Shown here: in pieces, positions 1-64,000 of the stretch
Layout of the letters: each line of letters starts with the position of its first letter
Numbering within the stretch: position 1 is the stretch's first letter
Source of the DNA: Cyclobacteriaceae bacterium
GTDB lineage: Bacteria > Bacteroidota > Bacteroidia > Cytophagales > Cyclobacteriaceae
Assembly: GCA_028281285.1 (NCBI GenBank)
Contig: JANQKF010000020.1
Coordinates: 62,001 to 126,000 of the forward strand
DNA: 64,000 nt
Reading direction: 5' to 3'
Notes under the pieces: model-generated
Seen by the model: the letters and a program-made list of their open reading frames with translations, nothing else
Database searches by the model: none
What the model was told of the DNA's origin: nothing
Made by a program: the position numbers and the translations under genes

Positions 1-457
1 ATTTTATTCCTTGTTGGGTATTCATCAGATTATGTACCTGAAGAGGTACCATGGCAGCAAATTCGAATGGATTATGGTCAATTATTGTGTGAATAGGGTT
101 AGCTTCAGGAGCTACAATGGTGAGATGAAAACCGATTTCCATCGCCCTTACGAGCATCATTTTACCGCCAATATAGTCAGCGGATATACAAAGAAGTGCA
201 CTATCCCCTGACTCTAGTTCCAGGGCTGAAGCTGTAGCCATGGCACTGGCTTGCATCTGCTCACGTGTTAGTGAAATTGTCTTGGGCCTCCCCGTTGAAC
301 CTGAGGTAAGCTGGCCAAATTTTTGCTTACCGGATAACCAATCACGAACAAAGTCTTGACAGGATTGTATATACTTAGAGTGAGAGTTAAGGTGTTTGCT
401 ATTCGCAAACTGTTTAAAAGTGAAAGATTCTGAATTGAAATTGATACTACCCACCAT
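1..457 (-). CDS. menE: o-succinylbenzoate-CoA ligase (MenE), 3' part outside window
   Basis: An open minus-strand frame runs from an ATG at 457 to the window edge, so only about the first 152 residues are present. It contains the AMP-binding signature LTSGSTGRPK near residue 45, followed by a helix like that of the short Bacteroidota MenE proteins. MenE activates o-succinylbenzoate with ATP and CoA in menaquinone synthesis. The menaquinone genes menD, menF and menI lie upstream on the same strand, but a plus-strand gene separates them from it. The family is recognised from the signature and context; a different acyl-adenylating enzyme is possible but less likely. The C-terminal domain cannot be judged here. 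Confidence 0.8.
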   Translation of the reverse strand, partial: MVGSINFNSESFTFKQFANSKHLNSHSKYIQSCQDFVRDWLSGKQKFGQLTSGSTGRPKTISLTREQMQASAMATASALELESGDSALLCISADYIGGKMMLVRAMEIGFHLTIVAPEANPIHTIIDHNPFEFAAMVPLQVHNLMNTQQGIK

Positions 458-479
458 TAATGCTAATGTTAGCCAAAAG

Positions 480-1625
480 ATGAGACCAATTCAAACAATG
501 TTATTTGCAATTCTACTTCTTGCTTGTCTGCAGGGGTATGGGCAATCCCAATCTGGTTTTACAATTGCTGGTATGGTCACTGACTCCGAGACCGGAGAAA
601 CACTGCCCTTGGCTAATATATTTATTGCTAATACAACATTTGGAACCACTTCCAAAGCAGATGGTTCGTTCAGTTTGCAATTACCCGAAGCTGGAACCTA
701 TGATCTGGTGATCTCTTTTTTGGGATATGAGACATTCGCGCGATCTGTGAGGTTTTTGCGCCCGAATGTTGTTTGGATTGACGCCAAGATGGTCACAAAG
801 TCTCAGGAGCTAAGCGGGGTGACCGTTACAGCCAAAAAAGATGCGAACTGGGCCAGAAATCTTCAGGAATTCAGAGTGGGGTTCTTAGGCAGATCCAAAT
901 TTGGTAAGTCTTCCAGAATATTGAATGAAGAGGTCCTGAACTTTGATTTAGATGAGGACACAGGAGTATTTGAAGCGTGGGCATCCGAACCTTTAGTTAT
1001 CGAAAATAAAAGATTGGGCTATCGCTTATTCTACCTTCTTGAAGATTACAGAGTTTATACAAGAGATGGCTATAGCTCCTTTTATGGCTTCACTTCTTTT
1101 GAGGAGATAGAGGCCAAAACTCGATCGAAAAAGACAAAGTATGAAAGAGCAAGGAAGGAGGCATACGATGGTTCAATGGTTCACTTCTTTAAATCTTTGT
1201 ATGCTGGTTCAACGAAAGAGCAGGGATATGAAATTTACGCTGCACAAGACATCGAAGGGAAAAGGGTAATCGACCCAAATCAAGTAGACCTCGATGGCAT
1301 TGTTTTAAGAGGACAACGTGGTCAATCGAAGAAGCTGAGGTTCGAAAACATGCTCTATATCTACTTTAAAAATGAAGGTTTACCCCCCGAATATATGGGC
1401 AAGCTGATGAGTAACGTCAGTATTTCTACCAAAAACAAATCACAAAATTCATGGATCGAAATGATCGAGGGAAAGGAATATATTGAATTTGAGAGTACCG
1501 GATATATTCGCAATCCGTTGGAATTCTACTCCAACGGCTATTGGGCTTTCGAGAAAGTGGGGGATATGATGCCTATCAACTATCAACTTTCCGATTCGAA
1601 AAGAGCCTCTCGCAGAAGGCGTTAG
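480..1625 (+). CDS. Secreted protein with CarboxypepD_reg-like domain
   Basis: The start is taken at the ATG at 480 because it gives a signal peptide (charged n-region, LLLACLQG core, cleavage near GYGQ). Upstream codons in the same frame would overlap menE. Residues about 25-95 form a carboxypeptidase-regulatory-like beta sandwich (VTDSETGETLPLANIF, GYETF), common in Bacteroidota outer-membrane proteins. The remaining ~280 residues are conserved-looking and soluble but I assign no function. There is no TonB plug or barrel. It is read against the men genes: its start is 22 bp from the menE start and its stop 8 bp from the menD stop. About 381 residues. Confidence 0.75.
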   Translation: MRPIQTMLFAILLLACLQGYGQSQSGFTIAGMVTDSETGETLPLANIFIANTTFGTTSKADGSFSLQLPEAGTYDLVISFLGYETFARSVRFLRPNVVWIDAKMVTKSQELSGVTVTAKKDANWARNLQEFRVGFLGRSKFGKSSRILNEEVLNFDLDEDTGVFEAWASEPLVIENKRLGYRLFYLLEDYRVYTRDGYSSFYGFTSFEEIEAKTRSKKTKYERARKEAYDGSMVHFFKSLYAGSTKEQGYEIYAAQDIEGKRVIDPNQVDLDGIVLRGQRGQSKKLRFENMLYIYFKNEGLPPEYMGKLMSNVSISTKNKSQNSWIEMIEGKEYIEFESTGYIRNPLEFYSNGYWAFEKVGDMMPINYQLSDSKRASRRRR

Positions 1626-1633
1626 TACTACGT

Positions 1634-3325
1634 TCACTCGGTCAAATTCCCAGTAATAAAATGCTTAAAGCTTTTGAAAAAACTGGCGTTTTGAGCAGAA
1701 TCAGTTTCGATTTCAAGGACTTTCGCCTCTTCGCTGCTATTATAGAATTCCTTAAGATGCTGTCTTAACTCGTCCCTGGATTTTGCATTGTAATAGGCAA
1801 ATCCAAAATCATGGCAAGTATTTTCAGCATTTAGTTTTTGCTGAGTCTCAAAATATTCTTCCAACTCTGGTTGGTTCGAAGGCCCTTCAATCATTCTGAA
1901 GATTCCTCCTGCATGGTTGTTCAAAATGACTATACGTAAATTTTTGAGATCGTAATTATGCCAAAAAGCATTACGATCGTAAAAGAAAGCCATATCTCCA
2001 GTCAAAAGTGTCACCGGTTTTTCGTTTGACAATGCGGCTCCGACAGCCGTGCTGTTGCTACCATCGATTCCGCTGGTGCCACGATTCGCAAATACGCTGA
2101 CACCTGTTTTATCCTTAAGACCAAGAAAATTAACATACCGAACAGCCATGCTATTAGCCAGATGAACTTGAGAATTGTTTGGAATTTCAGCCAACACTTC
2201 CTTGACTGCATGAAATTCTGAAAAATCACCTTGATCAAGGGCCTCATCAATTAAAGAAGCCGTTTTGTTATTCAGGCTTATCCATTGATTGGCAAAACCG
2301 TTTTCAGATTTACTCCCTTCGAGAGTTGAGAAAAAATCCTGAGGTTCCATTCTAATAATCTTGGTCACATTCTGAAGGGAATCATTTAGTCGTGCCGAGG
2401 GTTGTACGTGCCAATGCGTTTTTGGCCGATGTTTCCTAAAGAATCGTTTTAGATTCTTCGAAATAAATGATTTTCCTATCGTAATGAGAAGGTCGGGAGC
2501 CAGTGCCTTGTTTTGTTCATCCAATGACCCATTTAGAAAAATATCTTGATGAACAATGGCTTCTTCCACTTCATTGTGATTTGCTATGATATCAGCCAGA
2601 ACCGGAGTGTTGGTGTTTTTTGAGAAAGCGTCTAAGATATTCGTAAGCCTAAAATTATTCTCTAATTGACCTATGGCAACAAGCCGGTTTGATGATTCAT
2701 TCCATTGAGATCTAAGGGACTTCCATTCTTCCTCGGACAACGTCTGCCGTTGCTTAGTGTTCTCTATAATTCTGACTTCAGGAAAGTTGTAGACTTCTCC
2801 ATTTTGGGGGTAGAATGGTTCTCTGAAGGGAATATTAATATGGACAGGTCCTTTTGGCAAATCCATAGAGACTAGGAGGGATTCATTGACCATGCGGTTG
2901 CAATACCATTCAGAATCATCGGAATTTACCTCAGTCGGAAAATCGAAGCTTTTTTTGACATGTTTCCCGTATATATGGGATTGCATTATGGTTTGACCAT
3001 CATACTGATTAATCCATTCAGGCGGACGGTCTGCAGTCAAGATCAATAGAGGAATTTCTTGGTAGAAGGCTTCTGCAATGGCCGGTGCATAATTATAGGC
3101 TGCAGAACCAGAAGTACAGATGAGTACGACAGGCCGGCCTTGCTGCTGTGCTATACTCATACCGATGAAAGCAGCCGATCGCTCATCCGGAATTACTTTT
3201 GTTTCGATCCTTGGGTGTCTGGCAAAAGCAAGAGTGAGTGGAGCAGATCTGGAGCCAGGGGATATAATGGCAGTGGTCACACCATGACCTGCACACACAC
3301 TGGCTATATCTCTAATATGTTGCAA
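1634..3325 (-). CDS. menD: 2-succinyl-5-enolpyruvyl-6-hydroxy-3-cyclohexene-1-carboxylate synthase (MenD)
   Basis: This ThDP- and Mg-dependent enzyme joins 2-oxoglutarate to isochorismate, the first committed step of menaquinone synthesis. Visible features are the N-terminal SPGSRSAPLTLAF motif (residues 22-34), the conserved ThDP-activating glutamate in DERSAAF (E48), TSGSAAYN at 71-78, and the C-terminal ThDP/Mg motif from GDM (443) to NN (470). Length 563 is normal for the family. The start lies 2 bp after the menF stop, so the two are almost certainly cotranscribed and translationally coupled. Confidence 0.95.
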   Translation of the reverse strand: MQHIRDIASVCAGHGVTTAIISPGSRSAPLTLAFARHPRIETKVIPDERSAAFIGMSIAQQQGRPVVLICTSGSAAYNYAPAIAEAFYQEIPLLILTADRPPEWINQYDGQTIMQSHIYGKHVKKSFDFPTEVNSDDSEWYCNRMVNESLLVSMDLPKGPVHINIPFREPFYPQNGEVYNFPEVRIIENTKQRQTLSEEEWKSLRSQWNESSNRLVAIGQLENNFRLTNILDAFSKNTNTPVLADIIANHNEVEEAIVHQDIFLNGSLDEQNKALAPDLLITIGKSFISKNLKRFFRKHRPKTHWHVQPSARLNDSLQNVTKIIRMEPQDFFSTLEGSKSENGFANQWISLNNKTASLIDEALDQGDFSEFHAVKEVLAEIPNNSQVHLANSMAVRYVNFLGLKDKTGVSVFANRGTSGIDGSNSTAVGAALSNEKPVTLLTGDMAFFYDRNAFWHNYDLKNLRIVILNNHAGGIFRMIEGPSNQPELEEYFETQQKLNAENTCHDFGFAYYNAKSRDELRQHLKEFYNSSEEAKVLEIETDSAQNASFFKSFKHFITGNLTE

Positions 3326-3327
3326 AG

Positions 3328-4560
3328 TTAAGAAGTTGTTGCAATGACGTTAAGTAGCGTGTTGAACTTCATCTCTGTCTCTAGGAGTTCCTTTTCCGGG
3401 TTTGAGTCTTCAGTGACTCCGGCACCAGCATATAGCCAGGCTTTTCCATTAAAGAGTTTCATGCACCTCAGATTTACGTAAATGTTAGTGTTCTGATCAA
3501 TGTTCACAGGGCCCAAAAAACCACTAAAGAATTCACGATCAAAGCCCTCATTTTGAGAGAGAAACTCAAGTGAACTTTCTTTTGGCATGCCGGCAACGGC
3601 AGACGTTGGGTGCAATAACTCGAGCATAACAGTACCCAGCTGTGGGAAATTAGTGGCTTCCATATCCACTTCATAGTCCGTTTTTAGGTGTAGTAGATTG
3701 CCGGCAGCTATGGTTTTTGGTCCTCGTTCTTCGAATTCCCTCAATCTGATTTTTTTGAAACAGTTGATAATATACCGACTCACCATAGCTTGTTCCTCAA
3801 TTTCCTTCTGAGTCCAGGCGGTTTCACTTAATGGTTTGGTCTCATCTCTTTTTTGAGTGGCGGCTAAGGCTACCGTTTTAAAAGTTTTGCCTTTGACTAC
3901 TTCGAGCAATACTTCGGGTGTAGCACCCAACCATGAACCGACATCAGGGATGGAGACCAATGAAACAAACGCGCTCGGATAAGTATCACACAAATTCAAT
4001 AAGGCAGCAACTACGTCAAAATCTTCGGGTAGATTTATTTCTTTTCGTCTCGATGGTACTACTTTCTGAAAGTGGCCTGATTTAATTTTTTCAACGGAAT
4101 CACTTACTAAGTCCTTATAGTCAGGCATTTCTGACGTGACTCGTGGTGCTACAGCTTGCTTTTGAATTCCTTCCTGCCCGTTATCAAGATTCTGAAATAA
4201 GAAATCTACAAAGTCCTTTTCTTTGGACGACTTGATTTCATTATTGAAATCATAGTTACAACTCAGTTCTTCAAATCGAAAAGATAGATAGAAATCGTCC
4301 TTGATAAGTAGATTGGGTCGACTCAGATCGAATGGATTGAAGGTGAAACCTGAAACGGTTTCTTCTATGTCCAACTTAGGATTAGAAATCACCTCACTGA
4401 AACTGATTACCAGGTGAATTTCATCGCTCATAGGGAGTCTCCAAAGCGCGACCGGACATTCCAGCTCCATGGCTGTTGTCAAAAGGGATTTTAAAATACG
4501 TTCTTTCGGATAATTTTGAATTTCCCTTACCTCTACTCCAACTGAATTTTCTCTTCTCAT
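3328..4560 (-). CDS. menF: Isochorismate synthase (MenF/chorismate-binding family)
   Basis: A chorismate-binding-family enzyme of 410 residues that converts chorismate to isochorismate, supplying MenD. The C-terminal half holds the family hallmarks: KVVPSRR, GSWLGATPEVLL, the FFSGFLGPV segment, and the AGAGVTEDSNPEKELLETE end motif that carries Mg- and substrate-binding acids. The N-terminal ~120 residues are the variable part. Salicylate or anthranilate synthase relatives share the fold; the position between menI and menD decides for isochorismate synthase. It starts 1 bp after the menI stop. Confidence 0.92.
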   Translation of the reverse strand: MRRENSVGVEVREIQNYPKERILKSLLTTAMELECPVALWRLPMSDEIHLVISFSEVISNPKLDIEETVSGFTFNPFDLSRPNLLIKDDFYLSFRFEELSCNYDFNNEIKSSKEKDFVDFLFQNLDNGQEGIQKQAVAPRVTSEMPDYKDLVSDSVEKIKSGHFQKVVPSRRKEINLPEDFDVVAALLNLCDTYPSAFVSLVSIPDVGSWLGATPEVLLEVVKGKTFKTVALAATQKRDETKPLSETAWTQKEIEEQAMVSRYIINCFKKIRLREFEERGPKTIAAGNLLHLKTDYEVDMEATNFPQLGTVMLELLHPTSAVAGMPKESSLEFLSQNEGFDREFFSGFLGPVNIDQNTNIYVNLRCMKLFNGKAWLYAGAGVTEDSNPEKELLETEMKFNTLLNVIATTS

Positions 4561-4561
4561 A

Positions 4562-4981
4562 TTACCTTCGATCCATTACTGCCATAGTAATTCTACTAAT
4601 GCAAGTAAGTTGATCTTTCTCATTTCTAATTTTAATCTCCCAAATTTGGGTCTTCCTTCCAATATGTATTGGACGAGTAGTGCCATAAACAAACCCTTCG
4701 GTAGCACTTTTGATATGGTTGGCATTGATCTCAAGACCAACACAGTATTGTTTGTCTAGATCAACTACACAACTGGCGGCCACGCTACCAAGTGTTTCAG
4801 CCAAGGCCACCGATGCTCCTCCGTGCAAAAGGCCCAAGGGCTGTTTTGTACGATGATCCACAGGCATCTTACCGACCATGAAGTCTTTTCCAACTTCAAT
4901 GATTTCTATACCCAAATGATCAACCATGGTATTGTGATGTCGAGCGTTTACTGACTCTACACTTACTCCTTCTCTAAACAT
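4562..4981 (-). CDS. menI: 1,4-dihydroxy-2-naphthoyl-CoA thioesterase (MenI-like hotdog protein)
   Basis: A 139-residue hotdog-fold acyl-CoA thioesterase. The segment PVDHRTKQPLGLLHGGASV followed by LAETLGS matches the E. coli MenI/YdiI type very closely. Glu62 sits at the position of the catalytic acid, and LEINANH lies downstream. In menaquinone synthesis it hydrolyses DHNA-CoA to DHNA. First gene of the menI-menF-menD run. Generic PaaI-type annotation is the alternative, but location in a men operon supports MenI. The start ATG is 57 bp from the divergent histidine phosphatase start. Confidence 0.85.
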   Translation of the reverse strand: MFREGVSVESVNARHHNTMVDHLGIEIIEVGKDFMVGKMPVDHRTKQPLGLLHGGASVALAETLGSVAASCVVDLDKQYCVGLEINANHIKSATEGFVYGTTRPIHIGRKTQIWEIKIRNEKDQLTCISRITMAVMDRR

Positions 4982-5022
4982 GGTTTTTATGGATTAGTTT
5001 TTAGATTTGCGGCTGATTCGAG

Positions 5023-5049
5023 CAAAAATAGGACAAAATTGAACATCAA
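5023..5049 (-). promoter_or_regulatory. Candidate promoter of the menI-menF-menD operon
   Basis: On the minus strand TATTTTTG (5030-5023) fits the Bacteroidota -7 consensus TAnnTTTG. A TTG at 5049-5047 lies 16 bp upstream as a possible -33 element, slightly shorter than the usual spacing. It would place the transcript start about 35 nt before menI. The -33 element falls inside the first codons of the divergent phosphatase gene. Confidence 0.35.
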
Positions 5050-5656
5050 AAAAATCTATCTGATACGTCATGGCCAGACCGATTTGAACCATAAGGGAGT
5101 GGTCCAAGGGAGTGGTGTGGACTCGTCTTTGAATGATGCGGGTAGGAGTCAAGCCAATGATTTTTTTGAGTGCTATAAGGACGTTCCATTTGATAAAGTC
5201 TACAGGTCTGGACTTAAAAGAACTCATGAAAGTGTCCAACGCTTTGTTGACAAGGGGATACCTTTCGAAACACTTTCAGAGATTAATGAAATAAGCTGGG
5301 GTGTAAGGGAAGGTATACCTGTTGATGAGCTAGCCAATGCTTATTATACAAAAATGATCGAGTCTTGGCGTAGGGGCAAAACAGACATAGGAATCGAAGG
5401 AGGAGAGAGCCCTGATGAGGTGTTGGTAAGAATGAAGAAAGGGTTAAATCATATCCTCAGCCGAAAAGATGAATCAACAGTGCTCATTTGTATGCATGGA
5501 AGAGCGATGCGGATCATGCTTTGTCTAATGCTCAACTATCCTTTGAAAATGATGGACATTTTTGAACACAGCAACCTTTGCCTCTATGAGTTGACTTATA
5601 CAAAGTCAATGTTCAAAATTGATAAGTTCAATAACCTGGACCACCTCAATTGTTGA
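5039..5656 (+). CDS. Histidine phosphatase family protein (phosphoglycerate mutase-like)
   Basis: A 205-residue protein with the N-terminal phosphohistidine motif LIRHGQTD (R10-H11-G12) and the second catalytic histidine in ICMHGRAMRI. It also has the SGLKRTHES arginine loop and an acid region ISWGVREG, so the catalytic site looks complete. The substrate cannot be read from sequence; related proteins act on sugar phosphates, alpha-ribazole phosphate or phosphoserine. The start is a TTG: no ATG precedes the RHG motif in frame. Its 3' end overlaps the convergent TPR gene by 11 bp. Confidence 0.82.
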   Translation: MNIKKIYLIRHGQTDLNHKGVVQGSGVDSSLNDAGRSQANDFFECYKDVPFDKVYRSGLKRTHESVQRFVDKGIPFETLSEINEISWGVREGIPVDELANAYYTKMIESWRRGKTDIGIEGGESPDEVLVRMKKGLNHILSRKDESTVLICMHGRAMRIMLCLMLNYPLKMMDIFEHSNLCLYELTYTKSMFKIDKFNNLDHLNC

Positions 5657-7106
5657 TTTGGCTCAAGGCTATCTTCGCCTTGCTGTCAAGACTATTTTTA
5701 TAGGGATGCTTTCTAAACTCCAAAACCCTTTCCAGGTACATTTTCGCTTTGGCTGAATCGCTTTGTTCCAGATAGATGTATCCAAGCTGTAGTAGCGAAT
5801 TTGGAGCGAAATAATTTTCGGGTATTTGATTGTCTGATTTTATAATTTCCTCATATCCGGAAATCGCTTGTTGAATTTTCCTTTCGAGATGGGATTTTCT
5901 CGCCTTCCGATAATCAAATTCGATCTTATCGTAATGTGGAAGTCGTATCATCTCCAATACTGAGATTAGTGAATCACTTCGCTGTAGGAAACCACCATCT
6001 ATTGCATATCGCAATTGTATGAGTGACTTGTTTTCAGTTGCTATTGACTCCAATAAATCTGAAGCATTTTTGTCTACTTCGCTCCAGCTTTTTCCCGAAC
6101 TGAGTGCTTTTTGCCTGAAATCTTCGAATTGATCCTTTTCATTAAGAAAAAGAAAACACAAACCCACCTTGAAGTAAGCATCTTTCACATTGTTGTTGCC
6201 CCTAAACTGCTCCAGAAAACGTTCATAGTAGGCTTTTGCTTCCAAATAAGCGCCTTGCTGAAAATAGGTTTCCCCGATCAAGTAAGAAAAGATGGGAACT
6301 TCAGATTTTTGATTCTGTAAAATTACCCTGGCACTATCGGATTGGTGATTTTTCATCAGTAAGAGCGCTCGGATGTAGTTTTCTGTATCAGAATGGTCGC
6401 CACTCCCATCCACGAAATTCAACGCATCAGTCGGTCTCTCCAGCAAGTAAGCATTGACCAATGCCATTGTCAGTCGTGCCTCCAGTGCGAATACGCTATT
6501 TACATTGCTGATGGTGGCAAGTTCTTCCAAACCACTAATTACGTTTCCTTCGAGTCCGAACAAGCCAAGTATCCACTGATACCTGGATGGGATCGCACCA
6601 AAAATTATGTGTAACAACCCAAGCGACTTTTGGTTAAGCGCAAAGTCAGGATACCTTTTTATGTTTCGTTTAATGGTACGATAGGCATTTCTCAATGACC
6701 AGGCCGCACTCCACTGATCTCCAAATTTGAGTTTTGTGAATGCCCATTGCAATTTTATCTCGGCTCTCAGAAATCGGATGTATGGACTATCGATGCTTGA
6801 GTTGTCGAGCACTTTAATTCGAACCTTCTCATTTTTTGATAGCTCTTCATACCGTGCCTCGTCTTCGCTGAAGAAAAGTTCGAGGATATCATTAAAATTG
6901 GCTATATAAAGGTCAAGATGGGGGATTTGGGAATCGATCCCTTCTTGGATCAAATTGCGCGATTCCTGGAACTGCAGGTCGAGCGCTTTTTGGTAAGCCT
7001 TAGGGATAAATGTCTGGCAGTTGACCGAATTTTGGGTTAAAACAAAAAATGGACAGATCAAAAGACCTATCCATTTCAAAATTCTTTTAGTTGCTATTGC
7101 CGACAA
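5646..7106 (-). CDS. TPR-repeat protein, probably exported
   Basis: A 486-residue protein with a hydrophobic N-terminus (WIGLLICPFFVL) that looks like a signal peptide. It is followed by helical repeats; the clearest TPR units are near residues 270-330 (YFQQGAYLEAKAYYERFLEQF) and at the C-terminus (LGYIYLEQSDSAKAKMYLERVLEF). The frame opens with TTG immediately after the TAA of the upstream zinc-ribbon gene. A second TTG nine codons later is an alternative start; there is no ATG before the hydrophobic segment. Last gene of the Nif3/zinc-ribbon/TPR operon. Likely a scaffold, with no specific function readable. Confidence 0.7.
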   Translation of the reverse strand: MSAIATKRILKWIGLLICPFFVLTQNSVNCQTFIPKAYQKALDLQFQESRNLIQEGIDSQIPHLDLYIANFNDILELFFSEDEARYEELSKNEKVRIKVLDNSSIDSPYIRFLRAEIKLQWAFTKLKFGDQWSAAWSLRNAYRTIKRNIKRYPDFALNQKSLGLLHIIFGAIPSRYQWILGLFGLEGNVISGLEELATISNVNSVFALEARLTMALVNAYLLERPTDALNFVDGSGDHSDTENYIRALLLMKNHQSDSARVILQNQKSEVPIFSYLIGETYFQQGAYLEAKAYYERFLEQFRGNNNVKDAYFKVGLCFLFLNEKDQFEDFRQKALSSGKSWSEVDKNASDLLESIATENKSLIQLRYAIDGGFLQRSDSLISVLEMIRLPHYDKIEFDYRKARKSHLERKIQQAISGYEEIIKSDNQIPENYFAPNSLLQLGYIYLEQSDSAKAKMYLERVLEFRKHPYKNSLDSKAKIALSQINN

Positions 7107-7889
7107 TTATGCTTTGCTAGCTGCTGTTCTTCTTGTTCTTCTTGGTTTCTTTTCTTCTGTAACTATTTCATCAGCTACATCGGCAAGAATTCTTCCGCAA
7201 TGCTCACATACAATCAGTTTCTTTTGTTCTCTGATATCTGCCTGACGCTGGGGAGGAACGATGTTGAAACAACCTCCACATGCTCCTCGACTGACAGAAA
7301 CCACAGCCAAGCCGTTTCGGGCATTTGTTCTAAGCCTGTTATATGAATTGAGAAGCCTTTCTTCTACTTGCTTGGCAGCCTTCTCACGGCCAGACATTAA
7401 CTTCTTCTCGTCAGCTTCACTTTCTTTTGTCAATACCTCAAGTTCAGCCTTTTTGGTATCCAGATCTTTATTTCTTTCTGAAAGCTCGGATTCAGTGTTT
7501 GCAATCTCTTCGTTTTTCATCTCGATTTTAGCAAAGCCTTCTTTAATCCGCTTTTCTGAAATCTGAATCTCCAAAGTTTGCAGTTCCATCTCTTTTGTGA
7601 TGGCATCGTACTCTCGGTTATTTCTCACGTTCATCTGCTGCTCCTCATATTTCTTGATAAGGGCCTCAGAGTTTTTGATTTGAGTCTTGTGATCGTTGAT
7701 GTTCGCTTCTAATTCAGCAGCCTCTGCTTTGAATTTCTCAACTCGAGTTTCGTAACCTGCAATCTCATCTTCAAGGTCTGCTACCTCATCAGGGAGAGCT
7801 CCTCTTACCTTCTTAATCTCATCTAGTTGGGAATCAATGGATTGGAGCTTTTTCAATGCCTCCAACTTCTGTGCAATCGTCTTTTCCAT
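7107..7889 (-). CDS. Coiled-coil protein with C4 zinc ribbon (zf-RING_7 family)
   Basis: 260 residues. Residues 1-185 are almost continuous charged heptads, forming a long coiled-coil hairpin. Residues ~200-240 contain CGGC and CEHCGR, two CxxC pairs that form a zinc ribbon. The tail is basic (KKPRRTRR). This family is widespread and often neighbours Nif3-like genes, as here. Its biochemical role is not established; nucleic-acid binding has been suggested for the fold. It begins 9 bp after nif3 and its stop abuts the TPR gene start. Confidence 0.85.
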   Translation of the reverse strand: MEKTIAQKLEALKKLQSIDSQLDEIKKVRGALPDEVADLEDEIAGYETRVEKFKAEAAELEANINDHKTQIKNSEALIKKYEEQQMNVRNNREYDAITKEMELQTLEIQISEKRIKEGFAKIEMKNEEIANTESELSERNKDLDTKKAELEVLTKESEADEKKLMSGREKAAKQVEERLLNSYNRLRTNARNGLAVVSVSRGACGGCFNIVPPQRQADIREQKKLIVCEHCGRILADVADEIVTEEKKPRRTRRTAASKA

Positions 7890-7898
7890 CTACGTTTT

Positions 7899-8996
7899 TT
7901 AATAGTATTGAACAGGGTTTGTATCCACCCCTGACAAATAGGATGCAATATTAGGAAATTTTTCTGTCAAAAATGAGTGTAGAAGGTCTTTTGTGTAGAT
8001 TTCACTTTCGTAATGACCGATGTCACAAATGATCAATTTTTCCTCCGCATCAAAGAACTCGTGATATTTAAAATCAGCGGTAACAAAGGCATCGGCATTC
8101 TTTCCTTTGGCTTGACCTAAGAGGAAGCTACCAGCGCCACCGCAAACCGCTACTTTTTTAATTGTTTTTCCATTTGGCCTCGTATGGCGGATAACATTGA
8201 GGTTCATCCTATCCTTTAAATATTGAAGAAAATCATCAGGACTAAGAGGGTTTTCAAGTTCTCCTATTATGCCTGAGCCTATACCTTGATTGGTATTGCC
8301 CAATGCGCTGACAAAGTAAGCTGCCTCATCATAGGGGTGAGCAGACCTCAAGGTGGAAACGATCTTATTCCTTAAGTGTGAAGGGTAGATCAATTCAATT
8401 CTGTCTTCGATAACTTCTTCTTGTTCTCCTTGCTCTCCGATATGAGGATTCGCTTCTTCATTTGGTTTGAAAGTTCCGGTACCGGTAACTCTAAAACTGC
8501 AGTTTTGATAATTACCAATGTTTCCCGCTCCCGATTGATGAAGACTTTCCAGAACTTCATTTGTATTCTCCTGAGGTACTAATGAGACCAGCTTTTCTAA
8601 GGTTCCGGTTTTTTCAGCAAGTATGGAAGTGTTCTGAAGGCCAAGACGATCAGCTATTTTCTGATTAACTCCGTTACTTACATTGTCAAGATTTGTATGA
8701 ATAGCGTAAATAGCGATATCATTTTTGATGGCCTTAATGACAGTACGTTCCACATAGTTCTTTCCTGTGATTTGTTTTAGTCCTTTGAACACAATCGGGT
8801 GATGAGAGACTATGAGATTGCAGCCTTTTTCTATGGCTTCATCAACAACAGCTTCGATACAGTCCAGACTTATTAATGTCCCGGAACATTCTCTGGAAGC
8901 ATCACCAATGATCAAACCGGAGTTGTCATAGGACTCCTGATATGCCCTTGGAGCTATTGATTCCAAATGAAGAATTATGTCCTTTATTTTTGCCAT
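7899..8996 (-). CDS. Nif3-like dinuclear metal-centre protein
   Basis: 365 residues, the long form of the Nif3/YbgI family in which a PII/CutA-like domain (about residues 130-240) is inserted between the two halves of the metal-binding domain. Metal ligands are visible: VSHHPIVF (H65-H66), the aspartate in HTNLDN (about D104) and the C-terminal GHYESE histidine and glutamate. The exact reaction is unknown; members have been described as GTP cyclohydrolase I type 2-like or as metal-dependent hydrolases. First gene of a three-gene minus-strand operon, divergent from lpxK. Confidence 0.9.
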   Translation of the reverse strand: MAKIKDIILHLESIAPRAYQESYDNSGLIIGDASRECSGTLISLDCIEAVVDEAIEKGCNLIVSHHPIVFKGLKQITGKNYVERTVIKAIKNDIAIYAIHTNLDNVSNGVNQKIADRLGLQNTSILAEKTGTLEKLVSLVPQENTNEVLESLHQSGAGNIGNYQNCSFRVTGTGTFKPNEEANPHIGEQGEQEEVIEDRIELIYPSHLRNKIVSTLRSAHPYDEAAYFVSALGNTNQGIGSGIIGELENPLSPDDFLQYLKDRMNLNVIRHTRPNGKTIKKVAVCGGAGSFLLGQAKGKNADAFVTADFKYHEFFDAEEKLIICDIGHYESEIYTKDLLHSFLTEKFPNIASYLSGVDTNPVQYY

Positions 8997-9051
8997 TTTT
9001 GGGGGGATTTGCTGCTTTTAGATTTTTAAAGATAAACACCACGGTCATTTT

Positions 9052-10104
9052 ATGAAGCTCCTAGGCTGGTTATTGTTTCCCTTTTCTTTGTTGTACACAT
9101 GGATGATGAGGGTGAGAAATAGCCAATATGATTCAGGGCGAAGGCCAATCACCAATTTTGATAGAGTAGTAATCAGCGTTGGTAATCTATCCGTAGGAGG
9201 AACGGGCAAAACTCCTGTAATCGAGTATTTAATTCACCTGCTTAGAAAAGACTATCATCTTGCCACAATCAGTCGAGGGTATGGACGAAGGACCACTGGC
9301 TTCAGATTGGTTGAAGAGAAAGATGATGCCAGGAGTGTAGGGGATGAGCCTCTTCAGTTCTATCGAAAATATGGCGATCAAGTTGCTGTTGCTGTTGGGG
9401 AAGAACGCATTTTGGCAATACCATTTGTGCTGTTGGAAAGACCCGAAGTAAATATATTCCTCCTGGATGATGCTTTTCAACATAGGAAAGTAGGTCGTGA
9501 CCTTAATATCATGCTTTCCGATTACAGCCGACCATTCTATAAAGACTATGTACTTCCAACCGGAAGACTTAGAGAACAAAGATCGGGAGCAGGAAGGGCC
9601 GACTGTATTATAATCACAAAATGTCCTTCGATAACTCAGGAAGAGAAAGAGGAAATAACAGCACAAATTAAAGTGTACAATTCATTTGCCCCTATTTACT
9701 TCTCTAACATTGATTACGGTGACTCGGAACCTGTTTTTTCCAATGAAAATCGATCAATTTCAGAGAATGTTATTTTGTTAACTGCATTGGCAAACGCTTC
9801 CGTGTTCAAGGAATACATTCAGTCAAAATATGAACTGGTTCACCATTTCGACTTTAACGACCATCATCAATTTAGTCGATCAGATTTGGACAGGATGTTA
9901 AAAAAGGTGAATTCTCTTGGTATATCGGTCTCTATATTGACTTCTGAAAAGGATATGGTACGACTTTTGAAACTGGGTGATCATGATTTATTCAAGTCCT
10001 GTTCCACATTCTATATGCCCATTGAGTTTAAAATAGATCGAGAGGAACATTTCAGGGAGATCGTAATGAATGCAGTTCAGACTAAAAAAGCTGAACTGAA
10101 TTAG
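9052..10104 (+). CDS. lpxK: Tetraacyldisaccharide 4'-kinase (LpxK)
   Basis: LpxK phosphorylates the 4' position of the lipid A precursor at the inner face of the inner membrane. The protein has an N-terminal membrane-associated helix (LLGWLLFPFSLLYTWMM), a P-loop SVGGTGKT (48-55), the catalytic-region GDEP (98-101), and DDAFQH (140-145). Length 350 is typical. The gene shows the organism makes a 4'-phosphorylated lipid A at least as an intermediate. It starts 55 bp from the divergent Nif3 gene, and a Porin_10 gene follows directly. Confidence 0.95.
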   Translation: MKLLGWLLFPFSLLYTWMMRVRNSQYDSGRRPITNFDRVVISVGNLSVGGTGKTPVIEYLIHLLRKDYHLATISRGYGRRTTGFRLVEEKDDARSVGDEPLQFYRKYGDQVAVAVGEERILAIPFVLLERPEVNIFLLDDAFQHRKVGRDLNIMLSDYSRPFYKDYVLPTGRLREQRSGAGRADCIIITKCPSITQEEKEEITAQIKVYNSFAPIYFSNIDYGDSEPVFSNENRSISENVILLTALANASVFKEYIQSKYELVHHFDFNDHHQFSRSDLDRMLKKVNSLGISVSILTSEKDMVRLLKLGDHDLFKSCSTFYMPIEFKIDREEHFREIVMNAVQTKKAELN

Positions 10105-10112
10105 TATTTTTG
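10105..10112 (+). promoter_or_regulatory. TAnnTTTG -7-like box before the Porin_10 gene
   Basis: TATTTTTG begins at the base after the lpxK stop codon and ends 3 bp before a GTG start. If used, the transcript would begin at or next to the start codon. No TTG is found at the expected -33 distance. Confidence 0.25.
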
Positions 10113-10115
10113 GCC

Positions 10116-12029
10116 GTGCGTAGAGGGATTTTTTTAATTATCGGATGTTTGTTGGTTAGCTTGGCGATGGGTCAGATACAACGAACAAATCAATCACAGC
10201 TTCAAAGGGATACCACACAGCGCACTCGTATATTGGGTGATACGATAAAGGCTAAATACAATGCGCTGACTACAAAATTCACCTATCAAAAGTATATCAA
10301 GGAGAACGACCTTCAATTTTTCCACCCTGATACAATTCCTGACAATTTTCATCACTTTACAGATCAGGATAGAAATCAAAACTATATTCAGAATCTGGGT
10401 AATCTGGGAACCCCAATCAATAGATTGCTATTTGAGCCTAGGCAAGAGATCGGGCTAACCTCAGGCTATCATGGCTTCGATGATTTCTATACCGGGCCTG
10501 ACAAGATTCGATATTTTGACACCCGATCTCCTTATTCTGATGTGACCGCCAATTTTGGTGGTGGGGGAAGAGCGCGAAATAGCATCGTTTTTGCAGTGAA
10601 TGATAGTACACACCTGAGTTTTGGTTTTTCCTACAGAAATATCCGAGCTGATAAAGTCCTTGCATTCACCCAGCGTGGTGACCGTAATGTGGTCAATTCG
10701 GACTGGAATCTATTTGCCTATATAAAACCGAAGAAGCATCCTAATTATCAGGCACTCTTCAATATCACTCAAATGAAACACGAGATTGAAGAGTCCGGGG
10801 GAATTATACCACCTGAAATTGACCCTGATACTAACCCCAATAACCCTGACTCTACTTTATTTGCATATCAAGATGCCAATGTTATTCTTACCGATGCCAT
10901 TGGATTGGAGAAAAGAGGAGGAGTACATATCTATCAACAACTTGCCTTGGATTCAGCTTTTCAGTTATACCATGAGGGCGACTACTATGAACAGCTGATT
11001 CGATATAACGACTCTTATGATTTAGGAACTATTGATTCCCTGATATACAGTGATACAGGCTCTACAACGGCCGATGTGGCCAATAGAACCACATTCAAGG
11101 AAATCAAAAATGAAGTAGGCATCAAGGGCCGGACTTCAAAGTTTGCCTATAGTGCTTATTACAAAATTCGCAATCTGTCACGTCAGAACGTTAGCCTGCC
11201 GAATACCCAAAAGAATACCGAACACTTTGTAGGCGGGACACTGAGGCAGCAGATTTCAAACAAGATTTTCCTTAAAGCGAGGGGAGAGTTCCTTTTGGAC
11301 GGGCAATATGTGATTTCGGGAAACTTCAGCAGTGATCTTTTCGAAGCCACAGTCACACGTACAGAATCCAAGCCTACATATTTGGTCAGTCAATATACCG
11401 GGCAGCAATTTTCATGGGAAAATAGCTTTGCCAATGAAGCATCAGATCATATAGTGGGATTATTAAAACTTGGCGTCAGGAGTTTGGACATTAAACCGTC
11501 TTTGCGACTAAGTCGGTTAACGAATTATATTTATTTCGATACGGCTAGATTGCCTCAACAAGCCGGCAGTGATATTGTCCTGATTACTCCTGGCATAGAT
11601 TTGGACTGGAGCATTACTCAGCGCTGGACATGGAAAAATTCCGTGAGATATTCCAATCTCAACGGAGGCTCATCAAATTTATATCGAATCCCCGAAGTGA
11701 TGGGTAACAGCCAAATCTCCTGGAAGAACACGTTGTTCGATGGAAGGATGATTTTTCAGACAGGTATTGACGTCCACTATAGAACCGCATACAGTCCGTT
11801 GGATTATAATCCGATTACTCAGCAGTATTTTTTACAAGATGATTTTGAGGCCGACTCATTCATAAAAGCCGATCTCTTTCTCAATTTCAAAGTTGAGAAC
11901 TTTCATCTTTTCCTGAAATTCGCTCATGCCAATCAAAGTTTGGGTCGCAACGGTTATTTCCTGAGTCCATACTATACAGGTCCAAGGAATACCCTGGACC
12001 TTGGGATGCGATGGTCTTTCTTTGACTAA
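10116..12029 (+). CDS. Putative outer-membrane porin, Porin_10 family
   Basis: About 637 residues with a signal peptide (GIFLIIGCLLVSLAMG). An N-terminal DTIPDNFHHFTDQDR segment and NRLLFEPRQEIGLTSGYHGFD are typical of the Bacteroidota Porin_10 family. The rest has alternating beta-strand character and ends with an aromatic terminal strand (LGMRWSFFD), consistent with a BAM-assembled barrel. Start choice: a TTG at 10110 overlaps a promoter-like box, so the GTG at 10116 is preferred; no ATG is available. The 3' end overlaps the convergent DUF3078 gene by four bases. Substrate unknown. Confidence 0.8.
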   Translation: MRRGIFLIIGCLLVSLAMGQIQRTNQSQLQRDTTQRTRILGDTIKAKYNALTTKFTYQKYIKENDLQFFHPDTIPDNFHHFTDQDRNQNYIQNLGNLGTPINRLLFEPRQEIGLTSGYHGFDDFYTGPDKIRYFDTRSPYSDVTANFGGGGRARNSIVFAVNDSTHLSFGFSYRNIRADKVLAFTQRGDRNVVNSDWNLFAYIKPKKHPNYQALFNITQMKHEIEESGGIIPPEIDPDTNPNNPDSTLFAYQDANVILTDAIGLEKRGGVHIYQQLALDSAFQLYHEGDYYEQLIRYNDSYDLGTIDSLIYSDTGSTTADVANRTTFKEIKNEVGIKGRTSKFAYSAYYKIRNLSRQNVSLPNTQKNTEHFVGGTLRQQISNKIFLKARGEFLLDGQYVISGNFSSDLFEATVTRTESKPTYLVSQYTGQQFSWENSFANEASDHIVGLLKLGVRSLDIKPSLRLSRLTNYIYFDTARLPQQAGSDIVLITPGIDLDWSITQRWTWKNSVRYSNLNGGSSNLYRIPEVMGNSQISWKNTLFDGRMIFQTGIDVHYRTAYSPLDYNPITQQYFLQDDFEADSFIKADLFLNFKVENFHLFLKFAHANQSLGRNGYFLSPYYTGPRNTLDLGMRWSFFD

Positions 12030-12901
12030 TTCTTGAATAGAGAGAAATTTACCCCAACATTGAGCACATGTTTGAACTGAATTCTTCTTTCAAATACAGT
12101 ATCACTAATTTCGATTAAGATATCATCATCATAGATGAGTTGTGTCCCAAAGGTGGCATTAAACCATTCATTGACTTTCATTACTAACAAAGTCTCCCAA
12201 TTGGTATCTACATTACCGAAGCTGTCATAGGCAGTGAAGAAGTTGAGATTACTTGAGAATGTAATGTTTTCCGCAATGGGGATGTTTAAGGTGGTCAAAA
12301 TATTAGTACCAAATTCTGCACGAGTTTTACTTCCGGGGTCTACACCAAAAGCACCTGCATTGGATAGGTCATCATCCATAACGAAGGTGAATTTACCTGC
12401 GGCAGGAGCAAAGGAAATAGAGAATGCATCACTGGGCTTGTAGTCAAAACCAAGATTGATGGAAAGGTATCCCGGTGCCATAAAGCCTGAAATTCGATCT
12501 GATCCGGTGTCTGTAAAGTTTAACCCTTCGAGCAACTGGGTTCTGAATATTGCTGCGAGCCCCCAATTCCAGTTGTCATTCATTTTTTTGCTGTACTGGC
12601 TGATAAAAATGATGGCGTCATCGGTTTTTCTGAAGGTTTCTTCCCCGACCTTTGCTCCACCCAAGGCGAAATCGAGTTGATTTTTCCAGGTAGAATTAGA
12701 AGTTTCGCGCAAGATGGTATAGTTGAAAATGGTTCCTAGAGCAACCGAACTTTGCCCCCCTGCAGCCCAGTTCTCTAACCCGACATTGGCGAAACTGAAA
12801 CCCAAGCTTCCCTTTTTTGTAACCGTGACAGAATCAGAATTCTGAGCAAAAACTGCCAGACAGAAAAATGTACCTAATAGGATAAATAATGACCTTATCA
12901 T
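12026..12901 (-). CDS. DUF3078 family outer-membrane protein
   Basis: The start is taken at the ATG at 12901, which gives a standard signal peptide (SLFILLGTFFCLAVFAQ). The longer reading frame upstream has no such feature. Residues 35-75 carry the family signature GFSFANVGLENWAAGGQSS followed by repeated amphipathic strands and an aromatic end (VGVNFSLFKN). That pattern fits a small outer-membrane barrel of about 291 residues. Members occur throughout Bacteroidota, often near other envelope genes; no function is established. Its stop codon shares CTAA with the stop of the convergent porin gene. Confidence 0.8.
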   Translation of the reverse strand: MIRSLFILLGTFFCLAVFAQNSDSVTVTKKGSLGFSFANVGLENWAAGGQSSVALGTIFNYTILRETSNSTWKNQLDFALGGAKVGEETFRKTDDAIIFISQYSKKMNDNWNWGLAAIFRTQLLEGLNFTDTGSDRISGFMAPGYLSINLGFDYKPSDAFSISFAPAAGKFTFVMDDDLSNAGAFGVDPGSKTRAEFGTNILTTLNIPIAENITFSSNLNFFTAYDSFGNVDTNWETLLVMKVNEWFNATFGTQLIYDDDILIEISDTVFERRIQFKHVLNVGVNFSLFKN

Positions 12902-13034
12902 TGAATTGTAGTTATGAAAATTAAAATAGGAATAAAAAGTCAAAAAAGATGACTGAGCTGAGGCAGTGCAAATATAATGGAGCATGAAGTTTACAGAAGC
13001 ATTAGCCCGTGTTTTTTTATCGGTACGCTTCCGC

Positions 13035-13042
13035 TAATTTTG
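13035..13042 (+). promoter_or_regulatory. TAnnTTTG -7-like box before miaE
   Basis: TAATTTTG ends 5 bp before the miaE ATG. The -33 position is only T-rich, without TTG. Use of this box would give a nearly leaderless mRNA. Confidence 0.3.
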
Positions 13043-13047
13043 AGTCG

Positions 13048-13650
13048 ATGACGGAACTGAAGAACCACTTGCTAGGATTGCAATTGCCCACAGACCCAAG
13101 GTGGGTGAATATCGCACAAATGAACATTGAAGACATCCTGGTAGACCATGCCTACTGTGAGCAAAAAGCTGCTTCTTCCTGCATATCTCTTATCGTTCAG
13201 TATCCTGATAAAAGTGAACTAGTAGATATGCTCACTCCGGTTGTTGCCGAAGAGTGGAATCATTTCGAGCGCGTCATTGAACAACTCAATAAGCGTGGCA
13301 TGGCACTGGGGAAAATGCGGAAGGACGAGTATGTGGCTGCCTTGAATGGAATTCTCAAGAAGGGTGGTAGTCGAGAACAACAGTTGGTCGAAAAACTATT
13401 GATGAATGCCCTTATTGAAGCGAGGAGCTGTGAGCGGTTCAAATTGCTTCATCAAAATATCGATGATCAGGAGTTACAAAAGTTCTATTACGAGTTGATG
13501 GTTTCTGAGGCGGGTCACTACAAAAACTTTATCGCCTTGGCCAAGCAATATATGCCGGAAGACTATGTAATGACGCGATGGAAGGAATTTCTAATAGAAG
13601 AAGCAAAAATCCTTGAAAATCTCGAAGTCAGAGGGGATAGGATGCACTAA
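13048..13650 (+). CDS. miaE: tRNA-(ms[2]io[6]A)-hydroxylase (MiaE)
   Basis: A ~200-residue ferritin-like diiron protein. MiaE hydroxylates the isopentenyl group of ms2i6A at tRNA position 37 using O2. Diiron-ligand segments are visible: HAYCEQKA (E38), EEWNHFE (E69, H72), EARSCERF and SEAGHYKNF. The start is the ATG at 13048 (TELKNHLLGL...), because the upstream codons come from noncoding DNA containing a promoter-like box. Length and motif order fit MiaE and not a storage ferritin. It ends 4 bp before the convergent gene. Confidence 0.9.
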   Translation: MTELKNHLLGLQLPTDPRWVNIAQMNIEDILVDHAYCEQKAASSCISLIVQYPDKSELVDMLTPVVAEEWNHFERVIEQLNKRGMALGKMRKDEYVAALNGILKKGGSREQQLVEKLLMNALIEARSCERFKLLHQNIDDQELQKFYYELMVSEAGHYKNFIALAKQYMPEDYVMTRWKEFLIEEAKILENLEVRGDRMH

Positions 13651-13654
13651 TAGG

Positions 13655-14923
13655 CTACTCTGTTTTCCTCTTCTTTTTCTTTGCTGCCGGAAACAGAATG
13701 TTGTTAAGGATCAACCGATAACCTGCAGAGTTGGGGTAAAGGTTCAAATCAGTAGGTTCTTCGCCAACCCGATGCTGGTAATCTTCAGGATCGTGCCCTC
13801 CATAAAAAGTAAAAAAGCCTTTTCCAAGTACACCATGTACATATTTTGCTTCATCTGCGGCTTTGGTTTCTCCCATAATCACAACATCTGGTTTGATCAC
13901 TCTTTTCTTATATGAGGTCGTTTGGCCATAGAAACCCTTGATCAAGTTAGAGTGATTCTGGGTGAGCATTGTTGGGATAGGATCCCATTTGGCCGAGAAC
14001 TGAAAGAGATTGAAGTAATCATTGGCCTCGCGTAAATCCCTGGAGCGTCTTGCTTCGGTGTTATCAATATCAGAGAATTCGTACTCCATTGGATCTCTTC
14101 TCAATTTGAAGTCTTCAAAGGCAAAAGTCTTTTCAAAATCGAACTTAGATTCCGCACTTGGGTCGGCAGGATCTCCATCATACATGGCTTCAATAAAATC
14201 TTCTCCATCAGCGGCCAGCGCAATGTCAAATGAATCGGTGGCTGAGCACATTGCAAATAGAAAGCCTCCTCCGGCAACAAAACCTTTGATTTTTCTTGCA
14301 ATCGCTAGTTTTAGCTGAGAAACCTTGGCGAAGCCATGCTTCCGAGCTGTCTCTTCAAAATCGCGTTGCTGCTGTTGGTACCAGGCATATTGGCTAAAAG
14401 ACGCATAGAACTTGCCGTATTGCCCGGTAAAATCCTCATGATGAAGGTGCAACCAGTCATAAGTAGGAAGTTTATCTGCCATGATCTCATCATCATAGAT
14501 CACATCGTAAGGAATCTCAGCATAGGTCAAAGCGAGTGTTACCGCATCATCCCATGGCATCTTACTTTTTGGAGAGTAAACCGCGATTTTTGGTACCTTC
14601 TCCAGCCTCATCATATCCATATTTGAAGATGGAGACGATATTTCTGCTTCATACTGAGCTGCCTGTGCATCAGAGATCACTTCATACTTTACTCCACGGA
14701 TCACCAACTCATTTTCATAGGCTGTTCTTGCGGGAAGTAAAAAACTTCCGCCCTTGAAATTTAACATCCACTCGATTGATTCGTCTCTCTCTAAAACCCA
14801 GTAAGCAACACCATATGCTTTAAGGTGATTGGTTTGGGTGCCGTCCATCGGGACGAGGATCTTATTCGCATAACCATGTAAGGTTATCAGAGTTAGAACA
14901 AGTGGATAAACGAGCTTTCTCAT
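13655..14923 (-). CDS. Conserved Bacteroidota exported protein of unknown function
   Basis: 422 residues with a signal peptide (LVYPLVLTLITLHGYA). Recognisable parts are KILVPMDGTQTNHLKAYG, VAYWVLERD, LHHEDFTGQYGKFYAS, and GFVAGGGFLFAMCSATDSFD, whose GG-x-LFAMCSA stretch resembles the elbow of a glutamine-amidotransferase-like fold. A late FYGGHDPED could supply a histidine. From memory, such proteins are sometimes labelled asparagine synthetase B, but I see neither an N-terminal Cys nucleophile nor an Asn-synthetase ATP site, so I do not accept that name. The tail is lysine-rich. Convergent with miaE. Confidence 0.7.
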   Translation of the reverse strand: MRKLVYPLVLTLITLHGYANKILVPMDGTQTNHLKAYGVAYWVLERDESIEWMLNFKGGSFLLPARTAYENELVIRGVKYEVISDAQAAQYEAEISSPSSNMDMMRLEKVPKIAVYSPKSKMPWDDAVTLALTYAEIPYDVIYDDEIMADKLPTYDWLHLHHEDFTGQYGKFYASFSQYAWYQQQQRDFEETARKHGFAKVSQLKLAIARKIKGFVAGGGFLFAMCSATDSFDIALAADGEDFIEAMYDGDPADPSAESKFDFEKTFAFEDFKLRRDPMEYEFSDIDNTEARRSRDLREANDYFNLFQFSAKWDPIPTMLTQNHSNLIKGFYGQTTSYKKRVIKPDVVIMGETKAADEAKYVHGVLGKGFFTFYGGHDPEDYQHRVGEEPTDLNLYPNSAGYRLILNNILFPAAKKKKRKTE

Positions 14924-15034
14924 GTGAGCTGGATTATAAACCGATTAACAGTAGGATCGTTGAATTTAAATAATTGTTTATAAAGTTTGACTAGCGGTCA
15001 ATTAGTTTTAAAACGTTAAAAACTCGGAAAGTAG

Positions 15035-16270
15035 ATGAATTTACGTGAAAATGTCAGGGAAGGGATCAAGTCAATTAAAGGAAACCTCCTAAGAACCGTT
15101 CTGACTGGCCTGATTATCGCCATCGGAATTACTTCTTTGGTAGGCATGTTAACAGCCGTGGACGGAATCAGGAGTGAGATTGATGCGAGCCTTTCCAATT
15201 TGGGGGCCAATAGCTTTGATGTCAACAGCAAATTTTCAGGAAGAAGGAACCGGAATGGAAGGAGAGAGAAGTCATACGAGCCCATTCAATTTAAAGAAGC
15301 CGTTAGCTTTAAGGACAAGTTTGACTATCCGGCAACCGTAACCGTTTATACCCGAGCAACAAGCATCGCAGAGATCAAATATCAGAATAAAAAGACCAAC
15401 CCAAATATAACCGTTACAGGAGGAGATGAGAACTACATAGCCATCAAAGGGATTGAAATAGAATCAGGCAGGAATTTCTCGAATATGGAGGTGCAATACG
15501 GCAACTATGTATGTCTTCTTGGTACGGAAGTAGTTAAAGCTCTATTCGAAGAGTCAGAGGATCCAATTAACAAAACGGTCAAATTCTATGGCAACAATTA
15601 TCGCGTAATTGGCTTGCTTGAAGAGAAAGGAGGCTTCGGTGGAGATACTGAAGAAGACCGCAATATTATCATTCCTCTATTGAATGCAAAGCGGCTGGAT
15701 AGAAGAGGATTCATGCGTTACAACATCACCGCTTCAATTCAGGATCAGGAAGAGATACAATTTGCCATGGGTGAAGCTACGGGCTTAATGCGACAAATAC
15801 GTGGAGACAGGATCGGTCAGGAAGATTCTTTTGAAATCGAGAAAAGTGATTCTGTAACAGAAGCACTCGATACTATGACTAATGGACTGAGGATGGGTGG
15901 AATAGCCATTGGGGCCGTTACCTTATTAGGAGCAGCCATTGGTTTAATGAATATCATGATGGTGACCGTAACGGAAAGAACACGTGAAATAGGGATAAGA
16001 AAAGCCTTGGGAGCTACACCGAAACGTATAAAGCAGCAATTCCTGATTGAGGCAATTACTATCTGTCAGATGGGGGGAATTGCCGGTGCGATTTTAGGAA
16101 TTGTAGTGGGCAATTTTCTCGCCAAGTTCTTAGGTGGCGCCTTCGTCATTCCATGGGTTTGGATAACTGTAGGACTTATTGTGTGTATTTTTGTAGGATT
16201 GATTTCCGGATATTTACCTGCTCGAAAGGCAGCAAGACTCGACCCCATTGAGTCGTTAAGATTTGAATAA
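15035..16270 (+). CDS. ABC transporter permease, MacB/FtsX type
   Basis: 411 residues with the MacB layout: a cytoplasmic N-terminus ([25 protein letters not shown]), TM1 at about residues 20-42, a periplasmic domain to about residue 285, and a FtsX domain with three TMs ending in [20 protein letters not shown]. The conserved cytoplasmic loop [21 protein letters not shown], which couples to the ATPase, is intact. The partner ATPase is not next to it. Substrate unknown; relatives export peptides, lipoproteins or macrolides, or transmit mechanical work across the membrane. Confidence 0.88.
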
Positions 16271-16289
16271 GCGGTTCCTAGCGCTGATG

Positions 16290-16319
16290 AAAAAGCCCTG
16301 ACTTTGTCTGGGCTTTTTT
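16290..16319 (+). terminator. Rho-independent terminator after the ABC permease
   Basis: A 9-bp stem (AAAAAGCCC / GGGCTTTTT) with an 11-nt loop is followed by a T run, 20 bp after the permease stop codon. Confidence 0.85.
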
Positions 16320-16341
16320 AAATTGAGGTAAATTTAGAACC

Positions 16342-16740
16342 ATGGATTTAACGGAACCAATTCACAGAAAAGTAGTAGGTATATGTTTCATCGTATTCAG
16401 TGCTTTAGGGCTACTAGGACTTTTATTCTATGATTTTTTCATGGATTTCATTTTGGACATGGCGGTGACCGATCCTGATTTTGACCCAATGGCATTGGGT
16501 GTTTTTGATTTCATCAACAAGTTTGTCTGGGCGATCGGTATTTTGTTTTTGGTACCAAGAATGATTGTAGGCTTTGGTTTGGTGAATCAAAGAAGATGGG
16601 CAGATGTACCGGGGTTGATTTTCGCAGTAATCGGATTAATCAATTTCCCAATTGGGACAGCACTTGGGGTCTATGCAATTATGGTCTTTACCTCAAAGCC
16701 CAAGAATAACGGGGCACAGCCAGTAATGAGGGATAACTAA
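16342..16740 (+). CDS. Small polytopic membrane protein, function unknown
   Basis: 132 residues with three or four hydrophobic segments: about 10-32 (VVGICFIVFSALGLLGLLF), 52-75, and 92-116 (GLIFAVIGLINFPIGTALGVYAI). The last two may form a hairpin. The N-terminus and tail are polar. I do not recognise a specific family. It sits alone behind a terminator, so it probably has its own promoter, and its stop overlaps the rsmG stop by four bases (CTAA). Confidence 0.7.
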   Translation: MDLTEPIHRKVVGICFIVFSALGLLGLLFYDFFMDFILDMAVTDPDFDPMALGVFDFINKFVWAIGILFLVPRMIVGFGLVNQRRWADVPGLIFAVIGLINFPIGTALGVYAIMVFTSKPKNNGAQPVMRDN

Positions 16741-17363
16741 GCCGGTACGTAGACCACTTTTTTCGTATCGAAAAACTCCGAATCGAAGTGATCAGCCAAT
16801 GAATATTCCCGGACTCCCTTGAGTCCGGATTCAGTTATTTCTACTCTTAGATCACCTCCTTTTAGGTACAGAAGACCGTTTTTCGGTTCTTGGGTTGAGT
16901 TCTTTTTGAACTTGTCTTCTATCCACTCATAAAAAGTAGATAGTCTGGATACTGCCCTACTTACTACAAAATCATACTTTCGATTCTCGATTTCTTCAGC
17001 ACGAACCTGCTGCGCTTGAATATTCTTTAAATCGAGTGCCTCTGCTACTTTTCGAACTACCATGATCTTTTTTCCAATCGAGTCGACCAAATGAAATTTG
17101 GATTCTGGAAACAGGATGGCCAATGGTATTCCCGGGAATCCACCACCGGTGCCAACATCAAGTATTTCCGTTTTAGGTTGAAATTGTACGATTTTGGCTA
17201 TTCCCAAAGAATGCAGCACATGCTTTTCGTATAGGTTCTCAATATCCTTTCTGGAGATTACATTCACACGGTCATTCCAGTAGGAGTAAAGCTCAAATAA
17301 CTGCTTGTATTGGTCTTTTTGATGCTCTGAAAGATTCGGAAAGTATCGAAGAAGTTGGTCCAT
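16737..17363 (-). CDS. rsmG: 16S rRNA (guanine(527)-N(7))-methyltransferase (RsmG/GidB)
   Basis: A ~208-residue SAM-dependent methyltransferase that modifies G527 in 16S rRNA. The SAM-binding loop LDVGTGGGFPGIPLAILFP and the downstream VSRAVSRL are diagnostic, preceded by the family's N-terminal WNDRVNVISRKDI. The ATG at 17363 is preferred over an upstream TTG because homologues start with the MDQLLRYFP-type sequence. It follows the ECF sigma gene by 29 bp on the same strand and may be cotranscribed with it. Confidence 0.95.
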   Translation of the reverse strand: MDQLLRYFPNLSEHQKDQYKQLFELYSYWNDRVNVISRKDIENLYEKHVLHSLGIAKIVQFQPKTEILDVGTGGGFPGIPLAILFPESKFHLVDSIGKKIMVVRKVAEALDLKNIQAQQVRAEEIENRKYDFVVSRAVSRLSTFYEWIEDKFKKNSTQEPKNGLLYLKGGDLRVEITESGLKGVREYSLADHFDSEFFDTKKVVYVPA

Positions 17364-17392
17364 AGTGGTTGGACGCAAAGATAGTCAGTTGA

Positions 17393-18001
17393 TCAAATAT
17401 GTTCTTTCTTCCCTTTGACCAAATCGTACATAAGCTCTCGGGCCCTATGCAATTGGGCTTTCACTGTACCCAGTGGAGCCTCAAGTTCTTTGGCGATTTC
17501 TTCATAGCTCAGTTCATCGAAGTATCGAAGACGCACCAAGCGCTGATATTTTGCAGGGAGTTTAGTGACGAACATTTGCACCAGCTCAATCTTCTGGGCT
17601 TTTATTGCTTCTTCCTGAGGGTTGAGGTTTTTGTCCTGAACATCAATAGTGACAGAGTCTCCATTATCATCTTTAAAAGAGGTATCCAGACTCATGGTAT
17701 CCAATCTCTTTTTACGAATGAAGTCAATGGTATTATTCGTGGCTATTCTAAATAACCATGTACTAAAGGTGAAGTCCTTCTTGAATTTATGCAGATTTTT
17801 GAATGCTTTAGCGAATGCCTCAATAGTGAGATCCTCCGCATCATCTACATTCCTAACCATTTTGAGGATCATATGATAGACTGGCTTCTTATAACGTTGC
17901 ATCAACAAAGCGAAGGCTTGTTGATCTTGCCCGTTTACTGCGTCATCTATTAGTTTGAAATCCTGTAGTGCTTTGTCCGAAAATTGCTTTCCTAACTCCA
18001 T
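17393..18001 (-). CDS. ECF-type RNA polymerase sigma factor
   Basis: 202 residues. Region 2 lies at about residues 30-100 (DAEDLTIEAFAKAFKNLHKF, then FSTWLFRIATNNTIDFIRKKR). Region 4 lies at about 140-195 (LPAKYQRLVRLRYFDELSYEEIAKELEAPLGTVKAQLHRAR, an HTH). Between them is an acidic linker, and no region 3. No anti-sigma gene is adjacent, so its control is not evident. Its start overlaps the 3' end of the GT2 gene by 10 bp, which suggests translational coupling. Confidence 0.93.
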   Translation of the reverse strand: MELGKQFSDKALQDFKLIDDAVNGQDQQAFALLMQRYKKPVYHMILKMVRNVDDAEDLTIEAFAKAFKNLHKFKKDFTFSTWLFRIATNNTIDFIRKKRLDTMSLDTSFKDDNGDSVTIDVQDKNLNPQEEAIKAQKIELVQMFVTKLPAKYQRLVRLRYFDELSYEEIAKELEAPLGTVKAQLHRARELMYDLVKGKKEHI

Positions 18002-19095
18002 TTAATTCTTTTCGCAGTGAGGGCCCTGAATCCTGCTACCAGGTGAAAGAGATTAAAAAATAAATCTAACAATGGCAGCGTCAGGGGTGCTATTCTCACT
18101 CCAAGTTTCTGACCAATCCGGGTAAAGATACTATAAAATACGATGCTCCTGAACCCAAATATTGTCAAAATCCAAAGCGGGTTGAAACCCGACAAAAGCA
18201 GGTAAAAAAGCAATATCCAACCGGACAAATTACATAACGCAAAAACTCCCAATCTCGTTCGGTCTTTTTTACGATAGTGTTTTCCTGCTGATAAGTGACG
18301 TATTTTTTGTTTGAAGTAATCTGACCACGAAGTTTTAGGCATGGATGTGGTAATAGAATCGGGATGGATTTGAATTCTGGTATTTTTGGAATTAGCATAT
18401 TGATTAACAAACAAATCGTCATCGCCTCCCATCACATTCTCGACTCCTAGAAAGCCAAAGTTCAAAAAGGTCGACTTTCGATAAGCCAAATTTCGACCAA
18501 CTCCCATGTATGGCCTCCCGGCTAATGCCATTGATAGGTATTGAATGGCAGTCCAGAGGGTTTCATATCGAATGAAGTGATTCAAAAACCCAGGTGATTC
18601 TTCATATCTGGAAAATCCAAGGATGAAATCAATGTCATCCGAAAACCGACCAGTCATTGTTGATATCCAATTTGAGGAATCTGGGATGCAGTCTGCATCA
18701 GTAACCAGAATGTAGGGGTTTTTAGATGCTTCAATTCCTTTGACGAGAGCATGCTTCTTGCCATTCCAGCCATCAGGTAATTCAGCGATTTCGATAACAA
18801 CTATTCTTTCAGTCTTGGAACCCAATTCGGATAATACCTCAATAGAATTATCCGTGGAGCGATCATTAACAATGATTATTTCATAGTTATGGTATTTCTG
18901 AGCAACTAATTGGTTGATTAATCGTGGAAGATTAGCTGCCTCGTTCCGTGCCGCAATAACAATTGATATTGGCAAAGAACTATTAGAATTTTCACTCATG
19001 CTGAAGTTCAAAAGCTTGGAAAAGTAAGCAAGGATATAAATTCCTTGAACGATAATGCAAATCGAGAATATGACGAATAGAATCTCTTCCACCAC
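17992..19095 (-). CDS. Membrane-bound family 2 glycosyltransferase
   Basis: 367 residues. An N-terminal TM (about 4-25) is followed by a GT-A domain: ISIVIAARNEAANLPRL, IIIVNDRSTDNS, VTDADC (the DxD-like metal site) and GGDDDL. Two or three C-terminal TMs follow. The acceptor motif appears as IRHLSAGKHY, where many processive enzymes have QxxRW. It starts at a GTG (VEEILFVIF); no ATG is near. Likely uses a nucleotide sugar for envelope polysaccharide or glycolipid synthesis; the substrate is unknown. Divergent from tgt. Confidence 0.85.
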   Translation of the reverse strand: MVEEILFVIFSICIIVQGIYILAYFSKLLNFSMSENSNSSLPISIVIAARNEAANLPRLINQLVAQKYHNYEIIIVNDRSTDNSIEVLSELGSKTERIVVIEIAELPDGWNGKKHALVKGIEASKNPYILVTDADCIPDSSNWISTMTGRFSDDIDFILGFSRYEESPGFLNHFIRYETLWTAIQYLSMALAGRPYMGVGRNLAYRKSTFLNFGFLGVENVMGGDDDLFVNQYANSKNTRIQIHPDSITTSMPKTSWSDYFKQKIRHLSAGKHYRKKDRTRLGVFALCNLSGWILLFYLLLSGFNPLWILTIFGFRSIVFYSIFTRIGQKLGVRIAPLTLPLLDLFFNLFHLVAGFRALTAKRIKWS

Positions 19096-19142
19096 TGGCC
19101 TGAATGGATCAAATTAAGGAAATAAGAATTAATGATTAGTAC

Positions 19143-19150
19143 TATTTTTG
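19143..19150 (+). promoter_or_regulatory. TAnnTTTG -7-like box before tgt
   Basis: TATTTTTG lies 17 bp before the tgt ATG. A short purine-rich AAGAAGGG precedes the start codon. No TTG is seen at the -33 position. Confidence 0.35.
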
Positions 19151-19167
19151 TGCGACAATAAGAAGGG

Positions 19168-20298
19168 ATGAAATTTAGTTTAGAAGCGAAGGACGAAAAA
19201 TCGAAAGCCAGAGCAGGAATAGTCACTACCGATCATGGGTCAATTGAGACGCCAATCTTTATGCCTGTCGGCACGGCTGGCTCGGTTAAGGCCGTCCATC
19301 AACGCGAACTCAAGGAGGATATTAAGGCTGAGATCATTCTTGGGAATACTTATCATCTTTACTTGAGACCAGGTCTTGACATTATTCAACAAGCTGGTGG
19401 TCTACACAAATTCAACGGCTGGGCTAAACCGATACTAACAGATAGTGGCGGCTATCAGGTTTATTCTTTATCAGGAACCCGGAAAATTAAAGAGGAGGGA
19501 GTCACCTTCAAATCTCATATTGATGGTTCCAGCCATACATTTACCCCTGAAGGTGTCATGGACATCCAGCGGGTGATTGGCGCAGACATTATCATGGCTT
19601 TTGATGAATGTACCCCTTATCCTTGTGAGTATGGTTATGCACGAGAGTCTATGGAAATGACACATCGGTGGCTTCAACGCTGTTGTGACCAATTTGATAA
19701 GACCGAAGGTTTGTATGGGTATGATCAGACCCTGTTTCCGATTGTTCAGGGAAGTACGTTTAAAGATCTGAGGATTAAATCGGCAGAAACCATTGCTTCT
19801 TTCGATCGGGATGGAAACGCCATTGGTGGGCTTTCAGTAGGAGAGCCCCATGACATAATGTATGAACAAACTGAAGTTGTTTGTGATATTCTCCCTCAAG
19901 ATAAACCTCGTTATTTAATGGGGGTGGGTACCCCGGAAAACATCTTGGAGTGTATAGCGTTGGGCGTTGACATGTTTGACTGTGTGATGCCGACAAGGAA
20001 TGCGCGCAATGGTATGCTTTTTACCAGTGAAGGTATTTTGAACATGCGCAACGAAAAATGGAAGGACGACTTTAGCCCTATTGATCAGAATATGGAAGGC
20101 TATGTAGACAACTTTTATTCTAAAGCCTATTTGAGACATTTAATTACGAGCAAAGAGATTTTAGGCGCACAAATTGCTAGTATCCATAACCTGGCGTTTT
20201 ACCTATGGTTGGTCAAACAGGCAAGAGAACACATTAAGATGGGTACTTTTACGTCCTGGAAAAATGAAATGGTAAAGAAGGTAACAAGAAGGCTCTAG
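19168..20298 (+). CDS. tgt: tRNA-guanine transglycosylase (Tgt)
   Basis: 376 residues. It exchanges G34 in GU(N)-anticodon tRNAs for preQ1 in queuosine synthesis. The catalytic residues are visible: general acid/base D92 in TDSGGYQVYSLSG and nucleophile D271 in DMFDCVMPTRNARNG, with the VQGS and GGLSVGEP substrate loops. The usual CxCxxC zinc site is replaced: where Cys would lie (about residues 309, 311, 314) there are Met, Gly and Asp. The histidine H340 in SIHNL remains. First gene of a tgt-lptG-DMT operon; its stop overlaps the next start (TAGTG). Confidence 0.94.
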   Translation: MKFSLEAKDEKSKARAGIVTTDHGSIETPIFMPVGTAGSVKAVHQRELKEDIKAEIILGNTYHLYLRPGLDIIQQAGGLHKFNGWAKPILTDSGGYQVYSLSGTRKIKEEGVTFKSHIDGSSHTFTPEGVMDIQRVIGADIIMAFDECTPYPCEYGYARESMEMTHRWLQRCCDQFDKTEGLYGYDQTLFPIVQGSTFKDLRIKSAETIASFDRDGNAIGGLSVGEPHDIMYEQTEVVCDILPQDKPRYLMGVGTPENILECIALGVDMFDCVMPTRNARNGMLFTSEGILNMRNEKWKDDFSPIDQNMEGYVDNFYSKAYLRHLITSKEILGAQIASIHNLAFYLWLVKQAREHIKMGTFTSWKNEMVKKVTRRL

Positions 20299-21380
20299 TG
20301 CATATTCTGGATCGCTATATCATCAAGAAGTTCCTGACCACATTTGTCTTTGTGGTGATCATCCTGGTATCGATTGTTTTGATCATTACCTATTCTGAAC
20401 GAAATGAGAGTTTCATTAAAAATGATGTTCCCGGCCTTGAGATTTTAGGGTATTTTCTGAATTATGCTCCGTACATCGCCAATCTGATTACTCCTATAAC
20501 CGTTTTCATCGCTGCCGTATTTGTCACTTCAAAGCTTGCCGGGCATACCGAAATCATCGCAATGCTAGCCGGTGGGGTAAGCTTTCCACGATTGATGAGA
20601 CCCTATTTTATCGGTGCATCTGTGATTGCTTTGGTGAGTTTCCTATTCACAGGATGGGTGATACCAAATGCGAATAAATCCAGAATTGCATTTGAGAAGA
20701 AGTACTTTGATAATAAGACCTACAGCTTTAATGAGCGCGACATTCACTTCAAGGTAAGTCCGACTAGTTATGTTTATTTAGGTTCTTACAATTCATTCAA
20801 GGATGAAGGACATCGGTTTACATTGGAAGAAATTCAAGATCAGAAAGTCCTTTATAAGCTTTCTGCAAGGACCGTTCGATGGGATACCTCTGAAATGGCT
20901 TGGAAGGCAAGAGATTGGCATCTGAGAGAATTTGAGGAGTTTTCTGAAACCTATCAATACGAAAATTCCGAAGATACGGTGCTTCGACTTAATATGACTC
21001 CGGCCGATTTTGGAAACAATAAAAGTTTGGAGCAAACATTGACCATTAATGAATTGAATGACTATATCGCGGATCTTGAGTTGAAGGGAGCCGATAATAT
21101 CCGGATTTACACCGTTGAAAAATACATTCGGTTTATGTCTCCTTTTACTGCCTTGATTTTGACTTTCATAGGTGTGATTGTTTCTTCACGGAAAACCAGG
21201 GGTGGGGTAGGCTTCCAAATAGCACTAGGATTCTTAATTGCTTTTGTTTTTATCATATTATTCATTGCTTCTAAGAGCATGGCGGAAACTGGATCAACAA
21301 ATCCTTTGCTGGCAGTCTGGATGCCGAATTTGATATTTTCGGCTGTTGCCATGGCCATGTACAAAATTGTTCCGAAGTAA
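20298..21380 (+). CDS. LptF/LptG family LPS export permease
   Basis: 360 residues of the YjgP/YjgQ family. An N-terminal LDRYIIKKFLTTFVFVV motif is followed by three TMs (to about residue 120), a periplasmic beta-jellyroll domain, and three more TMs from about residue 275. In the Lpt machine two such permeases with LptB pull LPS out of the inner membrane towards LptC and LptA. F versus G cannot be decided. The GTG start overlaps the tgt stop by one base. Its stop overlaps the ATG of the next gene (TAATG). Confidence 0.9.
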   Translation: MHILDRYIIKKFLTTFVFVVIILVSIVLIITYSERNESFIKNDVPGLEILGYFLNYAPYIANLITPITVFIAAVFVTSKLAGHTEIIAMLAGGVSFPRLMRPYFIGASVIALVSFLFTGWVIPNANKSRIAFEKKYFDNKTYSFNERDIHFKVSPTSYVYLGSYNSFKDEGHRFTLEEIQDQKVLYKLSARTVRWDTSEMAWKARDWHLREFEEFSETYQYENSEDTVLRLNMTPADFGNNKSLEQTLTINELNDYIADLELKGADNIRIYTVEKYIRFMSPFTALILTFIGVIVSSRKTRGGVGFQIALGFLIAFVFIILFIASKSMAETGSTNPLLAVWMPNLIFSAVAMAMYKIVPK

Positions 21381-22270
21381 TGTCCTCCAGTTTCAAGGAC
21401 TATTTAAAACTTCATTTCATAGTGATTCTATGGGGGTTTACCTCAATCCTGGGCAAGGAAATAGGCATGCCTACAACCGATGTGGTCATGTATCGAACAG
21501 GAATTGCGGCCATCGCTTTGTTGATTCTTATTCGATTAAGAAAAGGGTCAGTTGTCATTGAAAAGAAAGGGGTGATAAAACTCCTGGCAACTGGCTTGAT
21601 CGTAGCTGCGCATTGGGTTTTATTCTTTGAATCAGCTCGTGTTTCTACAGTTTCAGTATGTCTGGCGGGTATGGCTACAGTTACGTTCTGGACCAGCTTA
21701 CTGGAGCCCCTATTCAATAGGAGAAAAGTTAGCTCATTTGAGGTGTTCCTGGGTTTGGTTGCTATTGGAGGTCTCTACCTGATCTTTCAGTTTGAGTTTG
21801 ACAATGCCTTGGGACTTGTTTTGGCTATAGGTGCGGCTTTTCTTTCGGCCACTTTCTACGTAATGAATGCCATTTATACTAAGAAGGATTCACCCTATGT
21901 GATCACCTTCTATGAGATGATTGGAGCTTGTATTGGATTGCTCATCTTCATTCCAATCTACCAGTCGACAATACTAGAAACGTCCATTGGATATGCAGTC
22001 CCTTCTTTAAGAGATGTCGGTTTTCTTTTAGTACTGTCGCTGGCTTGTACAGTATATGCCTTTGCTGAATCTGTTGAGTTAATGCGAAGAATATCAGCTT
22101 TTACTGTGAACCTCAGTATCAATCTGGAACCCGTCTACGGTATTATCATGGCAGTACTTATCTATGGAGAGAAGGAAAGAATGAGTGGAGGATTTTATTG
22201 GGGAACACTGATCATTCTGGCCTCTGTTTTGTGCTACCCAATATTAAAAAGAAAGGTCGCGCGGAATTGA
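21380..22270 (+). CDS. EamA/DMT-superfamily transporter
   Basis: 296 residues with about ten hydrophobic helices arranged as two EamA repeats, each ending in a lipophilic helix (FESARVSTVSVCLAGMA in the first; TVNLSINLEPVYGIIMAVL in the second). The latter NLEPVYG pattern is typical of the family. Substrate unknown; relatives export amino acids or metabolites. It is the third gene of a one-base-overlap operon after tgt and the LptF/G permease. Confidence 0.88.
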   Translation: MSSSFKDYLKLHFIVILWGFTSILGKEIGMPTTDVVMYRTGIAAIALLILIRLRKGSVVIEKKGVIKLLATGLIVAAHWVLFFESARVSTVSVCLAGMATVTFWTSLLEPLFNRRKVSSFEVFLGLVAIGGLYLIFQFEFDNALGLVLAIGAAFLSATFYVMNAIYTKKDSPYVITFYEMIGACIGLLIFIPIYQSTILETSIGYAVPSLRDVGFLLVLSLACTVYAFAESVELMRRISAFTVNLSINLEPVYGIIMAVLIYGEKERMSGGFYWGTLIILASVLCYPILKRKVARN

Positions 22271-22313
22271 CCTGGGGCTTATTTTGGTTAGTTTAGGGCT
22301 TTATCTTCACAAT

Positions 22314-23525
22314 ATGCGAACAATAGGAGTAGGAGGTTCAACCCCTGAAATTGAACTCGACAAATTCGAAGACCGAGCTGTGGACATCGCTCCGATAGGG
22401 TTAGACGAGTATCAGAAAAGGGTTTCAAAAGCTGCACTTTTAATAGAGGAGGATGATTTGGATGCTATTTATGTGCATGCCGGCACGAGTTTGTACTATT
22501 TCACAGGTACTCCGTGGCATCCGAGTGAACGTATGGTTGGAGCGCTTATTTTTTCGGATGGTAGTTTGGAATATATATCACCAAAGTTCGAAGAAGGTAC
22601 ATTGAAAGGATTTATGACCCTGGAAGGGCCGGTCAACTGTTGGGAAGAACACGAAAGTCCATTTGAGCTATTTGGACAGGTACTTTTAAATAATGGACTT
22701 ACGACAGGGAAGGTTGGCCTTGACGAGCAGCTTCCTTTTTTTATGTCAGAGCAATTGAAAGAGGCCAATCCAGGATTCCTGTTTTCTACTGGTAAACCTG
22801 TAATTACCGGTTGCAGAAGCATTAAGTCTCAGAATGAAATTGCCATAATTAAACGGGCGATGGACATCACTCTGGGCGTTCATAAAGCAGCCGCAAAAAT
22901 TATGAGGCCCGGCATCAGTAGTCAGGAAGTGGTGGACTTTATCGAAGAGGCGCATATCCGATCGGGAGCATCCGCTGGCAACTATTTCTGCATTGTACTT
23001 TTTGGTGTTGATTCATCGTTTCCACACGGGGTAAAGACACCACAGAACCTTATAGAGAACGAAATTGTGTTAGTTGACACGGGTTGTCAATTGCATGGCT
23101 ATATCTCAGACATTACCAGAACATACGTCTATGGTGAAATTTCAGATCGACAACGAATGTTCTGGAATTATGAGCGAAATGCCCAGCAAGCGGCATTTGA
23201 TGCAGCCAAAGTTGACATACCTTGTGGAGACCTGGACGTAGCCGCACGGGGATATCTGGAATCGGTAGGGTTGGGACCCGAGTATCAACTTCCAGGTTTG
23301 CCTCATCGAACGGGACATGGCATTGGTCTCGACATCCATGAATCACCTAACCTTGTTCGTAATGATCGAACGCGTTTGGCCTCGGGGATGTGTTTTAGTA
23401 ATGAACCTATGATTTGTGTACCTGACGAGTTTGGAATTCGTCTTGAAGATCATTTTTATATGACCGAAGAAGGACCAGAGTGGTTTACTCAACCCTGCAA
23501 ATCAGTAGAAGATCCTTTTGGTTAG
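22314..23525 (+). CDS. M24 family metallopeptidase (Xaa-Pro aminopeptidase type)
   Basis: About 403 residues. An N-terminal creatinase-like domain (about 30-165) is followed by the pita-bread catalytic domain. Ligands for two metals are seen: DTGCQLHGYISDITRTYV (two Asp), HRTGHGIGLDIHE (His), SNEPMICV (Glu) and IRLEDHFY (Glu). It releases N-terminal residues ahead of proline. The ATG at 22314 is used; an upstream TTG would add ten unlike residues. No signal peptide, so cytoplasmic. The stop is 4 bp from the convergent M23 gene. Confidence 0.92.
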   Translation: MRTIGVGGSTPEIELDKFEDRAVDIAPIGLDEYQKRVSKAALLIEEDDLDAIYVHAGTSLYYFTGTPWHPSERMVGALIFSDGSLEYISPKFEEGTLKGFMTLEGPVNCWEEHESPFELFGQVLLNNGLTTGKVGLDEQLPFFMSEQLKEANPGFLFSTGKPVITGCRSIKSQNEIAIIKRAMDITLGVHKAAAKIMRPGISSQEVVDFIEEAHIRSGASAGNYFCIVLFGVDSSFPHGVKTPQNLIENEIVLVDTGCQLHGYISDITRTYVYGEISDRQRMFWNYERNAQQAAFDAAKVDIPCGDLDVAARGYLESVGLGPEYQLPGLPHRTGHGIGLDIHESPNLVRNDRTRLASGMCFSNEPMICVPDEFGIRLEDHFYMTEEGPEWFTQPCKSVEDPFG

Positions 23526-23529
23526 AAGG

Positions 23530-24339
23530 TTAATCCTTCGATTTGTAGAAATTGCCCTCCTCCAACAATTGACGTTTGCCGTCTATTGAAAATTGAGTAG
23601 AAATAGTTTCGAAGCCTTCTTCCCTGGCAATATAAACCTCGAAATGAAGGTGTGGTCCTGATGAAAAACCTGTATTGCCACTATATCCAATCAGCTGTCC
23701 AACCTTGACATCCTGACCCACTTTTACACTGACACCATTCTTCTGAAAATGAACATAATCAGCCAGAGAGCCATCACTATGAAGTAATGTAACATAATTG
23801 GCATCTTCAATACATCGAGGCTGTGCACACCCCCGATTCGAGTTTTCCTTAATTCGGATAACCGTCCCTGGTCGGGCGGCAACTATTTTGGTGCCCTCAG
23901 GCATGGTGAAATCCAACGCTTTCTTTCCGGAATGAGAGAACTTTCCATCATAGCCCTGAGTCAACTTGAATGCATCTGGAGCGTCAAAAGGCATACTGTA
24001 AGTGTATGAATCATCATGTTCAGCAGTAGCATCTCCGAGAAAATAGGAGTATTGATAGGAAAAAGAGGCTTGTCCATTGCCGCTCAAAACCATTTCAACT
24101 ATTAGTGCCTTTTGCTCATTCGGAGCGATGATGTAAAAATTCTGACGTTCTTCTAAAAGGTCGAAGCCTTTAAAGTCAAGCTGTAGCTTTACGGATTGAG
24201 GATAGGGTTTGGAATTGTCCGCATAGATGGAAATCTTATCGCCTCGTTTTTTGTGATAGAGTGTTACACTTTGTTCTTCCTGTGCGAAGACGGATGAAGA
24301 AATAAGAACTATTAAAAAAACACTTAAATATCTGCCCAT
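23530..24339 (-). CDS. M23 family metallopeptidase
   Basis: 269 residues with a signal peptide (LSVFLIVLISSSVFAQ). An N-terminal beta-rich domain (20-120) precedes a LytM/M23 domain. The zinc motif is FSHSGKKALDFTMP (H...D) with HLHFEV near residue 235. The intervening GYSGNTGFSSGP is the conserved loop. It is expected to cut peptidoglycan cross-bridges or act as a cell-wall scaffold in the periplasm. Downstream of ispE by 37 bp on the same strand. Confidence 0.9.
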   Translation of the reverse strand: MGRYLSVFLIVLISSSVFAQEEQSVTLYHKKRGDKISIYADNSKPYPQSVKLQLDFKGFDLLEERQNFYIIAPNEQKALIVEMVLSGNGQASFSYQYSYFLGDATAEHDDSYTYSMPFDAPDAFKLTQGYDGKFSHSGKKALDFTMPEGTKIVAARPGTVIRIKENSNRGCAQPRCIEDANYVTLLHSDGSLADYVHFQKNGVSVKVGQDVKVGQLIGYSGNTGFSSGPHLHFEVYIAREEGFETISTQFSIDGKRQLLEEGNFYKSKD

Positions 24340-24376
24340 TCTGTCAAGCGAATCACTTAGTATACGAATTCTGTGA

Positions 24377-25183
24377 TTATAGGATTAAACTCTTAACGAT
24401 CCAATTTTCATCGGATACAAGGTTTTGGGGTTTTTCTTGAAACAAACCAAACATTGTAGAGCCAGAACCGCTCATTGCTGCATAAGAAGCACCATTTTCA
24501 TAAAGCATGTCCTTAATCTCACATAATTGTGGGTATTTGGAGAAAATGCTCATTTCAAAGTCATTGACAAGACTTTTTTTCCAAAGCTTGAAGTCTTTGG
24601 TTAACAGCAATTCCTTCAAGTCCATATTCACCGGCTTGGGACTAATATTGTCGTAAGCTTCCTTGGTTGATATGTGAATTCCAGGATTGATCACTAGTAG
24701 ATGCATTCCACTTAGATCAAGGGGGATTGTCTCCAATTCTGTCCCGGTACCAGAAGCCAAAGCAGGTTTATTCTTGATAAAAAAGGGGCAGTCAGACCCA
24801 AGCTCTTCAGCATAAGATTCTAGTGTAGTTTCATCCAGGAACAACTGGTTTTCTTCGCTTAGGAGCTTTAGCGTAAATGCTCCATCAGACGAACCTCCCC
24901 CCATGCCGGCCCCAATAGGAATTGATTTGTGAAGGTGAATGGAAATTTCTGGTAACGCATAATCCTTTTTCAAAAGTCGATAAGCCTTAAGGATAATATT
25001 GTCGTCTCCACTTGGTATCGTAATTCCCGTAGAGGTGAAACTGGTTTTCTTAGAAGGCACCACTTCCAAAACGTCTGACCATGGGATCGGATAGAGGCAA
25101 CTATTGATTTGATGATAGCCATTGGGAAGCCTCTCGACAATTTGTAGCCCCAGATTGATCTTGGCGTTTGGGAAGGAGATCAT
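24377..25183 (-). CDS. ispE: 4-diphosphocytidyl-2-C-methyl-D-erythritol kinase (IspE)
   Basis: 268 residues of the GHMP kinase family. It has the AKINLGL start with catalytic Lys8/Asn10, the ATP loop PIGAGMGGGSSDGA (89-102), DCPFF near residue 130, and MSGSGSTMFGLF near the C-terminus. It phosphorylates CDP-ME in the MEP isoprenoid pathway, which also feeds the menaquinone side chain. The ATG is only a few bases past the U tract of a strong hairpin, so its expression must depend on read-through or an internal promoter. Confidence 0.95.
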   Translation of the reverse strand: MISFPNAKINLGLQIVERLPNGYHQINSCLYPIPWSDVLEVVPSKKTSFTSTGITIPSGDDNIILKAYRLLKKDYALPEISIHLHKSIPIGAGMGGGSSDGAFTLKLLSEENQLFLDETTLESYAEELGSDCPFFIKNKPALASGTGTELETIPLDLSGMHLLVINPGIHISTKEAYDNISPKPVNMDLKELLLTKDFKLWKKSLVNDFEMSIFSKYPQLCEIKDMLYENGASYAAMSGSGSTMFGLFQEKPQNLVSDENWIVKSLIL

Positions 25184-25187
25184 GACA

Positions 25188-25237
25188 TAAAAAAAGTCAT
25201 TCTGAATGAAAAACGCGAGCTACATTCAGAATGACTT
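25188..25237 (-). terminator. Strong hairpin with U tract between fabI and ispE
   Basis: Perfect 15-bp inverted repeat (AAGTCATTCTGAATG at 25194-25208; its complement at 25223-25237) with a 14-nt loop. On the minus strand it is followed by seven T residues. It lies 20 bp after the fabI stop and ends about 5 bp before the ispE ATG. Confidence 0.8.
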
Positions 25238-25257
25238 CGAAAGGAGTGATTAGGTAT

Positions 25258-26073
25258 TTACTCTTTGGTTAAATCTTCAATCAAAGCATCGGTGATGCCG
25301 GAAGTAGAAAATCCGCCATCATGCATTAGATTTTGCATTGTCACCATCCTTGTGAGATCAGAGAACATTACCACACAATAATTGGCACAATCTTCTGCAC
25401 TCGCATTTCCAAGAGGCGACATCTTATCCGCATAAGAGAAAAACACGTCAAATCCACCTACTCCTGTGCCCGCGGTGGTCATCGTTGGTGATTGAGAGAT
25501 CGTGTTAACTCTTACCTTTTTCAGCCGTGCAAATCGTTCTCCATAGCTCCTCGCAATTGATTCAAGCATTGCTTTGGCCTGTGCCATATCCGAATAATCC
25601 GGGAATGAGCGTTGAGCAGCGATATACGAAAGCCCCATGATGGAACCCCACTCATTCATAGCATCAAGTTTCTCAGCTGTCTGCATTACCTTGTGAAATG
25701 AAATTGCCGAGACGTCCAGCGTCTTCATGAGCCAATCGTAGTTCAAATCACCATAGTCTCTTCCTTTTCGGACGTTAGGACTCATACCAATAGAGTGCAG
25801 AACAAAATCTATTTTCCCTCCGAGCACCTCCATCGACTTTGTGAATAGATTCTCCAGATCTTCCATTGAGGTGGCATCAGCAGGAATCACTTCGGCTCCA
25901 CACTCCTCTGCCAATTGATTGATTGCGCCCATGCGCATGGCAATAGGGGCATTGGTGAGTGTAAATTCTGCGCCTTCAGCTTTTGCCACTTGAGCCACTT
26001 TCCAAGCGATAGAACGCTCGTCAAGTGCTCCGAAAATGATTCCTCTCTTACCTTTTAGTAGATTATGTGCCAT
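25258..26073 (-). CDS. fabI: Enoyl-[acyl-carrier-protein] reductase (NADH), FabI
   Basis: 271 residues of the short-chain dehydrogenase fold. FabI makes the last reduction in each fatty acid elongation cycle. The catalytic pattern Y150-x9-Y160-x6-K167 (LSYIAAQRSFPDYSDMAQAK) matches FabI spacing. The cofactor segment is KGKRGIIFGALDERSIAW, and LHSIGMSPN lies near residue 92. Preceded by a 74-bp gap holding TATTTTTA, one base off a -7 box. It ends in a strong terminator. Confidence 0.95.
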   Translation of the reverse strand: MAHNLLKGKRGIIFGALDERSIAWKVAQVAKAEGAEFTLTNAPIAMRMGAINQLAEECGAEVIPADATSMEDLENLFTKSMEVLGGKIDFVLHSIGMSPNVRKGRDYGDLNYDWLMKTLDVSAISFHKVMQTAEKLDAMNEWGSIMGLSYIAAQRSFPDYSDMAQAKAMLESIARSYGERFARLKKVRVNTISQSPTMTTAGTGVGGFDVFFSYADKMSPLGNASAEDCANYCVVMFSDLTRMVTMQNLMHDGGFSTSGITDALIEDLTKE

Positions 26074-26147
26074 AGTTTATTCGTCTTAATCAGGCCGTAA
26101 AAATAGGAATTAGATTTAAGAATTATTGGACTATTGGCCAATTCATT

Positions 26148-27278
26148 CTAGAGACCAATGCAACCGCGTAAGGCAATTATGATTGGGTCATTGGTTTCAC
26201 GTCCTCCGTCCTTTCGAAGCAGGTATTGGAAATAGGGCTGGAGGTAGAGTTTATCTGAAAAGTGGATTTTCCAATTGGCCTCAAAAACAGTTTCCTCGTT
26301 TACTATCCAAGGATGATTGGTCGACTCAAAAACAGGGTTTATGCTTGCGCTAGCCACAGCAATTCCTATTTCGTTTTTAGTGTTGGTTTTGATCATATTG
26401 ACCAACCGAAAACCAGCGCCAAAGTAGAAGTCCACTATACTTACGTTTTTAGAAGATGTAGTGAGTTGATAGAAAAAATGGGCAGATTTACCTTCCTTAG
26501 ACGGTCTCAACAATTCAAGATCCGATATCGAATAGAATCCCCAAAGACCACGATTAATTTCTAAGGCGATATTGTCCACGAATATTCCACTATGATAATA
26601 AGTGCCAAACTTGGCTTTCAGTCTTTCTTTGAACATTGTGAGTTCAGGTTCAATCAAATAGAGCATGCCATCGGTTCGGTTAATTGCAAAAGAAAGTCCC
26701 AGGAACGAACTGCTGGAATTTCTTCTTCCATCCAGAATTCCAAATCTGAGATTTAAGTATGAGGTCAGGTTGAATTTTCCTGTTATACCGAATCCGGAGA
26801 GAGGGTAGGTAATGGCTGGGAGATTAATGTTGGTAGCAGCATCAAGTCCCAGAGAACTGTGTGTAAAAAGTAGAGCGTTAGACGATACCAGTAGATCAGA
26901 ATTAAGGTCTTGTGTTCCAATTTTAAACTCTGCTTTTTCTCCCTTATAATGATAATAAGCCTCGAATATTCCATACACAGTTCCCGCCTCCAGATTTGAG
27001 AAAGTTTGTAAATCCCGTGTTCGATTAAGTGATGGTTCTCCATCGTGGGTGGCTATTAAACTCAAGCCGAAACGGTGATATCGATTGAATTTTATTTCGG
27101 TATCATTCTGAAAAAGCCCGATTAATGAAAGATGTCTGTCTCCGAATGGTGTAGTGTGAAAAACTACTTCTCCTGTATATTGAGTACGGCTTTGGACAGA
27201 GGTTTTTTGGGCAACTACGTTTGAAATCAGAAAAGAATTTATGAGAATCAGGACGAAATGCTTATTGGACATTTTCAT
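26148..27278 (-). CDS. Carbohydrate porin, OprB-like
   Basis: 376 residues with signal peptide (FVLILINSFLISNVVAQ). The sequence is rich in amphipathic strands and ends with an outer-membrane-like terminus. Conserved-looking parts are YHYKGEKAEFKIGTQDLN, LPAITYPLSGFGITGKFN and VFEANWKIHFSDKLYLQPYFQYL, which resemble the OprB family. Family call is by resemblance and moderate in confidence. Its ATG overlaps the stop of the preceding amidohydrolase gene (ATGA). The coupled lipoprotein and porin suggest uptake and processing of one substrate; that is inference. Confidence 0.65.
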   Translation of the reverse strand: MKMSNKHFVLILINSFLISNVVAQKTSVQSRTQYTGEVVFHTTPFGDRHLSLIGLFQNDTEIKFNRYHRFGLSLIATHDGEPSLNRTRDLQTFSNLEAGTVYGIFEAYYHYKGEKAEFKIGTQDLNSDLLVSSNALLFTHSSLGLDAATNINLPAITYPLSGFGITGKFNLTSYLNLRFGILDGRRNSSSSFLGLSFAINRTDGMLYLIEPELTMFKERLKAKFGTYYHSGIFVDNIALEINRGLWGFYSISDLELLRPSKEGKSAHFFYQLTTSSKNVSIVDFYFGAGFRLVNMIKTNTKNEIGIAVASASINPVFESTNHPWIVNEETVFEANWKIHFSDKLYLQPYFQYLLRKDGGRETNDPIIIALRGCIGL

Positions 27279-28729
27279 TTACCCTGATCAAGTTTTTCGA
27301 GTATCTCCGCCAGTTCTTTTGAAGTGAATACATTACCATCTTTCACAACTGCCTCAATTGTTGTAGTATTTCCAATATCCTCCATCGGATTGGCACCAAG
27401 TAATACTAAATCGGCCAGATAACCCTCTTTGACCAGCCCAAGTTCTAGTCCCATGTCAAAGTACTGGGCAGGAGTAATCGTAGCGGCCTTGATTGCTTCA
27501 ATGGGTGACAAACCAGCTTGGACTAACAGTGCTAGTTCATTATGGAGGCTAAACCCCGGAGTCAGAAAGAAAATAGGAGTGTCAGTGCCAGCCATCAACG
27601 GGATTTCAGCTTTGTTAATCTCGCTGACCATATGCAGTGCCCACATCGGATAGATGGAATCCTGTGAAGTAGGGATGTTTTTAAGGGTCTCCAATGATCC
27701 GTCAGTCCATCTCTCCTCAACACTTTGAGGCAAGTACTTGTAATTGTCTCTCCATTCTTGATTAGAAAAGGGTTGGAAGGCTCTAGGTGTAATAATGGAC
27801 AGGGTCGGAATTTGCCAGGTTCCGTTCATTTTGAGGGCTTCCAATACAAGATCCCTACGCAATTCGTCTTGTGTCTGTACCGCATGGATTCGTTGAGCAG
27901 AATGGATGGCGCTTCTTAGCTGAAGCCCCAATAGGCCCTCTGTATTCTTCAACATGTTTTGACGAACAGCCAACAAGGAGTCCTTGTCTCTGGAAATTGC
28001 CATTTCGAGATTACGCATATGCTCCATGCTGTTTAATCCCAGGTTAGAAGCTTCAATCACATCCATACTCAACGGTACATGTCCAGTGACCAGTTTTCCC
28101 TGTTCTTTTGCTCTGCTCAGAACAGCTTTGAAAGTCTCCGGAGTCAGCATTTCATACGACTTGATAAAATCGACCCCGCCATTGACATATTTATCTACGA
28201 GCCTAATGCCTTGTTCCGGATTTGCAGCCCCTTCACCCAGTTTGATTCTTGAAACACCATCATAAACGGTTGGCACACCGTCAAGTAACGGGCCGGCCAC
28301 CATCACTCTCGGAGCGGTTTTCGGGTTGGTCTCAGAAGCTCTTTTAAAGGGGATAACAAGCTCCAGTTCTCCGCCTGTATCCCTGACACTGGTGATGCCG
28401 TTGACAAGAAAAAGATCGAACATGGAGTTCGACATTTCAGGCTCATAGGTGAAGTGCACATGAGCGTCCCATAAGCCAGGCATTAAATATTTGCCGGTAC
28501 CATCGATGACCTTGGCCTCACTTGGCACAGGCATACTTTTCGCACTTCCTACTTTGGTGATCCGGTTATCTTCAATGATCACTGTGCGATCGGATTCGAA
28601 TCCAATGTAGGACGATGGGTCAATTGTGGTCACATTGGTTATCGCTATAGTGGTACTTTCCTGGGTAGTTGAGCAACCGGATACCAGAATAGATATAAGG
28701 AGTACAACCGAAAATTTCTTGAATAGCAT
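27275..28729 (-). CDS. Amidohydrolase family lipoprotein
   Basis: About 484 residues. The ATG at 28729 is chosen because it gives a lipoprotein signal (LLISILVSGC, lipidated Cys near residue 18). A TIM-barrel amidohydrolase follows: LWDAHVHF (HxH metal pair), DFIKSYE (Lys, often carbamylated), VTGHVP, NSMEHM, and AGTDTPIF (metal Asp). These fit the imidazolonepropionase/prolidase-like branch. It is predicted to face the periplasm. The substrate is unknown. Downstream of recN by 54 bp and coupled to the OprB-like porin. Confidence 0.85.
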   Translation of the reverse strand: MLFKKFSVVLLISILVSGCSTTQESTTIAITNVTTIDPSSYIGFESDRTVIIEDNRITKVGSAKSMPVPSEAKVIDGTGKYLMPGLWDAHVHFTYEPEMSNSMFDLFLVNGITSVRDTGGELELVIPFKRASETNPKTAPRVMVAGPLLDGVPTVYDGVSRIKLGEGAANPEQGIRLVDKYVNGGVDFIKSYEMLTPETFKAVLSRAKEQGKLVTGHVPLSMDVIEASNLGLNSMEHMRNLEMAISRDKDSLLAVRQNMLKNTEGLLGLQLRSAIHSAQRIHAVQTQDELRRDLVLEALKMNGTWQIPTLSIITPRAFQPFSNQEWRDNYKYLPQSVEERWTDGSLETLKNIPTSQDSIYPMWALHMVSEINKAEIPLMAGTDTPIFFLTPGFSLHNELALLVQAGLSPIEAIKAATITPAQYFDMGLELGLVKEGYLADLVLLGANPMEDIGNTTTIEAVVKDGNVFTSKELAEILEKLDQGK

Positions 28730-28783
28730 TAAACTCGGTTTAAGGTATTCACTAAATATAAGGAATATCAAGGAGGGCTAATG

Positions 28784-30436
28784 CTACAGTGCCATCAACT
28801 CTCTGGCACTTTCCACAGCTTTTTCAGAGGGGTTGGCACCGCCTATCATTTGGGCAATTTCATTGACTCTTTCTTCTTCAGATAAGTGTTTAATCCTACT
28901 TGAAGTAATATCAGACTCATTGTCTTTATAAACGAAATAGTGATTACCTCCTTTGGCGGCTATTTGTGGAAGGTGTGTTATAGTGACCACCTGATGGTTG
29001 TCTGCCATCTGATTCATCATTTGGGCCATTTTAATGGCTATCTCACCAGATACTCCCGTGTCGATCTCATCGAATACAATAGTTGGAAGCGCCATTTTAT
29101 CCGCTAGAATATATTTGATTCCAAACATGAGTCTGGAGAATTCTCCGCCCGAAGCCGCCTGTTTGAGCGGTTGGGGAGGAATACCCTTGTTGGCTGAGAA
29201 TAGAATGTTCACTCGATCAATACCGGAGTGTGCTGGCTCGATTGCCTCATGGTCGATTTTGATTGTGGCATCTGGCATTCCTAATTCGCTTAGATGACCT
29301 GTCAATTCTGACGAAAACGTACTAAGAATTGAAATTCTTGACTCGGTAAGGTTCGTGCCTAAGACCATAACTCCCTCAAAAGCGTCCTCTTTTGCTTTTC
29401 TGGCTGCCTCTATTGCCTCATCGAGGTTTTCTACTTTGAGCACCTTGTCACTTAGTCGTTCCAGTATCTCTTGCAGATCCTGAATTGTGGAAACCTGATG
29501 TTTTTGTTGAAGCCTATAGATCAGGCTTAGACGCTCTTGTTTTTCAGAGGTCTTTTTAGGGTCATATTCTACTGAACCTTCTTCCACCTCCAGCTCTCGT
29601 GATAAATCCTTAAGTTCTATTAAGATACTTTCAACCCGATCCTTTATAGAAGCATAGCTTTCGGAAAAACCAGAGATTTGGGAAAGGGTGCTCTTGAGAT
29701 CAAATATCATGGAGTTGAGAGACGGCTCTCCCTGATCGATCAAACCAATGGCTTCGTTCAATCTGACTTTAATTTCTTCAGCATTTTCAAGCTTTTTGAC
29801 CTCATCCTCGAGTATTTCCTGTTCATCAGATGTCAGATTAGCTTTGTCCAGCTCATCAAAGAGGAATTGGTTGTAGTCAGCTTCTTTGCGCAGTTCACCC
29901 GATTCATGAACCAGTTCATTGAAGATTCTTTCTTTTTCTTTGAAGTCTTTAAAAGCGGCTTGATAGTCAGATTTAATAGAAGTGTTCTGAGCAAATCCAT
30001 CGATAAGTCCGAGTTGATAAAGGTTACTTTCTAACTTAAGGGTGTCGTGTTGCGAATGCACATCCATTAGCCGCTCACCAAGGGCTCTCAAAAAATCTAA
30101 GTTGGTCACACCGTCATTCACAAATGCTCTTGATTTGCCAGATGGACTAATCTCTCGCCTTATAATACACTCTGAATCATAATCCATGTCCGACTCTTGA
30201 AAGAGATCCGATAATCCGTAGGCTTCAATTTCAAAAGTACCTTCAATGATGCATTTTCTCGAAGTATCCAGAAGGACTTTGGTATCAGCTCGATTACCAA
30301 GTAGGAGTCCTAAAGCTCCCAGCATTATTGACTTTCCCGCACCGGTTTCACCGGTAATAATGTTGAGGTTTTTATTGGGTTTGAGATCAAGCTCTTTGAT
30401 CAGGGCATAGTTTTCAATATGAAGGTGTGAGAGCAT
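28784..30436 (-). CDS. recN: DNA repair protein RecN
   Basis: 550 residues, the SMC-like ATPase of double-strand break repair. Walker A is TGETGAGKS (about 28-36). Two coiled-coil arms span about 150-370. The ABC signature is AASGGEFSRLMFG, and Walker B is TIVFDEIDTGVSGE. Length fits the family. It follows porD by 38 bp on the same strand and precedes the amidohydrolase gene. Confidence 0.96.
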   Translation of the reverse strand: MLSHLHIENYALIKELDLKPNKNLNIITGETGAGKSIMLGALGLLLGNRADTKVLLDTSRKCIIEGTFEIEAYGLSDLFQESDMDYDSECIIRREISPSGKSRAFVNDGVTNLDFLRALGERLMDVHSQHDTLKLESNLYQLGLIDGFAQNTSIKSDYQAAFKDFKEKERIFNELVHESGELRKEADYNQFLFDELDKANLTSDEQEILEDEVKKLENAEEIKVRLNEAIGLIDQGEPSLNSMIFDLKSTLSQISGFSESYASIKDRVESILIELKDLSRELEVEEGSVEYDPKKTSEKQERLSLIYRLQQKHQVSTIQDLQEILERLSDKVLKVENLDEAIEAARKAKEDAFEGVMVLGTNLTESRISILSTFSSELTGHLSELGMPDATIKIDHEAIEPAHSGIDRVNILFSANKGIPPQPLKQAASGGEFSRLMFGIKYILADKMALPTIVFDEIDTGVSGEIAIKMAQMMNQMADNHQVVTITHLPQIAAKGGNHYFVYKDNESDITSSRIKHLSEEERVNEIAQMIGGANPSEKAVESARELMAL

Positions 30437-30474
30437 TAAACAAATGTATTAATTCAGGTCAGTTAGATCAACCT

Positions 30475-31392
30475 TTAATTTTGGACGATTTGTCTATACT
30501 TGGCACTCCTTGTAGGATCGAGCTTAAGCAACTCATTATATGCGTCTCTTCTCACTGTGAGTGGTCCCTGTGAGTAGATATTGACGATCTCATCTGATTT
30601 GGAATCGAAAAAAGAACGAATCAGGATTGCATTGGGGAGCGTTCTATTGACCTGTTGAATATTTCGGAGTGCCTGCAGAATATTATCTCTACACTCGTCT
30701 CCATCTTCTTTCATAATATCGAGTCCTCTTAAATGGTAAGTGTAAATTGCTTCACGAACAGGCTGATATTGGTTGTTGATTCCGAGGTTTTCAATGAGCC
30801 AATATCGATTTCTGGTGTTCTCGAATTGCCTCCAGCCAGGCCTGCCAGCCTGTCCGGCATTGTTGACAATGTTTAAGGCTTTCTCATAATGAGGGCTTCC
30901 CCCAAGAGGGCTAAATGAATCATAGTCCAAGCCAAGGGCGATGTATGCATAATAGGCCAGGAGAGAGGTGATATTGTTCAGATAGGTGTTTTCATTAAAA
31001 TTGAGTGGTTGAGAGGGCGTGAAATTGAATTCCCAATCTCTGTCCGCGAAGTTCAACAGTAGGGTCTCGTAGTTAGTGCCATACACTGGCCTGACCACCT
31101 GGATTTGCGCGTTTGCAGTAAATGAGCCAATTGAAGGCTGGGTCTGGATGGTGAGGATGATGTTCCCCTTGATTCGCTCATTATTTCTAAAGTTATCAGA
31201 GGTCCAGGTTTGATCATTGAGGAAACGTTCAAATGCTGTTTCCATTTCGGGGAAAATAGTACGGTCAGTGACTTGTACCTGATCGGCATTGATGCTGACA
31301 GTGAAATTCAATTCCTGCCCTAAAAGGTTCCCACCTGAAACAAATAGGAGGAGACCGAGAAGTCTAGGAATCAAGCTTTTCCCTAATGGCAT
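30475..31392 (-). CDS. porD: DUF4835 family protein, type IX secretion protein PorD
   Basis: About 305 residues with a signal peptide (LIPRLLGLLLFVSGGNLLGQ) and no further membrane helix. The sequence is in line with the DUF4835 family: NFTVSINADQVQ near the mature start, FLNDQTWTSDNF, and an N-terminal beta half followed by a helical half. In Porphyromonas gingivalis PorD is required for type IX secretion; its exact role is unresolved. The start (ATG at 31392, alternative 31410) lies inside the coaBC 3' end. It belongs to the bamD-rpoZ-coaBC-porD-recN cluster. Confidence 0.85.
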   Translation of the reverse strand: MPLGKSLIPRLLGLLLFVSGGNLLGQELNFTVSINADQVQVTDRTIFPEMETAFERFLNDQTWTSDNFRNNERIKGNIILTIQTQPSIGSFTANAQIQVVRPVYGTNYETLLLNFADRDWEFNFTPSQPLNFNENTYLNNITSLLAYYAYIALGLDYDSFSPLGGSPHYEKALNIVNNAGQAGRPGWRQFENTRNRYWLIENLGINNQYQPVREAIYTYHLRGLDIMKEDGDECRDNILQALRNIQQVNRTLPNAILIRSFFDSKSDEIVNIYSQGPLTVRRDAYNELLKLDPTRSAKYRQIVQN

Positions 31393-32563
31393 GAATGATG
31401 TCTTTAGCAACTTCCTTTTTTGACTTTAACTCAAAATGTTGAATATTATTCTGATTGTCAATCAAGGATATTTTGTTTGTATCATGGCCAAAACCGGCCC
31501 CCTGATCGTTTAACGAGTTGAGAACGATCATATCAAAGTTTTTCGAGATGATTTTTTTCTGGGCGTTTTCCAACTCAGAATTAGTTTCCAGTGCGAATCC
31601 AATGTTCATTTGCCCCTTACGTTTCTTAGCCCCCAATTCCTTAGCAATGTCTATGGTTTTCGTAAGTTGAATGTCCATAGTGTCGTCCTTTTTTTTGATT
31701 TTCTGGTCGGCAACAGTTTTGGGAGCATAATCGGCTACTGCGGCAGCAAAGATGTTTATATCTGAATCATGATATACGCTTTCACAGGCCTCGAACATTT
31801 CTTTACCTGATTGAACCCTCACCAGATTAATTGAGGAGTTCTCCGTTTGAAGCTGCGTTGGCCCGCTGACGAGCGTCACTTCTGCACCGAGTTTGGCTGC
31901 TTCTTCAGCCAATGCAAAGCCCATTTTGCCCGTAGAATGATTGCCTATAAATCTTACAGGATCAATAGGTTCATAAGTTGGGCCTGCTGTGATCAGGACT
32001 TTTTTTTTCAGTGAGTGTTCACCTTCGAAGAATCTTGACAATTCCTGAACAAGGTGTTCAGGTTCGGCAAGTCGCCCGGTACCTACGAGGCCACTCGCTA
32101 ATTCGCCATGTTCCGCCTCAATAATATGGTTGCTAAAAGTGTTGAGCTTTTGCAGGTTGGCGACTACAGAAGGATGTTGATACATATCCAGGTCCATTGC
32201 AGGAGCAACAAAAACCGGACACCTGGCAGATAGGTAAGTGGCGAGCAGCAAATTATCGCATAGCCCATTAGCCATTTTGCCAATTGTATTAGCGCTTGCC
32301 GGTGCTATGATTAAGGCATCTCCCCATAGACCAAGCTCAACATGGTTGTTCCATTCGCCTTGATTTCCCTCAGTGAATGTTGATAACACAGGGTTTTTGG
32401 AAACGGTCGACAGGGTGAGGGGGGTAATGAAATCCTTGGCGGTATCAGTCATAATGACTTTGACTTCAGCACCTTCTTTAACGAGAAGTCTAACGAAAAA
32501 AGCAGCTTTATAAGCTGCTATACTTCCTGTTACACCAAGAATTATTTTTTTACCCTTGAGCAT
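31364..32563 (-). CDS. coaBC: Bifunctional phosphopantothenoylcysteine decarboxylase/synthetase (CoaBC)
   Basis: 399 residues with two domains. The N-terminal flavin-dependent decarboxylase (1-185) has VTGSIAAYKAA, NNHVELGLWGDALIIAPA (active-site His) and APAMDLDMY. The C-terminal CTP-dependent synthetase (about 190-399) has ITAGPTYEPIDPVRFIGNHSTGKMG and FALET. Together they make 4'-phosphopantetheine for CoA. The ATG overlaps the rpoZ stop by one base (TAATG). Its end overlaps porD. Confidence 0.96.
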   Translation of the reverse strand: MLKGKKIILGVTGSIAAYKAAFFVRLLVKEGAEVKVIMTDTAKDFITPLTLSTVSKNPVLSTFTEGNQGEWNNHVELGLWGDALIIAPASANTIGKMANGLCDNLLLATYLSARCPVFVAPAMDLDMYQHPSVVANLQKLNTFSNHIIEAEHGELASGLVGTGRLAEPEHLVQELSRFFEGEHSLKKKVLITAGPTYEPIDPVRFIGNHSTGKMGFALAEEAAKLGAEVTLVSGPTQLQTENSSINLVRVQSGKEMFEACESVYHDSDINIFAAAVADYAPKTVADQKIKKKDDTMDIQLTKTIDIAKELGAKKRKGQMNIGFALETNSELENAQKKIISKNFDMIVLNSLNDQGAGFGHDTNKISLIDNQNNIQHFELKSKKEVAKDIIHAIREKLDS

Positions 32564-32895
32564 TACTGCTGGTTTTCTTCGCCTTCTTCTTGCTCTACTT
32601 CCTTATACTTCCAATAAATTTCTTCGTTCTTGAATTCCTCTACTGCCATTGCGGTAGGTTTAGGCATTCTCTCGTAGAATTTAGAAATCTCAATTTGCTC
32701 TCTGTTCTCAAAAATCTCTTCGAGATTATCTACAGTTGAGGCAAATTCAGCAAGTTTACCGTTAAGCTCTTCTTTAACGTTTGTAGCAATTTGTTTCGCT
32801 CTTTTCGAAATGATTGCTACTGATTCGTAGATGTTGCCAGTTGGTTCTGCCAATTCTTCGGTATCTCTCGTTACGATAGATGCGTTTGCAGCCAT
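32563..32895 (-). CDS. rpoZ: DNA-directed RNA polymerase omega subunit, Bacteroidota Rpb6-like form
   Basis: 110 residues. The region GNIYESVAIISKRAKQIA matches the conserved helix of omega/Rpb6, and the C-terminal half is acidic and typical of the Bacteroidota branch. Omega promotes assembly and stability of RNA polymerase. It starts 1 bp after the bamD stop and ends overlapping coaBC, a gene order common in Bacteroidota. Confidence 0.88.
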   Translation of the reverse strand: MAANASIVTRDTEELAEPTGNIYESVAIISKRAKQIATNVKEELNGKLAEFASTVDNLEEIFENREQIEISKFYERMPKPTAMAVEEFKNEEIYWKYKEVEQEEGEENQQ

Positions 32896-32896
32896 A

Positions 32897-33727
32897 TTAA
32901 TTTGTGTTTTTAAGTTCGTCTATTACTGTTTGTGATTTCTCAAACAAATCTTTTGCTTGAGTCATATATTCGCTCTCCGGGTATCGCGACACAAAGTCAT
33001 TGTAAAATTCTAATGTGCGTGTATACCGTTCCGCTTGAAGTCTTTCCAAACTATTTTCTGCTAGTTTAAAGCTCGTTTCTATGGAAAGGTAAAGTAATTC
33101 TTCATTGTATTTAGAATCTGGAAAATCAGATTTAAAGCTTTCAAAAGTTACAAGAGCTGCTTCCAGATAATTCCGGTACGAAAGTCCGGTAGTCAATTTA
33201 TAATACAGTTTTGCAGTATTGTAAGCCTTTGTTTCGAATCGCACTTGCAATTCATTTATGATATCCGTTGCTTCCTGAAAATACTTAGTGCCAGGTCTCC
33301 TGTTTAGGAAGTTTTGCATTGCAATGACGGCTTCCTGCGAAGTGCTCTGGTCTAATGATTCGTCAGGAGCGTTTCTGTACAAAGAATAAGCGTGCATGTA
33401 CTCGGCTTCTTCTGCCAGCTCACTTCTTCCATAAGTTTGATAAAAATCTTCGAAATGGTGTGCACTTAAAACATAAAACTTGGTGTAGTATTCAGAGTAG
33501 GCCCAGTAGAATTTTACCTTTTCCGCTTCAGTAGAACCTCGATAATAAGGTTCAATTCTTTCGAACAAGATTTTTGCCCGTGCATATTTCCCTTGTTCGT
33601 AGTAAGCAATCGCTCCTCTGTAAAGTTCTTCGAAGTCATTGCTCCGCTCCAATTGAGCCAACCTAGACTTACAGCTTGTGACCAAAACAGCCACCATCAA
33701 CAACACTATCCAAGCGGATTTTTTCAT
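32897..33727 (-). CDS. bamD: Outer-membrane assembly lipoprotein BamD
   Basis: 276 residues. It has a lipoprotein signal (WIVLLMVAVLVTSC, lipidated Cys19) followed by five TPR-like repeats such as LYRGAIAYYEQGKYARAKILFERI. This is the outer-membrane BAM component that receives barrel substrates; those here include the porins in this window. It heads the rpoZ-coaBC-porD-recN run, tying barrel assembly to T9SS and core genes by gene order. Confidence 0.93.
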   Translation of the reverse strand: MKKSAWIVLLMVAVLVTSCKSRLAQLERSNDFEELYRGAIAYYEQGKYARAKILFERIEPYYRGSTEAEKVKFYWAYSEYYTKFYVLSAHHFEDFYQTYGRSELAEEAEYMHAYSLYRNAPDESLDQSTSQEAVIAMQNFLNRRPGTKYFQEATDIINELQVRFETKAYNTAKLYYKLTTGLSYRNYLEAALVTFESFKSDFPDSKYNEELLYLSIETSFKLAENSLERLQAERYTRTLEFYNDFVSRYPESEYMTQAKDLFEKSQTVIDELKNTN

Positions 33728-33825
33728 AAGCTCGCAAAGTTACCGTTTATGCCCGAGATATCCAATTTTAACTAAGGCTTAGTTTATGCCAAATAAAACG
33801 ACTTTTTCGGCCAATACGCGCCTGA

Positions 33826-35382
33826 TTAACCTTTTTTAACAGGCAGTGAGTTCTTCTCTCTGGTCTCTCTGAGGTCAGGTGGTTTTAAATGAATGGCAAT
33901 ATCCAATAGTTGCGGTTTTGTATCACCTTTCCAGTCAAAGCCTCGCAGCCTTGTCTCCGGTTCCTTGATCTCTTGTGGAGGAATAAAATTTCCGTCAATT
34001 TCCCGATACATCCTCAGTTCTGAGACTGCGTTGTCCTTGAAGTAAATCGTCATGTTTGAACACTCTACTTTATTCATTGAACTTGATTCTTCACCATCAA
34101 GGGCAAAGTAAATGCTCTCACCATTGCCATGAATGTCAGTCTTGGTGATAAAACCATCTTGGAAATAGATTTCCATGTTCCGCCCTTTGACCTGATTAAA
34201 ATTTAATAAGGAGTCTTGGGCGATGACAAAAGAATTTAGTGTGAGGTACATTTTGTGAATCTTGTTGTTCGCTATCAGGATATTGATTGAGTCTGCCTCA
34301 ATTTGGCTATCTACATTCCATATCATTGGATTTTGATACATGTAAATAGTCGAATCCTTCATATTATAGCTTACAGAATCAGCCCTTCCTTGAAGATCTG
34401 ATTTGTACATTTCCACGCCATGATAGGCGGTAAGGTATTTCTCATCTCTAAGCGTATCCTGGACAGATATCAAAGTGTCTCCTTTAATGAAAAGACTATC
34501 ATTTTGTATTAGTTTTCGAAGGTAGGCCTTATCATATACCAGAGCTTTACCAACACCACGATCATATTGCATTCGATTTCCGAAAATGGTGAGTGAGTCT
34601 TGGAAAGAGGTCATAATCACATTGAGGTCACCTTGGTAGTAGTTCGTGCTATCATTGGCAAAGAGGGAATCCGCCTGTATGGCATACTCGGGTGTAGTTA
34701 TAGTTCCATAGTAGAGTTCAGAGTATTTTTCATTTGAAAAATATCGAAGCCCAACACTTGTCTGCAGTGTGTCTCCTTCCACGGTGTATGCTTCAGTATT
34801 TCCCCTGGCAATCGCAAGCTTAGTTAGAGTAGAATAATCTAAAGTATCCGTATTTAGTTCGTAATCCGGACTTTTTAACCTGACAGAGTCTGTGAATTGG
34901 GCATCTTTGGTCTGGGTATTGTAGAATCCGCTCTTACTTGTCAATACAGTCGTACTGTCAACCAATCTCCCTCCATTAGAGTAGTAACCGATCTCGGTAT
35001 TCCGATCAAAATCTAGAAAATCAGTATATAAATCCGCACTATCATCTTTAAGGATCACATTGTATCGAAATTTTGCAATTCGAGTGTTTCCGCTGTACTC
35101 CAGATAATCACCCTTCAAGTCCAGGTCATCAACTTCATCCACGATTGTCACATTTCCGAAGGCCTGGGCCGAATTATCCTGTGTGTAGAAATAGGCGGAA
35201 TCGCATCGGATATTGGTGTTCTCGTGAATCAACCATACGTTATTTACTAATTTCTGGGCTTTTTTTCCATCGATTATGACTTGACTTAGGGATTCAGCGG
35301 TTTTGACACGGACAGTACGCTGTGCATGTAACGCGACCACGTTCAACATTAATAAAATCCATATGAGTATTCGTCCCCTCAT
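33826..35382 (-). CDS. OstA/LptA-like LPS-transport family protein
   Basis: About 518 residues with a signal peptide (ILIWILLMLNVVALHAQ). The N-terminal region (25-180) has repeated short strands of the OstA_2 type (DSAYFYTQDNSAQAFGNVTI, GDYLEYSGNTRIAKF). The later part continues as a beta-solenoid-like repeat with DSL/DT spacing. It likely forms part of the periplasmic LPS bridge in this lineage. There is no LptD-type C-terminal barrel visible. The ATG at 35382 is used; the longer frame adds five residues. Divergent from tilS by 43 bp. Confidence 0.8.
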   Translation of the reverse strand: MRGRILIWILLMLNVVALHAQRTVRVKTAESLSQVIIDGKKAQKLVNNVWLIHENTNIRCDSAYFYTQDNSAQAFGNVTIVDEVDDLDLKGDYLEYSGNTRIAKFRYNVILKDDSADLYTDFLDFDRNTEIGYYSNGGRLVDSTTVLTSKSGFYNTQTKDAQFTDSVRLKSPDYELNTDTLDYSTLTKLAIARGNTEAYTVEGDTLQTSVGLRYFSNEKYSELYYGTITTPEYAIQADSLFANDSTNYYQGDLNVIMTSFQDSLTIFGNRMQYDRGVGKALVYDKAYLRKLIQNDSLFIKGDTLISVQDTLRDEKYLTAYHGVEMYKSDLQGRADSVSYNMKDSTIYMYQNPMIWNVDSQIEADSINILIANNKIHKMYLTLNSFVIAQDSLLNFNQVKGRNMEIYFQDGFITKTDIHGNGESIYFALDGEESSSMNKVECSNMTIYFKDNAVSELRMYREIDGNFIPPQEIKEPETRLRGFDWKGDTKPQLLDIAIHLKPPDLRETREKNSLPVKKG

Positions 35383-35413
35383 TTCAAGAATGCGCAAAAT
35401 TACTCATTTGTAG

Positions 35414-35421
35414 TATTTTTG
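35414..35421 (+). promoter_or_regulatory. TAnnTTTG -7-like box before tilS
   Basis: TATTTTTG ends 4 bp before the tilS ATG; no TTG at the -33 position. Use of this box would make tilS mRNA leaderless or nearly so. Confidence 0.35.
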
Positions 35422-35425
35422 GCCT

Positions 35426-36757
35426 ATGCTGTCTGACTTTTTGGATTTTATCAAAAAGCATGCCCTTGTTGAAAAAGAGGACCGTGTGTTAATCGCTGTG
35501 AGTGGAGGAGTTGACTCGATGGTGTTGGCGGAGTTGTTTCAACAGGCAGGTTTCGATTTTGGTATTGCACATTGCAATTTTCAATTAAGAGGAGATGAGT
35601 CTGAGGAAGATGAAAGACTAGTAGAAGGGTGGGCTGCACGGCAAGGTGTATCGTTTCACTCAAAGTCATTTAATACCCAGGAATATGCGAAAACCAACGG
35701 TATTTCGACCCAAATGGCCGCCAGAGATTTAAGATATGACTGGTTTAAAGATTTGTCAGCTTCAAATAACTACACTAAGCTGGCTACCGCCCATCATGCA
35801 GATGACAACGTTGAGACGCTGCTTTTAAATTTGATCAGAGGCACTTCCATTGCTGGCTTAAGGGGAATTTTACCCAAATCAAATGAATTGATTAGACCGC
35901 TACTTTGGGCCAGACGGCATCAGATCGAGGATTTTGCAAATCAAGAAGGTGTAGTTTGGCGAGAAGACAGTTCGAATAGTTCTGAGGAGTACAAAAGAAA
36001 TTTTGTCAGAAGAAGAGTCATGCCACTTCTTTCCGAATTGAATGTGTCCTATATCAAAACAGTGACCAAATCGATGTCAAAACTCGCTGAAGTGGAGGGC
36101 ATTTTTAGAAACTATGTCGATTCTCTTAAGCTGAATTTAGTCAAACAGATCGAACCCGGCTTATTCTCTATCAGGATTAATGAGTTGGAATCGAATTCAG
36201 TAGGTCCACATATTTTGGAAAGTGTCTTGGAAGATTTTGGATTTAACTATGATCAATGTGCTACAATTCTCAAGGGAATGAACGGGATGTCTGGAACGCA
36301 GATTAGATCCAAGGACTTTGTTATGACAATTGATCGAGAATATCTCTTCATTAATTCGGAATCAAGTGAGTTGAATCAGGTATTGGAGATTTCTGAAACC
36401 TGCCAAAGAATAGAACACTTCCATGAATTTCAATTCGAATCTTTGGATTACGGGGTTGATCTCAATCAAGGGGAGAGTATGGCTCATTTGGATAAAGATA
36501 AGCTTTCGTTTCCGCTTACCCTGAGAAAATGGAATGAGGGTGATCGTTTCATCCCTCTCGGAATGAATGGAAAAAAAAAGGTAAGTGATTTTATGATAGA
36601 CTCGAAAATTCCCTTAAACTTAAAAAATCGTCAGGAGGTCATTTTATCGGGTAACGACATTGTGTGGTTGGTAGGTCTTCGAATCGATGATCGATATAAG
36701 GTAACTGATCAAACGACCACCATTTATAGAATAAGTATTCAGAATAAGAATGTTTAA
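35426..36757 (+). CDS. tilS: tRNA(Ile)-lysidine synthase (TilS)
   Basis: 443 residues. TilS converts C34 of tRNAIle(CAU) to lysidine with ATP and lysine, an essential decoding step. The PP-loop is AVSGGVDSM (24-32), and the HCNFQLRGDES and ATAHHADDNVETLLLNLIRGT motifs are intact. A C-terminal TilS_C domain is seen (LTLRKWNEGDRFIPLGM...KVSDFMID). Its last 8 bp overlap the start of the cyclic-nucleotide-binding gene. Confidence 0.95.
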   Translation: MLSDFLDFIKKHALVEKEDRVLIAVSGGVDSMVLAELFQQAGFDFGIAHCNFQLRGDESEEDERLVEGWAARQGVSFHSKSFNTQEYAKTNGISTQMAARDLRYDWFKDLSASNNYTKLATAHHADDNVETLLLNLIRGTSIAGLRGILPKSNELIRPLLWARRHQIEDFANQEGVVWREDSSNSSEEYKRNFVRRRVMPLLSELNVSYIKTVTKSMSKLAEVEGIFRNYVDSLKLNLVKQIEPGLFSIRINELESNSVGPHILESVLEDFGFNYDQCATILKGMNGMSGTQIRSKDFVMTIDREYLFINSESSELNQVLEISETCQRIEHFHEFQFESLDYGVDLNQGESMAHLDKDKLSFPLTLRKWNEGDRFIPLGMNGKKKVSDFMIDSKIPLNLKNRQEVILSGNDIVWLVGLRIDDRYKVTDQTTTIYRISIQNKNV

Positions 36758-37277
36758 TCCTTTCAAGAAGACATACGGACAAAAAGAGTTGGAGCAGTTC
36801 AAATTTTTGAGAGGTGTGAAATGCTTCAAAAACCTAAGTAATGACGAGTTAAATGTGTTTCTGCCTTTCCTATATAAAAGAATCTATAAGAAAAATGAGG
36901 CTGTATTCTTCCGTAACGATCCTAGCCAGGCTGTTTACATTATAGAATCAGGGTCGGTGTCACTCAACCTAAACAGGGGAGGTGAGTTTGAAACTTTGAC
37001 AGTTGCTCTGGAAAGTGAAGCCTTTGGAGATAATGCTTTTATACCCAATACTATTCGAATTTACAATGCGATTGTCGAGTCGGATGAGTGCCACATGTTG
37101 GTGCTTCCTCAGGGTAACATTCTTGAAATATTCGAAGCAAATCAAAAAATTAAGGCGAAAATCCTGGAGAGTTTGGTTGAACAATACAACGATTACACCC
37201 TCAAACTTTTTGAGGCCTATAAATCCTCTTTTGGTTTTTTCGAGCTTAAGCAGGCGTACTCGAATACTCAGGATTAA
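36750..37277 (+). CDS. Cyclic-nucleotide-binding domain protein without HTH
   Basis: 175 residues. Residues ~25-140 form a CRP-type beta-roll (EAVFFRNDPSQAVYIIESGSVSLNL, ESEAFGDNAF), followed by a short helix. No DNA-binding HTH follows, so it is not a classical CRP regulator. The phosphate-binding cassette is poorly conserved (GDNAFIPNTI instead of GELALx...PR), so ligand binding is doubtful. Overlaps the tilS 3' end and is therefore coexpressed. Confidence 0.8.
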   Translation: MFNPFKKTYGQKELEQFKFLRGVKCFKNLSNDELNVFLPFLYKRIYKKNEAVFFRNDPSQAVYIIESGSVSLNLNRGGEFETLTVALESEAFGDNAFIPNTIRIYNAIVESDECHMLVLPQGNILEIFEANQKIKAKILESLVEQYNDYTLKLFEAYKSSFGFFELKQAYSNTQD

Positions 37278-37372
37278 TTAGTCATTAAGCTGAGAGATTT
37301 CGGTTTTATTTGGCAACAATCCTTACTATCTTAGCGGCCCTAAAAATTCTGTAACAAACCATTAAATTTTCC

Positions 37373-38293
37373 ATGAAAGTAACTGTTGTTGGTGCCGGAG
37401 CGGTCGGTGCAAGTTGTGCTGAATACATAGCGATAAAAGATTTCGCGTCAGAAGTAGTTTTGATTGATATTAAGGAGGGGTTTGCCGAAGGCAAAGCCAT
37501 GGATTTGATGCAAACTGCTTCGCTAAATGGATTTGATACTAAAATTACTGGAACCACTAACGATTATAGTAAAACTGCTGGTAGCCAAGTTGCTGTGATC
37601 ACTTCCGGTATTCCAAGAAAACCTGGCATGACCAGGGAAGAACTTATCAGCACAAATGCGGGAATTGTGAAGTCTGTTGCTGAAAGTCTCATTAAAGAGT
37701 CTCCTGGCGTTATCATTATTGTAGTGTCCAATCCAATGGATACCATGACCTATCTGACCCACAAGGCCACCGGTCTTCCAAAGAATCGGATTATTGGTAT
37801 GGGCGGAGCACTGGATTCTGCAAGATTCAAATACAGGTTGGCCGAAGCATTGGATGCTCCGGCTTCCGACATTGATGGAATGGTGATAGGGGGACATAGC
37901 GATACCGGAATGATACCCCTTACCAGATTAGCGACTCGAAACAGCGTTCCAGTGTCTGAGTTTATAAGTGAGGAAAGAATGGCCGAGGTGAAGCAAGAAA
38001 CGAAAGTGGGTGGAGCAACACTGACCAAGCTATTAGGAACTTCTGCCTGGTATGCTCCAGGTGCAGCTGTCTCTGCCATGGTTCAGGCCATAGCCAATGA
38101 CTCCAATAAAATGTTCCCGTGTTCTTGTTGGTTGGATGGAGAGTATGGACTCAACGACATTTGTATTGGGGTGCCTGCATTAATTGGCAAGAATGGCATT
38201 GAACGAATTGTGGATATTGAGTTGGATGAAGCCGAAAAGTCTGAATTACAAAATAGTGCTGAAGCGGTGAGAAAAACCAATCAACTTCTCTAA
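37373..38293 (+). CDS. mdh: Malate dehydrogenase
   Basis: 306 residues of the LDH-like MDH group. The NAD-binding GAGAVGA (7-13), D32 for NADH preference, the substrate arginines in PRKPGMTR (R82, R88), N120 in SNPMD, and the catalytic His175 in GGHSDTG are all visible. It oxidises malate to oxaloacetate in the TCA cycle. Preceded by a 95-bp gap; no clear -7 box was found there. Followed by a terminator. Confidence 0.96.
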   Translation: MKVTVVGAGAVGASCAEYIAIKDFASEVVLIDIKEGFAEGKAMDLMQTASLNGFDTKITGTTNDYSKTAGSQVAVITSGIPRKPGMTREELISTNAGIVKSVAESLIKESPGVIIIVVSNPMDTMTYLTHKATGLPKNRIIGMGGALDSARFKYRLAEALDAPASDIDGMVIGGHSDTGMIPLTRLATRNSVPVSEFISEERMAEVKQETKVGGATLTKLLGTSAWYAPGAAVSAMVQAIANDSNKMFPCSCWLDGEYGLNDICIGVPALIGKNGIERIVDIELDEAEKSELQNSAEAVRKTNQLL

Positions 38294-38334
38294 TGAACAA
38301 TGACAATACCCAAGATTAAGGGTTTCAAAACACT

Positions 38335-38356
38335 AAAGGAGGGCGACCTCTTTTTT
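38335..38356 (+). terminator. Rho-independent terminator after mdh
   Basis: An 8-bp stem with one G-U pair (AAAGGAGG / CCTCTTTT), a GCGA tetraloop and a run of T residues, ending just before the convergent MORN gene. Confidence 0.75.
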
Positions 38357-38361
38357 CTTTT

Positions 38362-38937
38362 TTAATCGACTTCGGCCAGAACTTTGCTGCCATCCATGGA
38401 AGCGATTATATAGTGTTGTTGTAGGTAAATTGGGATTTCTTCACTAGATCTGAAATGCTTGCCTTTATCATCAATGAATATAATCTTCGCCTTCCCAGTC
38501 TTTTTGGATTTTAATCGGTTTCCTTTCCGGGTATAAATGGTGATCTCCTCCATTTCTTCCCCACCATGATAATTCGTGCTTCGGACCTTCCCTGTTAGTC
38601 TAAGTTGACCATTGTCAAAAAACTCCTCAAAGTTGCCATAGAGTTTGCCGAGATAGTAATTTCTGTTAGACTTGATTTCTCCATTGGCAAAATACTCACT
38701 TGTCAAACCATGAAGCTTTCCTTCAAAGACTTCGCATTTGAACTTAAGACGCTCATTTTCATAATAAGCCACGATGTTTCCACTGAATGCCCTTTTTTCA
38801 TATAAGTAGACACCATTTTTAAATTCAGTTTCGCTTAAAAGAACTGTTTTACTGAGAAAATCAGGTTCGAAATTTCTCCTGACTGGGGTAAACGAGCACA
38901 GCATTATTATCACGATAACCAACCAACTCTTCTTCAT
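38362..38937 (-). CDS. MORN-repeat/YwqK-like secreted protein
   Basis: 191 residues with signal peptide (LVIVIIMLCSFTPV). Residues ~45-115 hold four to five MORN_2-type units (GNIVAYYENERLKFKC, GLTSEYFANGEIKSN, GNFEEFFDNGQLRLTG). The C-terminus has a separate part (TIYTRKGNRLKS..., FIDDKGKHF). Proteins of this kind are common in Bacteroidota and often of unknown function; names such as YwqK-type antitoxin are based on the repeat only. No toxin partner is adjacent. Confidence 0.75.
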   Translation of the reverse strand: MKKSWLVIVIIMLCSFTPVRRNFEPDFLSKTVLLSETEFKNGVYLYEKRAFSGNIVAYYENERLKFKCEVFEGKLHGLTSEYFANGEIKSNRNYYLGKLYGNFEEFFDNGQLRLTGKVRSTNYHGGEEMEEITIYTRKGNRLKSKKTGKAKIIFIDDKGKHFRSSEEIPIYLQQHYIIASMDGSKVLAEVD

Positions 38938-39348
38938 TCCTTACATGTTTATCCGCGTTTGAGCAAAAAAATAATCGAGTTTTGATTCGAATTTTAGTAC
39001 ATACCTCAAACGTAAGACAAACATGTGTTCGACTTGCTCGTTGTGAATTCAGGACAACGTTGAGGAATGAATTCACCTATTCTGCTATCAAAATTACTTT
39101 ACAAGTAAGTTTGAAACAACTCATTCAACCATTTTTTGAGCTTGAATCGTCCAATCATTTCTTTGCTATATGAAAATGACAATTACTTGTATTTCAATGG
39201 ATTACTTTCTTATCTGCTTAGACACTAATTGTTGACAAATGGTTTAAATCCAAGTGTTAGTACTTAAGAAAAAAGAAGGTAAGCATTGGGTACTTGATTC
39301 AACAGAACTGTCTGTTGAACGTTGAATTAAGAAAAAGATACGTAGGGT
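38938..39348. other. 411-bp intergenic region
   Basis: No gene is supported here. It holds an 8-bp inverted repeat (GTGAATTC 39044-39051 / GAATTCAC 39070-39077) and a hairpin with 9-bp arms (TTCAACAGA / TCTGTTGAA at 39298-39319, 4-nt loop) just past the PD40/OmpA gene's stop. The hairpin has no U tract on either strand. The start-proximal part should contain the promoter of the minus-strand MORN gene, but I found no exact TAnnTTTG box. Confidence 0.6.
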
Positions 39349-41433
39349 CTAATTCTTTGGTATCCTGAATTCTACCCTGCGATTTAAGGCTCGATTGGCT
39401 GCTGAGGTATTCGGTACAGCAGGATCTGATTCCCCATATCCCTTGGATATGAGGCGACTAAGATCGATACCCTTGGATTGCATATAGTCCAGTACAGATT
39501 TCGCTCTTGCATTGGACAAAACCAGATTATTCTCGTCAGAACCCACATCGTCAGTGTGAGCTGCAATCTCGATTTTGATATGCTTGTCGCGTTTTAGCAC
39601 GGTTATTACCTGATCAATCTCAGCATACGAACTCTTTGTAAGTTCGGCTGAGTTTGTGGCAAATGTAATATTGTTCACAACGAGTTTTGCTCCTGGCTTG
39701 AGCTCAACAAGCTCGATATCCATTTGGATGATGCCCTCTTCTTCACTTTTGGACATATCCAAAACTTCCCTGGCAGAAAAGTGATTGTTGGCCACTCCAA
39801 ACACTACAAACGTATTCTTATAGTTGAGATCAACGGCTACCTGATCCTCCTTAACCAACCCTCTGTAGAGTGTGGATCTTTCCTGAGCGTTCATAATTAG
39901 TAGTACGGCATTTGGTACCGGTTGCTTGGTCTCTTTGTTGATTACCCTCACATGAAGCTGAGGAGGAAGTGGCCTCAATCTCACCGTATCCCTCAACTCT
40001 TTTTCTTCTCCCCGGTTGACTTTGGGTCTGTAGGTAAATGTGGTGTCAATCACTGAAGAATCCGATAGTTGTATTTTGTAAGATTTTCTTGCGTTTAAGG
40101 TCGTCTTGAATGTGCCGGGACTCACTGGATCAAAAGTCATTGGGTTCCCAGCTTCTGTGATGGAGGCTTTTGCATCTATGAGCTCACCCGTACGGGAATT
40201 GACAACTGTCAGTAAAAACGGATGACGATATCTTTCTATTCGCACATCTGATTTTTGAGTTGTGCATCCCCCTAATTCGGTCATGTCATAGATCACTTTC
40301 TTAGCGGTATAGCCTGGGACTTTAAAGTTTACCGAGTACTTATTGCCCTTGGTCAAAATCAAAGTGAACCTACCATTCTTGTTGCTATATATAATCCCGG
40401 GATTGTCGAGATTTTCGTTTTTAATAATTTCAATTTCACCTGAGATCGCCTTTCCAGACTCATCATCCAACATTCTTCCTTGAACAAGCGAAACTGGCTT
40501 GGGCTTGTCGTCAGTTAGGAGAGTGGTTTGATAAATATCAAGGTTTTCGAATGTTAGGTCACCATTTGAAGCCTGAGTGCCCTTAGTAGGGGCTATGATA
40601 TACATTTCATCTCCACAAGAAGATATGGCTGCAAATATTTCATCATTGAATGTATTTACACCGGAAAGTGGTTTTACCACTCCCCAGTTGTCGTTTTTGT
40701 CCTTTCTTGAATAAAAGAGATCAAATTTACCTTCGCCCAGAGACTCTTCTCGAATGGAGGCAAAAACCAACATTTCGTTATCGGTCATGATCCTGGGATT
40801 CTTATCACAGCCTTGGTTGATTGGTGCAGGCAGTTTATAGGCTTTTTGCCAGTTACCTTCCTGGTCTCTTTCAGAAGCCCAAATGTTGTAGCAAAATACA
40901 CCGTCAATAGTTTGTTCTTCGGCCGCTCTAACAAAGTATAGGATTGATCCATCGGGAGAAATCGAAGGAAACCCTTCATATCCCGAAGTATTGATAGCAG
41001 AACCTATGTTTATTGGTTTGCTGAATTCATCTCCAACTCTTTTCGCATAATAAATATCCTCAGCACCTTTACCTCCTGCAAAATTTGCAAAAAAGTAAAT
41101 GGTGTTGCCATCATAAGAAATTACTGGCCCACCAATAAGGTCGTTTTTATCTCCATATGTGTTGATTGATCTGATTTCCTTGGGATTATCCCACCATCCA
41201 TCTGGGTTTTTGAAGGTCCAGTAAAGGTTGAATCGACTTCCCAGTTGATACAAGTCTGTTTGATAGACCATTGTAGAACCATCTGCGCTAATCGAGGGAG
41301 CATACTCAACGGAATTCGCTCTACTGATATTTCTAGGTAGTTTACGTTGTCCTTGAACTTCAAAAACCGCTGTAGTAAGCAAAATCGCTATCAAGAGATT
41401 TGTCAAAAAACGAGGATATATTTTGTTCATCAT
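39349..41433 (-). CDS. PD40/OmpA-family outer-membrane protein, PorE-like (paralogue 1)
   Basis: 694 residues. A signal peptide (to about residue 29) is followed by a PD40/TolB-like propeller (about 45-290: SISADGSTMVYQ, ISYDGNTIYFFA, ISPDGSILYFVR), a carboxypeptidase-regulatory-like domain (about 305-400), a further beta region, and a C-terminal OmpA domain (584-694: TDDVG...NARAKSVLDYM, peptidoglycan-binding). The order matches PorE of the type IX secretion system but lacks its N-terminal TPR and lipobox. It may anchor an outer-membrane complex to peptidoglycan. Tandem paralogue lies upstream. Confidence 0.85.
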   Translation of the reverse strand: MMNKIYPRFLTNLLIAILLTTAVFEVQGQRKLPRNISRANSVEYAPSISADGSTMVYQTDLYQLGSRFNLYWTFKNPDGWWDNPKEIRSINTYGDKNDLIGGPVISYDGNTIYFFANFAGGKGAEDIYYAKRVGDEFSKPINIGSAINTSGYEGFPSISPDGSILYFVRAAEEQTIDGVFCYNIWASERDQEGNWQKAYKLPAPINQGCDKNPRIMTDNEMLVFASIREESLGEGKFDLFYSRKDKNDNWGVVKPLSGVNTFNDEIFAAISSCGDEMYIIAPTKGTQASNGDLTFENLDIYQTTLLTDDKPKPVSLVQGRMLDDESGKAISGEIEIIKNENLDNPGIIYSNKNGRFTLILTKGNKYSVNFKVPGYTAKKVIYDMTELGGCTTQKSDVRIERYRHPFLLTVVNSRTGELIDAKASITEAGNPMTFDPVSPGTFKTTLNARKSYKIQLSDSSVIDTTFTYRPKVNRGEEKELRDTVRLRPLPPQLHVRVINKETKQPVPNAVLLIMNAQERSTLYRGLVKEDQVAVDLNYKNTFVVFGVANNHFSAREVLDMSKSEEEGIIQMDIELVELKPGAKLVVNNITFATNSAELTKSSYAEIDQVITVLKRDKHIKIEIAAHTDDVGSDENNLVLSNARAKSVLDYMQSKGIDLSRLISKGYGESDPAVPNTSAANRALNRRVEFRIPKN

Positions 41434-41490
41434 TAGGTTAGTTTAACAGTAGTTCGACTTCAGTACTTGCTTTCAGTTTAATGTTGCGAG

Positions 41491-41682
41491 TTAATCGCTA
41501 ATTTGTTCAAGGCTAAATGGTAGATTTATTACACTCTCGATCTGTAAATCCCTTCTTTTACAATCAAATTGTTGAAAGATTAACTGATCTGCAATACTAA
41601 GGTTTAAATGAATAACCACCGACAGGTCATTGACAAAAGCCCGTAGATTTCGGTTCAATTTGGTGACTTTATTCAAGGTCAT
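41491..41682 (-). CDS. Possible 63-residue ORF overlapping the end of paralogue 2
   Basis: Its ATG overlaps the stop of the PD40/OmpA paralogue 2 (ATGA), which would couple translation. The product (basic at the start, hydrophobic stretch VVIHLNLSIADQLIF) has no recognisable motif and no TM of full length. It may be a chance frame in the 245-bp gap. Confidence 0.2.
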   Translation of the reverse strand: MTLNKVTKLNRNLRAFVNDLSVVIHLNLSIADQLIFQQFDCKRRDLQIESVINLPFSLEQISD

Positions 41683-43766
41683 TTTTTCTTAGGTATTCTA
41701 AACTCCACTCTTCGATTCAACGCTCTATGTTCATCAGAATTGTTCTCATAGGCCGGTTCTGATTCACCATAACCTTTTGAAATAAGTCTCTTAACGTCAA
41801 TCCCTTTTGTCGTCATATAATCTAATACGGATTTTGCCCTTGATATGGATAACCTCATATTGTCTTCTACCGACCCGACATCGTCAGTATGAGCGGCAAT
41901 TTCAATTTGAATTTGAGGGTTCTGTTTTAAGACGGTAATCACTTGGTCGATCTCCGAATAGGAGTTCTTATTCAATTCTGCCGAATTGGTATTGAATGTG
42001 ATATTATTTGCCACGAGTTTTGCACCTGGTTTTAATTCAACCAAATTCAAATCCATTTCGATCAGCCCCTTTGCATCAGACTTGGAAACATCTAAAACTT
42101 GCCTATCTGAAAAGTGGTTGGCTGCCACACCTAACATCACATACATCCCAGTGCAATCAATATTGAGAGTTGTATCCCCGTTTAGAACGTTTCGGTAAAT
42201 GGGCTTTCTAGTCTTCGCATCTACCGCTAAGAGCACGGCATTCGCTACAGGCTGTTGCGTGTCCTTGTTCAAAATCCTCATTCTCACCTTAGCATCTTCT
42301 TTTTCAAACCTATATTGTTGCTCTATTCCAGGCATAGAAGTGTCTTCAATTGTAGGTGAGAAAATGAATGTGGTATCATCAATACACGCACTAGAAATTG
42401 ATACTGCATACTGACCGTCACTCTGAACCTTGCTTTCAAAATGGCCGACCTCCTTTTTCTTTACTGCAAGTGGTTTGTTTTTTAATATATCCAGAATCTT
42501 AACAGACAGATCTAATGGGTTGCCTGTTTGGGTGTTATAAGTCTTAAGCGTATAGCTGCCTTCCCATCTTTTGAGTTTGATATCTTGTTGAGTAGTGGTG
42601 CACTGATTCAATTTCGATGTATTCAAATTTATTTCCTGGTAGTAATATCCCGGCACATTAAAACCGACTTTGTAGGTATTTCCCTTTGTTAGAACCAATG
42701 TGAATCCACCGTCTTCCTTGTTGGTGTATAAAAGCCCCCTTGAGTCCTTGTTGTCGTTTTTGACAATAGTTATATCTCCGAAAAGTGATTGTTCGGTTTC
42801 AGCATCAACCAGCTTTCCTTTAATAAGAATTGCTGGTTTGGGTTTACTCTCTTTTGTCATTGCACTTGAGTACAAATCCAAGTCCTTAAAACCACCGGAA
42901 TTCATGGCCGTTGTATCATATAGCTGTTCGTCTGAGCTGACGAAGTACAACGTCTCTCCACATGCGGGGATGGCCGCGAACAACTCGTCACCGGGAGTAT
43001 TAATATAATCAAGTGCCTTCACTTCACCCCAGTCTCCATTTCTGTTTTGTCTGGAATAGTACAAATCAAATTTGTTGGTGCTTAGGCCTCCTTCTCTGAT
43101 GGATGCAAAAACCAACATTTCGTTGTCTGACATGATCCTTGGACTTTTTTCACATCCAAGATTAATGGGTGCCGGAAGTGCCTTTGGTGGCTGCCAAACC
43201 CCCATTGCATTTCGCTTTGATTCGTAGAGCACATAGCAGAATGCCCCTTTTACATTCTGTTTCTCATTGGCTCTCATGAAGTACATTTTTTTTCCATCGC
43301 TGGAAATGGAAGGGAAGCCTTCATAACCCTTGGAGTTAATGGCACTACCCATATTGATGGGCTCGCCAAAGTCATCTCCTTCTCTTACCGAATACCAAAT
43401 ATCTTCATTCCCAATTCCTCCTTTGAATGTGGCGAAGTAATAAAGAATGTTGCCGTCATAAGAAATAGTGGGGCCTCCGATTAAATCCGAAGTAGAGCCA
43501 TAATTATTGATTTTATCCAATGACTTTGGAATACTCCATTGTCCGGATTCATCCTTGGTGGATAGGTATAAATTGAACTTTCCGTCCCGGTTTGACTGAA
43601 AAATGAGTGTGTTTCCGTCAGCACTTACCGAAGGTGCATAGTCGACTGAATTCAAAGCACTGATTTGCCTTGGGAGACGTTGCTGTCCATGGGTAATCAG
43701 GTTAGTTAATGTCAGACATACAATGATTGCTGTCTTTCGCCAGTTACAGTAGTAGGGTTGACTCAT
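41679..43766 (-). CDS. PD40/OmpA-family outer-membrane protein, PorE-like (paralogue 2)
   Basis: 695 residues. It has the same layout as the downstream gene: signal peptide, PD40 propeller (SVSADGNTLIFQS, ISYDGNILYYFA), carboxypeptidase-regulatory-like domain and C-terminal OmpA domain (TDDVG...SRAKSVLDYM). The two proteins are collinear along nearly their whole length, with the best identity in the propeller and OmpA parts, so this is a tandem duplication followed by divergence. Divergent from the large membrane-anchored gene. Confidence 0.85.
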   Translation of the reverse strand: MSQPYYCNWRKTAIIVCLTLTNLITHGQQRLPRQISALNSVDYAPSVSADGNTLIFQSNRDGKFNLYLSTKDESGQWSIPKSLDKINNYGSTSDLIGGPTISYDGNILYYFATFKGGIGNEDIWYSVREGDDFGEPINMGSAINSKGYEGFPSISSDGKKMYFMRANEKQNVKGAFCYVLYESKRNAMGVWQPPKALPAPINLGCEKSPRIMSDNEMLVFASIREGGLSTNKFDLYYSRQNRNGDWGEVKALDYINTPGDELFAAIPACGETLYFVSSDEQLYDTTAMNSGGFKDLDLYSSAMTKESKPKPAILIKGKLVDAETEQSLFGDITIVKNDNKDSRGLLYTNKEDGGFTLVLTKGNTYKVGFNVPGYYYQEINLNTSKLNQCTTTQQDIKLKRWEGSYTLKTYNTQTGNPLDLSVKILDILKNKPLAVKKKEVGHFESKVQSDGQYAVSISSACIDDTTFIFSPTIEDTSMPGIEQQYRFEKEDAKVRMRILNKDTQQPVANAVLLAVDAKTRKPIYRNVLNGDTTLNIDCTGMYVMLGVAANHFSDRQVLDVSKSDAKGLIEMDLNLVELKPGAKLVANNITFNTNSAELNKNSYSEIDQVITVLKQNPQIQIEIAAHTDDVGSVEDNMRLSISRAKSVLDYMTTKGIDVKRLISKGYGESEPAYENNSDEHRALNRRVEFRIPKKK

Positions 43767-43859
43767 TTTTTAATTAGTTTTAACCGAGATTTTTAAACTG
43801 AAAATTCTCTCGGTTCAACCTTTGGGTAATTATTAACCGCAAAACGTTCTTGAGTAAAT

Positions 43860-46496
43860 TTGAAAACTCGACTCACCTTTTTTTTTCTCCTGATTCTGGC
43901 CGGTTTTTCTGTCTGGTACTTTGTACTCTCCAAAAAGTCACAGCTGTCAGAAGTTAATGGCCTGATTCCACAAGGAAGTGTTGCTGTTTTGCACATTAAA
44001 AATCCCCAGAAAACCTTGGAAGAACTATCGAGGTTTCCTTGGTGGAACTCCCTGAAATCACTTCCTTTCTTAGATGAAAGCAATGACCTGATGGGCTCCA
44101 TTGATTCCTTGATCGCTGCTGGTCAGCTTTCGTCCCAATTGCATCAACTAGAGCACACATTGTCGATACATATAACGGGCAATGACCAATTAGAAACACT
44201 TCACTTCGTAAAGGCTCAGGGCTTTTCATGGTCGTCTGGTTCAATTCTTGAAACCTTGAAGATGATAAGTCCGGATGAGATCGAGAAAATGTCAGGGAGA
44301 ATCTATGAAGGACAAACCATTACAGAACTCAGCGTTCAGGATAAAGACTTCGCATTTTTAATCTTAGACGACCTGATCGTCTACTCTTCAAATGCCATAT
44401 TGGTAGAAGATGTGGTAAGAACATCAAATGGATTAACCAACTCACTTTACGAGACTTTTGATTTTAGTTTTTCACCAGTTAATGATGTAGTGATCGTCTT
44501 TAACCAAAGCAAGCTGAACGACCTGAAAGATGTGTTTTTTCGAAATGAAGCTTCAACCAACAATAATATCCAGGGGTTGATCCAATTAAATCTGAATCTT
44601 TCTGACCAGGGGATAAATACGAATGGTCGACTAACATTGAAGCCTGGCTTCAACCTGGAAGACTATGAGGATGTGCCCATCAGGGAGAGAGACTTTTTGC
44701 CCAATGGACTGAGTAGTGTCAAAACAGTTCCGATCAAAGGAGGCAGTCTGGAAGAAACTCTAATTGACTATGAACAACTTCTATCACGAGCTACGGGTTC
44801 GTTGACTTTTGTTGAAGTTGATGCGGGAAACGAGGAGAAAGATTGGGTGGGAATAACGACTTTGACTGATGGAGCTTTTGTTCAAGGTTTATTAGAGGAA
44901 CTATCTCTGAAATTGGTAAAGAATGAGACAGATACACTTTACCAGGAAGAGTTTATGAATTTTCCAATTGCTTATCTCAACAAGCCAGGAGTGTTCAACG
45001 AGGCTTTTGGTTTTAATTCGCCTAAGCTGAAAGAAACGTACTTTGTTATATTCAATGAAGTACTTCTATTTGCTGAGTCGGTCAACGCCATAAAACTTGT
45101 TCTTCGGGAATACGATGATGAAGACACCTGGGGTAAGACAGTGGAAAGACGTAAATTTTTGGATGACTTGGCTCAGGAGGCTGTTATGACCAGACTCTTT
45201 GACTTTCAGTACTCAGTGGACGCCTTGAAAGCAGGCCTTAAACCGAAGTGGAAGACTTTCTTTGAAAACAAACAATCACTTCTCGATATTGTCGATTTAG
45301 TTTCAGTTCAACTCAGCAGTTCTGGGAACACCTACTTTGCTAGTGCCCAAACCACGCTAAATCCAATAGTAAGAACTTCAACTACAGCTGTTGGGCCTAT
45401 AAATCTTGCATTGGATCTTGAGGCTAATATGTTTGCTGATAATGAAATTATCACCAAACCATTTGTGGTGAGGAATCATAATACAGCAGAGCAGGAAATA
45501 TTTATTCAGGATCGTGCTGGCCAGGTTTATTTGATCTCCAGGGATGGAACTTTACTCTGGAAACGAGACTTAGGCTCAACCATTAATGGCTCTGTTCGTC
45601 AGATAGATTATTACAACAATAGGAAGCTACAATACCTGTTTACTACTGATAGTCTTATTTACCTGGTCGACAGGAATGGACAGGATGTGGAAGGGTTTCC
45701 GAAACAAATTTCGTTACCATTACCCTTGCTGGACCTAAATGATATTGACTATGACAATAGTAAGCGTTATCGCTATGCCGGACAAGACAGAAGGGGTAAC
45801 GTATATCTATTCGATAAGGAGGGGAATTTGCTTGAAGGTTGGAACCCCAGAAATGGTCAAAGTCCGCTTTTAGAGGTGCCTCGCCATATAAGGGTGCGCG
45901 GAAGAGACTGTTTTGTGCTGGTGAGGCGGAATGGAGAAATTGAACTAACAAATCGTAGAGGTGAACTGTATCCAGGATTTCCCTTTAAACTTGATAAGCG
46001 ACTTTCAGGCGATGTGAAAATTAGCCAAGGCCCTGATTTTGAAAGAACTACTATAACAGTGGTTACTGAAGATGGAGAGCAAGTAGGAGTGAACCTTAAT
46101 GGGAAAGTCAAAACCAGAAATCAATTATTCAAGCCAAATGTCAGCAGCAAGTTTACCCTGGTAAATGACAGGTCAGGGGTGGCTCATGTTGTAGTCAGGA
46201 AAGATAGTAGAGGAACGACATTCTTTGATTCCAATGGTGAGGAGTTATTCACATCTGAGCTGATCTTGGACGAAGATGACCGTGTTGCATTTTATAACTT
46301 TCGCAATAGGTCTGAGATTTTCATCATTAATCAAGATGGAAAGCTGCATTTACTTGATCGTTCGGGAAAGGCCAAGTTGGAGAATGCAATCAGTACCAAT
46401 AATGATATCGGATTAGTTTATTATCAAAGTCGTGGAGAATACGAACTCTTTATTAACTTCGACAACCAGTTTGCGATCTACCGCTTTTCAAAATAG
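43860..46496 (+). CDS. Large membrane-anchored protein with C-terminal propeller-like repeats
   Basis: 878 residues. The N-terminus is one TM (LTFFFLLILAGFSVWYFVL), followed by a long alpha/beta region (about 35-500) of no family I can name (LIPQGSVAVLHIKNP motif). A C-terminal region (about 525-875) has repeated IYLVDRNGQ, VYLFDKEGN and IELTNRRGE strands, like a PQQ/VCBS-type propeller. The TTG start is forced by the TM; it overlaps a TAAATTTG box at 43855-43862, so the real transcript start is uncertain. It is probably cotranscribed with mscS (12 bp gap). Function unknown. Confidence 0.75.
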   Translation: MKTRLTFFFLLILAGFSVWYFVLSKKSQLSEVNGLIPQGSVAVLHIKNPQKTLEELSRFPWWNSLKSLPFLDESNDLMGSIDSLIAAGQLSSQLHQLEHTLSIHITGNDQLETLHFVKAQGFSWSSGSILETLKMISPDEIEKMSGRIYEGQTITELSVQDKDFAFLILDDLIVYSSNAILVEDVVRTSNGLTNSLYETFDFSFSPVNDVVIVFNQSKLNDLKDVFFRNEASTNNNIQGLIQLNLNLSDQGINTNGRLTLKPGFNLEDYEDVPIRERDFLPNGLSSVKTVPIKGGSLEETLIDYEQLLSRATGSLTFVEVDAGNEEKDWVGITTLTDGAFVQGLLEELSLKLVKNETDTLYQEEFMNFPIAYLNKPGVFNEAFGFNSPKLKETYFVIFNEVLLFAESVNAIKLVLREYDDEDTWGKTVERRKFLDDLAQEAVMTRLFDFQYSVDALKAGLKPKWKTFFENKQSLLDIVDLVSVQLSSSGNTYFASAQTTLNPIVRTSTTAVGPINLALDLEANMFADNEIITKPFVVRNHNTAEQEIFIQDRAGQVYLISRDGTLLWKRDLGSTINGSVRQIDYYNNRKLQYLFTTDSLIYLVDRNGQDVEGFPKQISLPLPLLDLNDIDYDNSKRYRYAGQDRRGNVYLFDKEGNLLEGWNPRNGQSPLLEVPRHIRVRGRDCFVLVRRNGEIELTNRRGELYPGFPFKLDKRLSGDVKISQGPDFERTTITVVTEDGEQVGVNLNGKVKTRNQLFKPNVSSKFTLVNDRSGVAHVVVRKDSRGTTFFDSNGEELFTSELILDEDDRVAFYNFRNRSEIFIINQDGKLHLLDRSGKAKLENAISTNNDIGLVYYQSRGEYELFINFDNQFAIYRFSK

Positions 46497-46508
46497 CGTA
46501 ACGATTCA

Positions 46509-48128
46509 ATGAGAAAGTTCTGTCAATACCTCTTCTTGCTATTCCTGTTAATACCCACGCTGGCAAATGCTCAGGACGATCGGTCAGAGATATTTACCTC
46601 ACCGTATAGTGCTGTACTCAATCATTTAGAGTACTTACAGGAAGAGTCTTATGATCCTCAAAAAGCGGCAAAATCGTTAACCAAGGGCAGTCTAAGCGAC
46701 CAAAAACTAAGAAATCTGGCGATTGAACTGAAGCAGATTTTTGATGGTAGTGGTAGCTATATCCGACTTGAGGAAATACCTACTCGTCCCGATTATTACG
46801 ATTCATTGACCAAGAGGAACCGGTATGTTCTTTTCGACCAATTCCCTGATATCTATGTGGAGCGGGTCAACGGACAATGGCTGTATTCGGCACGTACGGT
46901 GGCCGAAATCGACAAGATTCACAAAGAAGTCTATCCATTTGGCACGGACAAACTCTTGAACCTTCTTCCAAAGCTAGGATCAAAGAAATATTTAGGTCTT
47001 CATATTTGGCAACTATTGGGAGGACTGATACTTGTGGTCCTCAGTTTTACCTTTCATAAAATTCTGACCTTTATTTTTAGAAACCTTTTGGTCAGGGTAT
47101 TACACCGTTACGGAAAGGTTGATTTGGCTAAAACATACATTCTACCAGCAGCCAAGCCGTTCAGCCTATTTGTCGTCTTTTTGTTCGTCAGGCTATTTAT
47201 TCCGGTTCTCCAATTACCCCCAGCTGTTGGGAGCTATCTGATATTGGCCACTAACGCAGCCATTCCTTTGTTAGCGACAGTCTTCTTTTACAAACTTGTA
47301 GACGTGATTGGCGCGTACCTTGAAAAGGTTGCTGCCAAGACAGCTAATACGTTGGATGACCAACTTGTTCCTCTTTTGAGAAAGGCGCTCAAAACATTTG
47401 TGATCCTGATTGGAATATTAGCTGTTCTTAGAGGATTAGGAACTGACATTTGGCCGTTGATTACCGGACTTTCGATAGGCGGTTTGGCCTTTGCTTTGGC
47501 TGCTCAGGATACACTCAAGAACTTCTTTGGGTCCTTGATGATCTTTATTGACAAGCCTTTTCAAATAGGGGACTGGATAACTTCCGGTGATATAGATGGA
47601 ACAGTTCAGGAGGTGGGGTTCAGGTCTACACGAATAAGGACTTTCCGGGATTCAGTGCTCTATGTGCCCAATAGTGTTTTGTCCAATACCAGTGTCGACA
47701 ATCATGGGCTAAGGAAGTATAGACGTTTCTATACGAGGCTTTCCGTCACCTATGACACTCCGGCCAATAAGATAGAAGTCTTTGTTAAGGGGATTGAAAG
47801 AATTGTGAACAATCATGCCCATACAAGAAAGGACTACTACAATATTTTCCTGAACGATTATGCGGCAAGCTCTCTGGATATTATGCTGTATATCTTCTTT
47901 GAGGTACCGACCTGGACTGACGAGCTTCGATGTCGCCAGGAAATAATGCTGAGTGTTAATCGACTGGCGGAACATTTAGGGGTACGTTTTGCGTTCCCAA
48001 CCCAGACTTTACATGTGGAGGAAATGCCAGGGCAATTGTCACTTACCCCAAGTCATTCCAAGACGAAAGAAGAAATGGATAACTCTTTGAAGGAGTTTTT
48101 TGATAACGAGAAAAAGACAAAGAATTGA
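46509..48128 (+). CDS. Mechanosensitive ion channel family protein (MscS type)
   Basis: 539 residues. A signal peptide (LFLLFLLIPTLANA) is followed by a soluble N-terminal region (25-150), about five TMs (160-355), the pore helix (GLSIGGLAFALAAQDTLKNFFG), the beta domain (IGDWITSGDIDGTVQEVGFRSTRIRTF and VPNSVLSN) and a C-terminal alpha/beta domain. It resembles the long MscS/YbdG-like channels and would open on hypo-osmotic tension. Its 3' end overlaps possible upstream starts of the PLP gene. Confidence 0.92.
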   Translation: MRKFCQYLFLLFLLIPTLANAQDDRSEIFTSPYSAVLNHLEYLQEESYDPQKAAKSLTKGSLSDQKLRNLAIELKQIFDGSGSYIRLEEIPTRPDYYDSLTKRNRYVLFDQFPDIYVERVNGQWLYSARTVAEIDKIHKEVYPFGTDKLLNLLPKLGSKKYLGLHIWQLLGGLILVVLSFTFHKILTFIFRNLLVRVLHRYGKVDLAKTYILPAAKPFSLFVVFLFVRLFIPVLQLPPAVGSYLILATNAAIPLLATVFFYKLVDVIGAYLEKVAAKTANTLDDQLVPLLRKALKTFVILIGILAVLRGLGTDIWPLITGLSIGGLAFALAAQDTLKNFFGSLMIFIDKPFQIGDWITSGDIDGTVQEVGFRSTRIRTFRDSVLYVPNSVLSNTSVDNHGLRKYRRFYTRLSVTYDTPANKIEVFVKGIERIVNNHAHTRKDYYNIFLNDYAASSLDIMLYIFFEVPTWTDELRCRQEIMLSVNRLAEHLGVRFAFPTQTLHVEEMPGQLSLTPSHSKTKEEMDNSLKEFFDNEKKTKN

Positions 48129-48139
48129 GCAACGAATCA

Positions 48140-49279
48140 ATGAAGTTTGGAACCAAGGCAGTTCATGCTGGGGTAGAACCAGATCCAACAACAGGAGCCA
48201 TAATGACTCCGATTTATCAAACATCGACTTATGTGCAACGATCTCCTGGTGATCATAAGGGATTTGAATATTCCCGAACCCAGAATCCGACCCGGTTTGC
48301 GTTACAAGAGAGTATTGCAGCTTTGGAGAATGGCAAACATGGTCTTTGTTTCGCGTCAGGATTGGCTTCAATAGATGCAATTATCAAAACATTATCACCG
48401 GGGGATGAAGTGATCAGTACCAACGATCTCTATGGCGGGAGTTATAGAATGTTTAAGCATGTGTTTTCCAAATACGGTATAAAGTTCCACTTCATTTCAA
48501 TGGCCGATTCATCAGAAATTGAACGTTACGCCAATGAGAACACCAAGCTTATCTGGATTGAAACACCGACCAATCCAATGCTCAATATTATCGATATTGA
48601 AGCGGCTGTGGCGATAGGGAAAAAGTATGGGGCTTTGGTAGGAGTAGATAATACTTTTGCTACTCCTTATCTTCAGCGACCTCTTGATCTAGGTGCGGAT
48701 ATCGTGATGCATTCGGTAACCAAGTATTTGGGTGGCCACTCAGATGTGGTGATGGGTGCTTTGGCCCTAAATGATGACGAGTTAAACGAAAAGTTGGCAT
48801 TTATTCAAAATGCGACTGGTGGAGTAACCGGTCCACAAGACTGCTTTCTGGTCCTTAGAGGAATTAAAACCTTACATCTTCGAATGGAACGCCATTGCGA
48901 AAATGGACGGAAGATCGCAGAGTACCTTGCGTCACATCCCGAAGTAGGGAATGTCTATTGGCCCGGATTAGAATCGCACGGAAATCACGAAATCGCCAAG
49001 CGTCAGATGAAGGATTTTGGAGGCATGCTATCCTTTACCTTCAAGGAAGATGACATGGAAAGATCTTATCGTGTGATGGAGCGATTCAAAGTCTTTGCCC
49101 TGGCTGAATCACTAGGTGGAGTAGAATCTATGGTAAACCACCCAGCCTCCATGACTCACGCTAGCATACCAAAGGCTGAAAGAGAAGCCAATGGCCTACT
49201 TGATTCCCTAATTCGCTTGAGTGTAGGTATTGAAGATGCGGACGATTTGATCGCAGATTTGGCCCAGGCGATCGGTTAA
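48140..49279 (+). CDS. Cystathionine gamma-synthase/lyase family PLP enzyme
   Basis: About 379 residues of the Cys/Met-metabolism PLP family. The PLP Lys lies in MHSVTKYLGGHSD, with EYSRTQNPTR, ASGLASIDA, WIETPTNPML and DNTFATPYLQRP all in place. The enzyme could be cystathionine gamma-synthase or gamma-lyase; sequence alone does not decide. The ATG at 48140 is used; an upstream TTG overlaps the mscS stop. Followed by an intergenic terminator. Confidence 0.9.
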   Translation: MKFGTKAVHAGVEPDPTTGAIMTPIYQTSTYVQRSPGDHKGFEYSRTQNPTRFALQESIAALENGKHGLCFASGLASIDAIIKTLSPGDEVISTNDLYGGSYRMFKHVFSKYGIKFHFISMADSSEIERYANENTKLIWIETPTNPMLNIIDIEAAVAIGKKYGALVGVDNTFATPYLQRPLDLGADIVMHSVTKYLGGHSDVVMGALALNDDELNEKLAFIQNATGGVTGPQDCFLVLRGIKTLHLRMERHCENGRKIAEYLASHPEVGNVYWPGLESHGNHEIAKRQMKDFGGMLSFTFKEDDMERSYRVMERFKVFALAESLGGVESMVNHPASMTHASIPKAEREANGLLDSLIRLSVGIEDADDLIADLAQAIG

Positions 49280-49669
49280 ATGACCGGAATTTTATCAAAA
49301 TTTTGGGTAGGTAACAGAAAAATAATCTTCGATTTTCGAGAAAATTGGCTGTTTTAGGCCTGATTCTCAGAATTGGCGTTTTGCATATTTCTGAAAGTCA
49401 GAATTTAATATGGCCTCTTACCCCACTTGAAGTGGGGTTTTTTGTGCTTGAATTTTCAGTCCAAATATTCTACGGTTCATCCGTGATATATACCGGTTGG
49501 GGCAAATAATCTACTTTTTTAGGGCTGATGAATAAACTTTTATAGAACTTTGTGCGTCTTATTAAGTGAATGGACGACTACAAAACGAAAGATCAGAAAA
49601 GTCAGAAATTCACAGAGAATAAAAACTGAAAATTCACCTAACAAAAAAGAATTTCAAAACAACACGGTC
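49280..49669. other. 390-bp intergenic region with a terminator
   Basis: No gene is supported before the ATG at 49670. The region contains one strong terminator (listed separately) and then an AT-rich stretch that should hold the promoter of the small acidic protein. I found no exact -7 box there; only a loose TATAGAACTTTG near 49540 was seen. Confidence 0.6.
49420..49443 (+). terminator. Rho-independent terminator
   Basis: Stem ACCCCACT/AGTGGGGT with a TGA loop, then a run of six T, 140 bp after the PLP-enzyme gene. Confidence 0.85.
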
Positions 49670-50041
49670 ATGAAAAGAGTATTAAACAGGTCACAAAAAA
49701 CAACATCCGCGATAGTCGCATTGATGTTGGGAGCTGTAGTGACATTTACTGCAGTGATGAGTTCATTCGGTGGTTCGAATGAGGCAGACGTTGCAAGCAA
49801 AATGCTTGAAGAAGAGATTTTGGAAAGAGCTTATGCTGACGCTACTATGGAGGAGTTTGAAATAGTAGAAGTTGAGGAGGTTCAAAAAATCAAAATCTAT
49901 GATGATGAATATAATCTCGTAGAAACTATCGAATTAGGTGAGGGAGATGTAATCGAAGATGCCAAAGCTCAGAGTCTTGTTAGACAAGCGGAGTTTTTGA
50001 CAGAATACAACAACACCTCTATCTATAGAATTTCGAAATAA
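49670..50041 (+). CDS. Small anchored acidic protein, function unknown
   Basis: 123 residues from the ATG at 49670. One TM or signal anchor (IVALMLGAVVTFTAVMSSF) is followed by a strongly acidic, coil-like tail (KMLEEEILERAYADATMEEFEIVEVEEVQKIKIYDDEY). The longer frame upstream would add an unlikely Lys/Asn-rich lead. It has its own terminator and a long 5' gap, so it is a standalone transcript. I do not recognise it. Confidence 0.65.
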   Translation: MKRVLNRSQKTTSAIVALMLGAVVTFTAVMSSFGGSNEADVASKMLEEEILERAYADATMEEFEIVEVEEVQKIKIYDDEYNLVETIELGEGDVIEDAKAQSLVRQAEFLTEYNNTSIYRISK

Positions 50042-50066
50042 TATATATATCACACATTTTATTCCG

Positions 50067-50091
50067 AGGAGCCTGCGTGGCTCCTTTTTTT
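50067..50091 (+). terminator. Rho-independent terminator after the small acidic gene
   Basis: 7-bp stem AGGAGCC/GGCTCCT with a TGCGT loop followed by seven T residues, 25 bp after the stop. Confidence 0.85.
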
Positions 50092-50211
50092 ATGCTCTTT
50101 TCGATTCCGTTCATATAAAATACAATACCCTAATCCTCCATTTTGGGCAGAGTTTCCTAAATTTTGGAAGTTGAAAGTTTCCTGCTTTCACTCAAACCAA
50201 ATAAAAAAATT

Positions 50212-53200
50212 ATGAACAGACTGAAAAGCTCTTCAAGATGGGCATGGTGTCTTGCTCTCTTAATGTTGATTTCACTCACGTTAGATACGCAAGCCCAACG
50301 AAGAAATAGGCGAAATAATCAACCTACTCCTCCTCCAGTCGACCATAATGCTGAAGTTTATAAAGGCATTGAATGGCGATCTATCGGACCTTACCGTGGA
50401 GGTAGAGCGGGAACCGTTACGGGTGTTCCGGGTAAACCGCAATTATTTTACATGGGAGCCACTGGTGGTGGCGTTTGGAAAACCGAGAATGGTGGAACAA
50501 CCTGGCAGAATATCTCTGATGGATATTTTGGAGGTTCGATAGGCGCAGTTGCCGTAAGTGAATCAAACAATCAAGTGATCTATGTCGGCCAAGGTGAACA
50601 AACCGTTAGAGGCAATGTTTCTTCTGGTTTCGAAGGAATGTGGAAGTCTACCGATGGTGGAGAAAGCTGGACTAACGTTGGCCTGAATGATGCTATGCAT
50701 GTAGGACGAATCCGAGTTCATCCTGAGAATCCGGATGTTGTTTGGGTTGCCGTAATGGGTGATTTGTTTAAGTCTTCGGAGACTCGTGGAGTTTACAAGA
50801 CAACTGATGGTGGAAAAACATGGGAAAGAAAGCTATTTGCCAATGCCGATGCCGGTGCTGTAGATATTTCCATGGATCCGAATAATCCTGATTTCATGAT
50901 GGCCAGTACATGGAGAATTCGAAGAACCCCGTACAGCCTTTCTTCCGGTGGTGAAGGGTCCGCCCTTTGGAGATCAAAGGACGGTGGCGAGACCTGGGAA
51001 AACCTCAATGATAATACAGGAATGCCAAATGGAGATATAGGTATCATTGGTGTATCCATTTCGCCCGTGAATCCGAAGACAGTATATGCTATTATAGAGA
51101 ATAAGAATGGTGGTGTATTTAAGTCTACCAACGGTGGAGATACCTGGAGAAAAACGAACTCGGATCGTGCGTTAAGACAAAGAGCTTGGTATTATTCAAG
51201 AATTTATGCGGATACACAGGATGAGGATAAGGTTTACGTCATGAACGTAGGTTATCATACCTCAACTGATGGAGGAAGAACTTTCAATAGGAGAGGTGCT
51301 CCTCATGGTGATCACCATGACTTATGGATTGCTCCGGAAGATAATCAGCGACTCGTTATTGCTGATGATGGTGGAGCACAGGTGTCTTACGATGGAGGAG
51401 ACAACTGGTCTACTTATATGAACCAGCCCACTGCGCAGTTCTATAGGGTCACTACCGATAATCACTTTCCTTACCGAATTTATGGAGCACAACAGGATAA
51501 TTCGACTGTCAGAATTGACCATAGATCATTTGGTTTTGCTATAACTGAGAACAATTGGGAATCTACTGCAGGTGGTGAAAGTGCTCATATTGCTCCGCAT
51601 CCGACCAATCCGGATATTGTTTATGGTGGTAGCTATGGTGGATTCCTTTCAAGAATTGACCATGAAAAAGGGATTAGTAGAAATATTAATGCATGGCCAG
51701 ACAACCCAATGGGACATGGAGCGGAAGACTATAAGTATAGATTCCAGTGGAATTTCCCAATCTTCTTCTCACCCCATGATGAGAATAAACTCTACACTAC
51801 TTCGAATCATGTTCACGTGACATATAACGAAGGACAGTCTTGGGAAGTGATCAGTCCGGATTTGACCAGAGCAGAGCCTGAAAAACTTGGTAAATCAGGA
51901 GGTCCGATTACCTTTGACGATACCAGTGTGGAATACTATGCTACGGTATTCGCAGCGGTAGAATCACCTTATGAGAAGGATTTGATTTGGGCTGGTTCAG
52001 ATGATGGTTTAATCCATGTGACCAGAGATGGAGGCAAGAACTGGACGAATGTCACTCCTCCGGATATGCCAACCTACCTGATGATCAATAGTATTGATGC
52101 AGATCCATTTGTAAAAGGCGGAGCCTATATCGCAGGAACTCAATATAAAATGGGTGACTATCAGCCATACCTCTATAAGACCAAGGATTATGGACAAACC
52201 TGGACCAAGATCACTGGAGGAATTCCGAATGATCACTTCACAAGGGTAGTTCGGGCTGATCCTAAACGTCAAGGCCTTCTTTATGCGGGAACCGAAAGAG
52301 GAATGTTTATCTCTTTTGATGATGGAGCTTCCTGGAAGCCTTTCCAGATGAACTTGCCAATTGTGCCAATTACTGATTTAGCGATCAAGGAAGATAATCT
52401 GATTGCCGCTACACAAGGAAGAAGCTTCTGGATGATCGATGACTTGACTGTGCTTCACCAATTGAATGATGAAGTGGCTCAGGCAGACTTCCACTTGTTC
52501 AAGCCAATGGATGCCTATAGAATTGGTGGAGGTTTCCGTTTCAGAAGAGGTGGAGGAAATAACAATCTCTCCTTGCTCTATGGCTCCAACAAGCCTGGTG
52601 GCGCAGTGGTTTACTATAATATGAAAGAAGCACCGGCCAAAGGGACCAAAGTGAAAATGGAGGTATATGATCCACAAGGTGAACTGATCAAGTCTTATAC
52701 TCAGAAACCGAAGAAAGGCTTGAATATGTTTAACTGGAACATGATGTATGACAATGCAGAAGGTTTTGAAGGATTGATTATGTGGGCAGCTTCATTAAGA
52801 GGGCCAATGGCACCTCCGGGAGAGTACACAGTAAAGTTGAATGTTGGTGACGATTCTCAGGAACAGAAGTTCAAGTTGCTTAGAGATCCACGCTACCCAT
52901 CAACGGATGAAGATCTGATCGCTCAATTCAATTTCCTTATCAAGGTTAGGGACAAAGTGACCGAGACTCACCAGGCGATCAAGGATATTCGTTCAGCCAG
53001 AGAGCAGATGAAAGTCTTGACCGACAAAATCAAAGGCGATGATAACTACAAGGACGTTGTAGATGCTGCCAAGGAGCTCGATAAGAAGATGACCGAAATA
53101 GAGGAGACCTTGTACCAGACCAAAAACAGGTCAGGGCAGGATCCTTTGAACTTCCCGATTCGTTTGAACAATAAGCTTGCCGCCTTAACCGGAGTTGCCG

Positions 53201-53415
53201 GTAGTGGTGCGTGGAGGCCTACAGCACAGGCTGAGACGGTGCGTCAGGAACTGACCGGTCAAATTGATGAGCAGTTACAGAAACTGGAAAAGCTTATGCA
53301 AAACGATGTTCCGGCCTTTAATGATTTGGTGAAGCAGAAGTCGATTGATGCAGTGATCATCAAAAAGAAGAAAGACAAAAAGGTAGATACAAGTACATTA
53401 CCACAGAATAATTAA
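50212..53415 (+). CDS. VPS10/Asp-box (BNR) domain exported protein
   Basis: About 1067 residues with signal peptide (WAWCLALLMLISLTLDTQAQ). Residues ~35-780 carry at least ten Asp-box strands of type S-x-DGG-x-TW (KTENGGTTW, KSTDGGESW, RSKDGGETW, KTKDYGQTW, ISFDDGASW), forming one or two multi-bladed propellers of the sortilin/VPS10 type. The C-terminus (about 880-1067) is helical and charged, ending in KKKKDKK. Often named glycosyl hydrolase in databases, but no catalytic residues can be shown. The ATG at 50212 gives the signal peptide; the 16 codons before it do not belong. Confidence 0.85.
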   Translation: MNRLKSSSRWAWCLALLMLISLTLDTQAQRRNRRNNQPTPPPVDHNAEVYKGIEWRSIGPYRGGRAGTVTGVPGKPQLFYMGATGGGVWKTENGGTTWQNISDGYFGGSIGAVAVSESNNQVIYVGQGEQTVRGNVSSGFEGMWKSTDGGESWTNVGLNDAMHVGRIRVHPENPDVVWVAVMGDLFKSSETRGVYKTTDGGKTWERKLFANADAGAVDISMDPNNPDFMMASTWRIRRTPYSLSSGGEGSALWRSKDGGETWENLNDNTGMPNGDIGIIGVSISPVNPKTVYAIIENKNGGVFKSTNGGDTWRKTNSDRALRQRAWYYSRIYADTQDEDKVYVMNVGYHTSTDGGRTFNRRGAPHGDHHDLWIAPEDNQRLVIADDGGAQVSYDGGDNWSTYMNQPTAQFYRVTTDNHFPYRIYGAQQDNSTVRIDHRSFGFAITENNWESTAGGESAHIAPHPTNPDIVYGGSYGGFLSRIDHEKGISRNINAWPDNPMGHGAEDYKYRFQWNFPIFFSPHDENKLYTTSNHVHVTYNEGQSWEVISPDLTRAEPEKLGKSGGPITFDDTSVEYYATVFAAVESPYEKDLIWAGSDDGLIHVTRDGGKNWTNVTPPDMPTYLMINSIDADPFVKGGAYIAGTQYKMGDYQPYLYKTKDYGQTWTKITGGIPNDHFTRVVRADPKRQGLLYAGTERGMFISFDDGASWKPFQMNLPIVPITDLAIKEDNLIAATQGRSFWMIDDLTVLHQLNDEVAQADFHLFKPMDAYRIGGGFRFRRGGGNNNLSLLYGSNKPGGAVVYYNMKEAPAKGTKVKMEVYDPQGELIKSYTQKPKKGLNMFNWNMMYDNAEGFEGLIMWAASLRGPMAPPGEYTVKLNVGDDSQEQKFKLLRDPRYPSTDEDLIAQFNFLIKVRDKVTETHQAIKDIRSAREQMKVLTDKIKGDDNYKDVVDAAKELDKKMTEIEETLYQTKNRSGQDPLNFPIRLNNKLAALTGVAGSGAWRPTAQAETVRQELTGQIDEQLQKLEKLMQNDVPAFNDLVKQKSIDAVIIKKKKDKKVDTSTLPQNN

Positions 53416-53435
53416 TAAATCCCAACTATAAATGG

Positions 53436-53469
53436 AAAGCCCTCTTGATTTTATCAGGAGGGCTTTTTT
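53436..53469 (+). terminator. Rho-independent terminator after the VPS10 gene
   Basis: 9-bp stem AAAGCCCTC/GAGGGCTTT with a 13-nt loop and a T run, between convergent genes. Its arm touches the HTCS stop codon. Confidence 0.85.
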
Positions 53470-56400
53470 ATGCCTCTTGGTGGAAGTATTCACCTGGGCT
53501 TTTACCGAACCGGTTTTTATAGAGCCTTGAGAAATAATTCACAGAGGTGAACCCGACAGCCATAGAAACCTCTTGTACCTGTTGATAGTCCTTTTGCTCA
53601 AGATAGGTTCGAGCCATTTGAAGACGTATTTCTTTTAGATAGACCCCAGGCGTATAACCAGTCACTGACTTTAATCTTCTCTGAAACTGCCGTTGGCTCA
53701 GGCCCATTTTTTCGGCAATGGAAGCAATGTTGAAATCAACTTTGTGAACATTTTCCTGGGTAAGCTGCTTCACTTTCAGTAACCACTCTTCAGCTGGTTC
53801 CTCCAATTGATTGTTGTGATTATATTCAACGTCACTGACCAAATTTGCTACCCTCTTTGCTTCTGAGACCTTGAGCTGGTTCTTAATTCTGGCTTTCAGT
53901 TCTTCAACAGAGAATGGCTTTACCAAATAGTCATCGGCACCTAGTCGGAAGGCCTCCAGTTTGTCTTTATCAGCGGTTCTGGCCGTAAGCATAATCACAG
54001 GAATTGTCGTCAGATTTTCGTCATTTCTAATCGTTTCTAACAATTCCATCCCATCCATTTCAGGCATCATCATGTCTGAAATGATGATATCCGGTTTATG
54101 TTCAACTTCGTGTAGTACTTTCAGGGCGTCAGCTCCATTGGCAGCCTCAATCGTATGAAATTGATTTTGAAGGTTTTCCAGGATAAATGATCGCATATCC
54201 AGATGATCTTCCACAACCATAACATGGTTACGTTTTTTGGCCGTAATGGATACTTTGGGCTTTTCAGTTTTCGATTTTCCGTTTGTGGCCTCTTTTGGAA
54301 GCATGGATGCGTTGATATTCGGAAGTCTTAAAGTAAATGCGCTACCGGTCCCTTGTTCGCTGGCTACGGTCAAGTCTCCGTCCATGGCCAAGGCGAGTTC
54401 TTTACTTAACGCCAGTCCAATACCAGTGCCTCCACTTGCTGCCCTCTGAGAATCTTTGGTTTGAAAAAATCGATCGAAGACATGCGGGAGGTCCTTTTCA
54501 GAAATTCCAATTCCCTGGTCCTCCACTTTGGCTATTAACTCCATGGAGTCGATTTCGATTGTCATTTCAATACTACTTCCGGACGGAGTGAATTTGAATG
54601 CATTTGATAACAGGTTATTCAGGATCCTTTCAGTCATATCAACATCAAGGGCAAAACCAGAGTCTTCTCCTTTAAAGGTGTACACAAACCTGATGTCTTC
54701 CGTCTGTGCTTTGGATTCGAAGTTGTTGTGAATCCGAGAGAAAAATTGACTCGGACGAATGGCCTTATAGTGGGGGGTAATCTTCTTGTTCTCTAGTTTA
54801 GTCAGATCAAGGATTTCTTCTACCAATTTTTCGATCTGCTCACTATTCTTTTTTACCCTAATTAGGTCTTTTCGACCTTGTTCATCAATACTGGAGTTTT
54901 TGATAAGGTTTCGAATTGGAGCAACGACAAGGCTTAGTGGTGTTCTCAATTCATGTGATACATTGGCAAAGAATTTGGATTTCAATTCATCCAATTCTTT
55001 CAATTCATGTGCTTGTTCCTGAATGGTTAGTGTACGTTTATCAATCTCACTTTCAAGAAATTCCTGGCGAACCAATAAGGTGCGCTCTCGCACTTTTATA
55101 ACCACATAAGCAATTATCAGAGCCAGGAGGATGATTGATACGATAAACCAGGTTTTTAAGTAAAACGGCCTTAAAACGAAAACCGGAATGGACAGAACCT
55201 CTGACCATAAACCCTGAGATGCCTGACCTCTAAGCTGGAGGTTATATTTTCCATAAGGTAAGCCATTCACCCTGACAAAAGGCTGGTCAATGAAATTCCA
55301 CTCTTGATCGATTCCTTCGATCTTATATGAATATCGGTTCGATTCGGAATCTAAGTAGTTAAGAAGGCTATAATTAATGTTGAACCCAACTTGACTGGGT
55401 TGAAGAACGATTTGATCTGAGTCCAGGAACCCCGTCATTCCGTTGATATAAAGACCTGTCTTCTTAGATTGTGTCTGGAATCCCGTGACTATCAATTGGA
55501 CGTTCGTGTCATCTGGTCTTACAAAATCACTTGGATTAAAGGTGGTTACCCCGTTTAAATGTCCAAAGAATAGTCTTCCATTCTTGGCACGGTAATGAGA
55601 CGTTGTATTAAACTCTTCCTGGTATAGCCCATCTCCTTTAAGGTACGTGGTAACGGAAAAACCAGAAGGGTCAATTTGCATGATACCTTTATCACTGGGA
55701 ACCCAAAACCTGCCTTGATCATCTTCATAAATGGCATAGGCCGTATTGTCTGAGAGGCCATCTCTTTCAGTGTATTGATGATATTCGCCTGTAACTGAGT
55801 TCAAGCGAATTAAACCACCTCCTTTGCTGGCAAGCCATAAGATACTGTCACCAATAGAATGGACATGTGCAATTGAATTGTGTGGTATATAGGAACCCTT
55901 TTCGCCTTGACTATGGAAACGCTGAATCACGTTGTATTGATAGTCCATTTTGTAGAGGCCTGTCTGAGACGCAATCCAGATTGCATTGTTGGTTTCGTGA
56001 AACCCCACAACCATTGCCGTGCGAAGCTCTTGGAAGGGGCCATAGTTTCTGAAAAGCTTCATCGTGCTATCTGAGGGTTCGAGGTAGGAGATGCCATCGT
56101 CTTTTCCCAACCAGAGTCGGCCGTTTCGATCGATATAACTCGACCAGTGGATTAACATCCCTATCTTTTTTGGATCTTGATTATTCAGCGCATGCTGGTC
56201 TTCACTGTACGTGAAGTTACGTTCCTCACCGGTTTTGGGGTTTAGTCGAGTGAGTCTGTTACCCTCGTCAGTATACCACAGGTTTCCGTTTGATCCCTCA
56301 ATCAAGGACAAACGTTTACTGCTTATCTGGTCGCCCCAATTGCCTTCAACATAAAAATCGGAATTCGGGCCAAATTCTTCGCGTTCACCCGTGTTTAGAT

Positions 56401-57553
56401 TTATCCTGTAGGACCTACCCAGACCGTTGGTGTAGAGGTTATTATCGTTATCAACAAATAAACCTCGTGTTCCATAGCCATTGCTGCCAAAGGTTCGAAT
56501 GTCGGTAAGATAATTTGTGAATTTCGACCGTTGTAAACCAATAATGTTCACTCTGCCGTTGTGATTGGTCCAACCGTTCCCTAGGCGATCGAAGAAAACG
56601 GGTTTGGGATAAGAAAAAAAACCTTCATCTCTTTGAAACCGATGTATTTCATTCAGTGATTCATCATAGATATAGGTGTTTTTCTCTTCATCATCATACC
56701 AGATATGACCTTGATTTGGATCGAGTCCAATTAACCTTTTTTTGTGCCAGAAAGCCTCCTGAGAAGACCCGAACATGCGGTTGGTAGAATAAATAACCCC
56801 TACCGAAACCTTATTGACTTTTTGATTAGTTAGGAATTGCCGGTAATAGACATTATCAAATGGGTCCAGACCATAAAAATAAGCTTCGTAGTGATCATCA
56901 ACCTGGATGTTCTGAAGTTCGTTACCATCAGGATTAATTAAACGTATAATGCCTTTTTCACTTAGCCACAGTCCTCTCTCGCAAGCCTCAAGATCGTGCA
57001 TTTGAAGCGATACCTTGATGATGAGCATTGGCAGATCGGATTGTGTAGGGTTATACCTAAAGATTCCTTTGTCTGTAACTATCCAAAGATCGCTTGATCC
57101 TAAATGTGAGGTGATACCCTGCACAGACGTGGCGTCAAATGGTAGTTGACCATTGAAGAATTTGTCCAGAGCTATGGCCTTTCCCTGGAGTGGATCAAAA
57201 ACCTGAAGGGCCGAGCGATTCCCCAAATTAGGATCTTTTCCATAAAGCCAGAGATTATCGTTTGCATCTTCGGCATACCATCTTACATAATTGGAAACGA
57301 GTTGATTGTTTTCCTGGGTATACGTTTTGACTTCATTGCCGTCATAGCGGTTTAACCCAAAATCACTACCCATCCAGATTAGACCGTCCTTGTCTTGATA
57401 GAAACCATTGATACTTCTACTTGTCAATCCATCCTCAATTCCGATGGACTTGATCTTCACAGAATATTCCTGAGAATAGATCGGTTTCCATAGCGAGAGA
57501 ATTGCCAATAAAAGCATACCATACAGTCTTCTATTTCTTCGCTCTTTTTTCAC
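53468..57553 (-). CDS. Hybrid two-component system regulator (HTCS) with AraC output
   Basis: About 1361 residues. A signal peptide is followed by a periplasmic sensor of Reg_prop propeller repeats (GLIWMGSDFGLNRYDG and many like it), a Y_Y_Y domain before one TM (about 810-835), HisKA (FANVSHELRTPL), HATPase_c (NAFKFTPSG, DQGIGIS, GGTGIGLALS), REC (ISDMMMPEMDG phospho-acceptor Asp, LVKPF) and an AraC HTH (GLSQRQFQRRLK ... GFTSVNYFSRLYK). It senses a ligand outside and controls transcription directly. The GTG at 57553 gives a good KKERRNRR n-region; a TTG at 57589 and an ATG at 57517 are alternatives. No polysaccharide-utilisation genes adjoin it. Confidence 0.93.
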   Translation of the reverse strand: MKKERRNRRLYGMLLLAILSLWKPIYSQEYSVKIKSIGIEDGLTSRSINGFYQDKDGLIWMGSDFGLNRYDGNEVKTYTQENNQLVSNYVRWYAEDANDNLWLYGKDPNLGNRSALQVFDPLQGKAIALDKFFNGQLPFDATSVQGITSHLGSSDLWIVTDKGIFRYNPTQSDLPMLIIKVSLQMHDLEACERGLWLSEKGIIRLINPDGNELQNIQVDDHYEAYFYGLDPFDNVYYRQFLTNQKVNKVSVGVIYSTNRMFGSSQEAFWHKKRLIGLDPNQGHIWYDDEEKNTYIYDESLNEIHRFQRDEGFFSYPKPVFFDRLGNGWTNHNGRVNIIGLQRSKFTNYLTDIRTFGSNGYGTRGLFVDNDNNLYTNGLGRSYRINLNTGEREEFGPNSDFYVEGNWGDQISSKRLSLIEGSNGNLWYTDEGNRLTRLNPKTGEERNFTYSEDQHALNNQDPKKIGMLIHWSSYIDRNGRLWLGKDDGISYLEPSDSTMKLFRNYGPFQELRTAMVVGFHETNNAIWIASQTGLYKMDYQYNVIQRFHSQGEKGSYIPHNSIAHVHSIGDSILWLASKGGGLIRLNSVTGEYHQYTERDGLSDNTAYAIYEDDQGRFWVPSDKGIMQIDPSGFSVTTYLKGDGLYQEEFNTTSHYRAKNGRLFFGHLNGVTTFNPSDFVRPDDTNVQLIVTGFQTQSKKTGLYINGMTGFLDSDQIVLQPSQVGFNINYSLLNYLDSESNRYSYKIEGIDQEWNFIDQPFVRVNGLPYGKYNLQLRGQASQGLWSEVLSIPVFVLRPFYLKTWFIVSIILLALIIAYVVIKVRERTLLVRQEFLESEIDKRTLTIQEQAHELKELDELKSKFFANVSHELRTPLSLVVAPIRNLIKNSSIDEQGRKDLIRVKKNSEQIEKLVEEILDLTKLENKKITPHYKAIRPSQFFSRIHNNFESKAQTEDIRFVYTFKGEDSGFALDVDMTERILNNLLSNAFKFTPSGSSIEMTIEIDSMELIAKVEDQGIGISEKDLPHVFDRFFQTKDSQRAASGGTGIGLALSKELALAMDGDLTVASEQGTGSAFTLRLPNINASMLPKEATNGKSKTEKPKVSITAKKRNHVMVVEDHLDMRSFILENLQNQFHTIEAANGADALKVLHEVEHKPDIIISDMMMPEMDGMELLETIRNDENLTTIPVIMLTARTADKDKLEAFRLGADDYLVKPFSVEELKARIKNQLKVSEAKRVANLVSDVEYNHNNQLEEPAEEWLLKVKQLTQENVHKVDFNIASIAEKMGLSQRQFQRRLKSVTGYTPGVYLKEIRLQMARTYLEQKDYQQVQEVSMAVGFTSVNYFSRLYKNRFGKSPGEYFHQEA

Positions 57554-57702
57554 GTGTAAAAGTAGAGTTGAAAGGGATAGTTCTCCCAATTCTAATTATT
57601 ACAAGTGTACAAAATCTTGGAGTAAATGCCTGAAAATCCACGGTTGTAAAAAAATGACTAAAAAATCTTAAATCATTATTAATCAATTAGTTAAATCTAA
57701 TG

Positions 57703-57736
57703 TGTCCATTTTTTTACAGGTAGATGTCCAGTTTTT
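57703..57736. promoter_or_regulatory. Candidate AraC-type operator, 22-bp-spaced direct repeat
   Basis: Two copies of TGTCCA(T/G)TTTTT start at 57703 and 57725, two helical turns apart, in the shared region between the HTCS regulator and the giant gene. AraC-family output domains often bind such paired half-sites. Confidence 0.3.
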
Positions 57737-57838
57737 GAAGCGGATTTATACCAACACTAATAAGTAGTGAATCTACCTTGAATTCACCTGCCAAATAGAG
57801 CATAACTAGTGCTTCACCTTAATAAAAGTGATCTACTA

Positions 57839-60800
57839 ATGAATACTATTATGACTTTTAAAAATGGTTCTTCCTTGAAAAGGTTATTGTTCCTTTTCAC
57901 ATTATTTTTTGCTTTCGGCTTTACTGCAAAAAGAATTGATTTAGTAGAGCCCTCGAAGCAAGCAGGTACAGCGACTCTATCTGCTGGTGATGTTGCCATT
58001 ATTGGACTTAGTGGAAGGGATGAGGATGAGTTTTCCTGGGCACCCTTTGTAGATTTGGAAGCTGGTGAAGTAGTCTACTTTACCAGCGCTTCTTATTTCA
58101 ATGGTGAGTTCAAGAAGAGTGGGAGCTTTTTGTTAAAGTATACCACCCCGGCAGAAGGGCTCAGGGCTGGAACGGTAATGACTGTTTTTGACGATTGCAA
58201 AATCTCAGGAGAAGACTGCGATAGAGAGGGAGATTACACAATCGTGAAAAATACCATGTTTGGTTCACGCTCTGACGCAACTGTGAGAACTAGTGGAGAT
58301 CGCATTTTTATCTTTCAATCTACCGATGTAGAAGATGGTGATTTTGGCAAAACACACTTGGTACCGATTTTTGCAGTCACCGCGCATGATGACGAGTGGA
58401 AAACGATCAGTGAACTTAAGGGTACGCATCTTTTCCCCGGACTTACCGATGGTGTTAATGCTGTGGCTGTTGGTTCATCTTCCTTCACTAGCCCGGCTCG
58501 AACCAACGTACGATATAGAGGTACGGCAATAGGTTCTCGTGATGTATGGCTTGCTAATGTGGCCAATGCAGCGAATTGGGAGGATAACAGCAATACGGTT
58601 TACAGCACCTGGACCCGGCATGGAGTGTTTCAAAATTTCATCGACCCTGATAACCCTGTGGCAGATAACAAAGAGGATTCACCCTCTGCACCCACCGTGA
58701 CCTCGACTCCCATCACCAATATTCTCGAAACGGAATTCTACCAATATCTACTTGATGCTGTCGATGCTGAGGGTGAAGCATTTGAGTTTATAGGTCGAGA
58801 GATTCCGGATTGGTTAAACTTTGGTCCGGGAGATGAGCCCCAGGTGAGTACATTCTTAACCAGAAAACAGCTTGAAGGAAGTAAGACTAATCCTGATTCC
58901 AGGGAGCCTAAGCTGATCGCTGCTGATAAACACGGTAATATTTACATGGCTGATGTAGGGCACCATGTGATTCGAAAGATCAGTCCGGATCAAAAGGTGA
59001 TCACTTTTGCAGGTTCAGGTGATAATAAGTATGAAAATGGCAAAGGCATAGAGGCAAGTTTTGTGGACATGCAAGGGATTGCCGTGGGGCCTGACGGTTA
59101 TATATATGTCTCGGAAGCAGGTAAAGGTGATGATGGTAAGATCAGTCATCGCATTCGGAAGATTTCTCCTGAGGCTGAGGTGACCAATTTTGTAGGTAGG
59201 GAATTCACTGGTGATATGGATTTCCATATTGGTACTTCAGCCACTTTTGATACGCCCATGGGCCTTGCATTTGACAGCAAGGGAAATCTATATGTGGCAG
59301 ACTCAAAGAACCACAATCTTCGAAAAGTGACTCCAGATGGAGTGGTAACCACATTTGCAGGAATAGGAGAAGATCCTCCGCTGACCCGTGAGTCCGGAAT
59401 TGTAGACGGTTTTGCCTCTATCGAGTATCTGGCTGTAGATTCAAAAGACAATATTTATGTAACAAGTAGGGCCGAAAACAGAGTCCTGAAAGTCAATCAG
59501 GAAGGTATAATTGAGATTTTTTCGGGAGCTGCTGGAAAGGGTGACACAGAAGATATTGACGGTACAGAGCAATTTATAAAATACGATGAGCCACTGGGTA
59601 TTGCCATAGACCGTGATGACAATGTATTTATCACGGATATGAATATGAAGGTCAAGCGTATTGGCCCTGGTGGTAAGACAGTCAGGCACATTGCAGGAAA
59701 TGGTGATTGGGAAGTCAAGGATGGTGTTGGAAAGGAAGCTGCATTTCAGACCCCGTTTTCCCTGGCTTTTGATGCATCAGGAAACTTGTTGGTGGCCGAA
59801 TCAAGAGGGCATAACTTAAGAAGACTGTCTGGCGCAGCGCTTACAGGTGATCCTTTGGGCCAGGTTGGAGTGCATGATGTTTCCATTGAAGTGAAAGATG
59901 CTCAAGGCAATAGCCGTTACCATGATTTTCAGATCACAGTTGAAGACGCAACTCCACCAGTTGTTCTAAATATTCTGAGGCAAGATCCTGAGGAAGAGCA
60001 ATTAACCGGTAGTGAGGCAACCTTTAGAGTTGTGTTTGACGATGAGGTTATCAATGTTGATCAAACCGATTTTAGTATCAAGGCCGATGGAGCGGAGGGA
60101 GCTATCAACTCCGTTACAGCGGTTGATACCAAGACTTATGATGTAAAAATCACCGGAGTAAAATTTAAACTTCTCCTTGACCTCGAACTAAATAGCAGTT
60201 CCGATATTGAAAATATTGCCGGATTGAAAATCGAAGAATTTCATATTTCGGAAACAGAAGAAACCTATATAGGGCCTAATTCGGCACCTGCTTTTTCCAC
60301 TGACCCAGTTACGGATGCTGAGAATGATGAAAAATATAAATACCAAATCGGAGTATCAGATTTGGACAAGGAGAGGGTAGGTGTATTTGGGGTGACTATT
60401 CCTGATTGGCTGGAATTGGAAGTCTCTTTTGGGAACACCGAAGTTTCAGGTTTACCAACAAAGCTCTTTGGCGTTGGTATAGCCAGCGATGGAACAGTCT
60501 ATACAGGATCGGTTAATAATGACTTTGCAGGTGTAAAGAAAGTGCTGTCTGATGGTACTTCTGAGGACTTTGTGGGAAGTGTACCAGGTTTTGAGATTGG
60601 AACCGGTGCTGCGGCCCAGTTTGAAGGAGTGGATGATATTGTCGTTGATAAGGATGGCAATTTATTCATTGCTGATGCTGAAAACCGGTCGATTAGGAAA
60701 GTGGATACCAGTGGAAGTGTGACCACATTGATTGGAGACGGGCCGGGAAATGGTCCACCAACGCTTAAAGATGGATCCCTTGCAGAAGCCAACATCAAGC

Positions 60801-63800
60801 AAGCCTATGGCCTGGTATTGAATGATGAGGGTGATTTGTTCTTTACAGATGCCGGGTTCTATAAGGTGAGAAAGATTTCGGCCGATGGTCAGGTGACTAC
60901 GTTAGTGGGTAATTCAAGTGGATTTAGCGATGGTTTAGGGAATGAAGTTCGTTTCGGACATTTGAGAGGGATAACGATGGATTCGCAAGGAAACCTCTAT
61001 GTAGTAGATCAAGGAAATCATAGTATAAGAAAGATTGCGCCAGACGGAGCGGTTACGACCCTGGCAGGTAATGGTTCAAAGGGTGCAACGAATGGAAAAG
61101 GGGAGAACGCCCGATTCAATTCACCCACCGGAATCACTATCGACAAGGGAGGCAACCTTTACGTGACTGATACAGGTAACGGCAAGATCAGAAAGGTGAC
61201 TCTCGATGGGATAGTGACTGATTTTGAGCTTTCGGGAATCAACCTTGATGCTCCTGAACGAATAGCCATGACACCTAATGGTGTTTTTTATATCACTGAT
61301 TCCGGCTTACAAAAGTTGGCTCCATCCAGCTTTACATTAACAGGAACACCTTCAAACCTAGCCGGAGGTATTTCGGTAGAACTGGTAGCTGTAGACGGAA
61401 GTGGAGCCAGCACTACACAAAGCTTTACCATCTTGATTCCGGATGGTGACCCTCCAGTGTTTACTTCTGACAAGACCGAAATTGTTGAGGAAAACATTAC
61501 TGGTATAGTCCACACGGTAGTTGCGGAAGACCTTGCAACACTCACTTACGCGCTGGGTACAACAAAGGATGAAAGTCTCTTTAGTATTGATCAGAATACC
61601 GGTGAGGTCAGCTTCCTGGAAGCCCCTGATTTCGAAAAGCCGACAGACGCCAACGCAAATAATGTCTATGAAATAGAAGTAATTGCTGATGATGCCACAT
61701 TCCAGGTCAGTCAAGTAGTGCTGATCAAAGTGGGTAATCTGAATGATCCACCAGGGTTTACCTCTACACCCATCACAGAGATAAAGGAGTCGCAGCTTTA
61801 CAACTATGAACCAACTGCCCAGGACGATGATAACTCAGTGTTGATTTACTCTTCCATCACTCTTCCGAATTGGCTCAGTTTTGAAAAGAAATTGGATACT
61901 GAAGTCGCTACCCATGCTGGTTCTGGGGTCGCAGGGAAGAATAATGCTGGTCTTGAAAATGCCAGTTTTGATCATCCTTATGATCTTGAATTTGACGTGA
62001 ATGGAGATCTGATTGTGGTGGATCGAGAAAATCATATGATTCGAAAAATAGGGACGACCAGTGCAAGTACATTGGCTGGCAATGGTATTGCAGGGTTGAA
62101 AAATGATAATGGTATTCAAGCTCAGTTCAATGAGCCCTCTGGAATCACTGTTTCATCAAATGGTACCATTTACATAGCAGATGCAGGCAACCATGTGATT
62201 CGTAGCATTAGCACTTCCGGGGACGTGAAGACTTATTCCGGAACAGGAGAATCGGGATATGAAGAGGGCGCACGGCAACTATCTAAGTACAATGAACCGG
62301 CTGGACTTGCATTTTGGGGAAGTGATTTATACGTAGCAGATAAACAGAATCATGTGATTCGTAAAGTCACTACAAGTGGTTCGAGCACCTATGCTGGCAC
62401 AGGAACGGCTGGTTTCATGGATGGTGAGTCTGGTTCAGCACTTTTCAATCTTCCTACTGACATAGAGTTCGATTCGAAAGGTAATCTCTATGTGGTTGAC
62501 TCCGGGAACAAAAGAATTAGAAAAATTAGTACAAGCGGCCAGGTCACAACTGTAGTAGGGAGTGATCTCATTGGGCATACTGATGGAACAGAAGGGGTAT
62601 TGGACAGCCCGTTGGGTATAACAATCGATGATGATGACAATCTATTTTTCACAGAGTCAGACACTCATATCGTTCGAAGGCTAAGCAGTGATGGAGTACT
62701 CTCCGCATGGGCTGGAAAAGGAGGCTCAGGCGTCACAGATGGTGAGTCTGATGTCGCAACTTTCAATACTCCACGAGGCCTTGCTGTGGACGATTCTGGT
62801 GTGTTGTTCGTTGCCGATGAACTCAACCACAAGATCAGGAAAATAACAAGCAGCGAAGGTGATTATCAATTGATCGGAGATCCGATCGGACAAATTGGTG
62901 AACATATGGTAAAACTGACTGCATCAGATGGGAGAATTACAACCGAACAAGAATTCATCATCAAGGTGATTGACGGGGTCCTCCCCAAGTTGGTAAGCGT
63001 TAAACGGCATAGTCCGACAACAGAAAAACTCACTAATGGTATAGCCACTTTCCAGGTGATATTCAATGAGGATATGGATGACATTGAGGCAAATGATTTC
63101 ATCTTAAAAAATGAAAACTCTGGCCAGGTCACCTCGGTCGAAAAAATTTCCTCGACAACCTTCAATGTGATTATAGGTGGTATTGGGGATAATACCATAG
63201 TCGAACTTGACTTCCATCCCGACCATGATATAAGCGATATATCCGGCAATACCTTGAACCGATTGCTTGAGGCTACCAATGGCCCCAATGAGTCATTTAT
63301 TGGCCCTGATCCGTTAACCATTGTTTCCATTTTGAGGCATGATCCAACGGATCAGCAGTTAGTCGGAGATCAGGATGAGGTCGTTTTCAAAGTGAAGTTC
63401 AGTGAAGAAGTTCAGGGCATTGCACTTAGCGATTTTGAGGTTAAAGCGGGAGGAGCTTCGGGAACGGTGACAGCCATTAATCAGCCTTCCCCTCCAATTG
63501 AGTTTGAAATTACGGTTTCAAATGTGGCTGGTGGGAAACCGTTGGATCTGGATATTATTGCAACTAATGGCATAAAAGATAATGATGGTAATGCCTTGAG
63601 TTCCACGGATCCCGATGATGAACAGACCTATATTGGAGTTAATATAGCACCTGAAATTACCTCCACCAATGTGATCAATGTTTATCGAGGTGAGACCATA
63701 GACTATGATGTAAAGATTTCTGATCTGGAGGACGATAATTTCGAATTGACGATTGAAAATATTCCGGATTGGCTCACTTCTGAAGCTCAATTTGAGTATT

Positions 63801-64000
63801 TAGTCACGACACTTTCACAAATAAGTGACCCCACAGATGAACAAGGTAGGACCAAAACACATGATGATCCGATAGGCCTGACCCTGGACTCCCAAGACAA
63901 CCTCTATGTCATCGATCAGGAAGACGAAACCATTAAAAAAATTACTCCAGAAGGAGAGGTCTCTACCTATGTGAGCTATAAAACCATAGAAGACATAGAT
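57839..64000 (+). CDS. Giant secreted NHL-propeller/Ig-like protein, 3' end outside window
   Basis: An uninterrupted frame of 2054 codons runs to the window end, with ATG at 57839 (alternative ATG 57851). A signal peptide (LLFLFTLFFAFGF) is followed by: an N-terminal domain of unknown family (about 28-270, GDVAIIGLSGRDEDEF); four Ig-like (He_PIG-type) units split by NHL propellers (units from about residue 283, 815, 1306 and 1937); SwmB-like Ig domains with FxVxFxExxxxxxxxDF (about 708-814, 1717-1823, 1826-1937); and one cadherin-like domain (about 1207-1305). Each complete propeller has six NHL blades (GNLYVADSxNHxIRK type). A T9SS C-terminal signal would lie outside the window. Probably an adhesin or surface binding protein; inference. 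Confidence 0.9.
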   Translation, partial: MNTIMTFKNGSSLKRLLFLFTLFFAFGFTAKRIDLVEPSKQAGTATLSAGDVAIIGLSGRDEDEFSWAPFVDLEAGEVVYFTSASYFNGEFKKSGSFLLKYTTPAEGLRAGTVMTVFDDCKISGEDCDREGDYTIVKNTMFGSRSDATVRTSGDRIFIFQSTDVEDGDFGKTHLVPIFAVTAHDDEWKTISELKGTHLFPGLTDGVNAVAVGSSSFTSPARTNVRYRGTAIGSRDVWLANVANAANWEDNSNTVYSTWTRHGVFQNFIDPDNPVADNKEDSPSAPTVTSTPITNILETEFYQYLLDAVDAEGEAFEFIGREIPDWLNFGPGDEPQVSTFLTRKQLEGSKTNPDSREPKLIAADKHGNIYMADVGHHVIRKISPDQKVITFAGSGDNKYENGKGIEASFVDMQGIAVGPDGYIYVSEAGKGDDGKISHRIRKISPEAEVTNFVGREFTGDMDFHIGTSATFDTPMGLAFDSKGNLYVADSKNHNLRKVTPDGVVTTFAGIGEDPPLTRESGIVDGFASIEYLAVDSKDNIYVTSRAENRVLKVNQEGIIEIFSGAAGKGDTEDIDGTEQFIKYDEPLGIAIDRDDNVFITDMNMKVKRIGPGGKTVRHIAGNGDWEVKDGVGKEAAFQTPFSLAFDASGNLLVAESRGHNLRRLSGAALTGDPLGQVGVHDVSIEVKDAQGNSRYHDFQITVEDATPPVVLNILRQDPEEEQLTGSEATFRVVFDDEVINVDQTDFSIKADGAEGAINSVTAVDTKTYDVKITGVKFKLLLDLELNSSSDIENIAGLKIEEFHISETEETYIGPNSAPAFSTDPVTDAENDEKYKYQIGVSDLDKERVGVFGVTIPDWLELEVSFGNTEVSGLPTKLFGVGIASDGTVYTGSVNNDFAGVKKVLSDGTSEDFVGSVPGFEIGTGAAAQFEGVDDIVVDKDGNLFIADAENRSIRKVDTSGSVTTLIGDGPGNGPPTLKDGSLAEANIKQAYGLVLNDEGDLFFTDAGFYKVRKISADGQVTTLVGNSSGFSDGLGNEVRFGHLRGITMDSQGNLYVVDQGNHSIRKIAPDGAVTTLAGNGSKGATNGKGENARFNSPTGITIDKGGNLYVTDTGNGKIRKVTLDGIVTDFELSGINLDAPERIAMTPNGVFYITDSGLQKLAPSSFTLTGTPSNLAGGISVELVAVDGSGASTTQSFTILIPDGDPPVFTSDKTEIVEENITGIVHTVVAEDLATLTYALGTTKDESLFSIDQNTGEVSFLEAPDFEKPTDANANNVYEIEVIADDATFQVSQVVLIKVGNLNDPPGFTSTPITEIKESQLYNYEPTAQDDDNSVLIYSSITLPNWLSFEKKLDTEVATHAGSGVAGKNNAGLENASFDHPYDLEFDVNGDLIVVDRENHMIRKIGTTSASTLAGNGIAGLKNDNGIQAQFNEPSGITVSSNGTIYIADAGNHVIRSISTSGDVKTYSGTGESGYEEGARQLSKYNEPAGLAFWGSDLYVADKQNHVIRKVTTSGSSTYAGTGTAGFMDGESGSALFNLPTDIEFDSKGNLYVVDSGNKRIRKISTSGQVTTVVGSDLIGHTDGTEGVLDSPLGITIDDDDNLFFTESDTHIVRRLSSDGVLSAWAGKGGSGVTDGESDVATFNTPRGLAVDDSGVLFVADELNHKIRKITSSEGDYQLIGDPIGQIGEHMVKLTASDGRITTEQEFIIKVIDGVLPKLVSVKRHSPTTEKLTNGIATFQVIFNEDMDDIEANDFILKNENSGQVTSVEKISSTTFNVIIGGIGDNTIVELDFHPDHDISDISGNTLNRLLEATNGPNESFIGPDPLTIVSILRHDPTDQQLVGDQDEVVFKVKFSEEVQGIALSDFEVKAGGASGTVTAINQPSPPIEFEITVSNVAGGKPLDLDIIATNGIKDNDGNALSSTDPDDEQTYIGVNIAPEITSTNVINVYRGETIDYDVKISDLEDDNFELTIENIPDWLTSEAQFEYLVTTLSQISDPTDEQGRTKTHDDPIGLTLDSQDNLYVIDQEDETIKKITPEGEVSTYVSYKTIEDID
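58685..59959 (+). repeat. Split Ig-like domain with inserted NHL propeller, unit 1
   Basis: The first Ig half ends at IPDWLNF (about residue 322). A ~330-residue insert of six NHL blades follows, opened by QVSTF (residue 335), which looks like the closing outer strand. The Ig domain resumes at LTGDP (residue 668) and ends in DFQITVEDATPP. Confidence 0.75.
60281..61456 (+). repeat. Split Ig-like domain with inserted NHL propeller, unit 2
   Basis: First half ends at IPDWLEL (about residue 854). Six NHL-like blades follow, the first and last more divergent. The Ig domain resumes at LTGTP (residue 1167) and ends in SFTILIPDGDPP. Confidence 0.75.
61754..62977 (+). repeat. Split Ig-like domain with inserted NHL propeller, unit 3
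   Basis: First half ends at LPNWLSF (residue 1342). VATHAGSGVAG follows as a propeller outer strand, then six NHL blades. The Ig domain resumes at LIGDP (residue 1678) and ends in EFIIKVIDG. Confidence 0.75.
63647..64000 (+). repeat. Split Ig-like domain with inserted NHL propeller, unit 4 (cut by window end)
   Basis: First half ends at IPDWLTS (about residue 1975). An outer-strand-like YLVTTL and then a first NHL blade (DNLYVIDQEDETIKKI) follow before the window ends. Confidence 0.65.

Follow-up and report, generated by a model that had tools for sequence, protein, structure and literature searches.

The question raised by this locus is whether the NHL propellers of a giant protein stand end to end with its immunoglobulin (Ig)-like domains or lie inside them. 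The window, that is, the whole stretch of 64,000 nucleotides from a Cyclobacteriaceae bacterium that was analysed, ends within a giant open reading frame (ORF) in which the initial annotation had recognised split Ig-like halves around NHL inserts, repeated four times. That reading was confirmed: the window protein carries four units, each consisting of a He_PIG first half, six NHL blades and a He_PIG second half (Table 1), and the fourth, cut by the window edge, is complete in the genome (L031), with an insert of 328 aa.

Table 1. Features of the window at and beside the giant ORF
Feature	Position	Strand	Remarks
Hybrid two-component regulator	53468..57589	-	Reg_prop, Y_Y_Y, HisKA, HATPase, receiver, AraC-type HTH; divergent neighbour of giant gene
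Giant ORF	57809..64000	+	window part = first 2,064 of 3,821 codons; signal-peptide-like N-terminus read by eye
Unit 1, whole	58688-59950	+	
Unit 1 He_PIG first half	58688..58816	+	ends ..IPDWL
Unit 1 insert	58817..59839	+	closing d-strand and six NHL blades, 341 aa
Unit 1 He_PIG second half	59840..59941	+	LTGDP.. to ..FQITV
Unit 2, whole	60284-61447	+	
Unit 2 He_PIG first half	60284..60412	+	ends ..IPDWL
Unit 2 insert	60413..61336	+	six NHL blades, 308 aa
Unit 2 He_PIG second half	61337..61438	+	LTGTP.. to ..FTILI
Unit 3, whole	61748-62980	+	
Unit 3 He_PIG first half	61748..61876	+	ends ..LPNWL
Unit 3 insert	61877..62869	+	six NHL blades, 331 aa; structure predicted
Unit 3 He_PIG second half	62870..62971	+	LIGDP.. 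to ..FIIKVI
Unit 4 He_PIG first half	63647..63775	+	ends ..IPDWL
Unit 4 insert, start only	63776..64000	+	remaining insert and second half just beyond window edge

The split host domain

The identity of the host is revealed by removing its guest. Left unjoined, the units give only part-matches to Pfam He_PIG (PF05345), few of them above cut-off in a Pfam search of the genome, with half-model matches at several unit ends (model 1-56 at C10:7330-7470, 24.3 bits; model 54-94 at C28:123316-123435, 22.2 bits, where 24 is the cut-off). When the halves are joined without the insert the match is restored in all 16 units of the window's genome (E ≤ 0.1, best 1.7e-12), an individual score being given for unit 1 of the window alone (25.9 bits against a cut-off of 24, model 2-95 of 96, E 1.4e-5) and the other 15 being known only as E ≤ 0.1. 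The proposal that the flanking segments are two He_PIG halves is thereby borne out, and chance resemblance is rejected by the same joined-half matches. Where intact He_PIG members have a short hairpin turn, the units of this genome have 301-349 residues. Hosts without an insert also occur: full-length He_PIG matches are found twice in the C1 protein of the window's genome (52.2 and 22.1 bits), once inside the C38 protein (63.4 bits) and, in G478, right after a filled unit (27.0 bits, model 3-95). With hosts both filled and unfilled, in one instance adjacent to each other, nature here provides a clear example of domain insertion. Followed in the genome beyond the window edge, the giant ORF ends in a type A sorting domain of the type IX secretion system (T9SS; TIGR04183, 31.7 bits against a cut-off of 23; PF18962, 40.6 against 27).

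The propeller inserts and their distribution

The insert is a six-bladed NHL propeller, as indicated by the NHL repeat model (PF01436, 212 bits), the strand pattern of the unit 3 model, matches in the PDB and a d-strand directly after PxWL. Six blade cores per insert are readable by eye in an alignment of the four window-protein units, and a blade profile gives exactly six matches in 97 of 120 inserts, 18 of the others falling below that number and 5 exceeding it. Among the 50 Foldseek matches listed for each, no PDB entry exceeds a TMq of 0.73, which is no proof of a new fold, and no viral model exceeds 0.53.

The nested arrangement is not peculiar to the window protein. Four proteins of the window's genome hold 16 units; at least 120 non-redundant full-length units, a lower bound as they were counted on fetched stretches, occur in 13 of 19 genomes searched in the genus, and 13 further units occur in other genera. 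Such recurrence is far beyond chance, and misassembly is rejected, since the units recur in many genomes. Full-length matches were confined to the genus in a search of relatives (59 genomes), whereas a family search (245 genomes) found them in seven genomes from four further genera and an order search (390 genomes) in at least one genome belonging to a different family. Outside the window's genome, none was present in the samples drawn from the class (395 genomes, E ≤ 1e-80) or the phylum (395 genomes, E ≤ 1e-30). At most four candidates per genome were scored in the class, phylum and order samples, and the order matches are those listed, so that units which are scarce or have diverged far may have escaped detection. 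Likewise, L065-L163, L196-L199 and L201-L203 (1,539 ORFs) contained no nested candidate, defined as first-half and second-half matches, each E < 0.1, 250-450 aa apart and beside a propeller match; these loci include the best 80 of 151 relatives from one scan of genome contigs, in which close neighbours of the window's genome may be missing. One ORF has 10 full units, the maximum seen, the C10 protein has one only, and L227 is a natural T9SS protein of 575 aa made of one unit and a sorting tail.

Each unit of the window protein has its own counterpart in G009, with a propeller identity of 65-75%, and identity in the d-a and b-c loops is 22% and 19% between window units versus 65% and 68% to orthologues. 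Loop conservation is not special, given that the strands are more conserved between orthologues (77-83%) than the top loops, and the low identity between units of one protein spans the entire propeller. This breadth of divergence, together with the long arrays, is what one might expect if the nested propellers were mechanical spacers or protease-resistant bulk, with double attachment locking the stalk and divergence merely avoiding misfolding between neighbours. The conservation of each window unit with its own orthologue, d-a and b-c loops included, speaks against such a role, and a minimal protein of one unit and a sorting tail makes little sense for a spacer; we regard this explanation as unlikely. 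Less probable still is that the propellers are putative lyase- or lactonase-like enzymes carried on a split-Ig scaffold. The window protein does pass the cut-offs of SGL (66.5 versus 26.3 bits), Vgb_lyase (90.7 versus 50) and ScyE_fam (NCBIfam, 117.6 versus 80), but it falls far below that of ScyF (162 versus 350), and the three models that it passes have the propeller repeat in common, so that their scores may reflect repeats only.

Pairing of the two halves

A confident AlphaFold2 model of unit 3 (pLDDT 94.0, pTM 0.87), the structure prediction for which the initial annotation had called, runs from one Ig half through a closed six-bladed propeller into the other Ig half. The residues after PDWL/PNWL had been taken for the closing outer d-strand, and in the model the d-strand after PNWL is indeed continuous with an Ig strand. 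Long unbroken strands (43-57 and 362-377) run between Ig and propeller; on the basis of their lengths and of co-variation they would pair as one two-stranded ribbon, which we read as splicing the Ig hairpin turn with the closing blade's c-d turn. A tandem model of unit 2, linker and unit 3 reached a pTM of 0.50, with pLDDT of about 45-51 in the first half of unit 2 and below 50 in the linker.

Co-variation ties the two halves of the same unit together. In direct coupling analysis (DCA) of 133 units, one antiparallel band takes up 14 of the 20 strongest couplings between first and second halves, where 3.2 are expected and where 30 within-genome shuffles place 5.5 on average and 10 at most; the strongest coupling is 3.92 against a shuffle maximum of 2.36. 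The analysis is noisy, with a band z of 0.19 against a shuffle mean of 0.067 and a highest value of 0.152. Of the 133 units, 120 retain both D26 and D397, which lie one in each half, 9 have changed both and 4 only one of the two (Fisher p 8e-11, with kinship not corrected for), and the lengths of the ribbon arms co-vary (Spearman 0.46).

A chain of circularly permuted, contiguous Ig domains, in which the second half of one unit would pair with the first half of the next and nothing would be nested, could draw on the 9 of 81 neighbouring unit pairs that abut with 0-5 residues between them, so that halves of successive units are adjacent in sequence, and on G338, in which complete IPT/TIG domains (9 TIG stretches) stand end to end with similar propellers, but it is highly improbable and was rejected on the single-unit proteins, which offer no other partner, and on co-variation. 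When each second half is paired with the following first half, the strongest coupling drops to a shuffle-like 1.92 and the band holds 6 of 20, against 3.92 and 14 of 20 for halves of the same unit, or 3.4 and 8 of 20 for same-unit pairing in the matching 87-unit subset. The units of the window protein are, moreover, not back to back, about 100-230 residues of other domains lying between them, and the unit 3 model folds both halves with one propeller. For the nested reading, the order of parts, the six blades, the restored He_PIG match, the long strands of unit 3 and the half-to-half co-variation are each computed results, and the anatomy of the split-Ig/propeller unit is strongly supported.

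A probably projected propeller and its known relatives

The whole is probably best explained as a nested module on a T9SS giant, with the propeller projecting outward. A six-bladed NHL propeller would be split open between strands c and d of its closing blade, at their turn, and would sit within the beta-hairpin turn (PxWLxx / xxLxG) of a He_PIG-type Ig domain, and a continuous two-stranded ribbon would take the place of both turns, so that Ig and propeller would be joined rigidly at two points. Type IX secretion would export the protein, in which a chain of Ig, cadherin-like and nested modules would hold several propellers away from the cell. The Ig may serve as a split-domain handle on the bottom rim of each propeller and leave the d-a and b-c loops of the top face open to ligands, possibly with a specificity of its own in each unit.

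The divergent hybrid two-component regulator likely controls the giant gene, probably in part, and such a neighbouring sensor would hint at glycan-related ligands. A similar ORF divergently adjoins 8 of 39 unit-bearing ORFs, and none was seen adjoining most of them. Analogy with RTX adhesins, loop divergence and the two-component neighbours together suggest a binding role for the propellers. The fuller proposal is put forward tentatively: that this is the propeller version of the split-domain adhesin module, built by a hairpin-to-hairpin splice, which would place rigid candidate binding discs, each specialised in its own way, in arrays on surface proteins of the T9SS, with hybrid two-component glycan sensors encoded next to them as switches. 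It would help to locate candidate ligand-binding domains in huge surface proteins whose annotation is poor, and the natural 575-aa protein is of a size that suits structure and binding studies.

The closest known propellers are the NHL propellers of SOQ1, a bacterial teneurin-like protein and NHLRC2 (PDB 7djm, 9ifo and 6gc1). Within the same phylum, Ig-like domains and NHL-type propellers also meet in IPT/TIG proteins, namely PDB 4hw6 from Bacteroides ovatus and the giant ORFs of G338 and G330. In the latter two they are arranged end to end rather than nested, as judged from sequence, with TIG assigned by Pfam in G338. PDB 4hw6 carries the name IPT/TIG domain protein, and its layout is presumably end to end as well. 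In teneurins, according to PMC5851990, the propeller comes after an FN-plug domain in sequence. A YD-repeat shell follows the teneurin propeller, whereas the window protein has no such shell; no YD/RHS family is among its Pfam/NCBIfam matches, the propeller model TEN_NHL being the sole teneurin-type match. The same source describes a teneurin-type propeller inserted into another domain in the TcB-TcC complex (YenB/YenC2); there the host is a YD-repeat domain, and in the window units it is an Ig sandwich.

The nearest parallel lies in the RTX adhesins AhLap, FrhA and MpIBP. As described in PMC12077191 and PMC10865825, these proteins carry a binding domain within a split Ig-like domain, the two termini of the binding domain lying next to each other, and hold it away from the axis. 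A binding domain nested in a split Ig-like domain is already known; the word 'propeller' is absent from the main text of both papers, and literature searches found no description of, and hence no precedent for, a split Ig domain with a propeller insert. The RTX heads reported there are carbohydrate-binding, PA14, peptide-binding, RTX-like or vWFA domains, three different ones in AhLap. No RTX family is among the Pfam/NCBIfam matches of the window protein, which is thus not placed with the RTX adhesins proper, with their RTX beta-roll and type I signal. The likeness is that of a giant multi-domain protein with a second domain, its termini adjacent, inside one Ig-like domain. The RTX adhesins are type I secreted and bear varied heads, whereas here an NHL propeller head, a T9SS signal and one repeated unit type are found. 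The unit is by this analogy most likely a T9SS-exported split-domain module that projects a ligand-binding head, RTX-adhesin-like but with a propeller, and it would extend the split-Ig 'binding domain outgrowth' rule beyond type I RTX adhesins to type IX giants of a Bacteroidota-type genome.

The window protein and its units

The giant ORF starts at 57809 on the forward strand and reaches 3,821 codons once followed beyond the window. In a Pfam scan (E<=0.01) that reports best stretches only, its NHL repeats score 212 bits, and several bacterial Ig families, one cadherin domain and Por_Secre_tail are also matched; NCBIfam adds a T9SS type A sorting domain at 31.7 bits (cut-off 23). The roughly 290 residues N-terminal to unit 1 (57809-58687, +) are without any best Pfam stretch at this threshold. 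The four-fold order of He_PIG half, NHL propeller and He_PIG half described in the initial annotation is confirmed by the four units located here (table). The genome encodes 16 units in total, the others lying in proteins on contigs C20 (five), C38 (six) and C10 (one), with inserts of 301-349 residues (n=16).

Positions of the nested units and of neighbouring genes (window coordinates, except those on locus L031)
Feature	Position	Strand	Description
Sortilin-Vps10/BNR repeat protein	50164-53415	+	adjoins HTCS
Hybrid two-component regulator (HTCS)	53468-57589	-	Reg_prop, Y_Y_Y, HisKA, receiver, AraC HTH; divergent to giant gene
Unit 1	58688-59950	+	He_PIG half – NHL – He_PIG half
Unit 2	60284-61447	+	He_PIG half – NHL – He_PIG half
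Unit 3	61748-62980	+	He_PIG half – NHL – He_PIG half
Unit 4	from 63647	+	He_PIG half – NHL – He_PIG half
GHL10-type putative glycosidase	L031:13148-14257	-	downstream of giant gene
CBM9-like protein	L031:14221-15342	-	downstream of giant gene

Across the genus, the median length of 120 inserts is 332.5 aa (range 301-365). The PxW motif that ends the first Ig half retains its P in 120/120 units and its W in 116/120. The consensus of these units carries six anchors spaced by exactly 54 positions, a regularity that is partly built in, the profile having been made from six-bladed units. The blade profile matches exactly six times in 97 of the 120 inserts, fewer times in 18 and more in five, and in divergent units from outside the genus (loci L235 and L237) six blades are still readable by eye.

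The split Ig host

A profile search for He_PIG halves, proposed in the initial annotation and run over the genome, gave part-matches at unit fronts and backs: the front of one unit matches model positions 1-56, and the backs of several match approximately 54-96. With the insert omitted and the halves joined, He_PIG is matched by 16/16 units at E<=0.1; the best E-value is 1.7e-12, and joined unit 1 covers positions 2-95 of 96 at 1.4e-5. Hosts lacking a propeller also exist. The unit-bearing C38 protein includes one, ANWLSFDASTRTFSGTP, at 63.4 bits; a protein of contig C1 has two, at 52.2 and 22.1 bits, the second under the cut-off, and one of them reads DWLSLVQEDGYTAVLVGDP; in another genome, G478, PDWLTLSDISTPILEGTP stands immediately behind a filled unit (27.0 bits, model 3-95). 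Solved relatives found by the joined-Ig profile are a fucoidanase (6dlh/6dms), where a short stretch, PDWLVLTQNSDDTWRLSG, takes the propeller's place, and a platelet adhesin (4m00/4m03).

The halves co-vary. In a mean-field DCA of 133 full-length units, 120 from the genus and 13 from outside it, a single antiparallel band takes in 14 of the 20 strongest N-half/C-half pairs (3.2 expected), kinship being not fully corrected; in 30 within-genome shuffles of C-halves the mean was 5.5 and the maximum 10. With the same reservation about kinship, the strongest coupling, between unit positions 26 and 397 in opposite halves, reached 3.92, and no shuffle exceeded 2.36; Asp occupies both positions in 120 of the 133 units, both being changed in nine and a single one in four; and ribbon arm lengths co-vary (Spearman 0.46, Pearson 0.30). 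The D-x-D-G-D plus D setting suggests a putative metal site common to both halves. Under the rival pairing, in which the C-half of one unit partners the N-half of the next, 87 pairs give a top coupling of 1.92 with 6/20 on the band. Same-unit pairing on the matching 87 units gives 3.4 and 8/20; since the latter is itself only 8/20, the band count alone is weak at this depth. Judged from sequence, the two Ig halves of a unit are one domain, and it is nearly certain that the propeller is nested inside it, a reading already advanced in the initial annotation and supported here by the joined matches, the unfilled hosts and the half-to-half co-variation.

Distribution, divergence and neighbouring genes

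Within the genus, at least 13 of 19 genomes carry full-length units. Beyond it, full-length matches came from seven genomes of four further genera among 245 sampled from the family and, among 390 sampled from the order, from one genome of another family (G681), whose 1,315-aa protein has two units with four residues between them. Sampling 395 genomes of the class and 395 of the phylum yielded no full-length match outside the window's own genome. Neighbouring full units in one ORF (81 pairs) are separated by 0-5 residues in 9 cases, by 98-130 in 48 and by 198-234 in 9, the remaining 15 pairs being further apart. The module also exists in a minimal version: a 575-aa protein of genome G655 (L227:1944-3668, -) combines a start that resembles a signal peptide (by eye) with a single nested unit and a T9SS tail. 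Propellers without Ig halves are widespread. Elsewhere in the phylum, two giant ORFs from a different family (G338, L196; G330, L197) carry similar propellers in end-to-end alternation with IPT/TIG domains, TIG being confirmed by Pfam (nine stretches) for L196 only. A planctomycetal ORF (L065, at 3076) has propellers close to those of the window protein (52% identity), and a near-complete joined-Ig profile match at residues 781-860, downstream of them, is thus end to end.

Units of the window protein pair one-to-one with those of a G009 protein (propeller identity 75, 68, 70 and 65%); within the window's genome, the 16 units have a mean identity of 36%. Between window units the least similar parts are the d-a and b-c loops (22% and 19%), which nevertheless share 65% and 68% identity with their orthologues. 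For the bottom loops the respective identities are 35% and 24% from unit to unit, and 66% and 53% with orthologues. This would fit separate, retained specificities per unit, but is only suggestive because strands are more conserved than loops.

HTCS proteins of Bacteroidota usually sense glycans. The pair of HTCS and giant gene recurs in G009 (L178) and G007 (L173), and another HTCS adjoins the C20 giant (L032); the window's genome has seven Y_Y_Y matches. A divergent HTCS-like ORF adjoins 8/39 unit-bearing ORFs, the window case included, where 14 of the 39 are open at the 5' end in the examined stretch, contig pieces may split a gene, and only the sensor part of the L177 ORF is seen. Additional stretches upstream of unit-bearing ORFs contain one codirectional HTCS-like ORF (L208) and one kinase-like ORF (L219). 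Response-regulator genes adjoin the C10 ORF and, with a kinase, the L213 ORF (Pfam), and similarly L210, L216 and L221 (sequence look only). Many unit-bearing ORFs have neither an HTCS-like nor a response-regulator gene adjoining in the neighbouring stretches inspected. Nested-unit giants of several genomes (L211, L224, L193; L218, L220, L222, L223) have neighbourhoods in common, marked either by an M28 peptidase gene, identified by Pfam for the L033/L224 copy and otherwise by eye, or by a succinate-dehydrogenase-like block, recognized by eye.

Comparison with known split domains

No description of propellers in split Ig domains was found in the literature, most subscription papers and AlphaFold DB lying outside the search. 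In YenB/YenC2, according to a figure legend (PMC5851990), a propeller is inserted in a YD-repeat domain, a different host from the split Ig domain seen here. In RTX adhesins, Ig-like split domains project off axis ligand-binding domains whose termini lie side by side (PMC12077191, PMC10865825). The propeller-in-Ig module shares this anatomical definition but differs in head, secretion route and copy number. By analogy, a ligand-projecting role for the module is reasonably probable. The split-domain anatomy is already known from RTX adhesins; the variant here is the propeller head.
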